From assembly GCA_012719355.1 (NCBI GenBank), contig JAAYAM010000183.1:1-56444 (forward strand): a stretch of DNA of 56,444 nucleotides, given 5' to 3'. Below, piece by piece: positions 1 through 56,444 of this stretch (positions are counted from its first letter, which is position 1; each line of letters starts with the position of its first letter). The position numbers and the translations under genes are program-made. The notes under the pieces were generated by a model that was not told the DNA's origin, searched no databases, and worked only from the letters and a program-made list of their open reading frames with translations. Source of the stretch: Acidobacteriota bacterium (GTDB lineage: Bacteria; Acidobacteriota; UBA6911).

Positions 1-623
1 CACACCACCGGACGTACGGTTCCGTATCCGGCGGTTCAGTTAATCTTCTGTTGGGCTATACGAACCGTTGCCAGCAGTGATAGCAGCCCCAGTTGATCAA
101 AGAACCTCTTCGGAAAGGCCTCATTCAAGACGCTCCCGGATTCCACCAGCTGCCACGCCCGTTCGTAGCGGATTTCCAAGCCCTAACCTCATCGAGACCT
201 CGGGCCTTCAGTCGCTTGAAGCGGGTCCAAACACGCTTCCACTGCCGCCAAAGCATGCAACGGAGCTTGAGCCATAGCCATTCGTCCAGTTCCTCAAACG
301 TCCCCCGCGTCTCGGACAGATGAAAGTAGTTAGCCCATCCTCGAATGACGGGATTAAGCTACCAAGCTTTCGCACTCCCTTCCCATCCGGCTTTGGTATC
401 TCGAGTCCGCCGGACTGGTTTCGGTTCGTAGCTGCCTGATAGCAGTCTCTCTTTGATTTCAGGCCATTGCTCCTTCAGATACGCTCTAAGATCCACAACG
501 GTCATGCCATCGACTCCCGCCGCGCCCTTATTGCTCTCTACACGGTGCCGTCCGGCTGGCAGTTCCCCTGACCGGGTCTGCAGAGGACTTTCACCTCCAA
601 GGTGTGCGCCCTGCCGGGCGCAC
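1..623 (-). pseudogene. Internally deleted group II intron with remnant reverse transcriptase/maturase
   Basis: Read on the minus strand, the element starts at 623 with GTGCGCCCGG, a typical group II intron 5' end. About 100 bases later comes the RT0 start of an intron-encoded protein (NKGAAGVDGMTV, then KPVRR). A frameshift follows, then IPKPDGKGVRKLG. Near 355-365 the frame jumps straight to the thumb/maturase part (NPVIRGWANYF, then WRQWKR and WKSATNGRG), which ends in a stop near 100. RT domains 1-7, including the YADD catalytic site, are missing, and most of RNA domain I also seems lost. Bases 1-40 form the GC-rich stem usually found after the ORF; domains V and VI would lie beyond the window edge. 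No functional protein is possible. A defective intron that could be mobilised in trans cannot be excluded, but the deleted RNA argues against it. Confidence 0.85.
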
Positions 624-665
624 CAAAGAAAAGAGCCGTGAACGCCTCGAGTCGTTCACGGCTCT
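624..665 (-). terminator. Rho-independent terminator hairpin beside the intron
   Basis: Bases 632-644 and 653-665 form a perfect 13-bp stem with an 8-base loop. On the minus strand the stem is followed directly by TTTTCTTTG and then by the intron start. Group IIC introns are known to insert just after terminator stem-loops, so this is probably the intron's target site. No gene ending just upstream on the minus strand was found, so the transcript it once served is unknown. Confidence 0.75.
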
Positions 666-1070
666 CTCACCCCTTCTTTTGTCACATTTCAGGGGACCGG
701 CGGCCTGGCGACCCGGGCATACACGGGGACGCGCCACCAACACCAAACATCAGCCTGAAATGTTCTGTTTATGTCCATTAAGAAATCCGTCCGGCAGAAA
801 CACTGTATTTCTAACACAAACCGGGCCGCGCCGAAACCAAAAAACCGCTGCGGCGCAAAATCTTCTCGAGTTCCACACTGTGTCGGATCTGCAACGAAAT
901 CGTTAGTCGAAATGCCGCACAGACTCGACCTGAAGGCGGCATACCTTTGATGGACAATGATTTAAGAGCTTTCTTCCCGAGTAAGGGAAAAATGGAACGA
1001 GATTTGCTAAGATGATGTCTTTTTGAGTCTCCAGGCAGATTTAATGCTCTTTTTCGTACAGGATTAGCTC
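666..1070. other. Non-coding stretch upstream of lpxC
   Basis: About 400 bases without a convincing gene. Short open frames here lack ribosome binding sites and recognisable protein content. A 7-bp inverted repeat (ATGCCGC / GCGGCAT, 912-918 and 936-942) could form a hairpin. An AGGA lies just before the lpxC start codon. The lpxC promoter must lie here, but no good -35/-10 pair could be assigned. Confidence 0.5.
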
Positions 1071-1955
1071 ATGTTTAAGTACCAAAGGACCTTGCGCAGG
1101 AAGATCAGCTTCGAAGGTATCGGCCTTCACACCGGCTATTCGGTAAGACTTACGCTTCAGCCGGCGCCGCCGGGAACGGGAATCAGGTTTCGCCGGATAG
1201 ATCTGAAGAACTTTGAAATTGAAGCGATCCGCACTCATGTTGCCAAGGTCAGCTATGCTACAACCCTGATGAAGAAAGGAGTGATGATCTCGACAGTGGA
1301 GCATCTCCTTTCGGCCCTTTACGGCCTTGGAATCGACAACCTGTATCTGGACATAGACTCCATGGAAGTCCCGATTCTGGACGGCAGTGGAGTGCAGTAT
1401 GTCGAGGCAATCGAAAAAACCGGCATAGTGGAGCAGGAGGCGCCGCGCGAATACATTGTCATCGAAGAGCCGATCGAAGTGCGTCATGGAGACAAAGTCG
1501 CCGGCGTCTATCCCTATCCTTCTCCCAAGGCAACCTACATCATAGATTTCGAACACCAGGCGATCGGCTATCAGAAGATCGAAATCGATCTCACGCCCGA
1601 ATCGTATTGCAGCGAGATCGCGATAGCCCGTACTTTTGGTTTCACTTCCGATATCGAGTATCTGAAAAGCCTCGGCCTGATACGCGGGGGGTCACTGGAA
1701 AACGCCGTTGTGCTCGACTCCTCGGGCATCGTCAACGATCATCTCCGCTGTCCTGACGAGTTTGTGCGCCACAAGCTTCTCGATCTTCTGGGAGATATTT
1801 CGCTGGCGGGGCATCCGATCATCGGGCATCTGTACGCGGAACGCGCGGGACATGCGATTCACACGGCGCTCGCCGACAAGATAGCCAGGCTGAAGAGCCA
1901 CTACCACATCTGCACGACGGAAGAGATGGAACCATCCTTCGCGGAGGCCGGATGA
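1071..1955 (+). CDS. lpxC: UDP-3-O-acyl-N-acetylglucosamine deacetylase
   Basis: Cytosolic zinc deacetylase of the first committed step of lipid A synthesis: it removes the acetyl group from UDP-3-O-acyl-GlcNAc. The product has 294 residues, close to the usual length. Zinc ligands are visible as H78 (in STVEHLLSAL), H234 and D238 (in RHKLLDLLGD). E77 is the expected general base and H261 (AGHAIH) the other catalytic histidine. The N-terminal RTLRRKISFEGIGLHTG is typical of the family. It is not fused to FabZ, as happens in some phyla, and no other lpx gene lies nearby. It stands alone behind a long non-coding stretch and ends only 4 bases from the convergent cyclase gene. The gene implies a lipopolysaccharide-bearing outer membrane. 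Confidence 0.97.
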   Translation: MFKYQRTLRRKISFEGIGLHTGYSVRLTLQPAPPGTGIRFRRIDLKNFEIEAIRTHVAKVSYATTLMKKGVMISTVEHLLSALYGLGIDNLYLDIDSMEVPILDGSGVQYVEAIEKTGIVEQEAPREYIVIEEPIEVRHGDKVAGVYPYPSPKATYIIDFEHQAIGYQKIEIDLTPESYCSEIAIARTFGFTSDIEYLKSLGLIRGGSLENAVVLDSSGIVNDHLRCPDEFVRHKLLDLLGDISLAGHPIIGHLYAERAGHAIHTALADKIARLKSHYHICTTEEMEPSFAEAG

Positions 1956-1959
1956 GCTG

Positions 1960-2580
1960 TCATCTCCACAGGACGGCGCGGACGGGCGAACCGTCTGATC
2001 CCGCGATTTTCAATGGGAGGCATGCCAGCCAGTAGTCCCCGGGAGAGATCAAGTCGAGCGCAAGCCCTTCCACAATCACGACTCCACTGCTCAACAGCGT
2101 CTTGTGCGCCAGAAGATCGGTGCTGTCGAAAGGATCGACGGAAGGGGTATCGATACCAACCAGCAGTATACCTTTTCCAACCAGGAACTCAGCAGCCTTC
2201 TGATCCAGGCACGTGTAGTTCTGATCGAATAAGCGGTCGGGGGAAGGATGATCGCACGTCTTGAACAAAACCCTGCGTACTCCCTGCCAGTCTATTCCCT
2301 CGAAATGCCCGGGCAGAATACACTTCCTCCCGACGAGATCCAGGACGCGAGCCGGCCCGACGAAATGACTGAGCGGAAGCAAGGCGACATCAGTGCCGGT
2401 CCTGATCAGATGCAGCGGAGCATCGACGTGGGTTCCCGTGTGACTCCCAAGCGCGATCAATGAGACGTTTGAAGCCGCGCCTTCTTCCATGGACAGGGAC
2501 TGAGTCCGGGAAAACTCCGGATCGCCTGGCCAGACGGCCATCCCTTCAAAGAGCGTCCTGGATATGTCGAAAAACTCCAT
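1960..2580 (-). CDS. Cyclase/arylformamidase family metal hydrolase (KynB-like)
   Basis: 206-residue member of the cyclase family that includes kynurenine formamidase (KynB, about 209 residues), a metal-dependent hydrolase of N-formylkynurenine. The signature HTGTHVDAPLH occupies residues 47-57 and supplies the metal-binding histidines and aspartate. A second family block, GIDTPSVDP, is followed by a HK pair and then VIVEGLAL. The start MEFFDISRTL matches the usual N-terminus. It lies 18 bases downstream of the secreted protein at 2599-3360 on the same strand and may be cotranscribed with it. No other tryptophan catabolism gene is nearby, so the substrate could be a different formamide, ester or lactone. 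Family assignment is firm; the reaction is not. Confidence 0.85.
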   Translation of the reverse strand: MEFFDISRTLFEGMAVWPGDPEFSRTQSLSMEEGAASNVSLIALGSHTGTHVDAPLHLIRTGTDVALLPLSHFVGPARVLDLVGRKCILPGHFEGIDWQGVRRVLFKTCDHPSPDRLFDQNYTCLDQKAAEFLVGKGILLVGIDTPSVDPFDSTDLLAHKTLLSSGVVIVEGLALDLISPGDYWLACLPLKIAGSDGSPVRAVLWR

Positions 2581-2598
2581 GAGCTGGTTTCCGGCACC

Positions 2599-3360
2599 TT
2601 ACTTCGCAGGCAGCGGCTTGGAAAAGAAGCTGTCCTGCAGGTTGTTGTTGTATGTGATCTGGTTGGTGAAAATCTGGCGGTAGCGGCGTCCGTTGACAAA
2701 AACGTCGACCCTCAGGGGAGTCTTGACGCCCTGGATTACATGCCATTGGCTGAATTCGACGACGAAGCGCCGGCGCACTCCGCGGCTATCCACAGCCCTG
2801 TATTCAACCCTGGCGGGCAGCTTTGAGATACGATCAAAGTAGACGATTGTCTCATCATTTTCGGGATCCACGATCTTGACGACTTCGAGTGTGACATCGT
2901 GCCCTTCGCCGGGTCCGAGATAGAAAAGCTTGTTCTCAGGATCTTTGTACCGGAACCGGATGATGTTGTCGAGCGCATGCTTGACCGCTTCCTTGAAGCC
3001 CTTCATCTCATCCGGCTTGGCTTCCCGGACCGGTTTCTGTCCCTCGAGAATCCAGCCCTCATTCTTCTCGAGATTAAAGACCTCGATATCAAGCTCCTTC
3101 TTCCGGTTGCCGGACTCAAAGCGGCTCTTGTCGGGCAGCTTGGTGTAATCGGTAAACCGTATCATGGGAGAGTTCCGGCCCTCCTGGTCGAAGAGAAAAT
3201 ACTGTCCCGTAGATACCATATCGGCAACATTCAGGTAGGCCTCGCCGCCCATGGCTTCAATAGCATCCTGAAAGAGCTTGTTTATTGTTTCTTCATCCTG
3301 GCTCAACGAAAGCGGAGCCAGGCCGGCAAAGAGGCAGAGTGTCAGGAGTAGTCTTTTCAT
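2599..3360 (-). CDS. Secreted outer membrane lipoprotein-sorting-like protein
   Basis: 253 residues with a clear signal peptide (MKRLLLTLCLFAGLAPLSLS, then QDEET), so it is exported to the periplasm. The rest resembles the LolA/LolB-like beta fold found in many envelope proteins: an early helical part containing EAMGG, then alternating strands ending in VKTPLRVDVFVNGRRYRQ. No catalytic motif is seen. An AAAGGA stands just before the ATG. The gene is divergent from the HD-domain gene at 3470, with a 109-base gap between them. A role in lipoprotein or lipid handling is an inference from the fold only. Confidence 0.7.
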   Translation of the reverse strand: MKRLLLTLCLFAGLAPLSLSQDEETINKLFQDAIEAMGGEAYLNVADMVSTGQYFLFDQEGRNSPMIRFTDYTKLPDKSRFESGNRKKELDIEVFNLEKNEGWILEGQKPVREAKPDEMKGFKEAVKHALDNIIRFRYKDPENKLFYLGPGEGHDVTLEVVKIVDPENDETIVYFDRISKLPARVEYRAVDSRGVRRRFVVEFSQWHVIQGVKTPLRVDVFVNGRRYRQIFTNQITYNNNLQDSFFSKPLPAK

Positions 3361-3431
3361 GATCCTTTCTGTCGTAAGTGCAACTATCCAGAACGTAAGG
3401 ATATCACAAGAAGCAACAGGGAAAAGAGCCG

Positions 3432-3461
3432 TTGACTGCGTGCATGTTCAGGCGGGATAAT
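3432..3461 (+). promoter_or_regulatory. Strong sigma-70-type promoter, probably giving a leaderless mRNA
   Basis: TTGACT (3432-3437) and GATAAT (3456-3461) are separated by 18 bases. The expected start of transcription, about 7 bases after the -10 box, falls at roughly 3468, essentially at the ATG at 3470. No Shine-Dalgarno sequence precedes that ATG. The same spacing and a shared GCGGGATAATGCCG core occur before moeA at 9296-9325. Confidence 0.6.
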
Positions 3462-3469
3462 GCCGCCCG

Positions 3470-4363
3470 ATGTCGCCCGGAGACGATTTTCGCACCATAG
3501 TCGAATCCAGATACCCCGGCCTGATCGATCGCGTCCGCGATGTCATACAGGAATCCGAACGCAGCTTTGAAGGACGGGGGAATCACTCGGAGAGCTTCCT
3601 GTGGGAGCACACGCTGCATGCCGCTTCAATCGCACTGCAGCTGGCAAAAGCAGAGGGGGTCGATCCGTCTATTCCTGTGATCGCGGCGCTTTTCCATGAC
3701 GCGGGCAAATTTGCCGGCGGACGTTATCACAGCGACGATACCGCCGAAGAAGAGGAGTCCGCTCGAATCGCCCGGGAGATCCTTGGGAAGTTCGGCATGA
3801 AACCTGCCGCAATCAGGCAGGTAATGGCAGGATTGAGAGCACTCTACAATGAAAAGGCCAGGAAGAACTCCGTAGCCGCGATCATCCACGACGCCGATTT
3901 TCTATCGAAGTTCGGCGCCCTCGGGGTTGCCTCCTTCTTTATCAAGTCGGCGCTTCGGAGGAGAACACTCCGGTCAGCCCTCCTCGGCTACCTCAGCAAG
4001 GAACTTACCTACGCTTCGTGCCTCCCGCTCAACATGCACACGTCGGCTGGACGGAAACTCGCGTCCAGGAAATCGTCGCAGTCGATAAAGTTCTTCCGTT
4101 CACTTCTGGCTGAACTGCGCGATTCGCAAATCGCGGATTTGAGCATTCGCCGGCTGCGCGTGCCCAACCCATCGGCCGGGAATGGTTTTCTGACCATACA
4201 AGTTGTCGTTTCACCCGCATGTCCGAGGTGCGGGACCCGATGGAAGCACGTCTGGACAACGGAAAAGGGTGTGAAGTGCCACAAGCTGATTGTCGAGTGG
4301 ACATGCAGCCGATGCGCCGAACGTGTCGATACATCCTTCTGTCTGCCTGAAGTAACGGGTTGA
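3470..4363 (+). CDS. HD-domain phosphohydrolase with C-terminal zinc ribbon
   Basis: 297 residues. The HD domain covers about residues 40-150, with metal ligands at H47 (LWEHT), H76-D77 (ALFHDAGKF) and D141 (IIHDAD). Such domains hydrolyse nucleotides or other phosphate esters. A basic helical segment follows (about 155-225). The C-terminus carries a zinc ribbon with CPRC at 251-254 and CSRC at 279-282. The combination suggests nucleic-acid or tRNA/nucleotide binding, but no substrate can be named. The start codon lies directly at the predicted transcription start, so translation may be leaderless. A weak GGGGT hairpin lies just behind the stop codon. Confidence 0.8.
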   Translation: MSPGDDFRTIVESRYPGLIDRVRDVIQESERSFEGRGNHSESFLWEHTLHAASIALQLAKAEGVDPSIPVIAALFHDAGKFAGGRYHSDDTAEEEESARIAREILGKFGMKPAAIRQVMAGLRALYNEKARKNSVAAIIHDADFLSKFGALGVASFFIKSALRRRTLRSALLGYLSKELTYASCLPLNMHTSAGRKLASRKSSQSIKFFRSLLAELRDSQIADLSIRRLRVPNPSAGNGFLTIQVVVSPACPRCGTRWKHVWTTEKGVKCHKLIVEWTCSRCAERVDTSFCLPEVTG

Positions 4364-4444
4364 ACCCCTTCCCTGGGGTGCCCGGGCCCAAAGCCGCGAC
4401 CGATATGCAATAATTACTCACAGGATTCTGCGGAGGGCAGACTT

Positions 4445-4972
4445 ATGCAGAAATCGGTGGTGTTGACAATCACTGGGACAGACCGGACCGGCCTGGTCGA
4501 GTCCCTGGCCAAGCTCATAGCAGACAGCCGCGGCAGTTGGATGGAGAGTCGCATGTGCAGTCTCGGTGGGAAATTCGCCGGAATTCTGAGGATACTTGTT
4601 CCTGAACCCGGTGAAGAGACGCTGATCCGGTCTATCGAAAACCTGAAATCCGAGGGGCTGTCGGTCGTCATCTATCCTGACCGGACTTTGAAGGAAACAG
4701 CCTCTCAGCATACAAGAACCGTCTCACTCAGTCTGGTCGGACAGCACAGACCGGGCATCATCTACCAGATCTCTTCTGCGCTCGCACATCAGAAGGTGAA
4801 TGTCCAGGAACTCGAGACCGAATGCACCAGCGCGCCGATGTCCGGAGAGATGATTTTCAGAGCATCGGTCACGCTGGAGATACCCGACACGTGCCGAATG
4901 AGCGAACTCCGCCGGGAACTGGAGGAAATCGGAAGCGAGCTGATGGTGGACATCTCCTTCAGCGAGTCATGA
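4445..4972 (+). CDS. Two-ACT-domain protein, GcvR-like
   Basis: 175 residues built of two ACT domains, about 4-80 and 90-170. The first opens with VVLTITGTDRTGLVESLAKL, the second with VSLSLVGQHRPGIIYQISSAL; both show the ligand-binding D/H-R-x-G turn. This is the layout of the GcvR/glycine cleavage repressor family, which senses an amino acid and acts through protein contacts rather than by binding DNA. GCGGAGGGC lies at proper distance before the ATG. The last 14 bases overlap the convergent antiporter gene. The regulated pathway cannot be read from the neighbours. Confidence 0.8.
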   Translation: MQKSVVLTITGTDRTGLVESLAKLIADSRGSWMESRMCSLGGKFAGILRILVPEPGEETLIRSIENLKSEGLSVVIYPDRTLKETASQHTRTVSLSLVGQHRPGIIYQISSALAHQKVNVQELETECTSAPMSGEMIFRASVTLEIPDTCRMSELRRELEEIGSELMVDISFSES

Positions 4973-6323
4973 CCGCGACCTTTTCTTTCCTGCTCAGGGT
5001 CAATTTCAGAAGCGGCGGCGTGATCAAAGTGGTCACAATGATCATGATCACGATGGCTGAGTAGGTGAAGTCATCCACGACCTTCAGACTCTTCCCGATG
5101 CTGGCGAAAATCAGGCCGACCTCTCCTCTTGGAATCATCCCTACCCCGATCGTGAGCCGATCGATGCTCTTTTCCCGCACCCCCAACCCGCATATCTGTT
5201 TTCCCAGTATGGCGGCAACGGTCAGACCGGCGGCGAGTCCGAGCACCGGCAGGTTCATAAAGGACTCCAGTCGCACCTGAATCCCCATCATCACGAAGAA
5301 AACCGGCACAAGGAATGACGAAACGGGCCTTATCAGGTCCTCGAGTTGTATCTCTTCACGAAAACCGCGGAAGTACACCTGCTCGAGCAGCAATCCTGCC
5401 GCGAAGGCTCCGACTATGGGCGCCAGCCCGGCGGCATCAGCTGCATAGGCCAGCAGGAATGCAAAAACAAGTGAGGAAACCAGTACCAGTCCGCTCACCT
5501 TAAGACGCGATATCTGCTTCAGAATGCGGGGAACGAGGAACACCCCAAGGACCAGCGTTCCACCCAGGAACAGAACCGCCCGCGCTGTCAAGGAGACGAT
5601 CGAGACGAGCTCAAGGGGGAGCCCGGCTTGCGCCGCGCTGACGACGCCGGCGACGGACGCCAGCACAATCAATCCAAGAACGTCATCGATCACGGCGGCG
5701 CCCAGAATTATCTGCGCCTCATTCAGCTGCAGTTTTCCAAGATCCTTGAATACCCTTGCCGTTATCCCGACACTTGTGGCGCACAGGACGGCTCCGATGA
5801 ACAGGTGGATGTAATTGAGGCTGAAGTCCTGCGGAACCTGTCCGTGCAATCCTGCCGGCAGTTCCCGTATGAAGAGCCAGCTCGCGCCGAACCCGAGGAC
5901 GAAGGGGGCGATGACTCCGAGCACGGCCACCAGCATCGATGTCGATCCCAGCTTCATCATCCCTTTCACGGTCGACTCCAGCCCGACCTCAAACAGGAGA
6001 ACGATAACGCCGATGCGGGCGAGGCTGTCGATGGCAACTGCCCAATCGGCCTCCAGCGGAGATATTCGCAGCGGCTCGAAAAAACTCCATGCCGGGTTGA
6101 TCAGTACCAAATTGCCCAGCACGATGCCGCCGATCAGTTCTCCAAGGACAGAAGGCAGTTTCAGACGCTCGAAGATCTCACCGCCAAGCTTGGCAGCAAT
6201 GAGAATTGCACTCAGGGCAAGGAGAGTGGGAGCGATAGGATCGCCATGAGATGCGACACCCTCGGCAAATGCGGCACGTTCCCCGCCCAACCAAATAAGA
6301 ATTATCAGTATCCATTTCCACAT
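4959..6323 (-). CDS. CPA2-family cation:proton antiporter
   Basis: 454-residue integral membrane protein with about 12 hydrophobic segments, of the NapA/KefB-type monovalent cation:H+ antiporters. Family marks are LFEVGLE (110-116), ATSVGITA (182-189) and the essential aspartate pair D213-D214 in AAVIDDVLGL, which points to Na+/H+ exchange. An N-terminal signal-like segment precedes the first core helix. There is no C-terminal TrkA-N domain, so it is a short NapA-like form rather than a KefB/C channel. Its 3' end overlaps the ACT gene. It is divergent from the HTH regulator at 6467. Confidence 0.9.
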   Translation of the reverse strand: MWKWILIILIWLGGERAAFAEGVASHGDPIAPTLLALSAILIAAKLGGEIFERLKLPSVLGELIGGIVLGNLVLINPAWSFFEPLRISPLEADWAVAIDSLARIGVIVLLFEVGLESTVKGMMKLGSTSMLVAVLGVIAPFVLGFGASWLFIRELPAGLHGQVPQDFSLNYIHLFIGAVLCATSVGITARVFKDLGKLQLNEAQIILGAAVIDDVLGLIVLASVAGVVSAAQAGLPLELVSIVSLTARAVLFLGGTLVLGVFLVPRILKQISRLKVSGLVLVSSLVFAFLLAYAADAAGLAPIVGAFAAGLLLEQVYFRGFREEIQLEDLIRPVSSFLVPVFFVMMGIQVRLESFMNLPVLGLAAGLTVAAILGKQICGLGVREKSIDRLTIGVGMIPRGEVGLIFASIGKSLKVVDDFTYSAIVIMIIVTTLITPPLLKLTLSRKEKVAVMTR

Positions 6324-6466
6324 AGCGCTTCCAAAATAATACCTTACAGTCTTAATATCCAGTATTTAGAGAGAAAAGTCCGCGTTTCGTTTTCTGTGGG
6401 AGACAGCGGCTGCGTGGTTGGTTATTATCTGTGGCAATCTGTCACATTTTAATGGGAGCCCGATAC

Positions 6467-7372
6467 ATGAAGGAAATGCTCACCACCAAAGAAGTAGCGG
6501 AATATCTCAGCATCAACGAGAAACAGGTTTACAGGCTGATCAAGGACAGGAAAATACCCGCCACCAGGATCACGGGGAAGTGGCTGTTCCCCAAGAATCT
6601 GATCGATGAATGGATCATGATGAGCGCCAGGGAGAGTGTTGCGGCAGCGCAGAATCCGCTGGAAAGCCAGATGGTTATAGCAGGGAGCAATGACATAGCC
6701 CTGGAGCTGCTCATCAAGAACGCCAATCTGCAGTATCCCAACTACACGATTTCAGTTTCGAACGTCGGGAGTCTTGCCGGCATCGTGGCTCTCACGCACG
6801 GCAACTGCCATGTTGCGGCAGCACATCTTCTCGACCAGGAAACGGGGGAATACAACAGCTCTTTCATCAAGAAGCATTTTCCTGAACTGAAGATAGTGCT
6901 CCTGAACGTCGCGCACCGCGAGCAGGGGCTTATCGTCAAGAAAGGGAATCCCCTCGGGATAAAAGGTTTGACTGATCTGGCAGGCGGGAAATGTACCTTC
7001 GTGAACCGGCAGGACGGATCAGGCACCAGGGTCCTGCTCGATTACCGCCTGAAAGAGAATGGGATTGACCCGGCCGGGATCAAGGGCTACGACAGAATCG
7101 CCAACACTCATATGGAAGTTGGACTGGAGGTCTTCAGCGGATCGGCGGACGTGGGACTCGGGATCATGACCGTGGCAAAGATGCTCGACCTCGATTTCAT
7201 ACCGCTGACCACCGAGAGGTTCGATTTGATCATACCCACCGAAACCTACTCATCAGGGGCGGTCAAGGCGCTGCGCGAGGTCCTGAGTTCAAAGGAATTC
7301 AAATCCCACATAATCAAAATGGGCGGATATGAAACGCGCGATACGGGCAAGATAGTCTACGAGCGTGCCTAA
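6467..7372 (+). CDS. HTH (excisionase-type) regulator fused to a PBP-like domain
   Basis: 301 residues. Residues 1-50 form an excisionase/MerR-like helix-turn-helix (TTKEVAEYLSINEKQVYRL, with ITGKWLFP). Residues about 65-301 are a periplasmic-binding-protein-like domain of the type found with molybdopterin genes. Key blocks are SNVGSLAG, LLDQETGEYN, NRQDGSGTRVLLDY and SADVGLGI. The same domain forms the C-terminus of the MoeA fusion at 10627-12552. The protein probably senses molybdate, tungstate or a cofactor precursor and controls the adjacent oxidoreductase and moeA genes; this is inference from context. I chose the ATG at 6467 over the upstream 6431 because GGGAG lies 10 bases before it and the HTH begins just after it. 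Confidence 0.88.
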   Translation: MKEMLTTKEVAEYLSINEKQVYRLIKDRKIPATRITGKWLFPKNLIDEWIMMSARESVAAAQNPLESQMVIAGSNDIALELLIKNANLQYPNYTISVSNVGSLAGIVALTHGNCHVAAAHLLDQETGEYNSSFIKKHFPELKIVLLNVAHREQGLIVKKGNPLGIKGLTDLAGGKCTFVNRQDGSGTRVLLDYRLKENGIDPAGIKGYDRIANTHMEVGLEVFSGSADVGLGIMTVAKMLDLDFIPLTTERFDLIIPTETYSSGAVKALREVLSSKEFKSHIIKMGGYETRDTGKIVYERA

Positions 7373-7380
7373 GAGCGCAA

Positions 7381-7409
7381 GGCGGGAGCTTGTACCTGGA
7401 GCCCCCGCC
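7381..7409. terminator. Bidirectional terminator between convergent genes
   Basis: GGCGGGAGCT at 7381-7390 pairs with AGCCCCCGCC at 7400-7409 apart from one mismatch, with a 9-base loop. On the plus strand it is followed by a short pyrimidine run (CTTTCTCT). It sits between the convergent HTH regulator and aldehyde:ferredoxin oxidoreductase genes and could serve both. Confidence 0.55.
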
Positions 7410-7430
7410 CTTTCTCTGCTTCGCTTCACT

Positions 7431-9152
7431 TCAGACCTGGTGGACGCTGTCGATCTCTTCGGCCGGCACATCGAAGACGAACTGACCGGGCCCGAATTTC
7501 TCTTCCGTAAAGAATTCAGGCAGGCGGTCATCTTTCTCTGTAAATCCGGCAGCCTTGTTGAATCTCCTCTCGATTTCCAGCACTGATCTGCCGAGTTCCG
7601 TAATGTAGTGTTCGCTGTATTGCTCGCCCGTAACCGCCGAGAGGGCTGCAATCATGTTCTGTTCGGTCTCGACGACCTGCCGCTGTTCCATCATGGTCAT
7701 CCCAACCATCATACAGTACCCGAGTGTATCGACCGCAGCCATCCACTCCTGCATGAACCGCGATTCCGGAGCCTGGCCGGTCGAGTCGACCGGGCTGTAC
7801 TTCGGATGGTGAGGTCCGGGCAATACGATTCCCGCAGTATGGTCGGCGCCCATGGGGGAAGTTGCAAATGTAACGCCGGTCCCCTTCAGGATGCGCGGAT
7901 CGTAGGCCGAGAGAGCCTGCCCCTTCACATGAGGAACCCTCTTCACACCCAGTTTGTCACCTGTGAACTTCGCCCCGGATCCGATCATCCGGCCGTTTTC
8001 GGTCCCGGCGTTAATCTCCTCGACCAGCTTGAGGGCGCCCTCAGCATCTCCCCACGGCAGCAATCCGCCTTCCATCGCAACTGCCAGGGCGGAACCGACG
8101 TCCATGGTATCGACCCCGGCATCGTTGCAGGCCCGGTTGATGCGCGCAACCATGTCGAGATCACCGATGAGACAGTTCGACCCGATCAGCGCGATCGATT
8201 CATACTCAATGCTGGCCGTAACGAACTTGCCGTCATCGTCGGTGTACACATTGGAGCAGCTGATGATGCATCCCTTCATGCATGCATGAACCGTTGCGGA
8301 ATTCGGACGCTTCCTGAGCAACTCCTCCATGTATTCGCCCGAGATCTTCTCGGCCTGATCGAACTGGCCCATGGAGAAGTTTTTGGTGGGCAATGCACCG
8401 GCCGTCTGGGTGATCATGACGATCTGCGGCGTCCCCATGTGCCTCAGCCCCTGGGCGAAGTGATCTCCCAGAATGACTTTGTTGATAACGCCACAGCTCT
8501 CTTTCAGTTTGGCGGGGTCCTTAACCTCAACAAGATTCGAGCCCGTATCGTCGACGATGACGGCTTTCATCTTCTTGGAACCCATAACCGCGCCCAGACC
8601 GCCGCGTGCGGCAACCCTGAGATGGAAATCCGGCGTGGTAAACATGACGGACGCGGCAAGCAATTCCATGTCGCCGGCGGGACCGATGCAGCTTATGCAT
8701 GCGTTCTTCCCATATTTGTCCTTCAGCTTTTCGACGATTTCGTAGGAGCCGAGACCGGCGAGACCGGCGGCCGAAGTGAAACTGACTCCGTCTTTGGTGA
8801 TCTCAACCGTGGTCGGTTCGTTCGCCTTTCCTTCAAAAATGACTGCTTTGAGACCGAGGCGGGCAAGTTTCTGGCCCATTGCGCCGCCGGTATTTGCTTC
8901 TTTAATCCCGTTTGTCATCGGGCTTTTAGCGCCCACTGAAAGTCTTCCGCTGCATGGAGCGACGGTTCCGCCCATCAGTCCGGGCGCCCAAACCAGCTTG
9001 TTCTCAGCACCCAGAGGATCGCAGGTGGGAGGCACTTCCTTCTCAATGATGCAGGAAGTCAGTCCCCGACCTCCGAACTTGTTGTAATCTTCGGGAACCT
9101 CCTCGACACTCGATGTGCGTGTGGACAGATTAATCCTTAAGAGTTTAGCCAT
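7431..9152 (-). CDS. aor: Aldehyde:ferredoxin oxidoreductase (tungsten/molybdenum bis-pterin enzyme)
   Basis: 573 residues, typical for the AOR family, which oxidises aldehydes to acids with ferredoxin through a bis-pterin tungsten (or molybdenum) centre and one 4Fe-4S cluster. The N-terminal KLLRINLSTR, the FGGRGL block and the SGRLSVGAKSP region are family marks. Probable cluster cysteines are C291, C295, C299 and C480 (in DTLGYC). The spacing CX3CX3C differs from the CX2CX3C of the Pyrococcus enzyme. I placed the start at 9152 because AGGA precedes it and MAKLLRINLS is the family N-terminus; the 40 upstream residues are not. Neighbouring moeA genes and the PBP-type regulator fit a cofactor island. 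The aldehyde substrate is unknown. Confidence 0.93.
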   Translation of the reverse strand: MAKLLRINLSTRTSSVEEVPEDYNKFGGRGLTSCIIEKEVPPTCDPLGAENKLVWAPGLMGGTVAPCSGRLSVGAKSPMTNGIKEANTGGAMGQKLARLGLKAVIFEGKANEPTTVEITKDGVSFTSAAGLAGLGSYEIVEKLKDKYGKNACISCIGPAGDMELLAASVMFTTPDFHLRVAARGGLGAVMGSKKMKAVIVDDTGSNLVEVKDPAKLKESCGVINKVILGDHFAQGLRHMGTPQIVMITQTAGALPTKNFSMGQFDQAEKISGEYMEELLRKRPNSATVHACMKGCIISCSNVYTDDDGKFVTASIEYESIALIGSNCLIGDLDMVARINRACNDAGVDTMDVGSALAVAMEGGLLPWGDAEGALKLVEEINAGTENGRMIGSGAKFTGDKLGVKRVPHVKGQALSAYDPRILKGTGVTFATSPMGADHTAGIVLPGPHHPKYSPVDSTGQAPESRFMQEWMAAVDTLGYCMMVGMTMMEQRQVVETEQNMIAALSAVTGEQYSEHYITELGRSVLEIERRFNKAAGFTEKDDRLPEFFTEEKFGPGQFVFDVPAEEIDSVHQV

Positions 9153-9295
9153 TGGAATTCCTCGCACTGAATTATCATGTTCTTGACGTTGTCCACATAC
9201 CTCTGCGACTGAAGAGCAGACATCGTCGCTCCCACTATAAACGCATCTTTTGTCTTTTGCCACTGAAACCACACAGCCGGAAACCGAACTATGGC
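9153..9295. other. Divergent intergenic leader between aor and moeA
   Basis: About 140 bases that must hold the aor promoter, read leftward. A TATAGT-like box and a small hairpin (TCTGC/GCAGA) occur on the minus strand in the aor leader. Neither the Moco riboswitch pattern nor a ModE palindrome is seen. This is the likeliest operator region for the HTH-PBP regulator. Confidence 0.3.
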
Positions 9296-9325
9296 TTGAC
9301 GCTATGTCGACGTACGCGGGATAAT
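9296..9325 (+). promoter_or_regulatory. Sigma-70-type promoter of moeA
   Basis: TTGACG (9296-9301) and GATAAT (9320-9325) stand 18 bases apart. Transcription would start near 9332, leaving a 25-base leader that contains AAGGAG (9343-9348) ahead of the TTG start codon at 9358. The core GCGGGATAATGCCG matches the promoter at 3432-3461. Confidence 0.65.
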
Positions 9326-9357
9326 GCCGGGTTTGTGGCTATAAGGAGAGCCTAGCT

Positions 9358-10593
9358 TTGACTGAATTCTTTCACGTTATCCCTCCTGATCAGTTCGTTG
9401 AGATGCTCGGCCGGTTTCCAAAGCTTCCGCCGGAGCCTGTCGGGTTGGACAAAGCCCTGAATAGAATTCTGGCTGAAGACATAATCGCTTCTGAAGATCT
9501 GCCCGAAGGAGCACGATCCACGGTAGACGGCTTTGCGGTTCGGGCCGAGGATACGTTCGGAGCTTCCGACTCCAACCCCGCCCTCCTGCGTGTCGTTGCT
9601 TCCATCCCGATGGGGATGATCCCCGATTTCACACTCGGTGCCGGAGAGGCGGCCCAGATACCGACGGGCGGCTTTCTCCCGTGCGGAGCGGACGCGGTCG
9701 TCATGGTGGAATATACAAACTCCACGGGTGCCGACGAGATCGAGGTGACGCGTCCCGTAACGATCAGAACGAACGTGCTTGAGCAGGGGGAAGACACCCG
9801 ATCGGGAGAAATCCTGGTGGCTGCGGGAAAAAGGTTGAGACCACAGGAAATCGGCTTTCTTGCCGCCCTGGGGGTTACCGAAATCCGCTCCTGCAGGCGG
9901 CCGAGGGTCGCGGTCATTTCTTCCGGCGATGAAGTGGTACCCTTTGACCGCACACCCGGCCCAGGCCAGATACGGGACGCCAACGGCCACGCCATCTCAG
10001 CCCTCGTTTCCGCCTGGGGCGGAAGTCCGCTGCAATTTCCTATTGTCCCCGACAACGCACAGGAAATGACCGTAACGGTCAAGAGCGCTCTCGCGCAGGC
10101 GGACGTCGTCACCTTGTCGGGAGGAAGTTCCGTCGGAACACGCGATCTCATGGTGGATGTTATATCCGGCCTTCCGGGCGTAGAAGTGTTCGCCCACGGT
10201 ATCGCGATCAGGCCGGGCAAACCAACGCTTCTGGCAGGCCAGGGAGACAAGCCGATTGTCGGCCTTCCGGGACATCCGGTCTCGGCCCTGGTCGTGGCGC
10301 AGGTGTTTCTTGCACCTCTCCTGCTGCACCTGCAGGGAGGGCAACTTCGTAAAGGACCGCCCGGCCGGCGCGGCAAGGCGGTGCTCGGAACCTCCGTTCA
10401 TTCGACGATAGGGCTGGAAGAATATGTGCGGGTACGACTCGAGGAGGGCGCCGGCGAAGATCCGACTGCTTACCCTGTCTTCGGGAAATCAGGAATGCTT
10501 TCCACTCTTGTAAAAGCCGATGGAATTGTCACTATCCCGATGAATGTCGAGGGATTCTCAAAGGGAGAGTCGGTCGAGGTCATCTACATCTGA
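9358..10593 (+). CDS. moeA: Molybdopterin molybdenumtransferase MoeA
   Basis: 411 residues, full length for MoeA, which inserts molybdate (or tungstate) into adenylylated molybdopterin. Family blocks run in order: STVDGFAVRAEDT, QIPTGG..PCGADAVVMVE, the MPT-binding domain with AVISSGDE, GGSSVGTRDLM, RPGKPTLLA and GLPGHPVSALV, then the small C-terminal beta domain. The start codon is TTG, supported by AAGGAGAG about 8 bases before it. A second moeA-like gene follows after 33 bases, almost certainly in the same transcript. Two MoeA proteins beside a tungsten-type oxidoreductase suggest separate metal or target duties, but the sequence does not say which handles which metal. Confidence 0.95.
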   Translation: MTEFFHVIPPDQFVEMLGRFPKLPPEPVGLDKALNRILAEDIIASEDLPEGARSTVDGFAVRAEDTFGASDSNPALLRVVASIPMGMIPDFTLGAGEAAQIPTGGFLPCGADAVVMVEYTNSTGADEIEVTRPVTIRTNVLEQGEDTRSGEILVAAGKRLRPQEIGFLAALGVTEIRSCRRPRVAVISSGDEVVPFDRTPGPGQIRDANGHAISALVSAWGGSPLQFPIVPDNAQEMTVTVKSALAQADVVTLSGGSSVGTRDLMVDVISGLPGVEVFAHGIAIRPGKPTLLAGQGDKPIVGLPGHPVSALVVAQVFLAPLLLHLQGGQLRKGPPGRRGKAVLGTSVHSTIGLEEYVRVRLEEGAGEDPTAYPVFGKSGMLSTLVKADGIVTIPMNVEGFSKGESVEVIYI

Positions 10594-10626
10594 TACTGAA
10601 ATACGCTGTTCGGGCTACGGATTCAC

Positions 10627-12552
10627 ATGACTGCAAAACGAAAGACTTATCGTAAACTGAAACCGCTCAAGGAAGCGCAGGAGATCTTCTTCTCACGCTT
10701 CCGCGGCCTGACAATGGGTCCGGAAACCATTCCCGTGAGAAACGCGCTGGGTCGTCTGCTTGTGCACCCGGTGAAGGCCGCACGTTCGGTCCCGGCCTAC
10801 AATGCCGCTGCGGTGGATGGAATGGCCGTGCGCGCTGCAAACACGTTCTCGGCTTTTCCCGAGACGCCCGTCTGGCTGACGTTGGGGACCGATGCGGTAC
10901 AGGTCAATACCGGTGATCCTCTGCCCGGTTTCACCGACGCTGTCGTCATGATCGAGAAGGTCGAACTCTCGGAAGAGCGCTGCGAGATCCGAGAGTCCGT
11001 TTATCCCTGGCAGAACGTCCGCAAGACAGGAGAGGACATCGTCCGGGGAGAAATCCTCCTCCCGGCATACCATCGCATCCGTGCGTATGACCAGGGGGCG
11101 CTGATGGCGGCGGGAGTAATGACTGTAGAGGTGTTCCGGAAGCCGCGCGTCCTGATTATCCCCACAGGCGACGAAATCATCGCTCCCGAGGAAGCCGGCG
11201 AGTCGCTGCAGCCGGGCGTCATCCTGGAAGTCAACGGGCAGGTTCTCGCCTCGATGACCGCAGAATGCCATGCCGATGCCACGCTCGCGCCCACGGTGCC
11301 GGACGATCCGGAAAGGATCAAAGAAGCGATAACCTCCGGGCTGGAGGCAGGCTACGATGTGATCATGACTATCGCAGGCTCTTCCGCTGGTTCCGAGGAC
11401 TTTACGCCGACGGTTCTTTCCGGGCTGGGAGAACTGCTCGTGCACGGCGTAACGGTTATGCCCGGAAAGCCGACGCTGCTTGCGGCGGTTCACGACCGTC
11501 CCATCATAGGCGTCCCGGGATATCCGGTATCCGCTTTCGTCTCCTTCCGCGAGTTCGTGCGTCCGCTGCTTCACCAGATCCAGGGCCTGCAGCCGCCGGA
11601 ACCTGCAGAAGTCCGGGTTTATATGGGGAGGAAGCTTCCTTCGAAGCCGGGACTTGAAGAGCATGTCAGGGTCATCCTCGGCAAGGTGCGGGAACGGGTG
11701 ATCGCGATTCCGCTTGCAGGCGGCGCAGGCATGATGACGTCAATGGTGCGGGCGGACGGCATTCTCCGTGTTCCGCCGCAAATCAGCGGTTACTCTGAAG
11801 GAGAGGAGGCCAGCGTCGAACTCCTCACTTCTCATGACGCGCTTGGCGGCAGACTGCTCGCAATCGGTTCGCACGACCTGACAGTCGACCTCCTTGCCAG
11901 CCTTATAAAAGAACGTTCGGGAGGGGAAGTGACTATCTCGTCGAGCAACATCGGAAGCATGGGAGGCCTGCTTGCAGTCGACAAGGGAATTGCGCACTTT
12001 GCCGGGTCTCATCTGCTGGACGTGAACACGGGTGAATACAACACTTCCTACATACGCCGCTACGTCACAAGCACGCCGGTCGCACTGGTGACTCTCGTCC
12101 ACCGCTGGCAGGGGCTGATGATCGCAAGGGGGAATCCCAAGAAGATCACCGGTATCCCCGATCTGACACGCTCCGATGTCGCTTTCATCAATCGACAGCC
12201 CGGATCCGGCACCCGCATCCTTCTGGACTACGAACTCCAGAAAGCCGGCATTGATCCGAAGACCATAGGGGGCTACAGGAGCGAGGAGTACACCCACATG
12301 AGCGTCGCAATGGCCGTCACTTCCGGCCGCGCCGACGTCGGGCTCGGGATTCTCGCCGCCGCCAGGGCACTGGACCTGGACTTCATTCCGGTAGTACGGG
12401 AACGCTATGACCTTGTAATCCCCTCCGATCTGCTTGACGATCGACGGATCAGGCTTCTGCTCGATATAATCCGATCGCAGCAGTTCATTGACCAGGTTCT
12501 CGCGCTGGGCGGCTACGAGGTAGAGGAAACCGGCAAAATCCAGCCACAGTAA
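10627..12552 (+). CDS. moeA: MoeA fused to a C-terminal PBP-like domain
   Basis: 641 residues. Residues 1 to about 400 are a complete MoeA (AAVDGMAVRAANT, IIPTGDE, AGSSAGSEDF, MPGKPTLLA, GVPGYPVSAFVSF). Residues about 405-641 are a PBP-like domain close to that of the HTH regulator at 6467: both share SN-GS, HLLD..TGEYN, NRQ-GSGTR and ADVGLGI blocks and the LDLDFIP..ER ending. Such fusions are known; the PBP-like part may bind oxyanion or cofactor and report to, or feed, the MoeA part. In the glycine-rich motif AGSSAGSEDF the residue after S-S differs from the G-S-S-V-G-x-x-D of the first MoeA. It is cotranscribed with the upstream moeA. Role in metal selection is inference. Confidence 0.9.
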   Translation: MTAKRKTYRKLKPLKEAQEIFFSRFRGLTMGPETIPVRNALGRLLVHPVKAARSVPAYNAAAVDGMAVRAANTFSAFPETPVWLTLGTDAVQVNTGDPLPGFTDAVVMIEKVELSEERCEIRESVYPWQNVRKTGEDIVRGEILLPAYHRIRAYDQGALMAAGVMTVEVFRKPRVLIIPTGDEIIAPEEAGESLQPGVILEVNGQVLASMTAECHADATLAPTVPDDPERIKEAITSGLEAGYDVIMTIAGSSAGSEDFTPTVLSGLGELLVHGVTVMPGKPTLLAAVHDRPIIGVPGYPVSAFVSFREFVRPLLHQIQGLQPPEPAEVRVYMGRKLPSKPGLEEHVRVILGKVRERVIAIPLAGGAGMMTSMVRADGILRVPPQISGYSEGEEASVELLTSHDALGGRLLAIGSHDLTVDLLASLIKERSGGEVTISSSNIGSMGGLLAVDKGIAHFAGSHLLDVNTGEYNTSYIRRYVTSTPVALVTLVHRWQGLMIARGNPKKITGIPDLTRSDVAFINRQPGSGTRILLDYELQKAGIDPKTIGGYRSEEYTHMSVAMAVTSGRADVGLGILAAARALDLDFIPVVRERYDLVIPSDLLDDRRIRLLLDIIRSQQFIDQVLALGGYEVEETGKIQPQ

Positions 12553-12586
12553 TCACAGCATCAACGGTCACGCTCGCGAGTGATCA

Positions 12587-14875
12587 ATGTCGGGTGCAAA
12601 ACGGAAACGCCGCAATTCCAAACGGCGAAGGAAATCGGACAGAAGGGCTTTTATCATCAAGCTCCTGCTGCTGCTCCTTATTGTCCCCATAATTGCAGTC
12701 GCCGCCTTCCTGACGCATTACTACTACGTCTTTGACGGCAATATCGAGATGAAACTGGGGAGGAAGCGACCTCCGGAGACGAAGATCTACAGCGCCCCGA
12801 CAGTCCTGTACCCCGGCAGGCCCGTAACCCTGCCTCAGCTGGAATCGAGCATACGCAAGCTCGGCTACAGGGAAGCACAAGGGCGGATGAAAGGCGCCCG
12901 GTACCGAGTCCTGGCGCCCAACCGCCTTCTTATCTGCAATGACGAGGCCCCGCCCCGCAAGGCCGACATCATCTTTTCCGGAGACACGATCCATTCAATC
13001 GAAGACCCGGACAGCGGACGCGAGCTGACGCGGTTTGCGCTGAAGCCGGAAGTGCTCAGCAACGCAATTGACAAGAACCGCGAGAAGCGCCGTCCCGTGT
13101 CATTTCACGAAATCCCTGAACACCTCGTCAATGCCGTCCTGGCTGTCGAAGACCGTCGCTTCTTTTCCCACAGTGGAATCGATCCCCTCCGCATCATTAA
13201 AGCGCTGATCGTCGATCTGCGCGAGGGCGAAACAGTCCAGGGGGCGAGCACACTGACTCAGCAGTTTGTGAAAAACTACTTCCTCACCCCTGAACGCACG
13301 TGGCGGCGGAAATTCGCCGACGCGTATATGTCTATCCTGTTGGAGAACAGGCTCTCGAAGAAGGAGATCTTTGAACTCTACAGCAATGAGGTCTATCTCG
13401 GACAGATCGGCACGTTCAGCATCGTGGGCTTCGGCGAAGCCGCAGATGCCTTCTTCGGCAAGAACATCAGGGATCTGAGCCTCGGAGAGGCGGCAACGCT
13501 CGCGGGAATCATCACAGCGCCCAACCGCCTCACGCCGCTGCGTTACAGCGACAAGGCGGCCTTGCGGCGCGATCGCGTGCTCGATGCCATGGCCGATTAC
13601 CGCATGATCACGCCATCAGAGCGCGACAGGGCGAAATCGCAGCCTCTCCTGGTACGCCACACGTCGATTCTGAATTACTCGGATGCGCCCTATTTCGTGG
13701 ACTATGTCCAGGAGCAGCTTATCCGCCGGCATGGAGACGGCGCCCTGGCGCGCTCGGAATACAGCATCTACACGACCCTCGACCCGGATCTTCAGCAGGC
13801 GGCCTATGAATCGATTCAGTCAGGCATGAAAGCAGTGGATGCCGAGGTCGGCAGAACCGGGAAAGCCCAGGTGGCCCTCATAGCGGTCGATCCCAGGAAC
13901 GGCCACATCCTCGCCATGGTGGGAGGAAGAAACTACGGCAACAGCCAGTTCAACCGGATCACTCAGGCACGAAGGCAGCCGGGAAGCATATTCAAGCCCT
14001 TCGTCTATGCCGCCGCACTCGAAACAGCTTACAGCGGCGGAACCCGGCTCACGACCGCTTCGACAGTAATCGACCAGCCGACACGATTCACCGACGGCAC
14101 CCGCGGCTACACCCCCAGGAATTTCAAGGACGTATACTACGGACAGGTGACGATGCGCCAGGCGATCACAAAATCGCTGAACGTCGCGACAATCAAGTTC
14201 GCGGAAAAGGCCGGCTTCGAACGGGTGGTGGCGCTTGCACGCAGGCTGGGACTCAACGAAAACATCAAGCCGTATCCTGCCATGGCTATAGGGAGTTTCG
14301 AAACCACGCCTTTTGAAATGGCGCAAGCCTACACTGCCTTTGCCAATGAGGGGCGGCTTTCGGAACTGACTCCGATAGTGAAGATCAGGGACCGGAACGG
14401 CCGACAGGTCTTCACCACAAAATCCGCACACCGGCAGGTGCTGACGCCGCAGGTCGCGTTTGTCGTCACCTCCCTGCTGCAGTCGGTCATGGATCACGGT
14501 ACAGGTTCCAGTGCACGCTCACGCGGTTTCCTCCTGCCTGCGGCAGGCAAGACCGGCACCTCTCGAGACGGATGGTTTGCCGGCTATACGCCGGATCTCC
14601 TCTGCATCGTTTGGGTTGGATTCGACGACAACAGGGAACTCGGGTTGTCCGGCTCTGAATCGGCGCTCCCGATATGGACCGAATTCATGAAAAGGGCATC
14701 CCGGCTCCAGCCTTTGTCGAAGCGGAACTTCACCGTCCCTAAGGGCGTCCGGGCAGTCGAGATCGATCCCGAGACGGGCCTGCCTGCGACGAAAAACTCT
14801 TCGCGAATAGAGACGCACTATTTCATCGAAGGGACAGAGCCGACGGCAACCGCGACGGCACCGGTCCTTCCCTAA
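12587..14875 (+). CDS. Class A penicillin-binding protein (PBP1-type transglycosylase/transpeptidase)
   Basis: 762-residue bifunctional peptidoglycan synthase. A basic cytoplasmic tail (1-21) precedes one membrane anchor (about 22-43). Residues about 65-165 resemble the UB2H-like domain of PBP1B. The GT51 domain follows, with catalytic E188 in AVEDRRFFSHSG and QGASTLTQQFVKN at 218-230. The transpeptidase has the SxxK serine at S467 (GSIFKP), SLN within ITKSLNVAT, and KTGTS. All active-site motifs are intact. The tail is rich in threonine and alanine. A short intergenic gap to the MoeA fusion suggests possible read-through, though function is unrelated. The ribosome binding site is weak (GAGTGA). 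Confidence 0.95.
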   Translation: MSGAKRKRRNSKRRRKSDRRAFIIKLLLLLLIVPIIAVAAFLTHYYYVFDGNIEMKLGRKRPPETKIYSAPTVLYPGRPVTLPQLESSIRKLGYREAQGRMKGARYRVLAPNRLLICNDEAPPRKADIIFSGDTIHSIEDPDSGRELTRFALKPEVLSNAIDKNREKRRPVSFHEIPEHLVNAVLAVEDRRFFSHSGIDPLRIIKALIVDLREGETVQGASTLTQQFVKNYFLTPERTWRRKFADAYMSILLENRLSKKEIFELYSNEVYLGQIGTFSIVGFGEAADAFFGKNIRDLSLGEAATLAGIITAPNRLTPLRYSDKAALRRDRVLDAMADYRMITPSERDRAKSQPLLVRHTSILNYSDAPYFVDYVQEQLIRRHGDGALARSEYSIYTTLDPDLQQAAYESIQSGMKAVDAEVGRTGKAQVALIAVDPRNGHILAMVGGRNYGNSQFNRITQARRQPGSIFKPFVYAAALETAYSGGTRLTTASTVIDQPTRFTDGTRGYTPRNFKDVYYGQVTMRQAITKSLNVATIKFAEKAGFERVVALARRLGLNENIKPYPAMAIGSFETTPFEMAQAYTAFANEGRLSELTPIVKIRDRNGRQVFTTKSAHRQVLTPQVAFVVTSLLQSVMDHGTGSSARSRGFLLPAAGKTGTSRDGWFAGYTPDLLCIVWVGFDDNRELGLSGSESALPIWTEFMKRASRLQPLSKRNFTVPKGVRAVEIDPETGLPATKNSSRIETHYFIEGTEPTATATAPVLP

Positions 14876-14954
14876 AGAGCCTGCCTCCATCAGCCGATAA
14901 CGCTGATGCGACTCAATGCTGGTGCAATTAGGCCGGCGGTCAGGATTATGTGCT

Positions 14955-17363
14955 ATGAGTGTCATCGACAGGTCGACGTTTCCTTCCGGTGATTTGCCAT
15001 CGGCCTTTCCGGAGTGCCTCCCGATACCGCCGGAGGCCGAAGAAATTCTCTCGCTCATCCTCGAGCAGCTTGAAGGTTTTCCCAGTCCTCAAAGAGGCGC
15101 CCTTCTTCTTTCCCGCGATCCTTCGACGGACAGGTCGGAGCTGCTGCGCTATCTGGCGCGCCTCCTTGAAGATCCGGATTCGCCGCACTGGACACCTCTT
15201 CTCCGGCGTCTGAACATCAGCGGAGACATGCGTCCGAAGGGCCCGGTCCGAACCCTCTTCATCCAGGTTCCGTTGGATCCGTCGATAGATCTGAGAAGCT
15301 TCTTTCTGGAAAACCTGTGGCAGGAAATCCCGGCGGATCCCACTTCGAACGAAGATGTGCTGTTGAGCAGGATGCGGCACGTCTCATCGGTGCTTGTGCG
15401 GCAGTCGCTGGGGCTCGTCGTGCTCGAGAAGATCTCCGACCGGATCCGCGGCATCAATGATGCGGCAAGGGTGCAGCAGGAACTGCTCGTATACAGGCTC
15501 TTTTTCGAGGCGTTCTCGCGGAGCGGAATCCTTACGGTCTTCACAGGAGAAAAGGAACATCTGAATCCGGAACAGAGGCAGTATGGCCCGCTTGAAGGCG
15601 TCGATACGCTCGAGCGCTGCTATTCCTGGATCGACTGTAGCGCCCACCCGAGTCCGCTCAGAATGAATGCGTCGCGGCAGGAAGAGGAGTTTCAGGGACG
15701 GCTTCAGTTGCTCGTCTACGACTGGATTCACTCGCGCGTCCCGTCATGGAAACCTGAGCACAGCCCGATATATCAACACGCATCGCGGGCCCTGACAGCA
15801 ACGCTTCCGGAAGGAGACCGGTCGGCAGCCGGCCTGGTCTATTTCAAAAGCGTTTCCGATCCGTACTGGTGTGAAGAAGACATCACAGGTTTGAAGCTCA
15901 CAGCTCCTCCCTGGGTACTGATGATTCTGAGCCCCTGCGAGCGTGTGTACGAATTTCAGAAGAAGCTGAAGGAACTCGTATCACTCCTTCCGGTCCTGCT
16001 CGTCTGGAGGCCTGCCACGCCTTCCAAGACGGAACTCGACACGCTCCGCAGCCTGGTGCTGAGCCTGTCACACCACGGGATTGAGCGAGACGCTGCGGCG
16101 GAGGAGTGTATTGCCAGGATCCGCCTGATTCTCTTCGATCTCTATATCAAACGGGGTTCCCTGGTCGACTGCACTGGTAAGTATTCCATCGATCCCACCG
16201 TTAAAGGAAAAGGGATCGGCAAACAGCTCTCGGCACGCCTGTCAGAGTTGTCGCAGAAAAGGCCTCGCGGGTCACAGCCGGTCAAGTCTGAAAGGGCGGA
16301 GGAGAACCGGCTCTGCAGATGGGCGACCCTCTTGACGAACATCCATTGCGCAGACGAAAGCAGCATCGAGCGGACAGGAGAGGACACGCTGAAATGGCTG
16401 ATCCAGTCGGCACGCGAGGTCGCGGAGAGAATCGCTGATCTGCCGGAGGACTTCAGGACGACACGCTTCTGGGGGCATATGAAGAGCATCATTGCCCCGT
16501 TGAGCCTGTTCGACAGCGCTTCACCAGCCATGACTGCGGGAAAGCTGTCTTTCGCAACAGCGGTCGATCACCTGGGACGCACCTTCAGCTGGCAGCCGGA
16601 GAGGCTGACGAACTGGAAGAGCGGACTGGCAAACCTGCTCGATCTGCTGCAATGGCTCCCATCCTTCGTCCTTGCGAGGGAGTACGTCACCGGCGCCTTC
16701 CCCCTGGGAGAGGATTGCGACCGGGCGCGCGAGGCGCTGCTGAAACGGATAGAGAATCCACAGGAGTTGCTGCAGACCGGGGAGCGAGCCCGTTTCGACG
16801 AGGAATTCCGTCAGTTCAGAGAAGCATACGCAACTTCCTATATCAGGCTTCATGAAAACACGCTCCGAATGGTGAGCGTGCTCAAGAAGGATGAGTGCAG
16901 AATCGATTTCGCAGCCTTGCGCAATCTGGAGCTTCTTTCAAAGCTTCAGTATATGGACAGAAGTTATCTGAACAAGGTCAAGCTCCTGGCGAAATGGATA
17001 CAGCGAAACAATTGCGGCATGCCTGTACAGCAGATCCTTAAGCTCCAGCCGCGCTGCTACTGCAGCTTCAATCCCTGCGGCCCTCAGAAGCTCACCGGTT
17101 CGGCGGCCGGAATCAACCGGTTGATCAACGAGGGCATCGAGTGCCTGCGGGGAACGCTTCGCAGGAGCGAACACCTGATAATGCCGGAGTTCAGCGACAC
17201 GGACGTCGAGGATGAGGTTCTGCGGCAGGTCTCGTCGCTGCTTGGCGACGGTCCGCTGGTTCCTTTGGAGGAAAAATCCATCACCGCGATCCAGAGAATC
17301 ATCATGAAACACCCCGGCCGGTTCAGAAGACAGAGCCTGGCTGCGTCCTCAAATCGTATTTGA
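14955..17363 (+). CDS. Large orphan protein resembling a decayed DUF6079/BrxC-type ATPase
   Basis: 802 residues; no confident family. The first third has the layout of DUF6079/BrxC-PglY P-loop proteins: a strand, LLLSRDPSTDRSELLRYL where a Walker A loop would be, a strand TLFIQVPL, and LGLVVLEKIS where Walker B would be. The Walker lysine and glycines are absent (STDRSELL against GTGKSHLL), so ATP hydrolysis is unlikely. The C-terminal third carries FREAYATSYIRLHENT and a cysteine cluster (CYCSFNPCG), also reminiscent of DUF6079 proteins. No signal peptide or membrane segment is seen. I prefer the ATG at 14955, with AGGA upstream, over 14916. No defence genes adjoin it, so a host role is possible. 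The family link is by eye only. Confidence 0.5.
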   Translation: MSVIDRSTFPSGDLPSAFPECLPIPPEAEEILSLILEQLEGFPSPQRGALLLSRDPSTDRSELLRYLARLLEDPDSPHWTPLLRRLNISGDMRPKGPVRTLFIQVPLDPSIDLRSFFLENLWQEIPADPTSNEDVLLSRMRHVSSVLVRQSLGLVVLEKISDRIRGINDAARVQQELLVYRLFFEAFSRSGILTVFTGEKEHLNPEQRQYGPLEGVDTLERCYSWIDCSAHPSPLRMNASRQEEEFQGRLQLLVYDWIHSRVPSWKPEHSPIYQHASRALTATLPEGDRSAAGLVYFKSVSDPYWCEEDITGLKLTAPPWVLMILSPCERVYEFQKKLKELVSLLPVLLVWRPATPSKTELDTLRSLVLSLSHHGIERDAAAEECIARIRLILFDLYIKRGSLVDCTGKYSIDPTVKGKGIGKQLSARLSELSQKRPRGSQPVKSERAEENRLCRWATLLTNIHCADESSIERTGEDTLKWLIQSAREVAERIADLPEDFRTTRFWGHMKSIIAPLSLFDSASPAMTAGKLSFATAVDHLGRTFSWQPERLTNWKSGLANLLDLLQWLPSFVLAREYVTGAFPLGEDCDRAREALLKRIENPQELLQTGERARFDEEFRQFREAYATSYIRLHENTLRMVSVLKKDECRIDFAALRNLELLSKLQYMDRSYLNKVKLLAKWIQRNNCGMPVQQILKLQPRCYCSFNPCGPQKLTGSAAGINRLINEGIECLRGTLRRSEHLIMPEFSDTDVEDEVLRQVSSLLGDGPLVPLEEKSITAIQRIIMKHPGRFRRQSLAASSNRI

Positions 17364-18695
17364 GCGGCTCGCATCGATCCACCCGCGATAGTCTCCCCCG
17401 TATCCGGCACGTCTCTGAAGATACTCAATTTTGGACAACAGCTCCGATACCCGTTGACGAGACGGCGGGGGCTGCAGTGAAAGCCGCCCGACGACCGCTG
17501 CCATCTTCCGCCTGGTTTCATCGGCGGCACCGGCAAAGACCTCTTCGTATCCGCTTGCGGCACCGGCAAGATACTGCTCGATCATGTACTGCGATACTGT
17601 CCTCCCGTGCCTGCGGGACACGAGGATGTTCCCTTTCCCGGTAACGGCATTTCCGATGACGAAGACTCGGTCCGATCCCTCCAGTTCCCCCGTTCTTTCG
17701 TCCTTCACCACGTACCGTTCTCCACTCATTGCGACACCGGGTATGGGTTCGGGGATACTGCCGATGGAACTGATGACCATCTGTGCCGGGACAGCATCTG
17801 CTGTCGATTCCGACACTACCGCACGTCCGTTTTCAATCCTGGTATGCGCCATTTTCAATCCGGTCAAATGACCTTTCTCTGCCATGAACCCGACCGGCGC
17901 CCGGAGGCTTTCGAACTTGAAGAGGTATTTGTCGGCGAAATTGTTGAGAAGCTTCCGCCGCGTAGCCTGCGCCTGCGCCTCTTTTTCGGGCGAAGCGTTG
18001 TCGGGCATTTCAGCGAGAGGCATGTCCTCGACACGGCGCCTGTAGTAGAGTGTGCAGCCCTTCAAACCCAGATCTTCCAGGGTGAGATTCATCCCCGTAA
18101 GAACCTTGCGACAACCATTCCGTTCGAGATCGAGAAGACTCACACGCTCCCCTCTCTTTTCCAGAGCGCGGCAGACGGTTTCGAGCATCAGGATCTTAAC
18201 GACATCAAGTGAAGCCAGGCCGCCGCCCACGACAATCGCCTCATCTTCCGGAACGTAGCGGGGCCCGTTGTAGCCCGATTCGAGGTAGTGGTTGAACCAG
18301 TACACAAACGAGTTCTGGTATACGAACCCTTTCCCGAGATATTGGTCTATCCCGGCGAGAGGAAACGTCCGATCTCTCCAGGCGCCGTTTGCAAGGATTA
18401 TGGCGCTTGGGTTCCAGCTTCGTATTTCATCGAGAGTCAGATCGCTTCCGAGCCGCGTACGGGGAATGAAGTGCACGCGCGGGTGGGTAAGCTTTTCATC
18501 AATCCTTTTTTCTTCCTGCAGCCGCAGGTCAACATGCCAGCGAGGCAGACCGTCTTCGATCTTGCCGTAGGGACGATCATGCTGTTCCATCACTGCACAG
18601 GTTACACCGCGGCTTGCAAGCTGGAAGGCGGCTTCAGAGCCCGCTACAGCTCCTCCAACGATGAACACGACATGGTCCGACCGGGCATCAGTCAT
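17349..18695 (-). CDS. GltD-like FAD/NAD(P)-dependent oxidoreductase
   Basis: 448 residues with two dinucleotide-binding motifs: an N-terminal VFIVGGAVAGSEAAF for FAD and IVVGGGLASLDVVK near residue 160 for NAD(P). A late block, VFVIGNAVTGKGN, is the usual C-terminal FAD contact. Overall it resembles the small subunit of glutamate synthase and related NADPH:acceptor reductases but lacks their N-terminal 4Fe-4S domain. The tail (about 370-448) is variable. The start at 18695 is supported by AAAGGAG; the longer reading frame to 18797 has no support. Its last 15 bases overlap the convergent orphan gene. Partner and substrate are unknown; there is no gltA-type gene nearby. Confidence 0.8.
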   Translation of the reverse strand: MTDARSDHVVFIVGGAVAGSEAAFQLASRGVTCAVMEQHDRPYGKIEDGLPRWHVDLRLQEEKRIDEKLTHPRVHFIPRTRLGSDLTLDEIRSWNPSAIILANGAWRDRTFPLAGIDQYLGKGFVYQNSFVYWFNHYLESGYNGPRYVPEDEAIVVGGGLASLDVVKILMLETVCRALEKRGERVSLLDLERNGCRKVLTGMNLTLEDLGLKGCTLYYRRRVEDMPLAEMPDNASPEKEAQAQATRRKLLNNFADKYLFKFESLRAPVGFMAEKGHLTGLKMAHTRIENGRAVVSESTADAVPAQMVISSIGSIPEPIPGVAMSGERYVVKDERTGELEGSDRVFVIGNAVTGKGNILVSRRHGRTVSQYMIEQYLAGAASGYEEVFAGAADETRRKMAAVVGRLSLQPPPSRQRVSELLSKIEYLQRRAGYGGDYRGWIDASRSNTI

Positions 18696-18783
18696 GTCCA
18701 CACTCCTTTCTCTTCCTGAGTTTATGATTCGGCTTACGGTGGTGCAAGATCCCTGGGGGCGGGGCAGCCGCAATTGAATTCTG

Positions 18784-18789
18784 TATAAT
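18784..18789 (+). promoter_or_regulatory. Probable -10 box for the O-methyltransferase gene
   Basis: A perfect TATAAT stands 62 bases before the ATG at 18851. No matching -35 box is seen at 16-18 bases. GGGAG at about 18837-18841 is the ribosome binding site. Confidence 0.4.
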
Positions 18790-18850
18790 ATTTGCATGGA
18801 TATCGTTACCCTGAACTCTTAACACGGAAAATCCCTGGGAGACATGGACG

Positions 18851-19852
18851 ATGGCTATTAATGACGGAATCGATGCCGGAAAGATACTTGGTTTGGTGCA
18901 GGGCTTCATGGAGAGCAGAATCCTGCTTTCAGCAGCTGAGCTGAACATCTTCACCCTCCTGGAAACCGGGCCCATGACCGCCCCGGAAATTGCGCACAGG
19001 ATCGGAGGCGACCTCAGGGGGGTGGCCGCCCTGCTCGATGCCGTCGCGGCCATGGGATTATTGGAAAAAGAAGGGGGTCGTTACCGGAATGACAGCTCCA
19101 TTACCAGGCTGCTTTCCGAGAGTTCTCCGGAGTCCGTTCTCCCGATGGTTCTTCATATGGCCTCTCTCTGGACACGGTGGTCCCATCTTACCGAAATCGC
19201 CAGGAGGGGGGACGAGGCCAGACAGGAGTTTCACTTTACCCGCAATCCCGATGAATTGCGTGCCTTCATCGGAGCGATGCACGCAATAGGAGCTCCTTTG
19301 GCCAGAAAGATCGTTTCCGCCGTGAAGCCTGGAGAGGCGAAGGCCCTGCTCGACATTGGAGGCGGATCGGGGACATACACGATTGCGTTTCTGAATGCCG
19401 CGCCGCAGATGAAAGCGACGCTGTTCGATCTGCCGGAGGTCATCGAGATGGCCCGGGAGCGTCTCGAGAGTGAAGGGCTGCTCGACCGGGTGAGGCTCGT
19501 CTCGGGCAACTACAACGAAGACGAACTGCCCGGCGGACATGATCTCGTTCTGCTTTCCGCAATAATTCACTCGAACAGCCTCGATGAAAACCGGGAGCTC
19601 TACCGGAAGGCCTTCCGCGCGCTGAACCCGGGAGGCCGGATCCTGATCAGGGATCATGTCATGGATCCCGAAAGGATCCGCCCCGGAAGCGGTGCGATCT
19701 TCGCCGTCAACATGCTGGTGGGAACCTCCGGCGGCGGTTCATACACATACGAAGAGATCGCCGACGGCCTCTCCGGCGCAGGTTTTGACAAGACGAGGCT
19801 TCTCGTACAGGGGGACAACATGGACGCGGTTGTGGAGGCGTTCAAGCCCTGA
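18851..19852 (+). CDS. SAM-dependent O-methyltransferase (family 2, ASMT-like)
   Basis: 333 residues. An N-terminal winged-helix dimerisation domain (about 10-100, with ELNIFTLLETGPMTAPEIA) is followed by the Rossmann methyltransferase domain. The SAM loop is LLDIGGGSGTY near residue 170; ATLFDLPEVI and GGRILIRDHV are further family blocks. This is the arrangement of plant-type and bacterial family-2 O-methyltransferases such as acetylserotonin or hydroxyneurosporene methyltransferases. The usual catalytic histidine would sit in LLSAIIHSNS. The substrate is not predictable. The 3' end overlaps the convergent aminotransferase gene by 11 bases. Confidence 0.88.
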   Translation: MAINDGIDAGKILGLVQGFMESRILLSAAELNIFTLLETGPMTAPEIAHRIGGDLRGVAALLDAVAAMGLLEKEGGRYRNDSSITRLLSESSPESVLPMVLHMASLWTRWSHLTEIARRGDEARQEFHFTRNPDELRAFIGAMHAIGAPLARKIVSAVKPGEAKALLDIGGGSGTYTIAFLNAAPQMKATLFDLPEVIEMARERLESEGLLDRVRLVSGNYNEDELPGGHDLVLLSAIIHSNSLDENRELYRKAFRALNPGGRILIRDHVMDPERIRPGSGAIFAVNMLVGTSGGGSYTYEEIADGLSGAGFDKTRLLVQGDNMDAVVEAFKP

Positions 19853-21032
19853 CTCCCTTGACCCGGTCCCGGTAAAACGCCGCGATGGAATCGACGACGT
19901 AGCGCCGCTGAGCGTCGTCAAGCTCAGGATAGATCGGCAGCGCCAGCGTCTCCTTCGATGCGGCATGCGATTCCGGCAGATTTTCCGCGGCATAGCCGAG
20001 ATAACGGAAACATTCCTGCTCGTGCAGCGAGACGGGATAGTAGATTTCGGTGCCGATGCCCGCGTCTTTCAGCCACTGCTGGAGTTCGTCACGCTTCGCG
20101 CAACGAATCACATACTGATGAAAAATGTGGGACCGGTCCGGCAGAATCGAGGGGGGCGTGATGAAGGAAAGGAGGCCGGCCGCTTTGAAATCGTCATTGT
20201 ATCGCGCGGCGTTCTCACCGCGTGATTTCGACCATTGCGCCAGATGCGGCAGTTTCACCCTGAGAACCGCGGCCTGCAGCTCATCGAGCCTGCTGTTGTA
20301 TCCCACGATCGAATGGTAATACTTCGGATGCGATCCGTGAGTCCGCAGAAGCCTGACGCGTTCGGCTAGCCGGGAGTCGGAGGTGATGACCATCCCTCCG
20401 TCTCCTGCTCCGCCGAGGTTCTTTGAAGGGAAGAAGCTGAAACAGCCGAGATCTCCCAGGGCACCCGCGCATCTGCCTTTGTAAGTTGCACCGATCGCCT
20501 GACAGGCGTCTTCTACTACCGGGAGAGAAAAGCGGCGCGCAATCGCCAGTATCTCATCCATGTTCACGCACTGGCCGTAGAGGTGCACCGGCACAATAGC
20601 TTTCACAGTGGTGTCTGACGGTTTGTGAATTGTGCGCTGCGTCTTTTTGTCAAAGGCGCACTCGCGCTCAAAGAACGATGCAAGGCTTTCCGGATCCATC
20701 TCGAACCCAGCGCGTTCGATGTCGACGAACAGAGGCCTCGCTCCGAGATTCACGATCGTGCCGGCCGTGGCGAAAAACGTGAAAGGGACGGTCACGACCG
20801 AATCTCCCGGACCCACACCAAGCGCCTTCAGCGAAAGCAGCAGAGCATCGGTGCCTGAAGCAACCCCCACAGCATAAGGAGCATCACAGAGCTTCGCGAT
20901 CTCTCCTTCCAATGCGGCAACGTGCGTTCCCAGTACAAACCTCTGGCTTTCGAACACGGAATCGACTGCGGCACGGACTTCATCTTTTATCGTTGCGTAC
21001 TGAGCCTGCAAATCGAGCAGCGGCACCTTCAT
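19842..21032 (-). CDS. DegT/DnrJ/EryC1/StrS sugar aminotransferase
   Basis: 396-residue PLP-dependent aminotransferase acting on keto-sugar nucleotides. The Schiff-base lysine is K204 in FFPSKNLGG; D175 in VVEDACQAIG contacts the pyridine nitrogen; GVASGTDAL binds the phosphate. I chose the second of two close ATGs (21032), because GGAGGT abuts the first one and sits 6 bases before the second. The gene lies about 60 bases downstream of the UDP-glucuronate decarboxylase gene on the same strand. The pair likely makes an amino sugar nucleotide for surface polysaccharide, though the exact sugar cannot be stated. Confidence 0.92.
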   Translation of the reverse strand: MKVPLLDLQAQYATIKDEVRAAVDSVFESQRFVLGTHVAALEGEIAKLCDAPYAVGVASGTDALLLSLKALGVGPGDSVVTVPFTFFATAGTIVNLGARPLFVDIERAGFEMDPESLASFFERECAFDKKTQRTIHKPSDTTVKAIVPVHLYGQCVNMDEILAIARRFSLPVVEDACQAIGATYKGRCAGALGDLGCFSFFPSKNLGGAGDGGMVITSDSRLAERVRLLRTHGSHPKYYHSIVGYNSRLDELQAAVLRVKLPHLAQWSKSRGENAARYNDDFKAAGLLSFITPPSILPDRSHIFHQYVIRCAKRDELQQWLKDAGIGTEIYYPVSLHEQECFRYLGYAAENLPESHAASKETLALPIYPELDDAQRRYVVDSIAAFYRDRVKGVRA

Positions 21033-21091
21033 ACCCATACCTCCAGCTTATGAATCATGACATGCGAATCGCGGCAGCCGCGCGGCTTTCG

Positions 21092-22045
21092 CTATTTCGT
21101 TTTTTCGAGTCTTGACCGGAAATATTCGATCGTACGACTCAGCCCCTCTTCCAGATCAATAGTGGGGGACCAGCCAAGCAGTTGTTTGGCGCGGGTGATG
21201 TCGGGACGGCGCATCTTCGGATCATCCGCAGGAAGCGGCTTAAAAACAATTCTGCTGTGGGAACCGGTCAGCTTGACAATCTTCTCTGCGATTTCGATGA
21301 CCGTGACTTCGAAAGGATTGCCGATATTCACCGGAAGATGTACGTCTTCCGTTTCAGGCACCATCAGAAGCCTGACGATTCCTTCAATCTCGTCTTCAAC
21401 GTAGCAGAAACTCCGGGTCTGGTTTCCCGTCCCGTACACCGTCAGAGGTTCTCCCCGAAGCGCCTGAACGATGAAATTTGAAACCACCCGGCCGTCATCA
21501 GGCCGCATTCTCGGTCCATAGGTATTGAATATGCGGGCGATGCGGGTGTCTACCCCATGATACCTGTGGTAGGCCATGACCAGCGCTTCTGCAAACCTCT
21601 TCGCCTCATCGTAGACTCCACGGATCCCGATAGGATTTACGTTTCCCCAGTAAGTCTCCGGCTGGGGATTGACCAGCGGGTCGCCATATGTTTCGGAGGT
21701 GCTTGCCATGAGGAATCGAGCCTTCTGATGTTTTGCCAGCCCTATCGTCTTGTGAGTTCCAAGGGCGCCCACCTTCAGGGTCTGGATGGGAAGCTCGAGG
21801 TAGTCACGCGGACTGGCGGGAGAAGCAAAATGAAGTACAGCATCGACAGCCTGGCCGATGTATACGTATTCAGTGACGTCATGTTTGTAGAAGCGGAAGC
21901 GCTCGTGTCCGAGAAGATGAGATATGTTGTCCACGCTTCCCGTCAGAAGGTTGTCGAGGCAGATCACTTCGTGTTCCGATTTCAGCAGATAATCACAAAG
22001 ATGACTTCCAAGGAATCCCGCTCCACCCGTCACCACTATTCGCAT
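21092..22045 (-). CDS. UDP-glucuronate decarboxylase (UDP-xylose synthase)
   Basis: 317-residue extended short-chain dehydrogenase. The NAD loop [11 protein letters not shown] is at 6-16, and the catalytic YxxxK is Y145-K149 in GVYDEAKR. Blocks typical of UXS enzymes are [30 protein letters not shown] and [19 protein letters not shown]. The enzyme decarboxylates UDP-glucuronate to UDP-xylose through a 4-keto intermediate. The start at 22045 has GGAGGG 5 bases before it; longer forms are not supported. Together with the following aminotransferase it forms a nucleotide-sugar pair for cell-surface glycans. Confidence 0.93.
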
Positions 22046-22092
22046 CAGAACCCTCCGCGCAACGACAGAACCGCCTCTTGACAAAGAACGTC

Positions 22093-22098
22093 ATTATA
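22093..22098 (-). promoter_or_regulatory. Probable -10 box of the UDP-glucuronate decarboxylase gene
   Basis: TATAAT on the minus strand, about 50 bases before the start codon at 22045. The -35 region is weak, with GTCGAC at 15 bases spacing. Confidence 0.35.
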
Positions 22099-22144
22099 AT
22101 CGGGTTCGGCCTCGTCGACGCGGGATATTTCACAGCACGTCTGT

Positions 22145-25100
22145 CTATTTCCCTTTCGCAATGGCTTTGTAATACTCCTCCACCAGCTTCCGGTATCCGG
22201 CGGGAGCTTCATTGTCCTCGGCGAAAAAGTACTTGTCTTTTCGGTTGAGCTGTTCGAGATCGCGCGCAAGATCGAACTCGACTCTACGCATGTGATCGAT
22301 AGCCTTGCGGAGGCTCTCGATCTGGCCTGGATCTCCCGCATTCTGTGAATTGCCCGCTTTGCGCAGAGACTCGATTACCTTGTCCAGGTTCTGAACCTGG
22401 GTGGAATTGCGGTCCAGCAAACGCCGCAGTTCCTGTGCGTCTGCCGCGCGCTGCTGCAGTTCCCGGCTCAGCTGCCGCTCGTCTTCATTCCTGTGAGGAC
22501 CGAATCCTGACGGGGCTCCGGTCGCATTCCCTGACAGGCTCCGGACATCGGCGTCGCTGCCCGGCCGGCCGCGCTGTTCGGGCTCCCCTGCCGACCCGCG
22601 CTCCGTGTTCTGCTCCTGACCCTGACGCGCGTTGCCGCGGTTCATACGCTGCTGCATCGATTCGAGTCCTTCGGCGAGCTGCCTGGCCCTGTTGGCCGCA
22701 TCTTCCAGCTTCCCTTCTTTTCCCTGGGCAAGACTGCCCTGCGCAGACTGCAGCCTTCTGTTTACCTCCTCCAGTCCTTCCCGGATCGTGTTCTCATCTG
22801 CTTTCTGGCGTTCATAGTCGCCGCTTCGGATCTGCGCATTGCCGCCCTGGATGCGCTCGGGAAGCCGTTTGTCGCGAATGGCATCCGCGGCGCCGCCCAG
22901 CTCGCCTCCTGTTTCCTTTCGGCTGTTTCCCGCCTGACGGGAAAGATCCCTTGCCTGATTTTCCAGATTCCTCAGCCGGTCGGCCAGAAGAGACTTGCGT
23001 TCCATCAATTCCTCGCGCAACTCGCGGCCCGCCGCCTCCGATCCGGACTGTCCGCGTTCCCGTGCCAGCCTCTCAATTCCCTCTTCAATCCGCCCCTGTT
23101 CCTCCAGAATGCGTCCCGACTCCTCCGCCACCCGATCGAGTTCCTGGCGGAAATCCGTCTCCCGTCCGCGTTCAAGCCTGCGGGCAGCGTCTTCGATCTG
23201 CTGCAGTGCGCGCGTCCCCTGGGCACCGGCTTCGTTGTGATTCCCTTTCTGAGAGCCTTTGAGCGCCCTCTTCATCTCCTCGATTGCTTTCTCCAGCCGA
23301 TTGCCGGCTTCATTCAGTTGACGCGAGCTGCGCTGCCGGGAGAGCCGCTGCAACTGGCGCTGCAGCTCCTCGGCCTCCTGGAGAAGCTGTTGCTGATTCT
23401 GAGTTCCTCCGCCGCCGCCGGAGGAGGAAGGCGTCCCCTGCTGGGCCATCATGCGGTTACGTTCGTTGAGCTGCTGCTGCCGTCGGGCCAGTTCTTTCAA
23501 ACGTTCCAGGGCCTCATCGACCTTCTGGTCGCGCTCCCGCTGCTCTCCGCGCTGCACGGTCTCATACTGGTTCTTGAGCTTGTTCAGTTCCAGTTCGAAC
23601 AGGTCGGCAAGATCTTCGGCGTTTGCCTGGGAGCCGCTCCCCCCCTGGTTCTGTGAAGAAAATGAAACCTGGATATCGCGGAAGAGGCTTTCGGCGCGCA
23701 TCAGCTGCTGAAGAGCCTTCTGTTCAGAAGGCATCGCCTCCTCCGGTTTCCTGGCGCCAAGAGTCGCAGCGGCTGCACCCATTTCGACGACGGCTCCCTC
23801 GAGATACTCCGAAAGCTTCCGGAAAGTGTCGTCCACCTGCCCGGCTCCACGCCGTTGCAGTCTGTCGACCAGTCCCTGAGCCTGTCCCTGCAGGCGGCTC
23901 TGCACCAGCGCCAGCGCTTTCAACCCGTCCAGGAATTCCTTCTCGGGCATGCGCTTCTGTTCGCGAATCAGCCTGAATGTGGCTGCAATGATTTCCTTCT
24001 GCTGACGGCTCAGCGCTTCCTGGTTCTCCTCGTTCTGGCCTCCTCCGGGCATTCCTCCCTGCTCCTGTGTATAGTTCTGTTCGAAGGGACGCACCTGTAT
24101 GAAGTATATGTCGGAATTCGCGACACCCGGCCCGGTGACGTTGTTGTTGTCCGATGCTTTCGCGTAGTAGGAAATCAGATCTCCCGGCTCGAGACCGAAC
24201 TCCTCGAGGAAGAACGTGTGGGAACCTGATATTGACGTCTGGCCGGTCTTCCCACGGTGGAGGTTCACCCTTTTTTCTTCTCCCCCGTTCACGGAGTAGA
24301 AGAGTTCCAGCGTCCCCATCCCGATATCATCTTCGCCTTTGATTTCGGAGAATACTTCTTCAACGCTCGTCGCCCTCACGTCGCGCATCGGCCGCAGCAC
24401 CGTCACCTTCGGCGGCTCATCCTCGATCGCTTCGATCCGGTATTCAGGTGAACCGGGACGGTTTCTTCTGCGGTTGTCAGAGACCTGGACTACGTATGAG
24501 CCCGAACGCCGGAGCGGGATGGTGCCGGTGAAATCCTGCGCCCCCGCGCGCGTCAGATCGAGAGTGGATTTATCATCGAAAAGAAGACGTGCGGATTCCG
24601 CGGGCCGGCTGAGATGGATCCTCAAATCGACCTTTGTTCCTTTCAGCGCGGAAATGTCCCCTTCATCTTCAACCACCTGTGGAGCCATGCCCGTATATGG
24701 CGGGAAGTTGTACGTCAGATCTATCTTCTCCACCCGGGGGAGATCGATTACTTTGATCGATCCGGTGCGCGACCGGACGCCGCGCGCTCCCACGTAGTAA
24801 CGCAGGGACGATTTCAGGTCGACCAGGAGATAGCTGAATCCGCTGCCGCGCGGATCAGCTTCCATTTGAGATGAGTCCCACATTTCGGACGACTCAGGCC
24901 GGACATAGAGCCGGACATCGGGCGAATCAAACCCGATGAGTCTCGCTTCAACCTGCTGGTCTGAGCCTCTGGCAATCTCAATATCCGCGGGATAAATCTC
25001 AATCAGCATCGGCGCAATGCGCGATGCCTCGGTCCAGGGAACATAAAGCCGGCCGAACCCGTACGAGAAGAAAGACGGTCCCCAATTCAACAGTGCGAGC

Positions 25101-25573
25101 AGCACCAGCAGCGACGAGCAGCCGATCACCAGAAAAGACGCCAGCCGTCGGCGGTTCAGGAACATCGAGAAATCGACATGGCTCGTCTTGTCGAGCGCAT
25201 CGCGAATGAGAAGCCCGATGATGCTGGAGGACGAGCCTTCTGTCTTGCCATACTCGACTGCCGCAACAAGACGGTCCTGCAGTTCAGGAGAACTCTCCTC
25301 GACGAATCTCGCAATCCGGACATCGGTGAGCCGGGCACGCAGGGGAACATAAAGGAAGTACCACGCGACAAAGACGAGCGCACTCCCGGTAAGGAGCCTC
25401 ATGGCCCAGACCGCCGGAGGCCTGAACCCGAAGAGATCCGCGCCCCATATGCCGAGCACGAGCAGCGTCACGGCGCATACAAGGAAGAGTGAGATCCCCC
25501 TGGCCATGACTTGCAGTCGCCAGCGTCTGCGCACCAGCGAGATTTTCGCCAAAAGGCTCTCATAGGAATTCAT
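22145..25573 (-). CDS. DUF4175-like membrane protein with very long Q/E/R-rich coiled coil
   Basis: 1142 residues. Two hydrophobic segments lie at about 24-46 and 60-76 and another near 147-170. A beta-rich extracytoplasmic part (about 190-530) follows, with Ig-like stretches such as NFPPYTGMAP and ISYYAKASDNN. From about 560 to 1110 the protein is almost wholly charged helix rich in Q, E and R, interrupted by G/S/N/Q runs. This is the pattern of DUF4175 proteins found last in MoxR-DUF58-BatA operons. It ends the operon here and is probably a long scaffold in the periplasm. Start ATG at 25573 lies 9 bases after the BatA-like stop. Molecular function is unknown. Confidence 0.8.
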   Translation of the reverse strand: MNSYESLLAKISLVRRRWRLQVMARGISLFLVCAVTLLVLGIWGADLFGFRPPAVWAMRLLTGSALVFVAWYFLYVPLRARLTDVRIARFVEESSPELQDRLVAAVEYGKTEGSSSSIIGLLIRDALDKTSHVDFSMFLNRRRLASFLVIGCSSLLVLLALLNWGPSFFSYGFGRLYVPWTEASRIAPMLIEIYPADIEIARGSDQQVEARLIGFDSPDVRLYVRPESSEMWDSSQMEADPRGSGFSYLLVDLKSSLRYYVGARGVRSRTGSIKVIDLPRVEKIDLTYNFPPYTGMAPQVVEDEGDISALKGTKVDLRIHLSRPAESARLLFDDKSTLDLTRAGAQDFTGTIPLRRSGSYVVQVSDNRRRNRPGSPEYRIEAIEDEPPKVTVLRPMRDVRATSVEEVFSEIKGEDDIGMGTLELFYSVNGGEEKRVNLHRGKTGQTSISGSHTFFLEEFGLEPGDLISYYAKASDNNNVTGPGVANSDIYFIQVRPFEQNYTQEQGGMPGGGQNEENQEALSRQQKEIIAATFRLIREQKRMPEKEFLDGLKALALVQSRLQGQAQGLVDRLQRRGAGQVDDTFRKLSEYLEGAVVEMGAAAATLGARKPEEAMPSEQKALQQLMRAESLFRDIQVSFSSQNQGGSGSQANAEDLADLFELELNKLKNQYETVQRGEQRERDQKVDEALERLKELARRQQQLNERNRMMAQQGTPSSSGGGGGTQNQQQLLQEAEELQRQLQRLSRQRSSRQLNEAGNRLEKAIEEMKRALKGSQKGNHNEAGAQGTRALQQIEDAARRLERGRETDFRQELDRVAEESGRILEEQGRIEEGIERLARERGQSGSEAAGRELREELMERKSLLADRLRNLENQARDLSRQAGNSRKETGGELGGAADAIRDKRLPERIQGGNAQIRSGDYERQKADENTIREGLEEVNRRLQSAQGSLAQGKEGKLEDAANRARQLAEGLESMQQRMNRGNARQGQEQNTERGSAGEPEQRGRPGSDADVRSLSGNATGAPSGFGPHRNEDERQLSRELQQRAADAQELRRLLDRNSTQVQNLDKVIESLRKAGNSQNAGDPGQIESLRKAIDHMRRVEFDLARDLEQLNRKDKYFFAEDNEAPAGYRKLVEEYYKAIAKGK

Positions 25574-25582
25574 TTGTCCCCC

Positions 25583-27658
25583 CTAAGGTACCGGCGTCGC
25601 CGGTCTGTTGTCTGTCGCTGCACGCGACAGGAGCATCTCTGACACCAGGAGCACGGCGCCCGCAATAAGGAATAGAATCCAGATTCTCTGGCGCTTCTCC
25701 TGCTCCTCGGGAGCCACCGGCCCCTCCTGCCGGAATTCGGCCGAACCGTGCGATACCCATCCGGCGGCCATTTCCTCTGCATCGCCGTGAGTCAGATCCG
25801 ACTCCTTCGGCGGCGTGTTGGCAGCGACTGACGCGATCGAATTCATGGTCCGGATTTCGTAAAATCCTGATTTCTCGAGAAGGACGTGTTCCGCATCCCC
25901 TCCAGCTGTCAGCCGTTGTCCGGCAGGATCCAGTACGGCGATCGACTCGTCGCTCAGGCTGTTGCCGGCTGCATCCATAAGCAGCTTTCTCGGATCGATG
26001 GTTTCGCCGATTTCCCGCCAGTGCCGCCGCTCCCTGTACTTTTCGAGAAAACGGAGCATCTGCTGCCAGAAAGGGGCATAGACCGCCTTGAGCGGCAGGT
26101 CGTTCATCGAGTCGTCGGCCGACGAGGCAAACACGAGCACCCGTCCTTTGCCGGCATTGGCGGCGACGAGCGCCGGATCGCCGTTATCGAAACGGGCAGG
26201 AACTTCACTCCCTTCACTCACCGAAACCCTTACGTGACGGAAGAAACGCGCGCTGGAGAAGGATCCGGAGTGCGGCTGGCTGAAAGGGCGAAAGATCGGG
26301 TGATCTGTGCTTATGTCCGTCATCAGGACATAGTCTTCGACCGGCCGGCTTCCTGTCCGGTTGGCGGCAAAGGGAGGTTCGGCGACTTTCACCGGAAGCC
26401 ACGAACCGAAACTGCGGTTAAACTCGCCGGCATTTGTCGATTCGCCGAGCACCAGGACGAGCCCGCCTCCGGCTTCAACGAAGTCGCGGATCTTTTGCTG
26501 CACCGCGGCCGTCCTTCCAGGAACATCGTTCCATATCAGCAGTCCTCCCGAGCGGATGATTTTCTCAGGAGCAGCCGGTTTCAGCGTGTACGGAGAGAGG
26601 ACGTCGATATCGAGGGCTTTGGAGAGAAAGAAGCTTGAATGACGGCCTTTGGCGGGATTCTCGACCAGTTGCACCTGGGTCTTGCCACGTGCTTGAAGAT
26701 TCAGATGGAAGCGGTTATCCCGCTGAAGGTTCGGATCATCCACCGTGAGAACCACGCGGCGGGTTCCGGGAACCAGCCCGGGAAGCCGGAAGTCGATACC
26801 CTGGGATGCACTGCCGGAAATATCGATTCTCCTGTCGGCGACCTCGCGCCCATCAACTGAAAGGCTGATTCGTATGTTCTTCCGATCCAGATTTCCGAAG
26901 TTGACCACCGAGGCGGTCAACTTCGTCTCGTTTCCGTTCGTTTCATCCGCCTCCGTGATCCGCACATCCCTGATGGTGATGTTGCTGAACTCGTCTGAGC
27001 CGACATCGATCGTTCGCAGTTCCACGCCGGCGGCCAGCCGGAAATCCTGATCATCCGAGGTCCACCCGTTCTTCTGAAAATCCGAAATGAGGTGAACTAT
27101 GCGCTTTCCTGTCCCTGCATCGAGTGCCAGCTTCTCGGCCGCCCGCAGCGCCTGCCCATAGCGCGTCGGTCGGTCCGTCGGTTCGATTGCTTCGATACGG
27201 CTCAGCGCCTCCGAAGCGGTTGTGAGGCGGGCGGGGCCCAGGGCAGTGTCCGAAAACTCCACTACCGCGAATCTGTCACCGGGGTTTGAATTCCGCGTTA
27301 TGGCGGACGCAGCTTTGCGTGCCTGCTCCCAGCGATCGCGGTAATCCATGCTCATCGAGTTATCGAGTGCGATTATGTGTGCGGTCGTGACGATTCCGGC
27401 GACCGGAGCCGCTTCTGTTGTCTCCCGGTAAGGACGCATGAATGCGAGTACTATGAAGAGAAGTGCAAACACGCGGAGCAGAAGAAGAAGAAGCCTGCGC
27501 AGCTTCCGATACCGGATCGTCTTCCTGCTGATCCGGCGGAGAAACATCAGGGTAGGAAATTCGATCTTCTTCGCATGCTCCCTCCTGACCAGGTGCAGCA
27601 GCACCGGAACTGCCGCGGCCAATCCTCCGATCAGAAACAATGGATTCAGGAAGCTCAT
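25583..27658 (-). CDS. BatA-like membrane protein with von Willebrand A domain
   Basis: 691 residues. The N-terminus is the BatA-type double-helix anchor (FLNPLFLIGGLAAAVPVLLHL, then a second hydrophobic stretch to about residue 73). A VWA domain follows with MIDAS motif D99-x-S101-x-S103 (ALDNSMSMD). A beta-sandwich part, an amidotransferase-like region with a GGGLVLVLGES loop, and a last membrane helix near the C-terminus (ILFLIAGAVLLVSEMLL) complete it. The VWA domain should face the periplasm. It sits between the DUF58 and DUF4175 genes. In related MoxR systems such proteins are metal-dependent adaptors for the AAA+ ATPase, but no client is known here. Confidence 0.88.
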   Translation of the reverse strand: MSFLNPLFLIGGLAAAVPVLLHLVRREHAKKIEFPTLMFLRRISRKTIRYRKLRRLLLLLLRVFALLFIVLAFMRPYRETTEAAPVAGIVTTAHIIALDNSMSMDYRDRWEQARKAASAITRNSNPGDRFAVVEFSDTALGPARLTTASEALSRIEAIEPTDRPTRYGQALRAAEKLALDAGTGKRIVHLISDFQKNGWTSDDQDFRLAAGVELRTIDVGSDEFSNITIRDVRITEADETNGNETKLTASVVNFGNLDRKNIRISLSVDGREVADRRIDISGSASQGIDFRLPGLVPGTRRVVLTVDDPNLQRDNRFHLNLQARGKTQVQLVENPAKGRHSSFFLSKALDIDVLSPYTLKPAAPEKIIRSGGLLIWNDVPGRTAAVQQKIRDFVEAGGGLVLVLGESTNAGEFNRSFGSWLPVKVAEPPFAANRTGSRPVEDYVLMTDISTDHPIFRPFSQPHSGSFSSARFFRHVRVSVSEGSEVPARFDNGDPALVAANAGKGRVLVFASSADDSMNDLPLKAVYAPFWQQMLRFLEKYRERRHWREIGETIDPRKLLMDAAGNSLSDESIAVLDPAGQRLTAGGDAEHVLLEKSGFYEIRTMNSIASVAANTPPKESDLTHGDAEEMAAGWVSHGSAEFRQEGPVAPEEQEKRQRIWILFLIAGAVLLVSEMLLSRAATDNRPATPVP

Positions 27659-27679
27659 GACATATCCCTCGGCTGCCGG

Positions 27680-28594
27680 CTAATAAAGCTGTTCCCGCCG
27701 CACGAGATAACTGAACAAAGCGCTGTCGAGCGGCGTCGAAGTGTCAATCAACGAAAAGTCGATCCGGTCTTTCCTGCACTCCCTTTCGTTTTCCTCGATC
27801 TGTTTTCCAAGCAGGATGCGATACTGGCTGCGCATGTATTCAGGGAGCACGTGCATCTCGGCCCGCGTTTCCATATCCACGAACTGTGCAGCCGCCGCAA
27901 AGTCGAACTGGAGTTCCGCGTGATCCAGGACCTGGAAGACGATGACGTCGTGGCCGCGGAAGGCGAGGTGGCGCAGTCCGTTCATCACGTGAGCCGGTTC
28001 GTCATAAAGATCAGAGATCACGACGACGATGCCGCGGCGCCGGAGTCTCTCCGACACCTTCACAAGCGATTTGATAAAATCGGTCTTCCGTCCCGCTTCG
28101 GCTCTTTCTATTGCATGAAGCACTGTATTGAGGTGTCCCGTGCTTCCACGGGCAGGGATGTATTCGAGCAGATCCTCGTCATAGCTGACGTACCCGATCG
28201 AGTCCCGCTGCTTGAAGGCGAAGTAGCCGAGAGAAGCCGCCAGGAACTGGCCGTATTCCAGCTTCGTTATGCCCTTGCTCCCGTACGACATCGACCGGCT
28301 GCAGTCGAGAAGAATATGGAGACTGGTATTGGTCTCCCCCTCATATTCCTTGACATAAAAGCGGCCCGTACGGCCGTAGACGTTCCAATCGATCTTCCTT
28401 ATATCGTCGCCGGGATGATAGGCGCGGTGCTCCGCGAAATTGACGCTGAAGCCGAGATGAGGAGACCTGTGCAGTCCCGAGATAAAACCTTCCACGACGG
28501 TTCTGGCCACAAGCTCCAGTGACGCGATTCGTACGAGGGTTTCGGGATCGATGAAACGCCTCGAGTCTGACACTGCAGGCTGAAAATCGTTCAT
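27680..28594 (-). CDS. DUF58 domain protein
   Basis: 304 residues. The DUF58 core IDWNVYGRTGRFYVKEYE lies near residues 68-86 and is followed by LLDCSRSMSYGSKG, a VWA-like MIDAS (D-x-S-x-S). No membrane segment is visible, so the protein is probably cytoplasmic or peripheral. DUF58 genes almost always follow a moxR gene, as here, where the gap is 6 bases. It is thought to act with the MoxR ATPase on membrane or cofactor-dependent protein assembly; the client is unknown. Confidence 0.93.
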   Translation of the reverse strand: MNDFQPAVSDSRRFIDPETLVRIASLELVARTVVEGFISGLHRSPHLGFSVNFAEHRAYHPGDDIRKIDWNVYGRTGRFYVKEYEGETNTSLHILLDCSRSMSYGSKGITKLEYGQFLAASLGYFAFKQRDSIGYVSYDEDLLEYIPARGSTGHLNTVLHAIERAEAGRKTDFIKSLVKVSERLRRRGIVVVISDLYDEPAHVMNGLRHLAFRGHDVIVFQVLDHAELQFDFAAAAQFVDMETRAEMHVLPEYMRSQYRILLGKQIEENERECRKDRIDFSLIDTSTPLDSALFSYLVRREQLY

Positions 28595-28600
28595 AGGTGG

Positions 28601-29626
28601 TTACCTTGCCAGTCCTGATCGGGGAACCGGGACCGCCTCCAGCAGCCTCTTGATTATCTCCTCAGTCGTGATCCGCTGCGACTCCGCGTGGAAGTTGGTG
28701 AGAATCCTGTGCCGCAGTACCGGAAACACGAGCGACTGCACGTCTTCGACAGAAACGTTGAACCGGCCGTGCAGCAACGCCCGCGCCTTGCCGGCGAGCA
28801 TGAGATACTGCGCCGCCCGGGGGCTGGCGCCCCAGTTCACATATTCTTTGATGAAATCAAATCCCCCGTTGTTCGGACGGCTCGCCCTGACCAGCGACAC
28901 TGCATACCGCGACACGGACTCCGGGACAGGCACTCGCCGCACCAGTTTCTGAAACTCGAGAATGTCGTCTCCCGTCACGGCACGATCGAGTTGTATGTCC
29001 TGCTGTGTTGTCGTTGAAGTCACGACCTGGTGCTCGTCGTCTTCTCCGAGATAATCGATGACTATATTGAACATGAACCGGTCCAGCTGTGCCTCAGGGA
29101 GCGGATATGTCCCCTCGAGTTCAATCGGGTTCTGGGTGGCGAGCACAAAGAAGGGACGCTCCATCGGATAAGTCACTCCCTGGACAGTCACCTGCAACTC
29201 CTCCATCGCTTCGAGGAGGGCGGCCTGGGTCTTCGGAGGGGTCCGGTTGATCTCGTCTGCAAGGAGGATGTTGGCAAAAACCGGACCCTTAACAAATACC
29301 AGTTCGCGTCTGCCGGTAGTCACATCTTCCTGTATGATATCGGTCCCTGTGATATCCGAAGGCATCAGATCGGGGGTGAACTGAATCCGTTTGAAGCTGA
29401 GGTCGAGTATCCGGGCCATTGTCTTGATCAGCAGGGTTTTGGCCAGCCCCGGAACGCCCGTGATCATGGAGTGCGCGCCGACCATGAGAGATACCATGAC
29501 TTGGTCCACCACGTCATCCTGCGCGATGATGACCTTCCGGAGTTCCCTGAGGATGTTGTTTTGCCCGGCACGGAGCCGTTCAATCAGCTGATGATCGTCT
29601 GTCGTGGCCTGATGCACAGTTTCCAT
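28601..29626 (-). CDS. MoxR-family AAA+ ATPase
   Basis: 341 residues. Walker A is GVPGLAKT (57-64), Walker B ILLADEINR with D124-E125, and ATQNP is sensor 1. The C-terminal lid domain carries WGASPRAAQYLML. These are classic MoxR features. MoxR ATPases act as chaperone-like remodelling machines with VWA partners. The adjacent DUF58 and BatA-like genes are the expected partners. Upstream lie DUF4159 and the TPR metallopeptidase genes of the same operon. Confidence 0.96.
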   Translation of the reverse strand: METVHQATTDDHQLIERLRAGQNNILRELRKVIIAQDDVVDQVMVSLMVGAHSMITGVPGLAKTLLIKTMARILDLSFKRIQFTPDLMPSDITGTDIIQEDVTTGRRELVFVKGPVFANILLADEINRTPPKTQAALLEAMEELQVTVQGVTYPMERPFFVLATQNPIELEGTYPLPEAQLDRFMFNIVIDYLGEDDEHQVVTSTTTQQDIQLDRAVTGDDILEFQKLVRRVPVPESVSRYAVSLVRASRPNNGGFDFIKEYVNWGASPRAAQYLMLAGKARALLHGRFNVSVEDVQSLVFPVLRHRILTNFHAESQRITTEEIIKRLLEAVPVPRSGLAR

Positions 29627-29666
29627 TGTTTTCTTCCCTTCGCGGCGGGTATCGGTCCCGCCGGTT

Positions 29667-30404
29667 CTAGTGAGTTAAGGCATAAATCACGTAGTTCACA
29701 CCGTACTTGTATGCTTCATTCGACTGATCGATGGGCATGAGCGGATCGTTCGACCATTCCCAGTACTCGCTGATATCGTTGTTGTAGTCGACGACCATCA
29801 TCAGGCGTCCCTTGTCGTCATTCATTCCAAGGTAGCGCGGACTCAGGAACGAGGAATAGGGTGGTGCAATCGAGAGGCTCGAAATGTCATAGAAACATGT
29901 CCAGATCGGGTGTGTCCGAGGAATTTCAAACAGCTCACGGCCGGGAAACACCTTGTGCATCTCCCGTCTGAAATGCGCTAATTCGCGTTCGCCGCGAAAA
30001 TCGTCCACGATCAGGAAACCGCCGCGCATAAGGTATTCAGCCATCCTGCGCGCTTCCTCCTCCGACAGCTCCATGTATCCGGGTTCGCAGAGATACGCAA
30101 TAGGATATTTGAAGCATTCGTCGTTCTGAAAAGATATGATGTGCCCTCCCGGGTTGACATCCACCTTCGTCACTTCGGCCATTATCTTCATGAAGTGCTC
30201 TTCGGAGCGCGGCCAGTCATGGCTCCATGGAGGACCGTTCCCATCGCCGACCATGCCGGGAAATCTCACCGACATCGGGGAATCGTAAAAGATCCTCCCA
30301 AAAGTGAAACGGCTCTCACGTCTCGGCGTCTCCCCCTCCCCCTGAGCTTTCAGGCTGAAGAAGCACGCCGCCAAAACGATACATAGCAGGGCTATCCTCC
30401 TCAT
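29667..30404 (-). CDS. DUF4159 domain secreted protein (first copy)
   Basis: 245 residues with an N-terminal signal peptide (LLCIVLAACFFSLKAQ). The body is a DUF4159 domain, a glutamine-amidotransferase-like fold of unknown activity, with the blocks YLMRGGFLIVDDFRG and a C-terminal segment ending in GVNYVIYALTH. Its start overlaps the stop of the TPR metallopeptidase gene in an ATGA. A second copy lies at the other end of the operon (36384-37202), with clear similarity in the GGFL-DDF region and in the ALTH/AMSH end. The cysteine nucleophile of true amidotransferases is not obvious. Confidence 0.85.
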   Translation of the reverse strand: MRRIALLCIVLAACFFSLKAQGEGETPRRESRFTFGRIFYDSPMSVRFPGMVGDGNGPPWSHDWPRSEEHFMKIMAEVTKVDVNPGGHIISFQNDECFKYPIAYLCEPGYMELSEEEARRMAEYLMRGGFLIVDDFRGERELAHFRREMHKVFPGRELFEIPRTHPIWTCFYDISSLSIAPPYSSFLSPRYLGMNDDKGRLMMVVDYNNDISEYWEWSNDPLMPIDQSNEAYKYGVNYVIYALTH

Positions 30405-33082
30405 CTGATTCTCTCTCCCGCCGCGGCCTCACTCAATTCCAGAAGCAGCTTCTGAGCCTGCGGATAAGAGGGGGCGATTTCGAGCGCACGCAGAACCTGG
30501 CGCTTTGCCTCCGGCTTTTTCCCTGTTGCCAGCAAGGCTCGTGCCAGGCTGTAATGCGCCCCCGCAGGGTCGACGGGGCCTGATTCCGCAAGCGAGCGGT
30601 AGGCGGTGACCGCTTCTCCCCACTTGCCTGCCTCCATTGCGGCGTCACCCAGTTTCTTGAGTACTTCCGGATCGTAGGGATTGATAAAGATTGAAAGCTT
30701 CAGGGCGTTGACGGCCGAATCCCAGTTCTTGCGGGTACGATGGATGTCCGCAGCCTTCAACAGTGGTTCGATCGCGGCCCCGTCGAAGCGGCTCCAGGCG
30801 GTGAATTCCGCCAGTGCCTCCTCTTCGCGCTTCAGCTCGAGATACATGTTTCCGAGTTGCTGATAGGGATTGTCCTGCTCCACGTACTCCGGAAAGAGTT
30901 TCTGCGCCTTCTTGAGATGCCGCTCAGCTTCCGCCTCTGCTCCTTCCTTCCGGAGCAGAGTTCCCAGCCGGAGGTTTGCAGAAAAGCTCTCAGGATTTCC
31001 TTTGAGTTCCTCGAGAAGTGATTCCTTGTCATCGGCAGAAGCCGCCGCATCGAGCCGCACGGCCAGTCCGGCAAACCGCTCACTGAGAAACCTGTCGTAT
31101 TCGTCATCCAACTGTGACCGGCTCAAGCCCAGCGTTTGCTGAAAAACCTCGTCTGCCTGCCTGTTGGCGGCAAACAGCAGCAGCGCCTGCCGGATCTTCT
31201 CAAAACCGTACTTCTCTTCGATCATTTCGCAGAAGAGGCCTGCCTGGTAATAGGCGAACATGATCTGCTCCGGTGAGCGGGGCCGCACAAATCCTGAGTT
31301 CAGGTCACTCGCCTTCATGAGCGTTCCGCCTTTGTAGGCTGCGACGAACGCCTTCGTGAGAGTGTCGCCCCATCCCTGCCGGGCCCTATGCTCTTCGTAG
31401 ACGGAGATCCCTTCCGAGAACCACCGTGGGATGTTGTAGTTGCTCATCTGAAGCGTCATCACGTGAGCGAATTCGTGCCACAGGGTCGCCCCCCAGTTGG
31501 ACGCTCCGGCTTTCCGCGCACCCGGAGAATCCATGGCAATCACTTTGCCGAAGCAGACTCCGAGCGCTCCAGCAAGCCCGGGAAGGCCGAGTGTCCGGAC
31601 TGCAAAACCTCCGTGATCGGGAAATACTTCGATGTGGAGCGGACCATCAGGAGTGAATTTGTAGCGCTTCGTAAGCGTATCGTAGGCCTCTTCGGCCAGA
31701 TCCAGCAGATAAGGACCGAGAACCGGCTCGTCCTCCTTCGACATCCGGACAGCGAAATGAGCGCTCCGGTTCTGTGCGAACCCGTCCATCTGATCGAAAA
31801 GTTCGAGCGAGTTGTAGGCCCACACGTTGAAAGGATCGCCGTCGAACGCACGCTGTATCGCCTTGCGTCCCTCCTCCAGCTTTCCGATCCGGGTGAGATT
31901 CATGCCAAGGCACGTGTACGCAGGCCAGAGAGTGGAGTCGATCTCGACCGCCTTGCGGCTGAAGTCCACGGCCTCATGATACTTTCTGCGCGCGGCGAGG
32001 TTTTCCGCCAGCAGATGGTAGAACCGGCCGTAAGAACGGTTTATCGAGAAAACCCGCTTCTCCAGCTCTGAGAAGGCTGCCATGTCTCCCTGGAAATACC
32101 TGATGACGGCCTTCAGACTGAGCGAGTCGAGGCTTGAAGGATTAACCGCCAGCGCGGAATCAACCGCCTTGAGCGCCGACTCGTAATCCTCTGCTTCCAT
32201 CGAGAGTTCGGCCAGCAGGTTCAGTGCGCCGGTGTGATTCGGATTTACCTTGAGCGCTGCCCTCGAGTAGGTCTCGACTTCTATATTGCTTTCGTATCTT
32301 TTGGCGAGAGCAATTCCAAGCAGTGCGTCGGGATGCGCTTTGTTGATCTTGAGGCAATCGCGGAAGACACCCAGCGCGTCGGTCACGCTGTACTTTTCAA
32401 GGAAGAGGTGTCCGAATGCAATCAGTGCGTCGAGCGACACCTCAGCCGGAGCGAACTCGGAAGCATCCATGAAGATGTCTCTTGCGTCATGGACGTATCC
32501 GCGTCGCCAGGCCGCAACCGCCGCATCGCCCAGCTGTCCGCTTCCCTTCACCTTCCCCTGCCGGTATTCGGCAATCAGGTTTTCCCACACGAGGCGGGCG
32601 TCGTCGCTGCGTCCGACCAATTCGAGGAGATCACCAAGCTCACGTGTCGAACGCAACCGGACATCCTGCTGAGAAGCCAGTTCGCGGGACCTGCGGAAGT
32701 GCTTCTCCGCCGCAGCATAGTCTCCGGTAGCTTTCGCAATTCTCCCGCGCTCCAGGTGAAGGAGCGCGGAGCCGCTAAGATTGCGCAGAAACTCGTCAGC
32801 CCTCGCAGCCGCTTCCCGGTAAGCTCCCGTTTCGCTGAGGGTTCGAACGAGGCCGGCCCGGCTTTCCTCCTGCCTCGATTTGCCGGCGAGGGCGGAGTCG
32901 AAATGCTGCCTTGCCTTTGCGTAGTCGCCCGACCTGAGCGCCTCTGCGGCCCGGGAATACTCCTCCCCCTCTGTTCTCGATGCGGAACAGTTTCCGAGAA
33001 GCATCAGCAGGCCGGCCGCACAGAGTATCAGACGAAACCCTTTCAGCCGAAAACCAACGGAATCATTTCTGCAGTCTCGCAT
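30401..33082 (-). CDS. TPR lipoprotein with peptidase-MA-like HEFAH domain
   Basis: 893 residues. A lipobox LGNC near residue 32 predicts a lipid-anchored envelope protein. About twelve tetratricopeptide-like repeats fill residues 40-440. A metallopeptidase-like domain follows, with HEFAH near residue 535 and a downstream glutamate in RWFSEGISVYEE, the HExxH...E pattern of gluzincins. More TPR repeats cover about 690-880. The gene overlaps the C13 protease gene upstream by 20 bases and the DUF4159 gene downstream by 4. Peptidase activity is plausible because the motif is intact, but unproven for this family. Confidence 0.82.
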   Translation of the reverse strand: MRDCRNDSVGFRLKGFRLILCAAGLLMLLGNCSASRTEGEEYSRAAEALRSGDYAKARQHFDSALAGKSRQEESRAGLVRTLSETGAYREAAARADEFLRNLSGSALLHLERGRIAKATGDYAAAEKHFRRSRELASQQDVRLRSTRELGDLLELVGRSDDARLVWENLIAEYRQGKVKGSGQLGDAAVAAWRRGYVHDARDIFMDASEFAPAEVSLDALIAFGHLFLEKYSVTDALGVFRDCLKINKAHPDALLGIALAKRYESNIEVETYSRAALKVNPNHTGALNLLAELSMEAEDYESALKAVDSALAVNPSSLDSLSLKAVIRYFQGDMAAFSELEKRVFSINRSYGRFYHLLAENLAARRKYHEAVDFSRKAVEIDSTLWPAYTCLGMNLTRIGKLEEGRKAIQRAFDGDPFNVWAYNSLELFDQMDGFAQNRSAHFAVRMSKEDEPVLGPYLLDLAEEAYDTLTKRYKFTPDGPLHIEVFPDHGGFAVRTLGLPGLAGALGVCFGKVIAMDSPGARKAGASNWGATLWHEFAHVMTLQMSNYNIPRWFSEGISVYEEHRARQGWGDTLTKAFVAAYKGGTLMKASDLNSGFVRPRSPEQIMFAYYQAGLFCEMIEEKYGFEKIRQALLLFAANRQADEVFQQTLGLSRSQLDDEYDRFLSERFAGLAVRLDAAASADDKESLLEELKGNPESFSANLRLGTLLRKEGAEAEAERHLKKAQKLFPEYVEQDNPYQQLGNMYLELKREEEALAEFTAWSRFDGAAIEPLLKAADIHRTRKNWDSAVNALKLSIFINPYDPEVLKKLGDAAMEAGKWGEAVTAYRSLAESGPVDPAGAHYSLARALLATGKKPEAKRQVLRALEIAPSYPQAQKLLLELSEAAAGERIR

Positions 33083-34052
33083 TTATTTTCGCCAGTCGTA
33101 TCAAAAGTTCCTCAAGTCTTCTTTCGTATTCGGCTTCCGACATACCCGCTTTTTCGTACTTCAGCGCTTCGATCTCGGCCTCCACTTCGCGTGCCTCGTT
33201 TGACAGGCGCTGTTGTTCGGCTGTCAGAGAACCCGCCGCATCCGAAGTACCCGCATCGAGGAATGTGGCCATGGCAAGAAGCCCCTCGCCGTTTTCCGGC
33301 GCAGGCCTGCTTTCAGCCTTGCCGTCACCGTTATCTTCCAAAACCGGATGCTCCGTCTGCAGTTTTCCTTCGGTCTTGTAGTGTTCTTCGACTTTCCGGT
33401 TCGCATACAGGAAGGCTTCTGCGACGGACAGCCGCCGGTTCCTGTCCGTATCAGCGGCGTCGTCCCCGAGCGCTTCGATAAAGTAGCGGCCGAAACTGGT
33501 CTGGTTCTTTTCCATGCCGCTCCTGGTAGCGGTGATGACGATGCTTCCCTTTTGTGACAGGTCGCCGAGACTCCCTCCGCTGCAGCTCGTGGTATTGACG
33601 ATGACAAATCGTCCGGCAGGGATTGAGTACAGCATCGAAGCCAGTTCGGCGGCGGTCGGATCGGGTCCCACGAGGTTGAGTTTGTATGTCTCGCCGTCGT
33701 AGTTGCCGTGCCCGCCGATATAGACGAAAACGAGATCGTTCTGATTGACTGCCGCCGCCAGCCGCCGGCACACATCCTGAAGATCGGAACGGGTCGACTT
33801 GTGCTGTATCAGTGCCGAATCTCTGGCGGGATCGTCAAACAGGACAGTAATTCCGTCACGGGGAATGGCCATGCGCTCCTCCAGCACGGATCTCAGCTCG
33901 GTCAGTTCCTTCAGGTACATGTCCTGCAGCTGGGGATCGCCGCTCACCCCCGTGATCAGAATGGCCCATCGCGCGCCCGGTTCAGTCGCAGCCGCCAGGT
34001 GCGCCATCAGCAGAACGACTGCGGCCATCGTTGCTCCCCGGTTCCGTTTCAT
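33063..34052 (-). CDS. C13/caspase-like cysteine protease with EF-hand motif
   Basis: 329 residues. A hydrophobic N-terminus (about 8-22) looks like a signal peptide. The catalytic pair is intact: H115 in YIGGHGNYDG and C157 in NTTSCSGG, as in C13 (legumain-type) and other clan CD peptidases. Behind it, DTDRNRRLSVAE at 201-212 matches a 12-residue EF-hand calcium loop (D1, D3, N5, S9, E12), and a second small acidic turn DNGDG follows at 240-244. The last 50 residues form a charged coiled coil. I use the start at 34052, which overlaps the stop of the preceding gene in an ATGA; the longer start at 34082 is less likely. Calcium-dependent activity is inference. Confidence 0.8.
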   Translation of the reverse strand: MKRNRGATMAAVVLLMAHLAAATEPGARWAILITGVSGDPQLQDMYLKELTELRSVLEERMAIPRDGITVLFDDPARDSALIQHKSTRSDLQDVCRRLAAAVNQNDLVFVYIGGHGNYDGETYKLNLVGPDPTAAELASMLYSIPAGRFVIVNTTSCSGGSLGDLSQKGSIVITATRSGMEKNQTSFGRYFIEALGDDAADTDRNRRLSVAEAFLYANRKVEEHYKTEGKLQTEHPVLEDNGDGKAESRPAPENGEGLLAMATFLDAGTSDAAGSLTAEQQRLSNEAREVEAEIEALKYEKAGMSEAEYERRLEELLIRLAKINARLQK

Positions 34053-36340
34053 GCCAGCCCCCTGCGTTTTCTCAGGATCCATTCCGCCGATATCAGCCCC
34101 ACCAGCAGCAGAAACAGAAACGGCATATCCCAGAGCTCTTTCTCTTCCAGATGCGAGGACGATCCTTTGTCGATGTAGGAAATGTCTTCGGCAATGGTGC
34201 CGGCATTGTCCGGCGTGTAGTAACGTCCTCCGCTTTCCGACGCCAGCCGTTTGAGAAGGGCGGAATTCATCGAGGCGTTGTGAAATTCCTTCGTGGATCC
34301 GGCGACAAGGAAATTTGATTTTGCTCTTCCCAGACTCCTGCTGCCCTGGAATGCCTCCGACGTGATTTCGTAAATCCCTTCTTCCTCAGGCTTGAATGCG
34401 GCTACATAGGATCCGTCCTTCTCGACATCCCATGAGAAATGGAGTGGCGTCGATCGGCCCGACGGCGATTTAACCTGGGCGGTCACCTGGGCGTTGTTAA
34501 GCGGGAGGAACGACTCATCGTTGACTTCCGCCCGTATGACGGCAGTCTCATCGGGAGCATAGTAACTCTCTTCTGTGCCCGTACCGACCGGGTCCGGAAC
34601 ATCGCTCACCAGCCAGCGCAGCATCTGTTTCCAGAATAGCTCCTGGAAGTTGTCGCTATGGACATTCCCCATTTTCCAGCGCCAGCTTGATGCTGTCGTG
34701 AATGCCACGGACTTGCCTCTCCCGAAGCGCTGGAAAGCCAGCAAAACGGGATCTGCGCCGCCCGCAGCGCGTGAGTCGGCCATGGCAAGAACGGTCGCAC
34801 CCGGCTTCGGCCCGGCAACACGGTTGAACCCGACCAGAGCCGGGGCATCCGTCCACCGCTTCCGGTTCTGATCTTTCGCCAGTGAGATGCGGGTGATCGG
34901 GTGCTGGTAGCCGTAATCTGTCAGCCGCACTTTGAATTCGGTGTCTTCGAATCCCTGAGTATCTCGAGCGCCTGCACCGAGATTGACCGGAAGCATGTCC
35001 TGGATCGGCGTGTTGACATATCCTCCCTGGCCGAACGAGTTTCTGCCGCCGATCATCAGAAATCCTCCTCCACGCCGGCTGACGAAATCGGAAATTATCC
35101 GAAGCTGATCGAATGTGAAGAAACTCGCTTCCACGCTTCCAAGCAGTATCGCTTTGTATTTGAACAGCTCCGCCCTGTCAGTCGGGAAACCCTTTTCGAG
35201 TGTCGCCGGAGATTCGATCCCCTGGCGCAGGAACTTACCGTCGGCCTGACGCAGCAACGTTACGAGCCGCACGTTCCGGTCCTGCACCGCAGCACGCCTG
35301 AGGAACGCGTATTCCCATCGGGGTTCGCCCTCAACATAGAGGATTTCAGGATGCGCATCATCCACCTCCACCAGGACAGTCCGGTCATTGTTCTCCTTGA
35401 TAATCTCGTCCTGGAACGGATCCACGCGGAACTTGAACTCCCTTGGGCCACCGGTCTGGCTGCTGAAATGTGTCCGGTAGACTTTTACTTCTCCATCGCT
35501 CCCCAGTGTGATCTCCTGGTTCTGCAGCAGGCGGTTCCGGTCCAGCACAAGGAGGCGGGCGCGCCTGCCCGCATACCCGTTTGACCGCACCGAGACCTCC
35601 GCCTCCATGACCGTATCCCTAAGTACTTTCCTCGCAGTCGTGACTCCCGTGATTTCGGTGTCGTGCAGAAAAGAGGTGGAACCGATGCCGACGGTGTAGA
35701 TGGGAGTATTGCGCGCCCGCAACCGGGATGCGGTCCGGTCCAGGTCGCTCGAACGATTATCCGCGCCGTCGGTGATGAGGACGATTCCCGCAGCAGGAAC
35801 GTTTGCCAGTTCGCCGGAAATCTGGTCGAGAGTCCTCTCGAGGTCTGTCACCTGGCCGTGGCGTGCGGTGTCTTCGAATGCCTGGACGCGCTCTGCCGAA
35901 TGCGAGAACCGGAAGAAGCGTAGCTTGAACTTCTTCCCTAGTTCATCAAGCCATGGGTTGTCCGCGGACCGGAGAAGGTGACGTTCAACGTCGAGCCTGG
36001 ACTGCCCCTCCGGGCCGTCCCTGATCTCCATGCTCTTGCTGGCGTCATAAGCGACAGCGACAAAGCTCTCCTGCGGCAGCACGGAGTGGATCCGCAAGAC
36101 AGGCTGGAGAAGAATGAGAATGATGACGAGAAAAGCGGCGGCCCTGAGCGACGACAAGCCATAACGCCAGGACCACGGGAGCGCCGCTGCCGACGCCCGA
36201 TAGATGAACCATGCGCCGGCCAGGGCGCCGGCCAGAAGAATCCATGTCACATACGGAGGCCAGTAGGGATCGAATGCGATCGTACCCCTCTCGTACAGCA
36301 GCGGCCGGTATTTGAAAAGCAGTTCGAAAATCGCGGTCAT
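34049..36340 (-). CDS. Membrane VWA / glutamine-amidotransferase-like protein
   Basis: 763 residues. Two N-terminal helices (about 30-48 and 65-86) precede a VWA domain with MIDAS D99-x-S101-x-S103 (YDASKSM) and VLITDGADN near 185. A class I amidotransferase-like region contains FVSRRGGGFLMIGGRNSFG at about 430-450, without an evident catalytic cysteine. Beta-sandwich domains and a final helix (MPFLFLLLVGLISAEWIL) end the protein. The layout is shared with the BatA-like protein downstream, and both put the MIDAS at residues 99-103. It is the second gene of the operon. Confidence 0.85.
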   Translation of the reverse strand: MTAIFELLFKYRPLLYERGTIAFDPYWPPYVTWILLAGALAGAWFIYRASAAALPWSWRYGLSSLRAAAFLVIILILLQPVLRIHSVLPQESFVAVAYDASKSMEIRDGPEGQSRLDVERHLLRSADNPWLDELGKKFKLRFFRFSHSAERVQAFEDTARHGQVTDLERTLDQISGELANVPAAGIVLITDGADNRSSDLDRTASRLRARNTPIYTVGIGSTSFLHDTEITGVTTARKVLRDTVMEAEVSVRSNGYAGRRARLLVLDRNRLLQNQEITLGSDGEVKVYRTHFSSQTGGPREFKFRVDPFQDEIIKENNDRTVLVEVDDAHPEILYVEGEPRWEYAFLRRAAVQDRNVRLVTLLRQADGKFLRQGIESPATLEKGFPTDRAELFKYKAILLGSVEASFFTFDQLRIISDFVSRRGGGFLMIGGRNSFGQGGYVNTPIQDMLPVNLGAGARDTQGFEDTEFKVRLTDYGYQHPITRISLAKDQNRKRWTDAPALVGFNRVAGPKPGATVLAMADSRAAGGADPVLLAFQRFGRGKSVAFTTASSWRWKMGNVHSDNFQELFWKQMLRWLVSDVPDPVGTGTEESYYAPDETAVIRAEVNDESFLPLNNAQVTAQVKSPSGRSTPLHFSWDVEKDGSYVAAFKPEEEGIYEITSEAFQGSRSLGRAKSNFLVAGSTKEFHNASMNSALLKRLASESGGRYYTPDNAGTIAEDISYIDKGSSSHLEEKELWDMPFLFLLLVGLISAEWILRKRRGLA

Positions 36341-36383
36341 AGGCCCCCTGACCTGATTCTGAAGATGTGAACTACCCGGGCCC

Positions 36384-37202
36384 TCAGTGGCTCATAGCAT
36401 AAACGATTGCATTTATGCCGATCTGGTAAGCGTAGGTTGAAAACCTGGCCGGAAATCCGGGCAAATCGGCCCATTCCCAGGCATCACCCAGATCAGTGTT
36501 CCAGTTGATTATTACGATAAGCCTCCCGCGTTCGTCAAAAATGCCGCGACAGTGAGGATGAAAGCCATCCTGCTCGTGGGTCTGATCGGAATACATCGCA
36601 TTCCCGACGTTGGGGATCTGAACAATGCGGTTGATATTGTAATAAGAGTGGAATATGGGGTGGCTCATGGGAAGCTCGACTATTTTCGAGCCGGGAAGAA
36701 TCCGGGAGATCTGCCGTTCGAAATTAGTCCACTCCCAGCTCCCCCAGAAATCGTCACAGAACAGGAACCCTCCCCTGTTGAGATATTCCCTCAGCGCAGT
36801 CACTTCCTGTTCGGTCAGGTTCCAGTGACCGCACTCAACCGAGTAGATGAAGGGATAATCGAACATCTCCGGATCGGTGGGGGCGATGGTCCGTGGCTCG
36901 GACGCCACCCGTATGTTGGTGAGCCTGCGGACGCCAAGGATGAACTGCCGGTCAGACTTCGGCCAATCTGTATACCAGGCTTTGTAGTACCCGGATGGTC
37001 CTAATCCCGTATACACCATTCTCACGAATGTAAACTCCGGAGTACCGTGATACTGAGTGAAGGGACCGTCGCTGGGGGGACCCAGGGGTCCCGGCGAATT
37101 CAATGGCTGGGCAAATGCCGCCATAAGGCCAAGAAAAGCAAGCAGGGCGGAGAGGATAATTCGATTGTTGGAAATGACATCTCTTTGTCTTTGCAATCCC
37201 AT
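36384..37202 (-). CDS. DUF4159 domain secreted protein (second copy)
   Basis: 272 residues with a signal peptide-like segment at about 14-31 (ILSALLAFLGLMAAFAQ). The DUF4159 core contains YLNRGGFLFCDDFWGSWEW and ends GINAIVYAMSH. Compared with the copy at 29667-30404 it has an extra proline/glycine-rich linker after the signal peptide and a cysteine in GGFLFCDD where the other copy has valine. It is the first gene of the operon, 43 bases ahead of the VWA/amidotransferase-like gene. Function is unknown. Confidence 0.83.
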   Translation of the reverse strand: MGLQRQRDVISNNRIILSALLAFLGLMAAFAQPLNSPGPLGPPSDGPFTQYHGTPEFTFVRMVYTGLGPSGYYKAWYTDWPKSDRQFILGVRRLTNIRVASEPRTIAPTDPEMFDYPFIYSVECGHWNLTEQEVTALREYLNRGGFLFCDDFWGSWEWTNFERQISRILPGSKIVELPMSHPIFHSYYNINRIVQIPNVGNAMYSDQTHEQDGFHPHCRGIFDERGRLIVIINWNTDLGDAWEWADLPGFPARFSTYAYQIGINAIVYAMSH

Positions 37203-37219
37203 CTACCCAAGGCAATATC

Positions 37220-37225
37220 AGTATA
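37220..37225 (-). promoter_or_regulatory. Possible -10 box of the DUF4159-MoxR-VWA operon
   Basis: TATACT on the minus strand, 18 bases before the ATG at 37202, with TGGCTT at about 16 bases further upstream as a weak -35 match. It is the only promoter-like signal in the 55-base gap before the operon, so it is offered tentatively. Confidence 0.25.
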
Positions 37226-37257
37226 GCAGATGGGAAAAGAGAAGCCAGACGGCAGAA

Positions 37258-38631
37258 TCACTCCTGGCCGGCGACGGCGGCAGAATTTTTCGAGTCCCGA
37301 TCATTAGCGATGGACTGGAGGGCCGGCTTCAGCAGCGCTGCCGGGCCGCGGACGAGGAGGATGCGCCCGCCGGGGAAAATCCACTGGTTGGCCGCCCGCC
37401 GGATGGCGTCTGCGTCGCACCGCATCACCTGCGCGGGAAAGATCGCAGCATAATTACTGCCGAGGTGATACAGCTCCGAGTCCAGTATGATCCTGCAGAT
37501 GCCTTCGGTGGTTACAAGGTCCCGGTTGAATTCCTCTATGAAAAACGCCTTGGCCGTTTCCAGCTCCTCTGGAGACACCTCGCCTGTCTTGAGTTCCTCA
37601 GCGATTCGTTCGACGGTCTGGATCTGTTCGACCGCCTGCTCCACGGCTGCCTGACCCTGAACATAGAAAGGACTCGACATGCGCCGCCCATCAGTGGCGA
37701 CCGTCACCAGCGATGTGGGCAACGCCTTCGTCAGACGCGCCTCGAAGATATGGGCCGCCAGCCGTGCATTCACGAAAGCCGATTCGTGACGAGCGGGAAA
37801 AAGGTTTCCTATGATGAACTGGGCCGCCGTCGAATCGGGATCATCTTCAAAGAAAACCTGCCTTCCCGCAGGATTGCGCGGCGGAAGGAAAGTGAAAGGC
37901 ACGTCGTCTTTCCGAACCCAGACGCCCCAGATCCGCGATGCTCTCTGAAGCACCTGATCAGGGGAGACATTCCCGACAACCACCAGTGATGCCTGACCCG
38001 GGGAGAAGAACCTGCGGTAGAAAAGCCGCACGTCACCGAGTCCTATATTCGATGCTGTCACATACGTACCCTGGATGGGTCTCCCATACGTGGTGCCGCT
38101 GTAAAGCGTTTCGTGGAACCGGGCATGAATGTTCCGGCGCGGATCAGGAGTTTTCCGAATTTCCTCTATGAGCGATTCTTTCACCGAGTTGAAATCGGCT
38201 TCGTTGAACTGAGCCTCGGCAACCACCTGATAAAGCAGGAGGAGGGATCGTTCGACTTTTGAGCTTTCTCCCTTCAGGATGAAGCGGAAGCCGTCCCAGT
38301 CAGACTTTACCTCGAGCGTAGCGCCGATATAGGAGAGTTCATCCTGGATGCTCTGCATGGTCTTGTCGACTGTGGCCTTCCCAAACATCCTGGAAACCAG
38401 GTTGGCCAGTCCCCCCTTGCTTTCCGTATCGAAGGCGGAGCCATAGCGCACGACAAGCCCGATGGTCATGCTCTCGCCAAGGCGCTCTGTCGGCACGACC
38501 GTAATCTGCAGATCGTTGAGCAGGCGCTTCGTGTGCAGATCAGGCAGAGGGACGTTATTCCCACCCGATGCCATACATAACGGAACCAGTAAGACAAACA
38601 TAAGTTGAGTAACTATGCTGTTTCGCATCAT
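37258..38631 (-). CDS. M16-family-like protein lacking the zinc-binding motif
   Basis: About 457 residues with a signal peptide (VTQLMFVLLVPLCMASG), so periplasmic. The fold is that of M16 (pitrilysin/PqqL type) proteins: RYGSAFDTESKGGLANLVSRM aligns with the region that normally carries HxxEH. Here H, E and H are replaced by N76, S79 and R80, so zinc binding and proteolysis are lost. Such subunits usually pair with an active M16 partner, but none lies in this window. Three ATGs in a row make the exact start (38631-38637) uncertain. The gene precedes the DUF4159-MoxR operon with about 55 bases between. Confidence 0.8.
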   Translation of the reverse strand: MMRNSIVTQLMFVLLVPLCMASGGNNVPLPDLHTKRLLNDLQITVVPTERLGESMTIGLVVRYGSAFDTESKGGLANLVSRMFGKATVDKTMQSIQDELSYIGATLEVKSDWDGFRFILKGESSKVERSLLLLYQVVAEAQFNEADFNSVKESLIEEIRKTPDPRRNIHARFHETLYSGTTYGRPIQGTYVTASNIGLGDVRLFYRRFFSPGQASLVVVGNVSPDQVLQRASRIWGVWVRKDDVPFTFLPPRNPAGRQVFFEDDPDSTAAQFIIGNLFPARHESAFVNARLAAHIFEARLTKALPTSLVTVATDGRRMSSPFYVQGQAAVEQAVEQIQTVERIAEELKTGEVSPEELETAKAFFIEEFNRDLVTTEGICRIILDSELYHLGSNYAAIFPAQVMRCDADAIRRAANQWIFPGGRILLVRGPAALLKPALQSIANDRDSKNSAAVAGQE

Positions 38632-38775
38632 CATCCATCCCTGAAATCGAAAAGCTATCATATCAAGCGGCATTTATCACATGCTTTTGTTGCCCCGCTC
38701 CTTTCCCTTAGAAGCCCGTGGATCTGATATAATGACGCCTTTCATTTGTGCCAACAGGAGCCAAAGGTCATTACT

Positions 38776-39294
38776 ATGCTGGAGTTTAAGTCTCAACCGC
38801 AAAAATCTTTCAGTCCTGTGATGTTATGGATCTCCGCAGGAGTGCTGGTGGTGCTGCTGGCTGCAGTCTACTTTTTCGTACGCTTCCAGGGGAGCTCGCC
38901 CCAGGCGGGAAGCTCCGGAATAGTGGTCGAAGGTCTGCTGCGGGCCGGCGATACCAATTTCGAGTACTACAAGACCAGGGTCAAAATAGAAAATGTCAAG
39001 GCGGTCCTCGGAATAAGCTTCAATAATGCCAGGATTGCAACGATCTCGGGAACGCTCGTGAATGACGGCGACCGGAAGCTGCACGCGGTGGAAATGCATG
39101 TGACTCTCTTTGATATGTGGGGCAAGGTTTCGAAAGAAAGAACGGCATTCGCACTCAGGCCCGGCAAGGGACTCACCAACAGGCCGATGCAGCCGCTGGA
39201 GCGAAGGGCGTTCACGATCGGAGTCGAGTCGGTCGAGTACTACTGGGATCCGAAACAGATATCGTACGAGATAACCGGCCTCAAATTCGAATGA
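38776..39294 (+). CDS. Single-pass membrane protein with FxLYD-like domain
   Basis: 172 residues. One membrane helix at about 15-36 (VMLWISAGVLVVLLAAVYFFV) is followed by an extracytoplasmic beta domain. The stretch ATISGTLVNDGDRKLHAVEMHVTLFD looks like the FxLYD-type fold seen in small envelope proteins. The ATG at 38776 has AAAGG 8 bases before it; a TTG at 38746 is a weaker choice. A TATAAT lies at 38728-38733. The next gene starts 5 bases after the stop, so the two are likely cotranscribed. Function is unknown. Confidence 0.65.
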   Translation: MLEFKSQPQKSFSPVMLWISAGVLVVLLAAVYFFVRFQGSSPQAGSSGIVVEGLLRAGDTNFEYYKTRVKIENVKAVLGISFNNARIATISGTLVNDGDRKLHAVEMHVTLFDMWGKVSKERTAFALRPGKGLTNRPMQPLERRAFTIGVESVEYYWDPKQISYEITGLKFE

Positions 39295-39298
39295 CCGC

Positions 39299-40546
39299 AT
39301 GACAAAGAAGAGAACATCCGCTGTGGCACGAACCCGAAGACTTCTTCCTGTACTCCTGATCGCTATCCTTTTGCCATGTGTAGGGTGCGACCGATACAGA
39401 GCCAGACAGGAACTCGAACGGGCAGGCTATTTCGCCGAGATCCTCCGACGCGTCGATGCGTCCCGGATCGGACACGACGGTTTCTTTGAGAGGAACCTCC
39501 TCTCTAATCCTTATCCGGAAGTGCGCCGATGGTGCGCGACGGGGTTGGCGCGCATCGGTTCTCCCGAGGCGCTCACTCTCCTCTACCGCTGCTGCAGAGA
39601 AGGAGATGCTGCGGTCAGGGCGGCATCGGCATTCGCGATAGGCGAGATCCAGGATCGTGACGCGCTGCGCTTCAGGCGGCTGGAACCGGATCCCAGGGCA
39701 AGGTTTGAACTGGGCCGGCTTCTCGACGACACGTCTCCGGCCGTGAGAATCCGTGCAATTGAAGCTCTCGGGAAAATCGGCTTCGAGAGCGATGCCGCCC
39801 GCATTCACCGGCACATACACGAACTCCGGGGCGCGACTCCCGAAGAACGCTCGCTCGTGGGATTTGCCGTCACTGCGCTCGTGCGGCTGGGTTATCATGA
39901 CGCGGTGCCCTGTTTCGAAAAACTGGCCGGCGGACATGATCCTGAACTGACAGCACGGGCGATAGACGCCGTGTGCCGGCTCAGGGAAAAACCCGTCTGT
40001 GATCAGGAGCCACCGCCCACGCAATCTCCCGCCGTCTCGGGAATTCCGATGACTGAAGCGGTCGCGCGCACCCTCGCCTTCAGCCGCAACAACCGAACCA
40101 TTGCCGTGATCCATACCACCAGGGGAACGCTGGAGGTCGAACTCTTTCGCGAGGATGCGCCTGCCACTGTCGCGTTCTTCGTCTCGAGCGCGATGCGCGG
40201 GGGATACGATGGAACAAGATTCGACAGGGTTTTTCCGTCAGAGATGGTTGCAGTCGAGGATTTCCGGGACAAAGCGGGGTTCGGCGGCTCGTTGAGAAAT
40301 GAGATCAACATGCGGCCGTTCGAAAGAGGGAGCATCGGGATGACGCTGACCGGCCACGATACCCACTCCGGCGGCTTCTTCATAGCGCTTGCACCGCTTC
40401 CTTACCGCGACGGACTCAACACCTGCTTTGGAAGAGTGGTCAGTGGCATCCAGGTTATGGAAAGGATAGTTCCGGGAGACCGCATTCTTGCGATAGGAAT
40501 AAAAGAGACCGTCCGGGTTTCCGACCGCATCAGGTTCGACAGTTAA
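39299..40546 (+). CDS. Lipoprotein with HEAT-like repeats fused to a cyclophilin domain
   Basis: 415 residues. A lipobox CVGC near residue 30 indicates a lipid anchor. Residues about 35-245 hold HEAT/PBS-lyase-like helical repeats (YPEVRRWCATGLARIGSPEAL; DAAVRAASAFAIGEI; SPAVRIRAIEALGKI). Residues about 260-415 are a cyclophilin-type peptidyl-prolyl isomerase domain (TTRGTLEVELFREDAPATV, FDRVFPSEM, FFIALAPLPYRDG, CFGRVVSGI). The catalytic arginine is kept in FDRV, but several usual active-site positions differ, including H to D before R. It probably helps fold or scaffold outer membrane proteins, by inference. Confidence 0.88.
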   Translation: MTKKRTSAVARTRRLLPVLLIAILLPCVGCDRYRARQELERAGYFAEILRRVDASRIGHDGFFERNLLSNPYPEVRRWCATGLARIGSPEALTLLYRCCREGDAAVRAASAFAIGEIQDRDALRFRRLEPDPRARFELGRLLDDTSPAVRIRAIEALGKIGFESDAARIHRHIHELRGATPEERSLVGFAVTALVRLGYHDAVPCFEKLAGGHDPELTARAIDAVCRLREKPVCDQEPPPTQSPAVSGIPMTEAVARTLAFSRNNRTIAVIHTTRGTLEVELFREDAPATVAFFVSSAMRGGYDGTRFDRVFPSEMVAVEDFRDKAGFGGSLRNEINMRPFERGSIGMTLTGHDTHSGGFFIALAPLPYRDGLNTCFGRVVSGIQVMERIVPGDRILAIGIKETVRVSDRIRFDS

Positions 40547-40591
40547 CAGTTAGAAGCTGTAGATGGCTGATGTTGCATCCAGGGCAACGGC

Positions 40592-41350
40592 ATGACGGAA
40601 GGTATGGATCTCCTGATAGCAGGATTGGCGGCTGTCTTCGCAGGTGCGGTCAATGCCCTCGCGGGAGGAGGGACGCTGATCACCTTCCCGGTGCTGCTGT
40701 TGATCGGAGTTCCCCCACTTTCGGCGAATATCACAAACACTGTGGCGCTGTGTCCGGGGTACCTGGGCGCCACGCTCGCCCAGACAGGGGATCTCGGCGG
40801 GCAGAAGAAACGGCTCTTTCTGATGCTGCCTGTGGGATTGACCGGGGGAGCCGTGGGCGCGACACTGCTGCTGATGACAACCGAAGAGCTCTTCCAGGCT
40901 CTCGTGCCGTATCTCATCCTGACAGCATCCCTGCTGGTCGCAATCCAGGAACCGGTCCGAAAAAGGCTGGCGCGGCGGCCCGAAGCTGAGACGCGGGCGC
41001 CAGGGATCTGGAGCATGGTACCGATCGGGCTGGCGGCCGTGTACGGAGGCTATTTCGGCGCGGGTCTCAGCGTGATTGTCCTTGCCGCCCTGGCGCTGAC
41101 TCTCGACGATTCTCTGACGCGGCTCAACGCGTCGAAACAGGCGATAGCTTTGAGCGCGAACATTGCGGCTGCGGTTTATTTTCTGTTTTCAGGCAGGGTA
41201 CTGTGGCTCACGGCGCTGATCATGGCTGCAGGCGCTCTCGCCGGCGGTTTCCTGGGAGGACGGCTCGCCGGCAGCATCAAAGCCTCCACCTTGCGCCGGA
41301 TCGTGGTAGCGATCGGAATAACAGTCGCGGTAATCTACTTCAGGACGTGA
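40592..41350 (+). CDS. TSUP family (TauE/SafE) membrane exporter
   Basis: 252 residues with about eight hydrophobic segments in two halves, the pattern of the TauE/SafE sulfite and sulfoacetate exporter family. The first half opens with AGAVNALAGGGTLITFPVLLLIG, the usual glycine-rich signature, and the second with GGYFGAGLSVIVLAAL. The exported anion is unknown. The gene ends 20 bases before the acetyltransferase gene. Confidence 0.9.
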   Translation: MTEGMDLLIAGLAAVFAGAVNALAGGGTLITFPVLLLIGVPPLSANITNTVALCPGYLGATLAQTGDLGGQKKRLFLMLPVGLTGGAVGATLLLMTTEELFQALVPYLILTASLLVAIQEPVRKRLARRPEAETRAPGIWSMVPIGLAAVYGGYFGAGLSVIVLAALALTLDDSLTRLNASKQAIALSANIAAAVYFLFSGRVLWLTALIMAAGALAGGFLGGRLAGSIKASTLRRIVVAIGITVAVIYFRT

Positions 41351-41370
41351 ATCCAAGCGAGGAAGACTCA

Positions 41371-41892
41371 ATGCATGCTGAATTCGACGTAACTCTCCGG
41401 CCTTACACGCTCAACGACTGCACCGACGTGTATGAGGCGGTGCGTGAGTCCCTTGCGGAACTTATTCCCTGGATGCCGTGGTGCCACCCGGAGTATTCGA
41501 TCGACGAAACCCGAACCTGGCTCGAGACACAGGTAGATGCTTTTCACCAGGGGAGCGAATTCGAATTTGCCATGGTGTCGAAAACAGGTCGTTATCTGGG
41601 AGGCTGTGGATTGAACAGGATCGACCGGATCAACCGCGTGGCCAACCTAGGGTATTGGGTGAGATCCGGCGCCACGTCCCGTGGAGTCGCGACCGCGGCC
41701 GTCAGGAAACTATACGGCTGGGGCCTCAGGCACACCGACCTGGTCCGTTTCGAGATCCTCATTGCGGTGGAGAACCGCGCCAGCCGCCGCGTTGCCGAGA
41801 AAGCCGGAGCCCACCCGGAAGGAATCCTTCGCAACCGGGTGCTGCTTCAGAGCCTGCCGCATGACGCCGCCGTTTATTCGCTGATCCGCTGA
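41371..41892 (+). CDS. GNAT acetyltransferase (RimJ/RimL type)
   Basis: 173 residues. The RimJ/RimL-like layout is clear: VTLRPYTLNDCTDVYEAV at the start, GGCGLNRIDRINRVANLGYWV in the centre, a variant acetyl-CoA loop (RSGATSRGVATAAV), and ENRASRRVAEKAGAHPEGI at the end. It would transfer an acetyl group from acetyl-CoA to an amine, possibly a protein N-terminus. The ATG at 41371 has GAGGAA before it. Its stop abuts the convergent VWA gene. Confidence 0.9.
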   Translation: MHAEFDVTLRPYTLNDCTDVYEAVRESLAELIPWMPWCHPEYSIDETRTWLETQVDAFHQGSEFEFAMVSKTGRYLGGCGLNRIDRINRVANLGYWVRSGATSRGVATAAVRKLYGWGLRHTDLVRFEILIAVENRASRRVAEKAGAHPEGILRNRVLLQSLPHDAAVYSLIR

Positions 41893-43104
41893 TCAGTGAA
41901 CGCGCTGGACTTTCCTGCGCATGTAGTCCATCAGGATATACTTGCCGAGGGAATGGGGAGTGGTGAAATATGCCTTGCCCCGGCAGACCTCGGTCACCTT
42001 ACGCACGAAAGCAACCAGGTCGGCATCGTGCGCCAGCATGAACGTATTGATCAGGATATTGGATCGGCGGCACTGGCTGACTTCCTTGAATGTAGCCCCG
42101 ACCACATAGGGATCGAGGCCGAAGGCATTCCTGTATATGGTGCCGTCAGGTTCGGTGACCGCAGACGGTTTGCCGTCGGTAATCATTATGATCTGCCGCA
42201 TGTCTTTGCTTTCCCTCGCCAGGATGCGCTGAGCCAGCCTCAGTCCTTCACAGGTGTTGGTGTAGAAGGGCCCCACCCGGACCCGCGCAAGCCGCCCCAG
42301 CGGGATTTCCTCTGCGGAATCATGAAACAGAACAACATGGAGCGTGTCGCCAGGGTACTGGGTCCTGATCAGGTGGGAAAGAGCAAGTGCGACCTTCTTC
42401 GCCGGGGTGAACCGGTCTTCGCCGTACAGAATCATGCTGTGGCTGCAGTCGAGCATCATCACCGTGGCGCACGACGACTGGTATTCACTCTGGTGAATTT
42501 CGAGATCGGGATAATCGATCTCGACCGGGTTCTTCAATCCTGCGCGCCTGATGGAGTTCAGGATGGTACCGCTGGCATCGAGGTTCAAAGTGTCGCCGAA
42601 TTGGTAGGGTTTGGTTGCACCTGTCAACTCGACTCCTGTGGACAGATCGCGCGTGTCGTGGCGCCCGAAACTCGATTTTCCGAGCGAACCGAGCAGGTTC
42701 TTCAGCGTCTTGTATCCGAGGAAGTCGATGGTCTTGTCAGTCAGCTCGAAACGCACCGCTCCTTCCTTAAGTTGCGAGCGGGCCCCCATTCCGGCCGCCG
42801 GTTTCTCTCCTCTCCTGGTGCGTATGTAACCTTCCTTTTCGAGCTTCCGGACAAGGTGACGGATGAGCTGGGCGACCTCGGAGTCATCCTGAAATTCGTC
42901 CGTCTCCATCTCCCCCTGAGTGAGCGCCTGCAGAATAGCCTGGTGGAGATCCTGAAGATCCCGGTCAGAGTCGCGGAACTCCTCCAGGTAGGGATCATCG
43001 AACCCGGATTGCAGGAGAAAATCCGACAGCTTGTGAAGGAGTTCCTCGAGACTGAGCGAATCCCAGTCTTCGCCGACGTATCTGGAGTAGTTGACGGACT
43101 TCAT
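41893..43104 (-). CDS. VWA domain protein, partner of the ChlI-like ATPase
   Basis: 403 residues. An acidic helical N-terminus (about 12-95) is followed by a linker with a winged-helix-like stretch, then a C-terminal VWA domain. The MIDAS is D219-x-S221-x-S223 in MLDCSHSM, with TNTCEG and MITDGKPS as the further metal and loop motifs. The start at 43104 lies within the end of the upstream ATPase gene (overlap to 43124 is nil: 19 bases gap), and longer upstream starts would run deep into that gene. The pair is the familiar ChlI/ChlD-like or YehL/YehP-type AAA+/VWA module; no chelatase function is implied. Confidence 0.85.
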   Translation of the reverse strand: MKSVNYSRYVGEDWDSLSLEELLHKLSDFLLQSGFDDPYLEEFRDSDRDLQDLHQAILQALTQGEMETDEFQDDSEVAQLIRHLVRKLEKEGYIRTRRGEKPAAGMGARSQLKEGAVRFELTDKTIDFLGYKTLKNLLGSLGKSSFGRHDTRDLSTGVELTGATKPYQFGDTLNLDASGTILNSIRRAGLKNPVEIDYPDLEIHQSEYQSSCATVMMLDCSHSMILYGEDRFTPAKKVALALSHLIRTQYPGDTLHVVLFHDSAEEIPLGRLARVRVGPFYTNTCEGLRLAQRILARESKDMRQIIMITDGKPSAVTEPDGTIYRNAFGLDPYVVGATFKEVSQCRRSNILINTFMLAHDADLVAFVRKVTEVCRGKAYFTTPHSLGKYILMDYMRRKVQRVH

Positions 43105-43123
43105 GAAAAACCAGGCAGGAGCT

Positions 43124-44611
43124 TCAGTTCCATTTCTTGCTTTTCCGGGTTTCGATGAAATCCGTGAAATATGGCTCCCGCTCCTGCACTCTTTCCAGGA
43201 CGCTGAAAACGCGCTCTTCGTTTCGACTGATCTTTTTCTGTGCGTACAGGCCTTCAAGAATGAACTCTGCCGCAGCCACACGCTGCTCCGAAGGATGCTG
43301 CCCGGGTCCGAGGATCTCGTCCGACGTCTCGAGCAGCCCCTGAATTCCGCGGAAGTGATTCATGCACTCCATGGTGGACGCATCGGCGCCGATGTGGAGC
43401 GTGCCGCCGAGCTCAAACCAGTCTATGATGCGCCTGAAGTCCCGGCCGTCGGAGTGTTTCTGGAAACACTCACCAACGGCAGTCCGGATGAGCTCACGCG
43501 CAATCGTGTCTGCTCCGCACAGCTCCCCTTCGTATTCGAGTTCAAATTTTCCTGTGATGGAGGGAATGGCGGCATAAATATCTCCAACCCTGGGAACCAC
43601 ACGCTTCTCGCGGTGTATACAGGTCCGCCGCTCGGCATTGGACACCGTGTTTTCGAGGCATGTGATGGAGAGGCGCTGGCTCACCCCGCTCCGCCGATCG
43701 ATGCGCGCATCCTTGCGGGCCGCAAACGCTATCCCTTCGACGATTTCCGCGATGAAGGCCGGAATATGCAGAGCCACAGAACTCCGGTTCAACCATGCCT
43801 CCTGCCTGGTGATCGACATTCCCTCCTGCAGACTCGCCGGATAGTGGGTGCGGATTTCCGATCCGATCCTGTCTTTCAACGGAGTGATGATCTTGCCACG
43901 GGCGGTGTAGTCCTCAGGATTGGCGGAGAAGACCATGCACACATCCAGCTTCATGCGCACGGCATAGCCTTTAATCTGTACGTCGCCTTCCTGGAGAATG
44001 TCAAACAACCCGACCTGGATTTTTCCGGCCAGATCCGGCAGTTCGTTGAGTGCGAAGATCCCTCTGTTGGCGCGCGGCAGAAGACCGTAATGGATAGTCA
44101 TCTCATCGGAAAGGTGCAGGCCTGCTTTGGCCGCCCTTATCGGATCGACGTCGCCTATGACATCTGCAATCGTTACATCGGGGGTAGCAAGTTTTTCGAA
44201 GTAACGATTCTCCCGCGGCACGAATTCGATCGGCAGATCGTCGCCCATTTCCTCGAGCATCACGCGGCAGCGGCGGCAGACCGGCGCATAAGGGGAGTCA
44301 TGGATCTCGCAGCCGGCCACGGCAGGAATCCATCCATCCAGAAAGCGCACCAGTGACCGCAGGATGCGGCTCTTCGCCTGGCCGCGCAACCCCAGCAGGA
44401 TCATGTCGTGCCTGCTCAGTATCGCGTTGATGATCTGGGGAAGCACCGAGTCATCGTAGCCGATGATTCCTGGGAAAAGCGGTTCGCGCCGCTGCAGCGC
44501 CGCCTGCAGATTCATCCGCATCTCATCTTTGACGCTCCGATTGCCGCCGTGGATTTCGTGATACGAACTTTTTTTCAGTTCGCCAAGTCTGGTGGGAAAG
44601 TTATGATGCAT
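43124..44611 (-). CDS. ChlI/MoxR-like AAA+ ATPase with cysteine insert
   Basis: 495 residues from the ATG at 44611, which has GAGG just before it; a GTG at 44620 is possible. Walker A is GLRGQAKS (74-81). Walker B reads GIFALNELPDL with N189-E190 in place of D-E. Between them lies an insert with C101, C112 and C115 (CEIHD..VCRRC), perhaps a metal site. FSANPEDY is sensor 1. This form of magnesium-chelatase-I-like ATPase is known in several phyla paired with a VWA protein, as here. No bacteriochlorophyll or cobalamin genes are near, so the client is unknown. Confidence 0.85.
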   Translation of the reverse strand: MHHNFPTRLGELKKSSYHEIHGGNRSVKDEMRMNLQAALQRREPLFPGIIGYDDSVLPQIINAILSRHDMILLGLRGQAKSRILRSLVRFLDGWIPAVAGCEIHDSPYAPVCRRCRVMLEEMGDDLPIEFVPRENRYFEKLATPDVTIADVIGDVDPIRAAKAGLHLSDEMTIHYGLLPRANRGIFALNELPDLAGKIQVGLFDILQEGDVQIKGYAVRMKLDVCMVFSANPEDYTARGKIITPLKDRIGSEIRTHYPASLQEGMSITRQEAWLNRSSVALHIPAFIAEIVEGIAFAARKDARIDRRSGVSQRLSITCLENTVSNAERRTCIHREKRVVPRVGDIYAAIPSITGKFELEYEGELCGADTIARELIRTAVGECFQKHSDGRDFRRIIDWFELGGTLHIGADASTMECMNHFRGIQGLLETSDEILGPGQHPSEQRVAAAEFILEGLYAQKKISRNEERVFSVLERVQEREPYFTDFIETRKSKKWN

Positions 44612-44729
44612 CGACCTCACCCGGTTACCTAAACGTTAGCCCAACGGGTGAGGCGAGTCAAATAAGGCCATTCGGAAGTTCAGAAGAGATGTATTGGTCC
44701 GGCTGTCTTCTTTCTGATAGAGTCACGGC

Positions 44730-46166
44730 ATGCGAGACAATGCGATTCGTCGGATTCATCTGATCGGAATATGCGGAACGGGGATGGCTTCGCTGGCGGC
44801 CATGCTCAAAGAGTCCGGATACGTCGTCACCGGCTCGGACGAGGGTGTGTATCCGCCGATGAGTGATTTTCTGGCGGCAAAAGGAATTCAGGTCGCCCAG
44901 GAATTCGACGTGAAGAACCTTCATCCCGAACCGGATCTCGTCGTGGTGGGGAATGCCCTGTCGAGGGGAAATCCTGAAGTGGAGTCAGCTCTCGACGCGA
45001 GGCTTCACATGACATCGTTTCCGGAAGCGCTTAAGAACTTCTTTCTGCGAAAGAAAACCCCGGTCGTCGTCACCGGAACGCACGGCAAGACCACGACAAC
45101 CGCAATGATCTCCTGGGGACTGCATGCCGCAGGACGGACGCCGGATTTTCTCATAGGAGGTATCGCGGAGAACTTTCAATCCAGTTTCGGTCTCGGGGGT
45201 GGTGAGCACTTTGTGATCGAGGGGGACGAATACGATTCGGCCTTTTTCGACAAAGGCCCGAAATTCCTGCACTATCTCCCCTATCACGCGGTGATCGGCA
45301 ACGTCGAATTCGATCATGCCGACATTTATCCTGATCTCGATGCCATCAAGCTGCAGTTCCGGCGCTTCGTCAATCTCATTCCAGGGAAAGGTTTCCTCGT
45401 GGTGGGAGCCGACAGCCCGGCCGCTCTCGAGGTCAGCGATAGATGCCTGTGTGCAAGAGAGACGTTCGGGTCGAACGCGGAGAGCGACTGGAGTGCGGGT
45501 CGCCCGGAATGGGACGGCGAGCGATACTGCTTCGATGTGCTGCACAGGAAGAAGGTCTTCGAGCGTTTCCGTATGACTGTCTACGGTAATTACAATGTCC
45601 GCAATGCGCTGGCCGCTACGGCGATTCTCAATCGCCTTGGGATTCCGGCGAACCTTATCAGGGGAGCGATGGAGTCTTTCGCGGGCGTCAGACGCCGGCT
45701 GCAGCGCATAGCGAGTGTAGGTGGAATCGATGTCTATGAGGACTTTGCACACCATCCCACAGCGGTGAAGGAGACACTGCACACGGTGAGAGAGATATTC
45801 CGTCCTGCACGTATCTGGGCGGTATATGAGCCTCGGTCCGCAACCAGCCGGCGCAGCGTGTTTCAGAACGAAATTGCCGAGGCACTGAGTCTGGCGGACT
45901 GCGTTGCTCTCCCCGCGCTGTTCAGGCCGGAAAGAGTGCCTGCCGCAGAAAGACTCGATGAAGAACAGCTGGTGAAGGATCTGCGGCACCGTGGATGCGC
46001 CGCGTGGAATCTTGGAACTGTCGACGGTATAATCCGTAAAATTGACGAAGAGGCGCGCGAAGGCGACCTGATCGTGATAATGTCCAATGGAGGATTCGGG
46101 GGAATCTATGACAGACTCCCTGCCGTACTGGAGAGGAGAAAATCCCTGAATCGCTCCGGATCTTGA
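44730..46166 (+). CDS. mpl: UDP-N-acetylmuramate:L-alanyl-gamma-D-glutamyl-meso-diaminopimelate ligase
   Basis: 478-residue Mur ligase family member of the Mpl type, which re-attaches recycled murein tripeptide to UDP-MurNAc. The N-terminal Rossmann part begins IHLIGICGTGMASLA; ATP binding is TGTHGKTTT (115-123); FVIEGDEYDSAFFDKGPKF and EDFAHHPTAVKETL are diagnostic of Mpl rather than MurC. It implies peptidoglycan recycling with meso-diaminopimelate. It is followed 11 bases later by the VWFA gene. Confidence 0.94.
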   Translation: MRDNAIRRIHLIGICGTGMASLAAMLKESGYVVTGSDEGVYPPMSDFLAAKGIQVAQEFDVKNLHPEPDLVVVGNALSRGNPEVESALDARLHMTSFPEALKNFFLRKKTPVVVTGTHGKTTTTAMISWGLHAAGRTPDFLIGGIAENFQSSFGLGGGEHFVIEGDEYDSAFFDKGPKFLHYLPYHAVIGNVEFDHADIYPDLDAIKLQFRRFVNLIPGKGFLVVGADSPAALEVSDRCLCARETFGSNAESDWSAGRPEWDGERYCFDVLHRKKVFERFRMTVYGNYNVRNALAATAILNRLGIPANLIRGAMESFAGVRRRLQRIASVGGIDVYEDFAHHPTAVKETLHTVREIFRPARIWAVYEPRSATSRRSVFQNEIAEALSLADCVALPALFRPERVPAAERLDEEQLVKDLRHRGCAAWNLGTVDGIIRKIDEEAREGDLIVIMSNGGFGGIYDRLPAVLERRKSLNRSGS

Positions 46167-46177
46167 GTTAGCCTGAG

Positions 46178-47158
46178 ATGTCCCAACAAAGAATTTGGAC
46201 TCGCCTGTTCCTGATTCTGCTCCTCGCATTGACAGCAGCCGTTTTGCCGGGACAGCAGGGACCCGGACCCGCCGAAGACCAGGGATTCAAAATCGGCGTC
46301 GAAGTGAACATGGTCACGGTGCCGGTGACGGTGCGGAAGCAGGAAGGCGGCTTTTTCAAAGGACTCGAGAAGGACGCGTTCCGCGTCTACGAGGACGGGG
46401 AACCGCAGGAAATCGTCTTTTTCGCACAGGAAGGACTCCCTGCCCGGATTGCGATCGTCCTGGACTCCAGTGGTAGTGTCCGCACCGAGTGGGGCACGAT
46501 TAAGTACGCCACCAAAAGATTCATCGAGAACCTTAAGCCCGAAGACGAATTCGCGCTTATCAGCTTCGACAGCGAGATCAGGTTGAAAATGGACTGGGGA
46601 CGCAGGACGGAAAGGGTCGATCCGGTCCTGACTTCGATCTACTGCAAGGGCGCGACAAAACTCTGGGATGCCATCTGGCTCGTTTCAACTGACTTATTCA
46701 AGGGAATCAGGGAAAAGAAGGCAATAATCATAATGAGCGACGGCCTCGACACTAACAGCGCGGTGAGCTACAAGGAAGCGCTCGATGCAGCAGTGAGATC
46801 CGAGGCCGCCATGTACGTGGTCAGCAAGACGGAAGCAATCAAGCAGTTGGCTATAAAGGAGTATGAGGACGTCCCGCACGAGGTGTTTGTCAATGCCGAC
46901 CTCGCACTGAGGAAACTGTCATTTGAAACCGGCGGACGCGTTCTGTACCCGAACACTTTCGGCCAGCTGGGCGATATTTATGCGCAGGTGGACGAGGAGT
47001 TGCGCAACCAGTACACGATCGGATATGTTTCTTCGAATCCGAATAAGGATGGCACTTACCGCGAGATAAGGGTCAGGGTCAATGCCCCCGGAGCGACGGT
47101 ATCGGCGAGGCCCGGCTACTACGCCCCGGATGAGCTGTCACGATACATAGTTCCTTAG
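46178..47158 (+). CDS. Secreted VWFA-related protein, Acidobacterial type
   Basis: 326 residues with a signal peptide (LFLILLLALTAAVLPGQQ). A short beta domain with TVPVTVRKQEGGFFKGLEKDAFRVYEDG precedes a VWA domain with MIDAS D96-x-S98-x-S100 (VLDSSGSV) and IIMSDGLDTNS. The C-terminal blocks QYTIGYVSSNPNKDGTYREI and RPGYYAP are typical of the VWFA-related domain family that is strongly expanded in Acidobacteria. These proteins are exported; their partners are unknown. It supports the phylum assignment of the window. Confidence 0.9.
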   Translation: MSQQRIWTRLFLILLLALTAAVLPGQQGPGPAEDQGFKIGVEVNMVTVPVTVRKQEGGFFKGLEKDAFRVYEDGEPQEIVFFAQEGLPARIAIVLDSSGSVRTEWGTIKYATKRFIENLKPEDEFALISFDSEIRLKMDWGRRTERVDPVLTSIYCKGATKLWDAIWLVSTDLFKGIREKKAIIIMSDGLDTNSAVSYKEALDAAVRSEAAMYVVSKTEAIKQLAIKEYEDVPHEVFVNADLALRKLSFETGGRVLYPNTFGQLGDIYAQVDEELRNQYTIGYVSSNPNKDGTYREIRVRVNAPGATVSARPGYYAPDELSRYIVP

Positions 47159-47266
47159 TTCGGATCACAAACCCCTTGACAGACGCCGGGGCTCGGCTTA
47201 GTTTGATAATCGCCTCAGCGATCCCTCAATTCAAATCGCAATTGGAATTTGGATTGGAGGGCTGCT

Positions 47267-47995
47267 GTGCACAACATCTCCTGTTATCCTCTCGAATATC
47301 AATTTTCCTTTCTCATCGGCGAGAGTTCCGCTTTGGAGAAAGAGCCCCGCGAGATCTGCTCAGAGCGGGCCGAGTGGAGCGACGAAGAGATCAGGGCTAT
47401 AAGAACGGTACTGCAGAGACTCACCACGATCCGGATCCTCAACGCCACTGATGCAGAGGACATTGTCCAGGACACGCTCCTCACCATGATCGCCAAGCGT
47501 CCCGGTCTTGAACTGCAGAAGGGCCTCCTGGTTTGGACCGTCGGGATACTGCGAAAGAAGCTGGGAAACTATTACCGCAAGACCCAGCGGTTTGCCCCGC
47601 TCAGCGAACAGGACCTGACCGCCAAACCGGAATCGGTTCCGGCATCTTCTCCCGAACTGAGTGCATCGTTTGGCGAACTGCAGAAGATTGTCGAACAATC
47701 GTTGGAGCTTCTTTCACCCGGACAGCGTCAGGCGGTCGAACTGCTGTTGGAAGGGCTGGATTCGGGGGAGATAGTGAAGGAACTCCACCCTGAGCGTTAT
47801 CAGAATGTCATCAATCGGATTCATCGCGGACGAAAGAGGCTGGCCAGGGAACTGGCTAAATACGGCTACGGTCCCGACGCTGTTTCGAAAATCACCAGGA
47901 TGAAGAGAGCCACGGGGAGAAAGCCCTCATCCGGGCCCACTGCAAGGGAGGGGGGCCCCGGCGGTACTATGTTGAGTCTGTCGAAAGGAGGTTAG
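47267..47995 (+). CDS. RNA polymerase sigma factor, ECF-like
   Basis: 242 residues. Region 2 contains TDAEDIVQDTLLTM, and region 4 runs from LSPGQRQAVELLLEGLD to a final RIHRGRKRLARELAKYG helix. There is no region 3, as in ECF sigma factors. I chose the GTG at 47267 because GGAGG lies 6 bases before it; the TTG at 47249 has no such signal. A low-complexity tail (about 210-242) is unusual. No anti-sigma gene is adjacent, so control may be transcriptional or by the tail. Confidence 0.8.
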   Translation: MHNISCYPLEYQFSFLIGESSALEKEPREICSERAEWSDEEIRAIRTVLQRLTTIRILNATDAEDIVQDTLLTMIAKRPGLELQKGLLVWTVGILRKKLGNYYRKTQRFAPLSEQDLTAKPESVPASSPELSASFGELQKIVEQSLELLSPGQRQAVELLLEGLDSGEIVKELHPERYQNVINRIHRGRKRLARELAKYGYGPDAVSKITRMKRATGRKPSSGPTAREGGPGGTMLSLSKGG

Positions 47996-48083
47996 TGGGA
48001 TACCCGCCCGCCGGGGGTGCTGTCTTGATCGTAATGTTTCGGAAAGGACGATTTTATTTCACAAAATCTTCCGCAAACGTTCC

Positions 48084-48938
48084 TCAGGACTGAAGGACGA
48101 CACTCGCGGTACAGTGCGACAGGACGCGCTCGGTCGTGCTGCCGAACAATACCTCCCTGATAGGACTGTGGCCGTACGCGCCCATCACCAGGAGGTCAAC
48201 TCCCTCTGATGCCGCCAGTCCGCAGATCACTTCCGAAGGCTTTGAACTTACGATCACTTGCCTGCGAGGAACGATGTTGTGATGCAACAGAAACGCCTCC
48301 GCGGGAACAAGGATCTCCTCCCCGGTTTCCTCTGACTGCGCCACCGTGAGGAGCGTGCAACTGACCCCGGGGCGGCCCGCCAGTTCCGCCGCCACAAGCA
48401 GGGCCCGTGCCGCATGATTGCTTCCGTCATAGGCGACAAGCACATTGCGCACATCGTTTCCTTCGCGGAACTCCGATCCTGCGATGAGAACGGGACGTGC
48501 GGAGTTGCGGATCGCCGGTGCCGCCACCGGATCGATGGATGAGATCGCGCCGCTCCTGCTGTATCCGGCGCGAGACATCACCACGATGTCATGGGCGACG
48601 GCGCTCCTGCCGATGACTTCACCCGGAATCCCGGTCTTGACCTCCATCGAAACGGGAATTCCCCTTGATGAGCATTGCTCCGCGAAATGCGACAGGCGTT
48701 CCCTGGCAGATTCAAGCAGGTCGTTCATCAATGACCTGCTCTCTTTCAAGGGAGGCGCGACCACCGGAGGCATGAAGCCGTCCGGGGTGCCGAGTACGGG
48801 AACTTCGAAGGCGGAAATATCGACCACGGCAAGCAGGTGAATGGAACTGCCGATTTTGCGGGCGAGCCATAAGCCATAGTTCCTGGCTCCCGCATCATGA
48901 GGAGATTCGGCCAGAGCGAGCATAATGGAGCGGATCAT
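48084..48938 (-). CDS. Tandem universal stress protein
   Basis: 284 residues holding two Usp domains, about 1-150 and 162-284. The second has the full ATP-binding pattern G-x2-G-x9-G-S in GAYGHSPIREVLFGS; the first is degenerate (SRAGYSRSGAISS). Such proteins bind nucleotides and support stress survival. It is the last gene of the pgsA-AMMECR1-protease run, 21 bases after the site-2 protease stop. A G-rich run stands before the ATG instead of a normal Shine-Dalgarno sequence. Confidence 0.9.
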   Translation of the reverse strand: MIRSIMLALAESPHDAGARNYGLWLARKIGSSIHLLAVVDISAFEVPVLGTPDGFMPPVVAPPLKESRSLMNDLLESARERLSHFAEQCSSRGIPVSMEVKTGIPGEVIGRSAVAHDIVVMSRAGYSRSGAISSIDPVAAPAIRNSARPVLIAGSEFREGNDVRNVLVAYDGSNHAARALLVAAELAGRPGVSCTLLTVAQSEETGEEILVPAEAFLLHHNIVPRRQVIVSSKPSEVICGLAASEGVDLLVMGAYGHSPIREVLFGSTTERVLSHCTASVVLQS

Positions 48939-48959
48939 AGGTCCCCCCTTCGTTTTCTC

Positions 48960-50093
48960 TCAGGCTGTGCCAAGATCCGACTTGATCTTGAAGAAATTCA
49001 TGATGTCGTGCCGCGAAACAATCCCGAGGAGCCGCCCGTCTTCCACAACCGGCATCCGGCCGATATCTCCTGAAACCATACGGGAGAGAGCCTCCGTTGC
49101 GTCGTCACTCGGCTTGAGACAGGGCACCAGCTCGACGGGAGTCATTATGTCACGGACCTGCTTGAAGATCCGCAGATCCTTTGCGATCTTCTTCACCTCT
49201 TCAAGCGAAACCATCCCGATGAACTCATCGCGGTTGAATACGGGGAAATCCGTGAACTGGTGCTTGTAGACATATTTCTGAATCAAATCCTCGATCGAGA
49301 TCAGCCAGTCCACTTTCACCACGTCCTCGGTCATGATCTGCCGTATCTGAACCCCCGAAAGCGCTCGGCGCAGCATGACAGCCTGGTAGCTCCCGAGGGC
49401 CGATTGCTTCATGAACAGGCCGATGAAGACGAGCCACAACCCGGACAGGAGACTCTGGGCCAGCAGGATCTGCAGTATGCCGAACAGAATCAGAAAGAGA
49501 GCGAATCCGTTTCCGACCTGGCTGACTACTCTTGTAGCCTTCCCCATGTCGTTCCAGCGGTCCCAGAGGAACGCACGGAGGATTCTGCCGCCATCGAGCG
49601 GAAATCCCGGAATTATGTTGAAGAGTGCAAGAAGGATGTTTGCAAAGGCGAGCCATCCTGCAACGCTGGCCACTGGCGTGACCATTCCAGCTATGTTGAA
49701 GTATGAATAGACCACGAGGAAGAACACCCCGAGAGCCATGCTCGTCGCCGGGCCCGCAACGGCGATGAGAAACTCATCCCGCCCGTTCTGAGGTTCCGAC
49801 GAGGCCTGGGAGAGGCCACCGAAAACAAGCAGCCGGACGCTGGTGATTCTCACGCCCAGCTTTATGGCAACGAACGAATGAGCGAGTTCATGGAGCAGTA
49901 TGGACATGAAAAGCAGAACGGCGGCCGCGGTCCCCATGATCCAGTACTGCTGCACGGAGTAGTCCTGATGGGCTTGCGGGAAATAGCTTTCGGCCATCGT
50001 GTAGATGACGAGAAAGAAGATGATAAACCAGGAGTAGTCGATGACTATATCGATTCCGCCGATGCGAAAAAGTGTGATTCCGCTTAGCTTCAT
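48960..50093 (-). CDS. Site-2 protease family (M50) metalloprotease with CBS pair
   Basis: 377 residues. The membrane core carries HELAH (68-72) and the second zinc motif NIIPGFPLDGG near 159-169, with about six hydrophobic segments. Two CBS domains follow, about 250-305 (ending FPVFNRDEFIGMVS) and 312-370 (MTPVELVPCLKPSD; GRLLGIVSRHDI), which usually bind adenine nucleotides. This is the classic SpoIVFB-like/CBS form. It would cleave membrane-embedded substrates, regulated by nucleotide binding. No Shine-Dalgarno sequence is visible before the ATG; the stop of AMMECR1 is 15 bases upstream. Confidence 0.93.
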   Translation of the reverse strand: MKLSGITLFRIGGIDIVIDYSWFIIFFLVIYTMAESYFPQAHQDYSVQQYWIMGTAAAVLLFMSILLHELAHSFVAIKLGVRITSVRLLVFGGLSQASSEPQNGRDEFLIAVAGPATSMALGVFFLVVYSYFNIAGMVTPVASVAGWLAFANILLALFNIIPGFPLDGGRILRAFLWDRWNDMGKATRVVSQVGNGFALFLILFGILQILLAQSLLSGLWLVFIGLFMKQSALGSYQAVMLRRALSGVQIRQIMTEDVVKVDWLISIEDLIQKYVYKHQFTDFPVFNRDEFIGMVSLEEVKKIAKDLRIFKQVRDIMTPVELVPCLKPSDDATEALSRMVSGDIGRMPVVEDGRLLGIVSRHDIMNFFKIKSDLGTA

Positions 50094-50108
50094 ATGTCTA
50101 AATTTATA

Positions 50109-50705
50109 TCACGAACGGCCGTTCCGGGAAAACCGGGGCAGAAGATCCGACTCTTCCAGCCTGGGTTCAGAGAAGACTTCAGCTTCAAAGGTATGAATGA
50201 CGCTCTGAGAGTCCTGCCATGCGGAATCGGGCAGTCCGGCCTTGCGGCACGTATGTCTCAGGAAGGCGATCCGGTCCCACCCATATTGCGTCGCCACCTG
50301 CGGCAGCAGAAGACCACGCGACAATCCTCGCGTGATGTACAGCCCGTGCTTACCGACCTCTATCACGTCAATCTTCTTCTCTATACGGCGGAACGGCGTC
50401 AGCACCGAAATCTCTATGTTCAGGTCCTGGAGTTCCTCCTTCGCAACCGGGAGGAACCGCGTATCTTCCAGCGCCGCGCTGACGGCGCAGTACTGGACGA
50501 TCCTGTAGAGTTCACGATCAGGAAAGAGCTGCCCGATGCAACCGCGCAATTCTTCACCCGAATGCAGCGAGACGAATGCGCCCTTCGATTCGAGGAGAGC
50601 TTTGTGCGCGATTCTGCACTGAGGAATGCTCCGGCCATCGAGGCAGGATTCCAGTGCGCTGCGGGCGAGCTTCAGCAGCACAGTCTTCTCGTTGTCACTG
50701 AGCAT
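50109..50705 (-). CDS. AMMECR1 domain protein (AmmeMemoRadiSam system protein A type)
   Basis: 198 residues. The AMMECR1 hallmark LRGCIG is at 53-58, followed by DTRFLPVAKEEL and NIEISVLTP, with LLLPQVATQYGW near the end. Members often sit with Memo and a radical SAM gene; here neither is near. GGAG stands 8 bases before the ATG at 50705; longer starts would overlap pgsA. Function in bacteria is not settled. Confidence 0.9.
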   Translation of the reverse strand: MLSDNEKTVLLKLARSALESCLDGRSIPQCRIAHKALLESKGAFVSLHSGEELRGCIGQLFPDRELYRIVQYCAVSAALEDTRFLPVAKEELQDLNIEISVLTPFRRIEKKIDVIEVGKHGLYITRGLSRGLLLPQVATQYGWDRIAFLRHTCRKAGLPDSAWQDSQSVIHTFEAEVFSEPRLEESDLLPRFSRNGRS

Positions 50706-50724
50706 GACGAATCTCCGGAAGTTG

Positions 50725-51402
50725 TCAGGGCGAAGGCGGCCCCACCCTGGCCTCCTGCTTGCGCAGCTTCTCCAGCTTTCGCAAACGTGTGAGCTCACGA
50801 CGTTGGGCGGCCCACTGCTTGCGCCTCCTGAGGATCTTGAGGCGCCTGCGCTCGCGATGTTTGATGTTGGTGCCAAGCTTTGACCAGAATTCCCGGAAGT
50901 ACTGGACCATGGACACCAGGGCAAAAAAGACGACAGCCCACAAAAGGACATTTGCGGTCGCCTGCACCCAGCCCGCATATTTGTGCCCCAGAATCAGGCC
51001 GACAACCGCTGCCACCTGGGTGACCATCTTCCCTTTTCCAAGGCTGGAAACATCGATGGAAAATCCTTCGTGGGCGGCTATGCCGCGCAGGCCGCTGACA
51101 GCGAATTCGCGTCCGATGATAATCGCGACCATCCAGGCAGGAGCGATTTTGAGTTGGACAAGGGCAACCAGCGCCGAAGAAATCAGCAGCTTGTCGGCAA
51201 TCGGATCGAGAAGCCGTCCCAGTGTCGTGACCTGCTTTCGCCTGCGTGCCAGGTACCCGTCCAGAAGGTCGGTCAGCGCAGCAGCCAGAAAAAGGCTTGC
51301 CCCCAGAAACGCCCAGGTCCTGATCTCCACGGTCAACAGCAGCGCCACGACGATCGGGACAAGGAAAATCCGGGCTAAGGTCAAGGCATTCGGCAGATTC
51401 AT
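50725..51402 (-). CDS. pgsA: CDP-diacylglycerol-glycerol-3-phosphate 3-phosphatidyltransferase
   Basis: 225-residue membrane enzyme of phosphatidylglycerol synthesis. The CDP-alcohol phosphotransferase motif D-G-x2-A-R-x8-G-x3-D-x3-D is perfect: D48, G49, A52, R53, G62, D66, D70. About six hydrophobic segments follow the NLPNALTLARI start. Unusually, the last 45 residues (about 175-225) are a strongly basic, charged tail rich in R and K, which most PgsA proteins lack. The gene is first of a run with AMMECR1 (19 bases gap), M50 protease and Usp. Confidence 0.92.
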   Translation of the reverse strand: MNLPNALTLARIFLVPIVVALLLTVEIRTWAFLGASLFLAAALTDLLDGYLARRRKQVTTLGRLLDPIADKLLISSALVALVQLKIAPAWMVAIIIGREFAVSGLRGIAAHEGFSIDVSSLGKGKMVTQVAAVVGLILGHKYAGWVQATANVLLWAVVFFALVSMVQYFREFWSKLGTNIKHRERRRLKILRRRKQWAAQRRELTRLRKLEKLRKQEARVGPPSP

Positions 51403-51532
51403 AGGTCAGATAAATCTATCACAAAATTGAGAAAACGGGATACAGTATGGATCATCATGATGCGCAGACCGGGATCGAGGTCCGGCACATGTGTGCTGTG
51501 GTATTATAAAACGTCTTGCGGAGGCATAAGAA

Positions 51533-52573
51533 GTGATCAAGGCACTTATACTCGCGGGAGGGAAAGGCGCGCGACTGCGCCCGCTGGCGCTTCACATTCC
51601 GAAACCGATAGTTCCGCTGGCCAATATACCTTTTCTTTTTTTCCAGATAGATCGGATAAAGCGGGCCGGCATAACCGAGATTATCCTCAGTCTCTCCTAT
51701 CAGCCGCGCAAGATCACCGACATCTTCGGCGATGGGATCAAATACGGCGTCACGATGCGGTATACGCACGAAGACCTGCCGAGGGGGACGGCCGGAGCTT
51801 TCAAGGCGGCAGAAAACCTGATAGACGACACGAGCATCGTCATGAACGGCGACGTCCTCAGTGATACGGATCTGCTTGAAGTCCTGGAATATCACAGATC
51901 CAGGAAAGCGGACGCCACCATCGTCGTCGCGCGCGTGATGAACCCGGTGGGCTATGGACTTGTCGAATCAGACTCCGATGGAAGGGTCCTGCGCTTCACC
52001 GAAAAGCCGCCCGAGGACGAAGTCACCGGTGACACCGTCAATGCGGGCATTTACATACTTGAACGCTCCATTCTCGAACGCATCCCGGCGGAAGGAGCGC
52101 AGAGCTTCGAACGCGAACTCTTCCCGGCCATGGTGCAGGATGGCGCGAGGGTGTACTCGTATCTGACTCACGGCTACTGGCAGGATATCGGCAGCCCGCA
52201 GAAGTACCTGGAAGCGACCTTCGGCGTCATATCTGGAAGAACCAAACTGCCTGTTTATCCTCAGAAAGCCTGTACACCGAATCATTGGGAAAAGCAGCAG
52301 GTGTCGATCGACAGTTTTTCCATTCTTGACGGCAAGTGCGTGATCAAACAGGGGGTCGCGATCGAAAACTCAGTTCTTGGAGAAGGGTGCCGCGTTGAGG
52401 CGGGGGCTCTGATCAAGGATTCGGTAATCTGGAGCGGCTCACGAATTCTGCCCAACGCCCGCATCGAGAGGGCTATAGTGGGCAGGCAGTGCCATATCGG
52501 CGAAGGGGCCCGCCTGCGTCCCGGAACCGTTCTGGGAGACAAATCGATAGTCTCCGATTTCAGCGTCATCTGA
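51533..52573 (+). CDS. Sugar-phosphate nucleotidyltransferase (mannose-1-phosphate guanylyltransferase-like)
   Basis: 346 residues with GTG start, preceded by GGAGG 8 bases upstream. The N-terminal nucleotidyltransferase domain shows LILAGGKGARLRPLALHIPKP, VMNGDVLSDTDL and VNAGIYILER. The C-terminus (about 255-346) is a left-handed beta helix of hexapeptide type. This arrangement is that of GDP-mannose pyrophosphorylase-like and glucose-1-phosphate transferase-like enzymes; the base and sugar are not certain. It would supply activated sugar for glycan or polysaccharide synthesis. Confidence 0.9.
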   Translation: MIKALILAGGKGARLRPLALHIPKPIVPLANIPFLFFQIDRIKRAGITEIILSLSYQPRKITDIFGDGIKYGVTMRYTHEDLPRGTAGAFKAAENLIDDTSIVMNGDVLSDTDLLEVLEYHRSRKADATIVVARVMNPVGYGLVESDSDGRVLRFTEKPPEDEVTGDTVNAGIYILERSILERIPAEGAQSFERELFPAMVQDGARVYSYLTHGYWQDIGSPQKYLEATFGVISGRTKLPVYPQKACTPNHWEKQQVSIDSFSILDGKCVIKQGVAIENSVLGEGCRVEAGALIKDSVIWSGSRILPNARIERAIVGRQCHIGEGARLRPGTVLGDKSIVSDFSVI

Positions 52574-52586
52574 CAGGGCAACTGAA

Positions 52587-52613
52587 AGCCCGGAACCTGG
52601 AAAGCGCCGGGCT
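52587..52613. terminator. Terminator hairpin between convergent genes
   Basis: AGCCCGG (52587-52593) and CCGGGCT (52607-52613) form a perfect 7-bp stem with a 13-base loop, followed by CTTGACTATTTTC. It lies between the nucleotidyltransferase stop and the stop of the convergent secreted protein gene. Confidence 0.55.
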
Positions 52614-52618
52614 CTTGA

Positions 52619-53431
52619 CTATTTTCTCACCACCATGTCGCCCGGGGAAATCTCTGAAAGGCTGTTGATCACCTTTGCAGTAGAAGCGCCCGCACCGACT
52701 TCCACGACCACGATATCTCCAAGGATTATGGGAGGAAGTGCGCGGCTCCGCAGCGCCGTAGTCATCTTCTCCTGATACCCGTTCCGCTCCCGGGAAGAAT
52801 AGGTCAGAAAGGCGCCGGCTCCGCCTGACGACATATCGTTCGGGTTGAACTCCGGATGCGGTCTGTAGATCGTGAACCTGTCCCCCAGTTTCACACCATC
52901 GCGGCTGCCCAGCCCTATGAAGCAGAACTGGCCCTGCCCAATCATCCGGGAGTCATCCTTGCCCAGCAGAATCGATCCGGTCAGACCGGTACCGATCGGA
53001 GTCAGGGAATTCGAAAGATCTCCCTTGAACTCGATGGCGGGTTTTTCGATGTAAGGAATCACCAGATCGCCCTTGATTATCCCCTGGCATGCGGACAGAA
53101 CACGCGCCACGGCGTTCCCTTTCCCGACCTTTTCGATCCGGATTTTGCCGATATCTTTGAAGTAGGTTCCCAGCACAACGTGCGTCGAAGGATCGTCAAT
53201 GGTACCTTCGAGCCTGACCACCTTGTGCACAGTCCCAGGTTTCAGATCGGTCAGATGCGGCCCGTTCAGATAGAGAATCTGTCCGGGACTTGCCAGCGTC
53301 GTGGTGCCTTCGTTGTCCACCCCGGCCACATAAACGTCGGCTGATATTGCCTCTTCCCGGATCGAACCCACGCAACTGAGTTCACCGGGAATCACTACCT
53401 GCATAGCAAGAAGTAAAAATAGTGTGAGCAT
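52619..53431 (-). CDS. Secreted beta-rich protein, unknown family
   Basis: 270 residues from an ATG at 53431, chosen because a signal-like segment (LTLFLLLAMQVVIPGELSC) then starts the protein; a longer reading frame to 53503 has no better signal. The mature part is rich in short strands with repeated turns such as GDLVIPY, LGDRFTIYRP and LGDIVVVEVG, ending ISPGDMVV. This recalls SH3-like barrels of flagellar-assembly (FlgT-type) or LysM-associated proteins, but no flagellar gene is near. Function is unknown. A cysteine after the signal segment leaves a lipoprotein possible but not supported. Confidence 0.55.
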   Translation of the reverse strand: MLTLFLLLAMQVVIPGELSCVGSIREEAISADVYVAGVDNEGTTTLASPGQILYLNGPHLTDLKPGTVHKVVRLEGTIDDPSTHVVLGTYFKDIGKIRIEKVGKGNAVARVLSACQGIIKGDLVIPYIEKPAIEFKGDLSNSLTPIGTGLTGSILLGKDDSRMIGQGQFCFIGLGSRDGVKLGDRFTIYRPHPEFNPNDMSSGGAGAFLTYSSRERNGYQEKMTTALRSRALPPIILGDIVVVEVGAGASTAKVINSLSEISPGDMVVRK

Positions 53432-53504
53432 ACGGAGTACATCGGCAGAATGTGAGGAAATATTTAAGGAAAGTTTTGCCTCAACAGCAGGAATTCCGTT
53501 CAAT

Positions 53505-53551
53505 GTCGGTCGTCCCTCCGGGACGACCGACCGGGGTACGGGCTTCGTACC
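53505..53551. repeat. Tandem palindromes after uvrC
   Basis: A perfect 12-bp stem with a 3-base loop (53505-53516 with 53520-53531, GTCGGTCGTCCC/GGGACGACCGAC) is followed by a second 6-bp hairpin (GGTACG/CGTACC, 53535-53540 and 53546-53551). They lie between the uvrC stop and the next gene on the minus strand. No T-run follows, so they may be a REP-like element or a structured mRNA end rather than a simple terminator. Confidence 0.55.
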
Positions 53552-53567
53552 GGGCTGAAGGTTTTAT

Positions 53568-55376
53568 TCAGGATTCCTGACTCCGGGTAAAATGTTCGAT
53601 GATCTGTGATGCGGCCTTGGGACCGACGTAGGGGGCAAGTTCGTCAAAGCCCGCCTTCTTGACGCGCTCGAGACTGCCGAAGGCACGCAGCAGAACCTTC
53701 TTCCTCACTTCGCCGATGCCCGGGATGTCCATCAGTTCCGAATCAAAGTCACGAAGTTCGCGGCGCTTCCGGTGATAGGAAACTGCAAACCTGTGCGCTT
53801 CGTCACGCATCATCTGGATCAGGTGCAACACGGGAGACTCTTTCGGCAGCCCCACCGGACTGTCTTCCCTCCCCTTCACAAAGAGAATCTCCTCTTTCTT
53901 GGCAATCGCCGCCACAAGCTGGTTCTCCAGCCCGAGATCATCAAGCGCCGAAACAGCCGCCGACAGCTGACCCTTGCCGCCGTCGATAAGGACGAGGTCG
54001 GGAAGATTCCCTTCATCGTCTTCGAGCGTATTCTCGTAATGCCGGTGAATCACCTCCCGCATCGCGGCGAAATCGTCCGGTCCTTTCACACTTTCTATTT
54101 TGAATTTCCGGTAGCCGCTTCGTTTCATCTCCCCGTTCACGCACAGCACCATGCTGGCGACAGTCTCGCTCCCCTGCACGTGGGAAATATCGAAGGTCTC
54201 GATGCGGCGCGGCAGGCTGTCTGTCTCCAGAATCTCCTGGAGCGGCTTCAGCAGTTCCTCGCCCTTGGCCTTGAGAATGCGAAAACGCGTATCGAACGAC
54301 ATGCGGGCGTTGCGCATGACAAGGTCGAGCATCTCCGATTTAAGACCCTGCCGCGGCGACCTTATATACACCCTGCTCCCCTTCCGCTCGGAAAGCCAGG
54401 CTTCCAGCACTTCGCTGTCTTCGATGTCTGCAGGAATATAGATTTCCTTCGGAGTGAATGAGTCCTGCAAATAGTACTGATTCAGCGCCTGGGAGAAGAA
54501 CTCGCCGGGATCGAACGACAGCAGATCCTCCCAGAAGAATTCGCGCCGTCCGACCACGCGTCCGCCGCGCATCGCAAATACTTCCAGTGCGAGCTGCGAA
54601 CCCTCCTGATGGTAGCCGAACAGGTCGCAGTCATCCTGCCCTTCCAGAATCATCTTCTGGCGTTCGGAGATGTCTTTGACCATCGCGATCCAGTCGCGGT
54701 ACATGGCGGCGGCCTCATAGAGCATTTCATCCGAGGCCCTGTTCATGCGCTGCTCAAGCTGCCGTATCAGTTCGTCCGTCCTGCCTGACAGGAGAAGCTT
54801 CACGTCTTCGACCGCCCGCCCATACTCTTCCCTGGTGCAGAGTCCCGCGACGCACGGCCCAAGGCAGCGCTTCATCTGGTAATCGAGGCAGGGACGAGAC
54901 ATCTTGCCGTTGATCTCGAGGTTGCAGGTGCGAAGTCTGAAATACTTGTTCACCAGCTTGATCGTCCGGCGCGCATACGACGCCGGCAGAAAGGGACCGA
55001 AATACAGAGCACCGTCTTTTCTGATCCGGCGGGTGATGAAGATCCTCGGAAACGGTTCGTTGACGGTCAACTTGAGATAAGGGAAACTCTTGTCGTCCTT
55101 CAGGTTTACGTTGTAGCGGGGCTGGTGCTTTTTGACCAGGGTCGATTCGAGGATTAAGGCTTCGACTTCGCTGTCTGTAACTATGTACTCGAGATCGGCG
55201 ATTTCCGAGACCAGGCGCTGAGTCTTGGTATCGAGCGGCCGGCTCTCCTGGAAGTACGAACGCACCCGGTGGCGCAGCGAGCGGGCCTTCCCTACGTAGA
55301 TAATCTTCCCCTGGGCGTTCTTGTAAACGTAAACGCCGGGTTCAACCGGTAGATGGTCCAGTTTCTGCTGAAGCAC
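53568..55376 (-). CDS. uvrC: UvrABC system excinuclease subunit C
   Basis: 602 residues, typical length. The N-terminal GIY-YIG nuclease domain has PVEPGVYVYKNAQGKIIYVGKA at about 9-30. The middle holds a short cysteine cluster (NLEINGKMSRPCLDYQMKRCLGPC) and the UVR segment. The RNase-H-like C-terminal nuclease contains FDISHVQGSETVAS and VLIDGGKGQ. A helix-hairpin-helix pair (DIPGIGEVRKKVLL) ends it. It makes the two cuts in nucleotide excision repair. Confidence 0.97.
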   Translation of the reverse strand: MLQQKLDHLPVEPGVYVYKNAQGKIIYVGKARSLRHRVRSYFQESRPLDTKTQRLVSEIADLEYIVTDSEVEALILESTLVKKHQPRYNVNLKDDKSFPYLKLTVNEPFPRIFITRRIRKDGALYFGPFLPASYARRTIKLVNKYFRLRTCNLEINGKMSRPCLDYQMKRCLGPCVAGLCTREEYGRAVEDVKLLLSGRTDELIRQLEQRMNRASDEMLYEAAAMYRDWIAMVKDISERQKMILEGQDDCDLFGYHQEGSQLALEVFAMRGGRVVGRREFFWEDLLSFDPGEFFSQALNQYYLQDSFTPKEIYIPADIEDSEVLEAWLSERKGSRVYIRSPRQGLKSEMLDLVMRNARMSFDTRFRILKAKGEELLKPLQEILETDSLPRRIETFDISHVQGSETVASMVLCVNGEMKRSGYRKFKIESVKGPDDFAAMREVIHRHYENTLEDDEGNLPDLVLIDGGKGQLSAAVSALDDLGLENQLVAAIAKKEEILFVKGREDSPVGLPKESPVLHLIQMMRDEAHRFAVSYHRKRRELRDFDSELMDIPGIGEVRKKVLLRAFGSLERVKKAGFDELAPYVGPKAASQIIEHFTRSQES

Positions 55377-55422
55377 TTATTAACAGTAACACAAACAGGA
55401 GGTTGACAGATCCAGCCTGCTC

Positions 55423-55872
55423 TTACCGGGTCAGTCTCGCCTTCACCACTTCGCTGACTTTCGCGCCATCCACCGGACGCCCGGAAAAGCTCTCCCTGCA
55501 GGCCTTCATGATCTTTCCCATGTCCTTGATCGAGACGGTTCCCGCCTCCGCAATGACATCCCGGACAACCTGCTCGATCTCTTCGTCGCCCACCGCCTGC
55601 GGCAGGTATTCCTCAATCACCTTGATCTCGGCGCTCTCCCGGTCGGCAAGATCGAGCCGCCCCCCGCGGGTAAACTGCTCGACCGAATCCTTGCGCTGCC
55701 TGACCAGGCTGAGCAGCACCTGCACCGCCTGGGCGTCATCCAGTTCCTTGCGCAGATCGATCTCTTTGTTCTTCACTGCGGTCTTCATCATGCGCAGCAC
55801 GGCAAGGCGCTCCGCGTCCCTCGCTTTCATGGCCGCGGTCAGATCATCATTGATTCTGTCACGCAATCGCAT
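55423..55872 (-). CDS. GatB/YqeY domain protein
   Basis: 149 residues, full length for YqeY. It begins MRLRDRINDDLTAAMKARD and contains LRMMKTAVKNKEID and EEYLPQAVGDEEIEQVV; GRPVDGAKVSEVVKARL ends it. The domain resembles the tail of GatB, suggesting a tRNA-related role, though its function is unsettled. It lies 46 bases upstream of uvrC on the same strand. Confidence 0.93.
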   Translation of the reverse strand: MRLRDRINDDLTAAMKARDAERLAVLRMMKTAVKNKEIDLRKELDDAQAVQVLLSLVRQRKDSVEQFTRGGRLDLADRESAEIKVIEEYLPQAVGDEEIEQVVRDVIAEAGTVSIKDMGKIMKACRESFSGRPVDGAKVSEVVKARLTR

Positions 55873-55887
55873 ACAAACCTCCCATGA

Positions 55888-56444
55888 TCAGCGGCGGCTG
55901 ACATTTTCCAGAACGGCCAGCATCTCCTCGTGAATCCGGCCATTCGACGCGACCGTCTCGGCTTCATAGATAGATCCACGGCCGCCCGAGAAATTCGTAA
56001 CAGTGCCGCCGGCTTCCCTCACAATCAGGTATCCCGCTGCACAGTCCCAAGGATTCAGCTTGAGTTCCCAGAATCCGTCCAGACGGCCCGCGGCAACGTC
56101 GCACAGATCGAGCGCGGCCGAGCCGCTGCGCCTCAGTCCCTGGGTCCGCAGCGCGAAAGCGCAGAAGTTCTCGAGATTGGTCTGACTGCTGGTCCGGATA
56201 TCGTAAGGAAATCCGGTAGCAAGCAGGCTCGCTCCGAGAGACGGGACATCCGAAACCTTTATGGAAACGCCATTGCAGGCCGCGCCCGCACCACGCCTGG
56301 CGGTATACATGTCGTCATGCGTCGGGTCGAATACGACGCCCCATTCGACTTCCCCTTCGATCTCCAGTCCGATTGAAACGGAAAATGCCCGGTAGCCGTG
56401 GGCATAGTTGGTTGTGCCGTCAAGTGGATCGATTATCCACTTTA
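55888..56444 (-). CDS. suhB: Inositol monophosphatase family protein, 5' end missing
   Basis: The C-terminal 185 or so residues of an inositol-monophosphatase-like phosphatase; the N-terminus lies beyond the window edge. The last bases encode WIIDPLDGTTNYAHG, the metal-binding signature. NPWDCAAGYLIVREAGG is the second family motif. The stop at 55888 lies 15 bases before yqeY on the same strand. Members dephosphorylate inositol phosphates or related sugars; SuhB types also bind RNA polymerase in some bacteria. Confidence 0.9.
   Translation of the reverse strand, partial: KWIIDPLDGTTNYAHGYRAFSVSIGLEIEGEVEWGVVFDPTHDDMYTARRGAGAACNGVSIKVSDVPSLGASLLATGFPYDIRTSSQTNLENFCAFALRTQGLRRSGSAALDLCDVAAGRLDGFWELKLNPWDCAAGYLIVREAGGTVTNFSGGRGSIYEAETVASNGRIHEEMLAVLENVSRR

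What the first reader, a model, noticed from the sequence alone, without database searches (positions are those of the whole stretch)
14955..17363. Orphan DUF6079/BrxC-like protein that has lost its Walker A motif
The order of strands and helices, the position of STDRSELL where GTGKSHLL would be, a VVLE strand where Walker B would be, and a C-terminal cysteine cluster resemble BrxC/PglY-type ATPases of phage-defence systems. Yet the catalytic residues are gone and no brx or pgl gene is near. It may be a tamed defence protein or an unrecognised new family. The reading frame is intact over 2.4 kb, so it is probably under selection.
Basis: inference. Interest (0 to 1): 0.6.

Follow-up and report, generated by a model that had tools for sequence, protein, structure and literature searches.

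The report
ATPase-dead BrxC relative behind PBP1B
In an acidobacterium, a relative of the phage-defence ATPase BrxC has lost its ATP-binding machinery but kept its tail domain, and it sits directly behind a cell-wall-building enzyme gene rather than among defence genes, which suggests that this protein family has a second, non-defence role linked to the cell envelope.

Summary
The 802-aa ORF at 14955-17363 is a degenerate member of the BrxC/DUF6079 family. Its Walker A is gone (GERGVGKT in the nearest intact relative, RDPSTDRS here), Walker B is changed (LDN to LEK), and about 245 aa covering the AAA+ lid and first winged helix are deleted. The same-family relative G011 keeps an intact 1040-aa version; its model matches solved BrxC structures best (Foldseek E 1.6e-7). 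In all 9 homologue-bearing genomes of this acidobacterial family, and in all 4 of a second distant family, the gene lies directly downstream of a PBP1B-type class A penicillin-binding protein. The window genome has no other DUF6079 gene and no PglZ above cut-off. Within the family the protein shrinks: 1040 aa with Walker A, 802 (this one), 575-587, 366-429, and absent in three sister genomes that keep the synteny. By parsimony the ATPase part changed at least three times and the alpha+beta domain four; every remaining copy keeps the C-terminal coiled coil with an H...C-x13-C-x-C site. Best reading: an ATP-independent scaffold from a non-BREX, chromosomal branch of the BrxC family, associated with PBP1B. 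Kinship and erosion are shown; the cell-wall role is inferred.

The parts
12587..14875 (+). PBP1B-type bifunctional class A penicillin-binding protein (UB2H, transglycosylase, transpeptidase), the conserved upstream partner gene
   Evidence: Pfam Transgly 2e-58, Transpeptidase 1e-31, UB2H 4e-5; directly upstream in all 13 family f1 and f26 loci
14955..17363 (+). BrxC/DUF6079-family protein without a catalytic ATPase site, 802 aa (alternative in-frame start 14916)
15033..15572 (+). Remnant of the AAA+ (ORC/Cdc6-type) P-loop core, aa 27-206
   Evidence: 27.7% identity to G011 aa 35-220; modelled as a P-loop-like core with strands 49-53, 99-104, 152-158, 193-198 at pLDDT mostly about 90
15114..15137 (+). 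Position of the lost Walker A: RDPSTDRS (aa 54-61) against GERGVGKT in G011 and GDRGVGKT in family f26
15414..15431 (+). Position of Walker B: LVVLEK (aa 154-159) against LVLDN in G011 and ILLDD in f26
15573..15677 (+). Junction of the internal deletion: about 245 aa (G011 221-465; last AAA+ strand, lid, first winged helix) are missing
   Evidence: alignment coordinates; low-confidence linker 208-238 in the model
15678..16262 (+). Alpha+beta domain corresponding to the BrxC central domain
   Evidence: about 32% identity to G011 466-690; domain scheme from PMC12839542
16287..17339 (+). C-terminal coiled-coil domain, the only part kept by every homologue of the family
   Evidence: (26 invariant columns), model pLDDT mostly above 85
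16851..17063 (+). Putative metal site: His633 (16851-16853), Cys687 (17013-17015), Cys701 (17055-17057), Cys703 (17061-17063)
   Evidence: Near-invariant over 50 family members; C-x13-C-x-C spacing fixed outside BREX; all four lost together in one lineage

Best explanation
The gene is a member of a chromosomal, non-BREX branch of the BrxC/DUF6079 family of Acidobacteriota, placed behind a PBP1B-type cell-wall synthase gene. In this bacterial family the ancestral AAA+ ATPase module is being discarded lineage by lineage, and the window shows an intermediate stage: a catalytically dead, partly deleted AAA+ core in front of an intact alpha+beta domain and C-terminal coiled coil. SHOWN: homology, loss of the catalytic residues, graded and repeated domain loss, constant retention of the C-terminal domain, conserved PBP linkage in two distant families. 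INFERRED: the retained C-terminal domain works without ATP as a dimerising, metal-stabilised cytoplasmic scaffold that helps position or regulate the PBP1B synthase encoded with it, much as the C-terminal ~80 residues of BREX BrxC dimerise without ATP. NOT SHOWN: physical contact with the PBP, metal binding, expression.
For: Intact same-family homologue G011 with Walker A, whose model's top six PDB matches are all BrxC (9zll, 9zdx). PBP directly upstream on the same strand in 9 of 9 f1 and 4 of 4 f26 loci (1 bp apart or overlapping by 19 bp in f26) and in none of the 37 loci of other families examined, three of which are BREX-type. C-terminal domain with H/C/C/C kept in every copy while the AAA+ part changes at least 3 times and the alpha+beta part at least 4 times on the tree. 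A single ATPase loss excluding G011 is rejected on the PBP tree (AU p 0.018). Purifying selection: full-length f26 copies dN/dS about 0.07-0.10; in f1, dS saturated with 33-53% identity kept. Within f1 the gene is never found without that PBP, while three genomes keep the PBP and lack the gene. No membrane-like segment, so probably cytoplasmic. ATP-independent dimerisation by the BrxC C-terminus: PMC13326643.
Against: The gene is missing altogether in three sister genomes, so it is dispensable. In f1 the C-terminal domain evolves about twice as fast as the PBP (dN 0.54 v 0.27 for window-G008), whereas in f26 the two are about equal; the window copy has the longest branch of its group. Full-length relatives in other families have no PBP neighbour, so the link is not family-wide. 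In G014 a 2.3-kb insert separates the two genes. No direct evidence of interaction, metal or expression.
Confidence: 0.42

Rival explanations
1. Decaying relic. The family f1 copies are remnants of a formerly useful ATPase on the way to loss; the C-terminal domain merely decays last and under weak selection, and the PBP linkage is inherited gene order.
For: Graded shrinkage ending in complete loss in G003, G005 and G006 with otherwise kept synteny; about two-fold faster evolution than the PBP in f1 but not in f26; window copy on the longest branch.
Against: Every copy has an open frame, and the cut always removes the N-terminal side cleanly, with the new start 10-92 bp from the PBP stop in five genomes. 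The same C-terminal domain with all four H/C residues is kept in four genera although synonymous sites are saturated.
Confidence: 0.3
2. The protein has its own function (for example DNA or nucleoid binding through the BrxC-like alpha+beta and coiled-coil parts) and the PBP gene is only a transcriptional neighbour.
For: Full-length relatives in other families sit beside other genes (M48 peptidase, DUF2520, FUR, LptE); in G014 the C-terminal ORF survives 2.3 kb away from the PBP; BrxC binds DNA, regulated by ATP (PMC13326643, abstract).
Against: The same PBP subtype is the neighbour in two distant families, overlapping or 1 bp apart in f26; the candidate DNA-binding alpha+beta domain is the one lost repeatedly.
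Confidence: 0.2
3. It is still a defence protein: a dead AAA+ decoy or regulator acting in trans with BREX or another system.
For: Family kinship to BrxC; some f1 genomes (G005, G012) carry separate DUF6079 plus PglZ loci.
Against: The window genome has no other DUF6079 match and no PglZ above cut-off; no BREX gene in the window; BREX BrxC of the phylum forms a separate, long-separated branch; no relative found in viral contigs by a pattern scan.
Confidence: 0.06

Closest known systems
BrxC / PglY of BREX (DUF6079, PF19557; PDB 9zll, 9zdx)
   Same: AAA+ ORC/Cdc6-type N-terminus, alpha+beta domain, C-terminal coiled coil, His plus three Cys in the coiled-coil part; the intact relative G011 matches the BrxC structures best
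   Different: No Walker A, altered Walker B, lid and both winged helices missing, CxC in place of the CxxC seen in BREX type III BrxC, no BREX genes, PBP1B neighbour
Full-length non-BREX DUF6079 proteins of other acidobacterial families (e.g. L052, L056-L060, L065-L068, L073, L075-L086, L091)
   Same: Same C-terminal domain with C-x13-C-x-C; no BREX genes recognised among the neighbours annotated
   Different: 1150-1290 aa with intact Walker A; neighbours such as M48 peptidase, DUF2520, FUR or LptE rather than a PBP
BrxB (inactive AAA+/STAND-like partner in BREX)
   Same: An ATPase fold kept after loss of catalysis, acting as a structural part (PMC12839542, PMC13326643)
   Different: Not tested as a homologue; different size and architecture; here the dead fold belongs to a BrxC homologue outside BREX

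Membership tests
BrxC/DUF6079 protein family | Sequence homology to the family | tested here: met
   Weak directly, secure through the relatives G011 and f26
BrxC/DUF6079 protein family | N-terminal AAA+ domain with Walker A and B | tested here: not met
   Fold remnant present, catalytic residues lost, lid deleted
BrxC/DUF6079 protein family | Winged helix after the ATPase and a second one after the alpha+beta domain | tested here: not met
   G011 221-465 absent from the window protein; the stretch for the second is also missing in G011 when aligned with f26
BrxC/DUF6079 protein family | C-terminal coiled coil | tested here: met
   Helices 446-800, mostly high pLDDT; 26 invariant columns across f1 and one f26 member
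BrxC/DUF6079 protein family | Structure similar to solved BrxC | tested here: inconclusive
   Met for the intact relative G011 (E 1.6e-7); the window model gives only weak AAA+ matches (E 0.06 and above)
BREX defence system | PglZ and PglX/BrxX encoded nearby | tested here: not met
   No BREX hit among 40 window ORFs; no PglZ above cut-off in the genome
BREX defence system | Phage restriction and site-specific methylation | not testable with these tools
   Needs experiments
PBP1B-associated protein | Gene linkage to a class A PBP conserved across lineages | tested here: met
   13 of 13 loci in two families
PBP1B-associated protein | Physical or functional interaction with the PBP | not testable with these tools
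   No complex prediction or experiment available

The most novel reading that the evidence does not exclude
The BrxC/DUF6079 family has a chromosomal, non-defence branch working in the cell envelope of Acidobacteriota (PBP1B partner in two families; envelope-related neighbours such as LptE or an M48 peptidase in others). Its indispensable part is not the ATPase but the C-terminal H-C-C-C coiled-coil module, which in family f1 was repeatedly set free as a small ATP-independent regulator of a cell-wall synthase.
Probability: 0.3. Interest if true: 0.78.

Novelty: new variant of a known kind. Interest (0 to 1): 0.55.

Why it matters
BrxC is known as the core ATPase of BREX phage defence, and its C-terminal half is poorly understood. 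A branch outside BREX, tied to a cell-wall synthase and repeatedly stripped to the C-terminal module, would show what that module does on its own, would mean that a DUF6079 hit alone should not be called BREX, and offers a natural deletion series across one bacterial family.

Tried and rejected
Single-sequence genome-contig scan: no relatives, too divergent; an alignment-based scan was needed. Solved-structure search by sequence: nothing useful (the coiled-coil matches at E 0.09 and above are chance). Plasmids: no match. Viral contigs: none. The idea that the short relatives are frameshifted halves of full-length genes was rejected: no AAA+ remnant lies between the PBP and the short ORF by tblastn. 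The motif GKGIGKQ at aa 418 was considered as a displaced P-loop and rejected (no S/T, not conserved). PADLOC mad2, mad1 and MTase hits in the window: mad2 and MTase fall on the methyltransferase fold of 18851-19852, generic; the mad1 hit was not traced. A single ancestral loss of the ATPase is rejected on the PBP tree (p 0.018) but not on the C-terminal tree alone (p 0.25). PBP branching inside genus g1 is unresolved, and holding g1 together is weakly rejected there (p 0.027), so exact loss counts are provisional. Two Pfam calls failed on wrong coordinates and were repeated.

Full report
OBSERVATION. The + strand ORF 14955-17363 (802 aa; in-frame start also at 14916) is intact. An AGGA stands about 10 nt before ATG 14955, and codon-position GC is gene-like along its whole length. 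Direct family hits are weak: PADLOC BrxC E 1.7e-4 over aa 585-731, Pfam DUF6079 E 0.0017 and below cut-off, no NCBIfam hit. A search of 60 relatives found homologues in nine other genomes; the window is contig C103 of genome G000, and matching contigs of the relatives are named Acidobacteria MAGs, one of them gp18.

KINSHIP. The relative G011 (same family) carries a 1040-aa version with GERGVGKT at residue 62. The window protein aligns with it at aa 27-206 (27.7%) and 242-793 (32%), and G011 221-465 is missing. Where Walker A should be stands RDPSTDRS (K to R, glycines lost); where Walker B should be stands LVVLEK against LVLDN. AlphaFold2 with a 50-row alignment gives pLDDT 82.4 for the window protein, with a remnant P-loop-like sheet, an alpha+beta domain and a long C-terminal helical region, and 84.7 for G011. 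The six best PDB matches of the G011 model are all Acinetobacter BrxC (9zll, 9zdx; best E 1.6e-7), followed by TnsC and Cdc6/ORC proteins. The window model itself gives only weak AAA+ matches, as expected for a truncated core. Published BrxC architecture is AAA+ (ORC/Cdc6), winged helix, alpha+beta, winged helix, coiled coil (PMC12839542); DUF6079 is the profile that matches BrxC best (same paper).

CONTEXT. In all nine f1 loci and all four f26 loci the gene follows a PBP1B-type class A PBP on the same strand: gaps of 10-254 bp in f1, except 2.3 kb in G014 where an insert with other ORFs intervenes; a 1-bp gap or a 19-bp overlap in f26. None of the 37 homologous loci from other families of the phylum (three of them BREX-type) has that neighbour in the stretch examined. 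Those loci have an M48 peptidase divergently upstream and DUF2520 and FUR downstream in family f29, an LptE gene overlapping or abutting the DUF6079 stop in lineage g81, and others. True BREX type III BrxC also occurs in the phylum (L087, L089: about 1800-2100 bits to PADLOC BrxC, with PglXI beside both and BrxF confirmed beside L087) and forms a separate, long branch on the tree. The window genome has one DUF6079 match, this gene, and no PglZ above cut-off; G005 and G012 have separate loci with both DUF6079 and PglZ. No BREX gene was found among 40 window ORFs.

EROSION SERIES. Lengths in f1: G011 1040 (Walker A), window 802 (dead remnant), G012 587 and G001 575 (no AAA+), G007 429, G014 389, G013 379, G010 at least 368 (contig end), G008 366 (C-terminal domain only). 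In G003, G005 and G006 the MoeA-PBP-DegT order is kept and the gene is gone. On the C-terminal tree the AAA+ segment changes state at least three times and the alpha+beta domain at least four; a single loss leaving G011 outside is rejected with the PBP alignment (p 0.018) but not with the C-terminal one (p 0.25). In the f1 survey the gene is never found without the orthologous PBP: nine genomes have both, three have the PBP only, three lack both (two of these incomplete).

THE KEPT DOMAIN. His633, Cys687, Cys701 and Cys703 are near-invariant over 50 members. Outside BREX the spacing is C-x13-C-x-C; BREX type III members have a CxxC version at the same place, and the g81 lineage has lost all four residues together. 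This is what a single metal site would look like (inference). In BREX BrxC the last 80 residues dimerise the protein with or without ATP (PMC13326643).

SELECTION. Full-length f26 copies: dN/dS about 0.07 and 0.10. In f1 synonymous sites are saturated or nearly so while C-terminal identity stays 33-53%; dN is about twice that of the PBP, whereas in f26 the two proteins are about equally conserved. Constraint is therefore present but looser in f1, and the window copy is on the longest branch. This leaves the relic rival alive.

MECHANISM. Committed reading: an ATP-independent, probably dimeric and metal-stabilised cytoplasmic scaffold associated with PBP1B (about 0.4). Shown: kinship, dead ATPase, domain loss, linkage, retention of the C-terminal domain. 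Inferred: dimerisation, metal, PBP contact, cell-wall role. No paper on DUF6079 outside BREX-type contexts or beside a PBP was found in the held library.

LIMITS.

Noticed in passing
L066, L073, L076, L078-L086, L091 and others (family f29): A full-length, Walker-A-positive DUF6079 gene with conserved synteny (divergent M48 peptidase; DUF2520, FUR and further genes downstream) in many genomes of one acidobacterial family, looking like a vertically inherited chromosomal gene rather than an island.
   Followed up: partly
L062:3263-3865 and L063:3222-3812: An LptE (LPS-assembly) gene overlaps or abuts the stop codon of DUF6079 in lineage g81 (two large replicons, perhaps Chloracidobacterium), whose DUF6079 has lost the H/C/C/C site.
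   Followed up: partly
L020:4149-4757, L055:3377-3973, L052:10762-11322: Small proteins of about 190-200 aa with a signal-peptide-like start, encoded directly after full-length DUF6079 and overlapping or abutting its stop; no significant Pfam match.
   Followed up: partly
L064, L069-L072, L074: A second group of about 1005-1045-aa DUF6079 proteins, present as extra copies in families f39 and f70, forming its own clade with other neighbours.
   Followed up: no
window 6431-7369, 9358-10590, 10627-12549: Two MoeA-type genes, one fused to a PBP-like substrate-binding domain, and an HTH plus PBP-like domain protein, next to an aldehyde ferredoxin oxidoreductase on the other strand (7431-9272).
   Followed up: no
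window 17349-18797 and 18851-19852: An oxidoreductase and an O-methyltransferase sit between this gene and the DegT aminotransferase in the window genome; relatives with the DegT gene in place (L012, L014, L015, L017) lack them there.
   Followed up: partly
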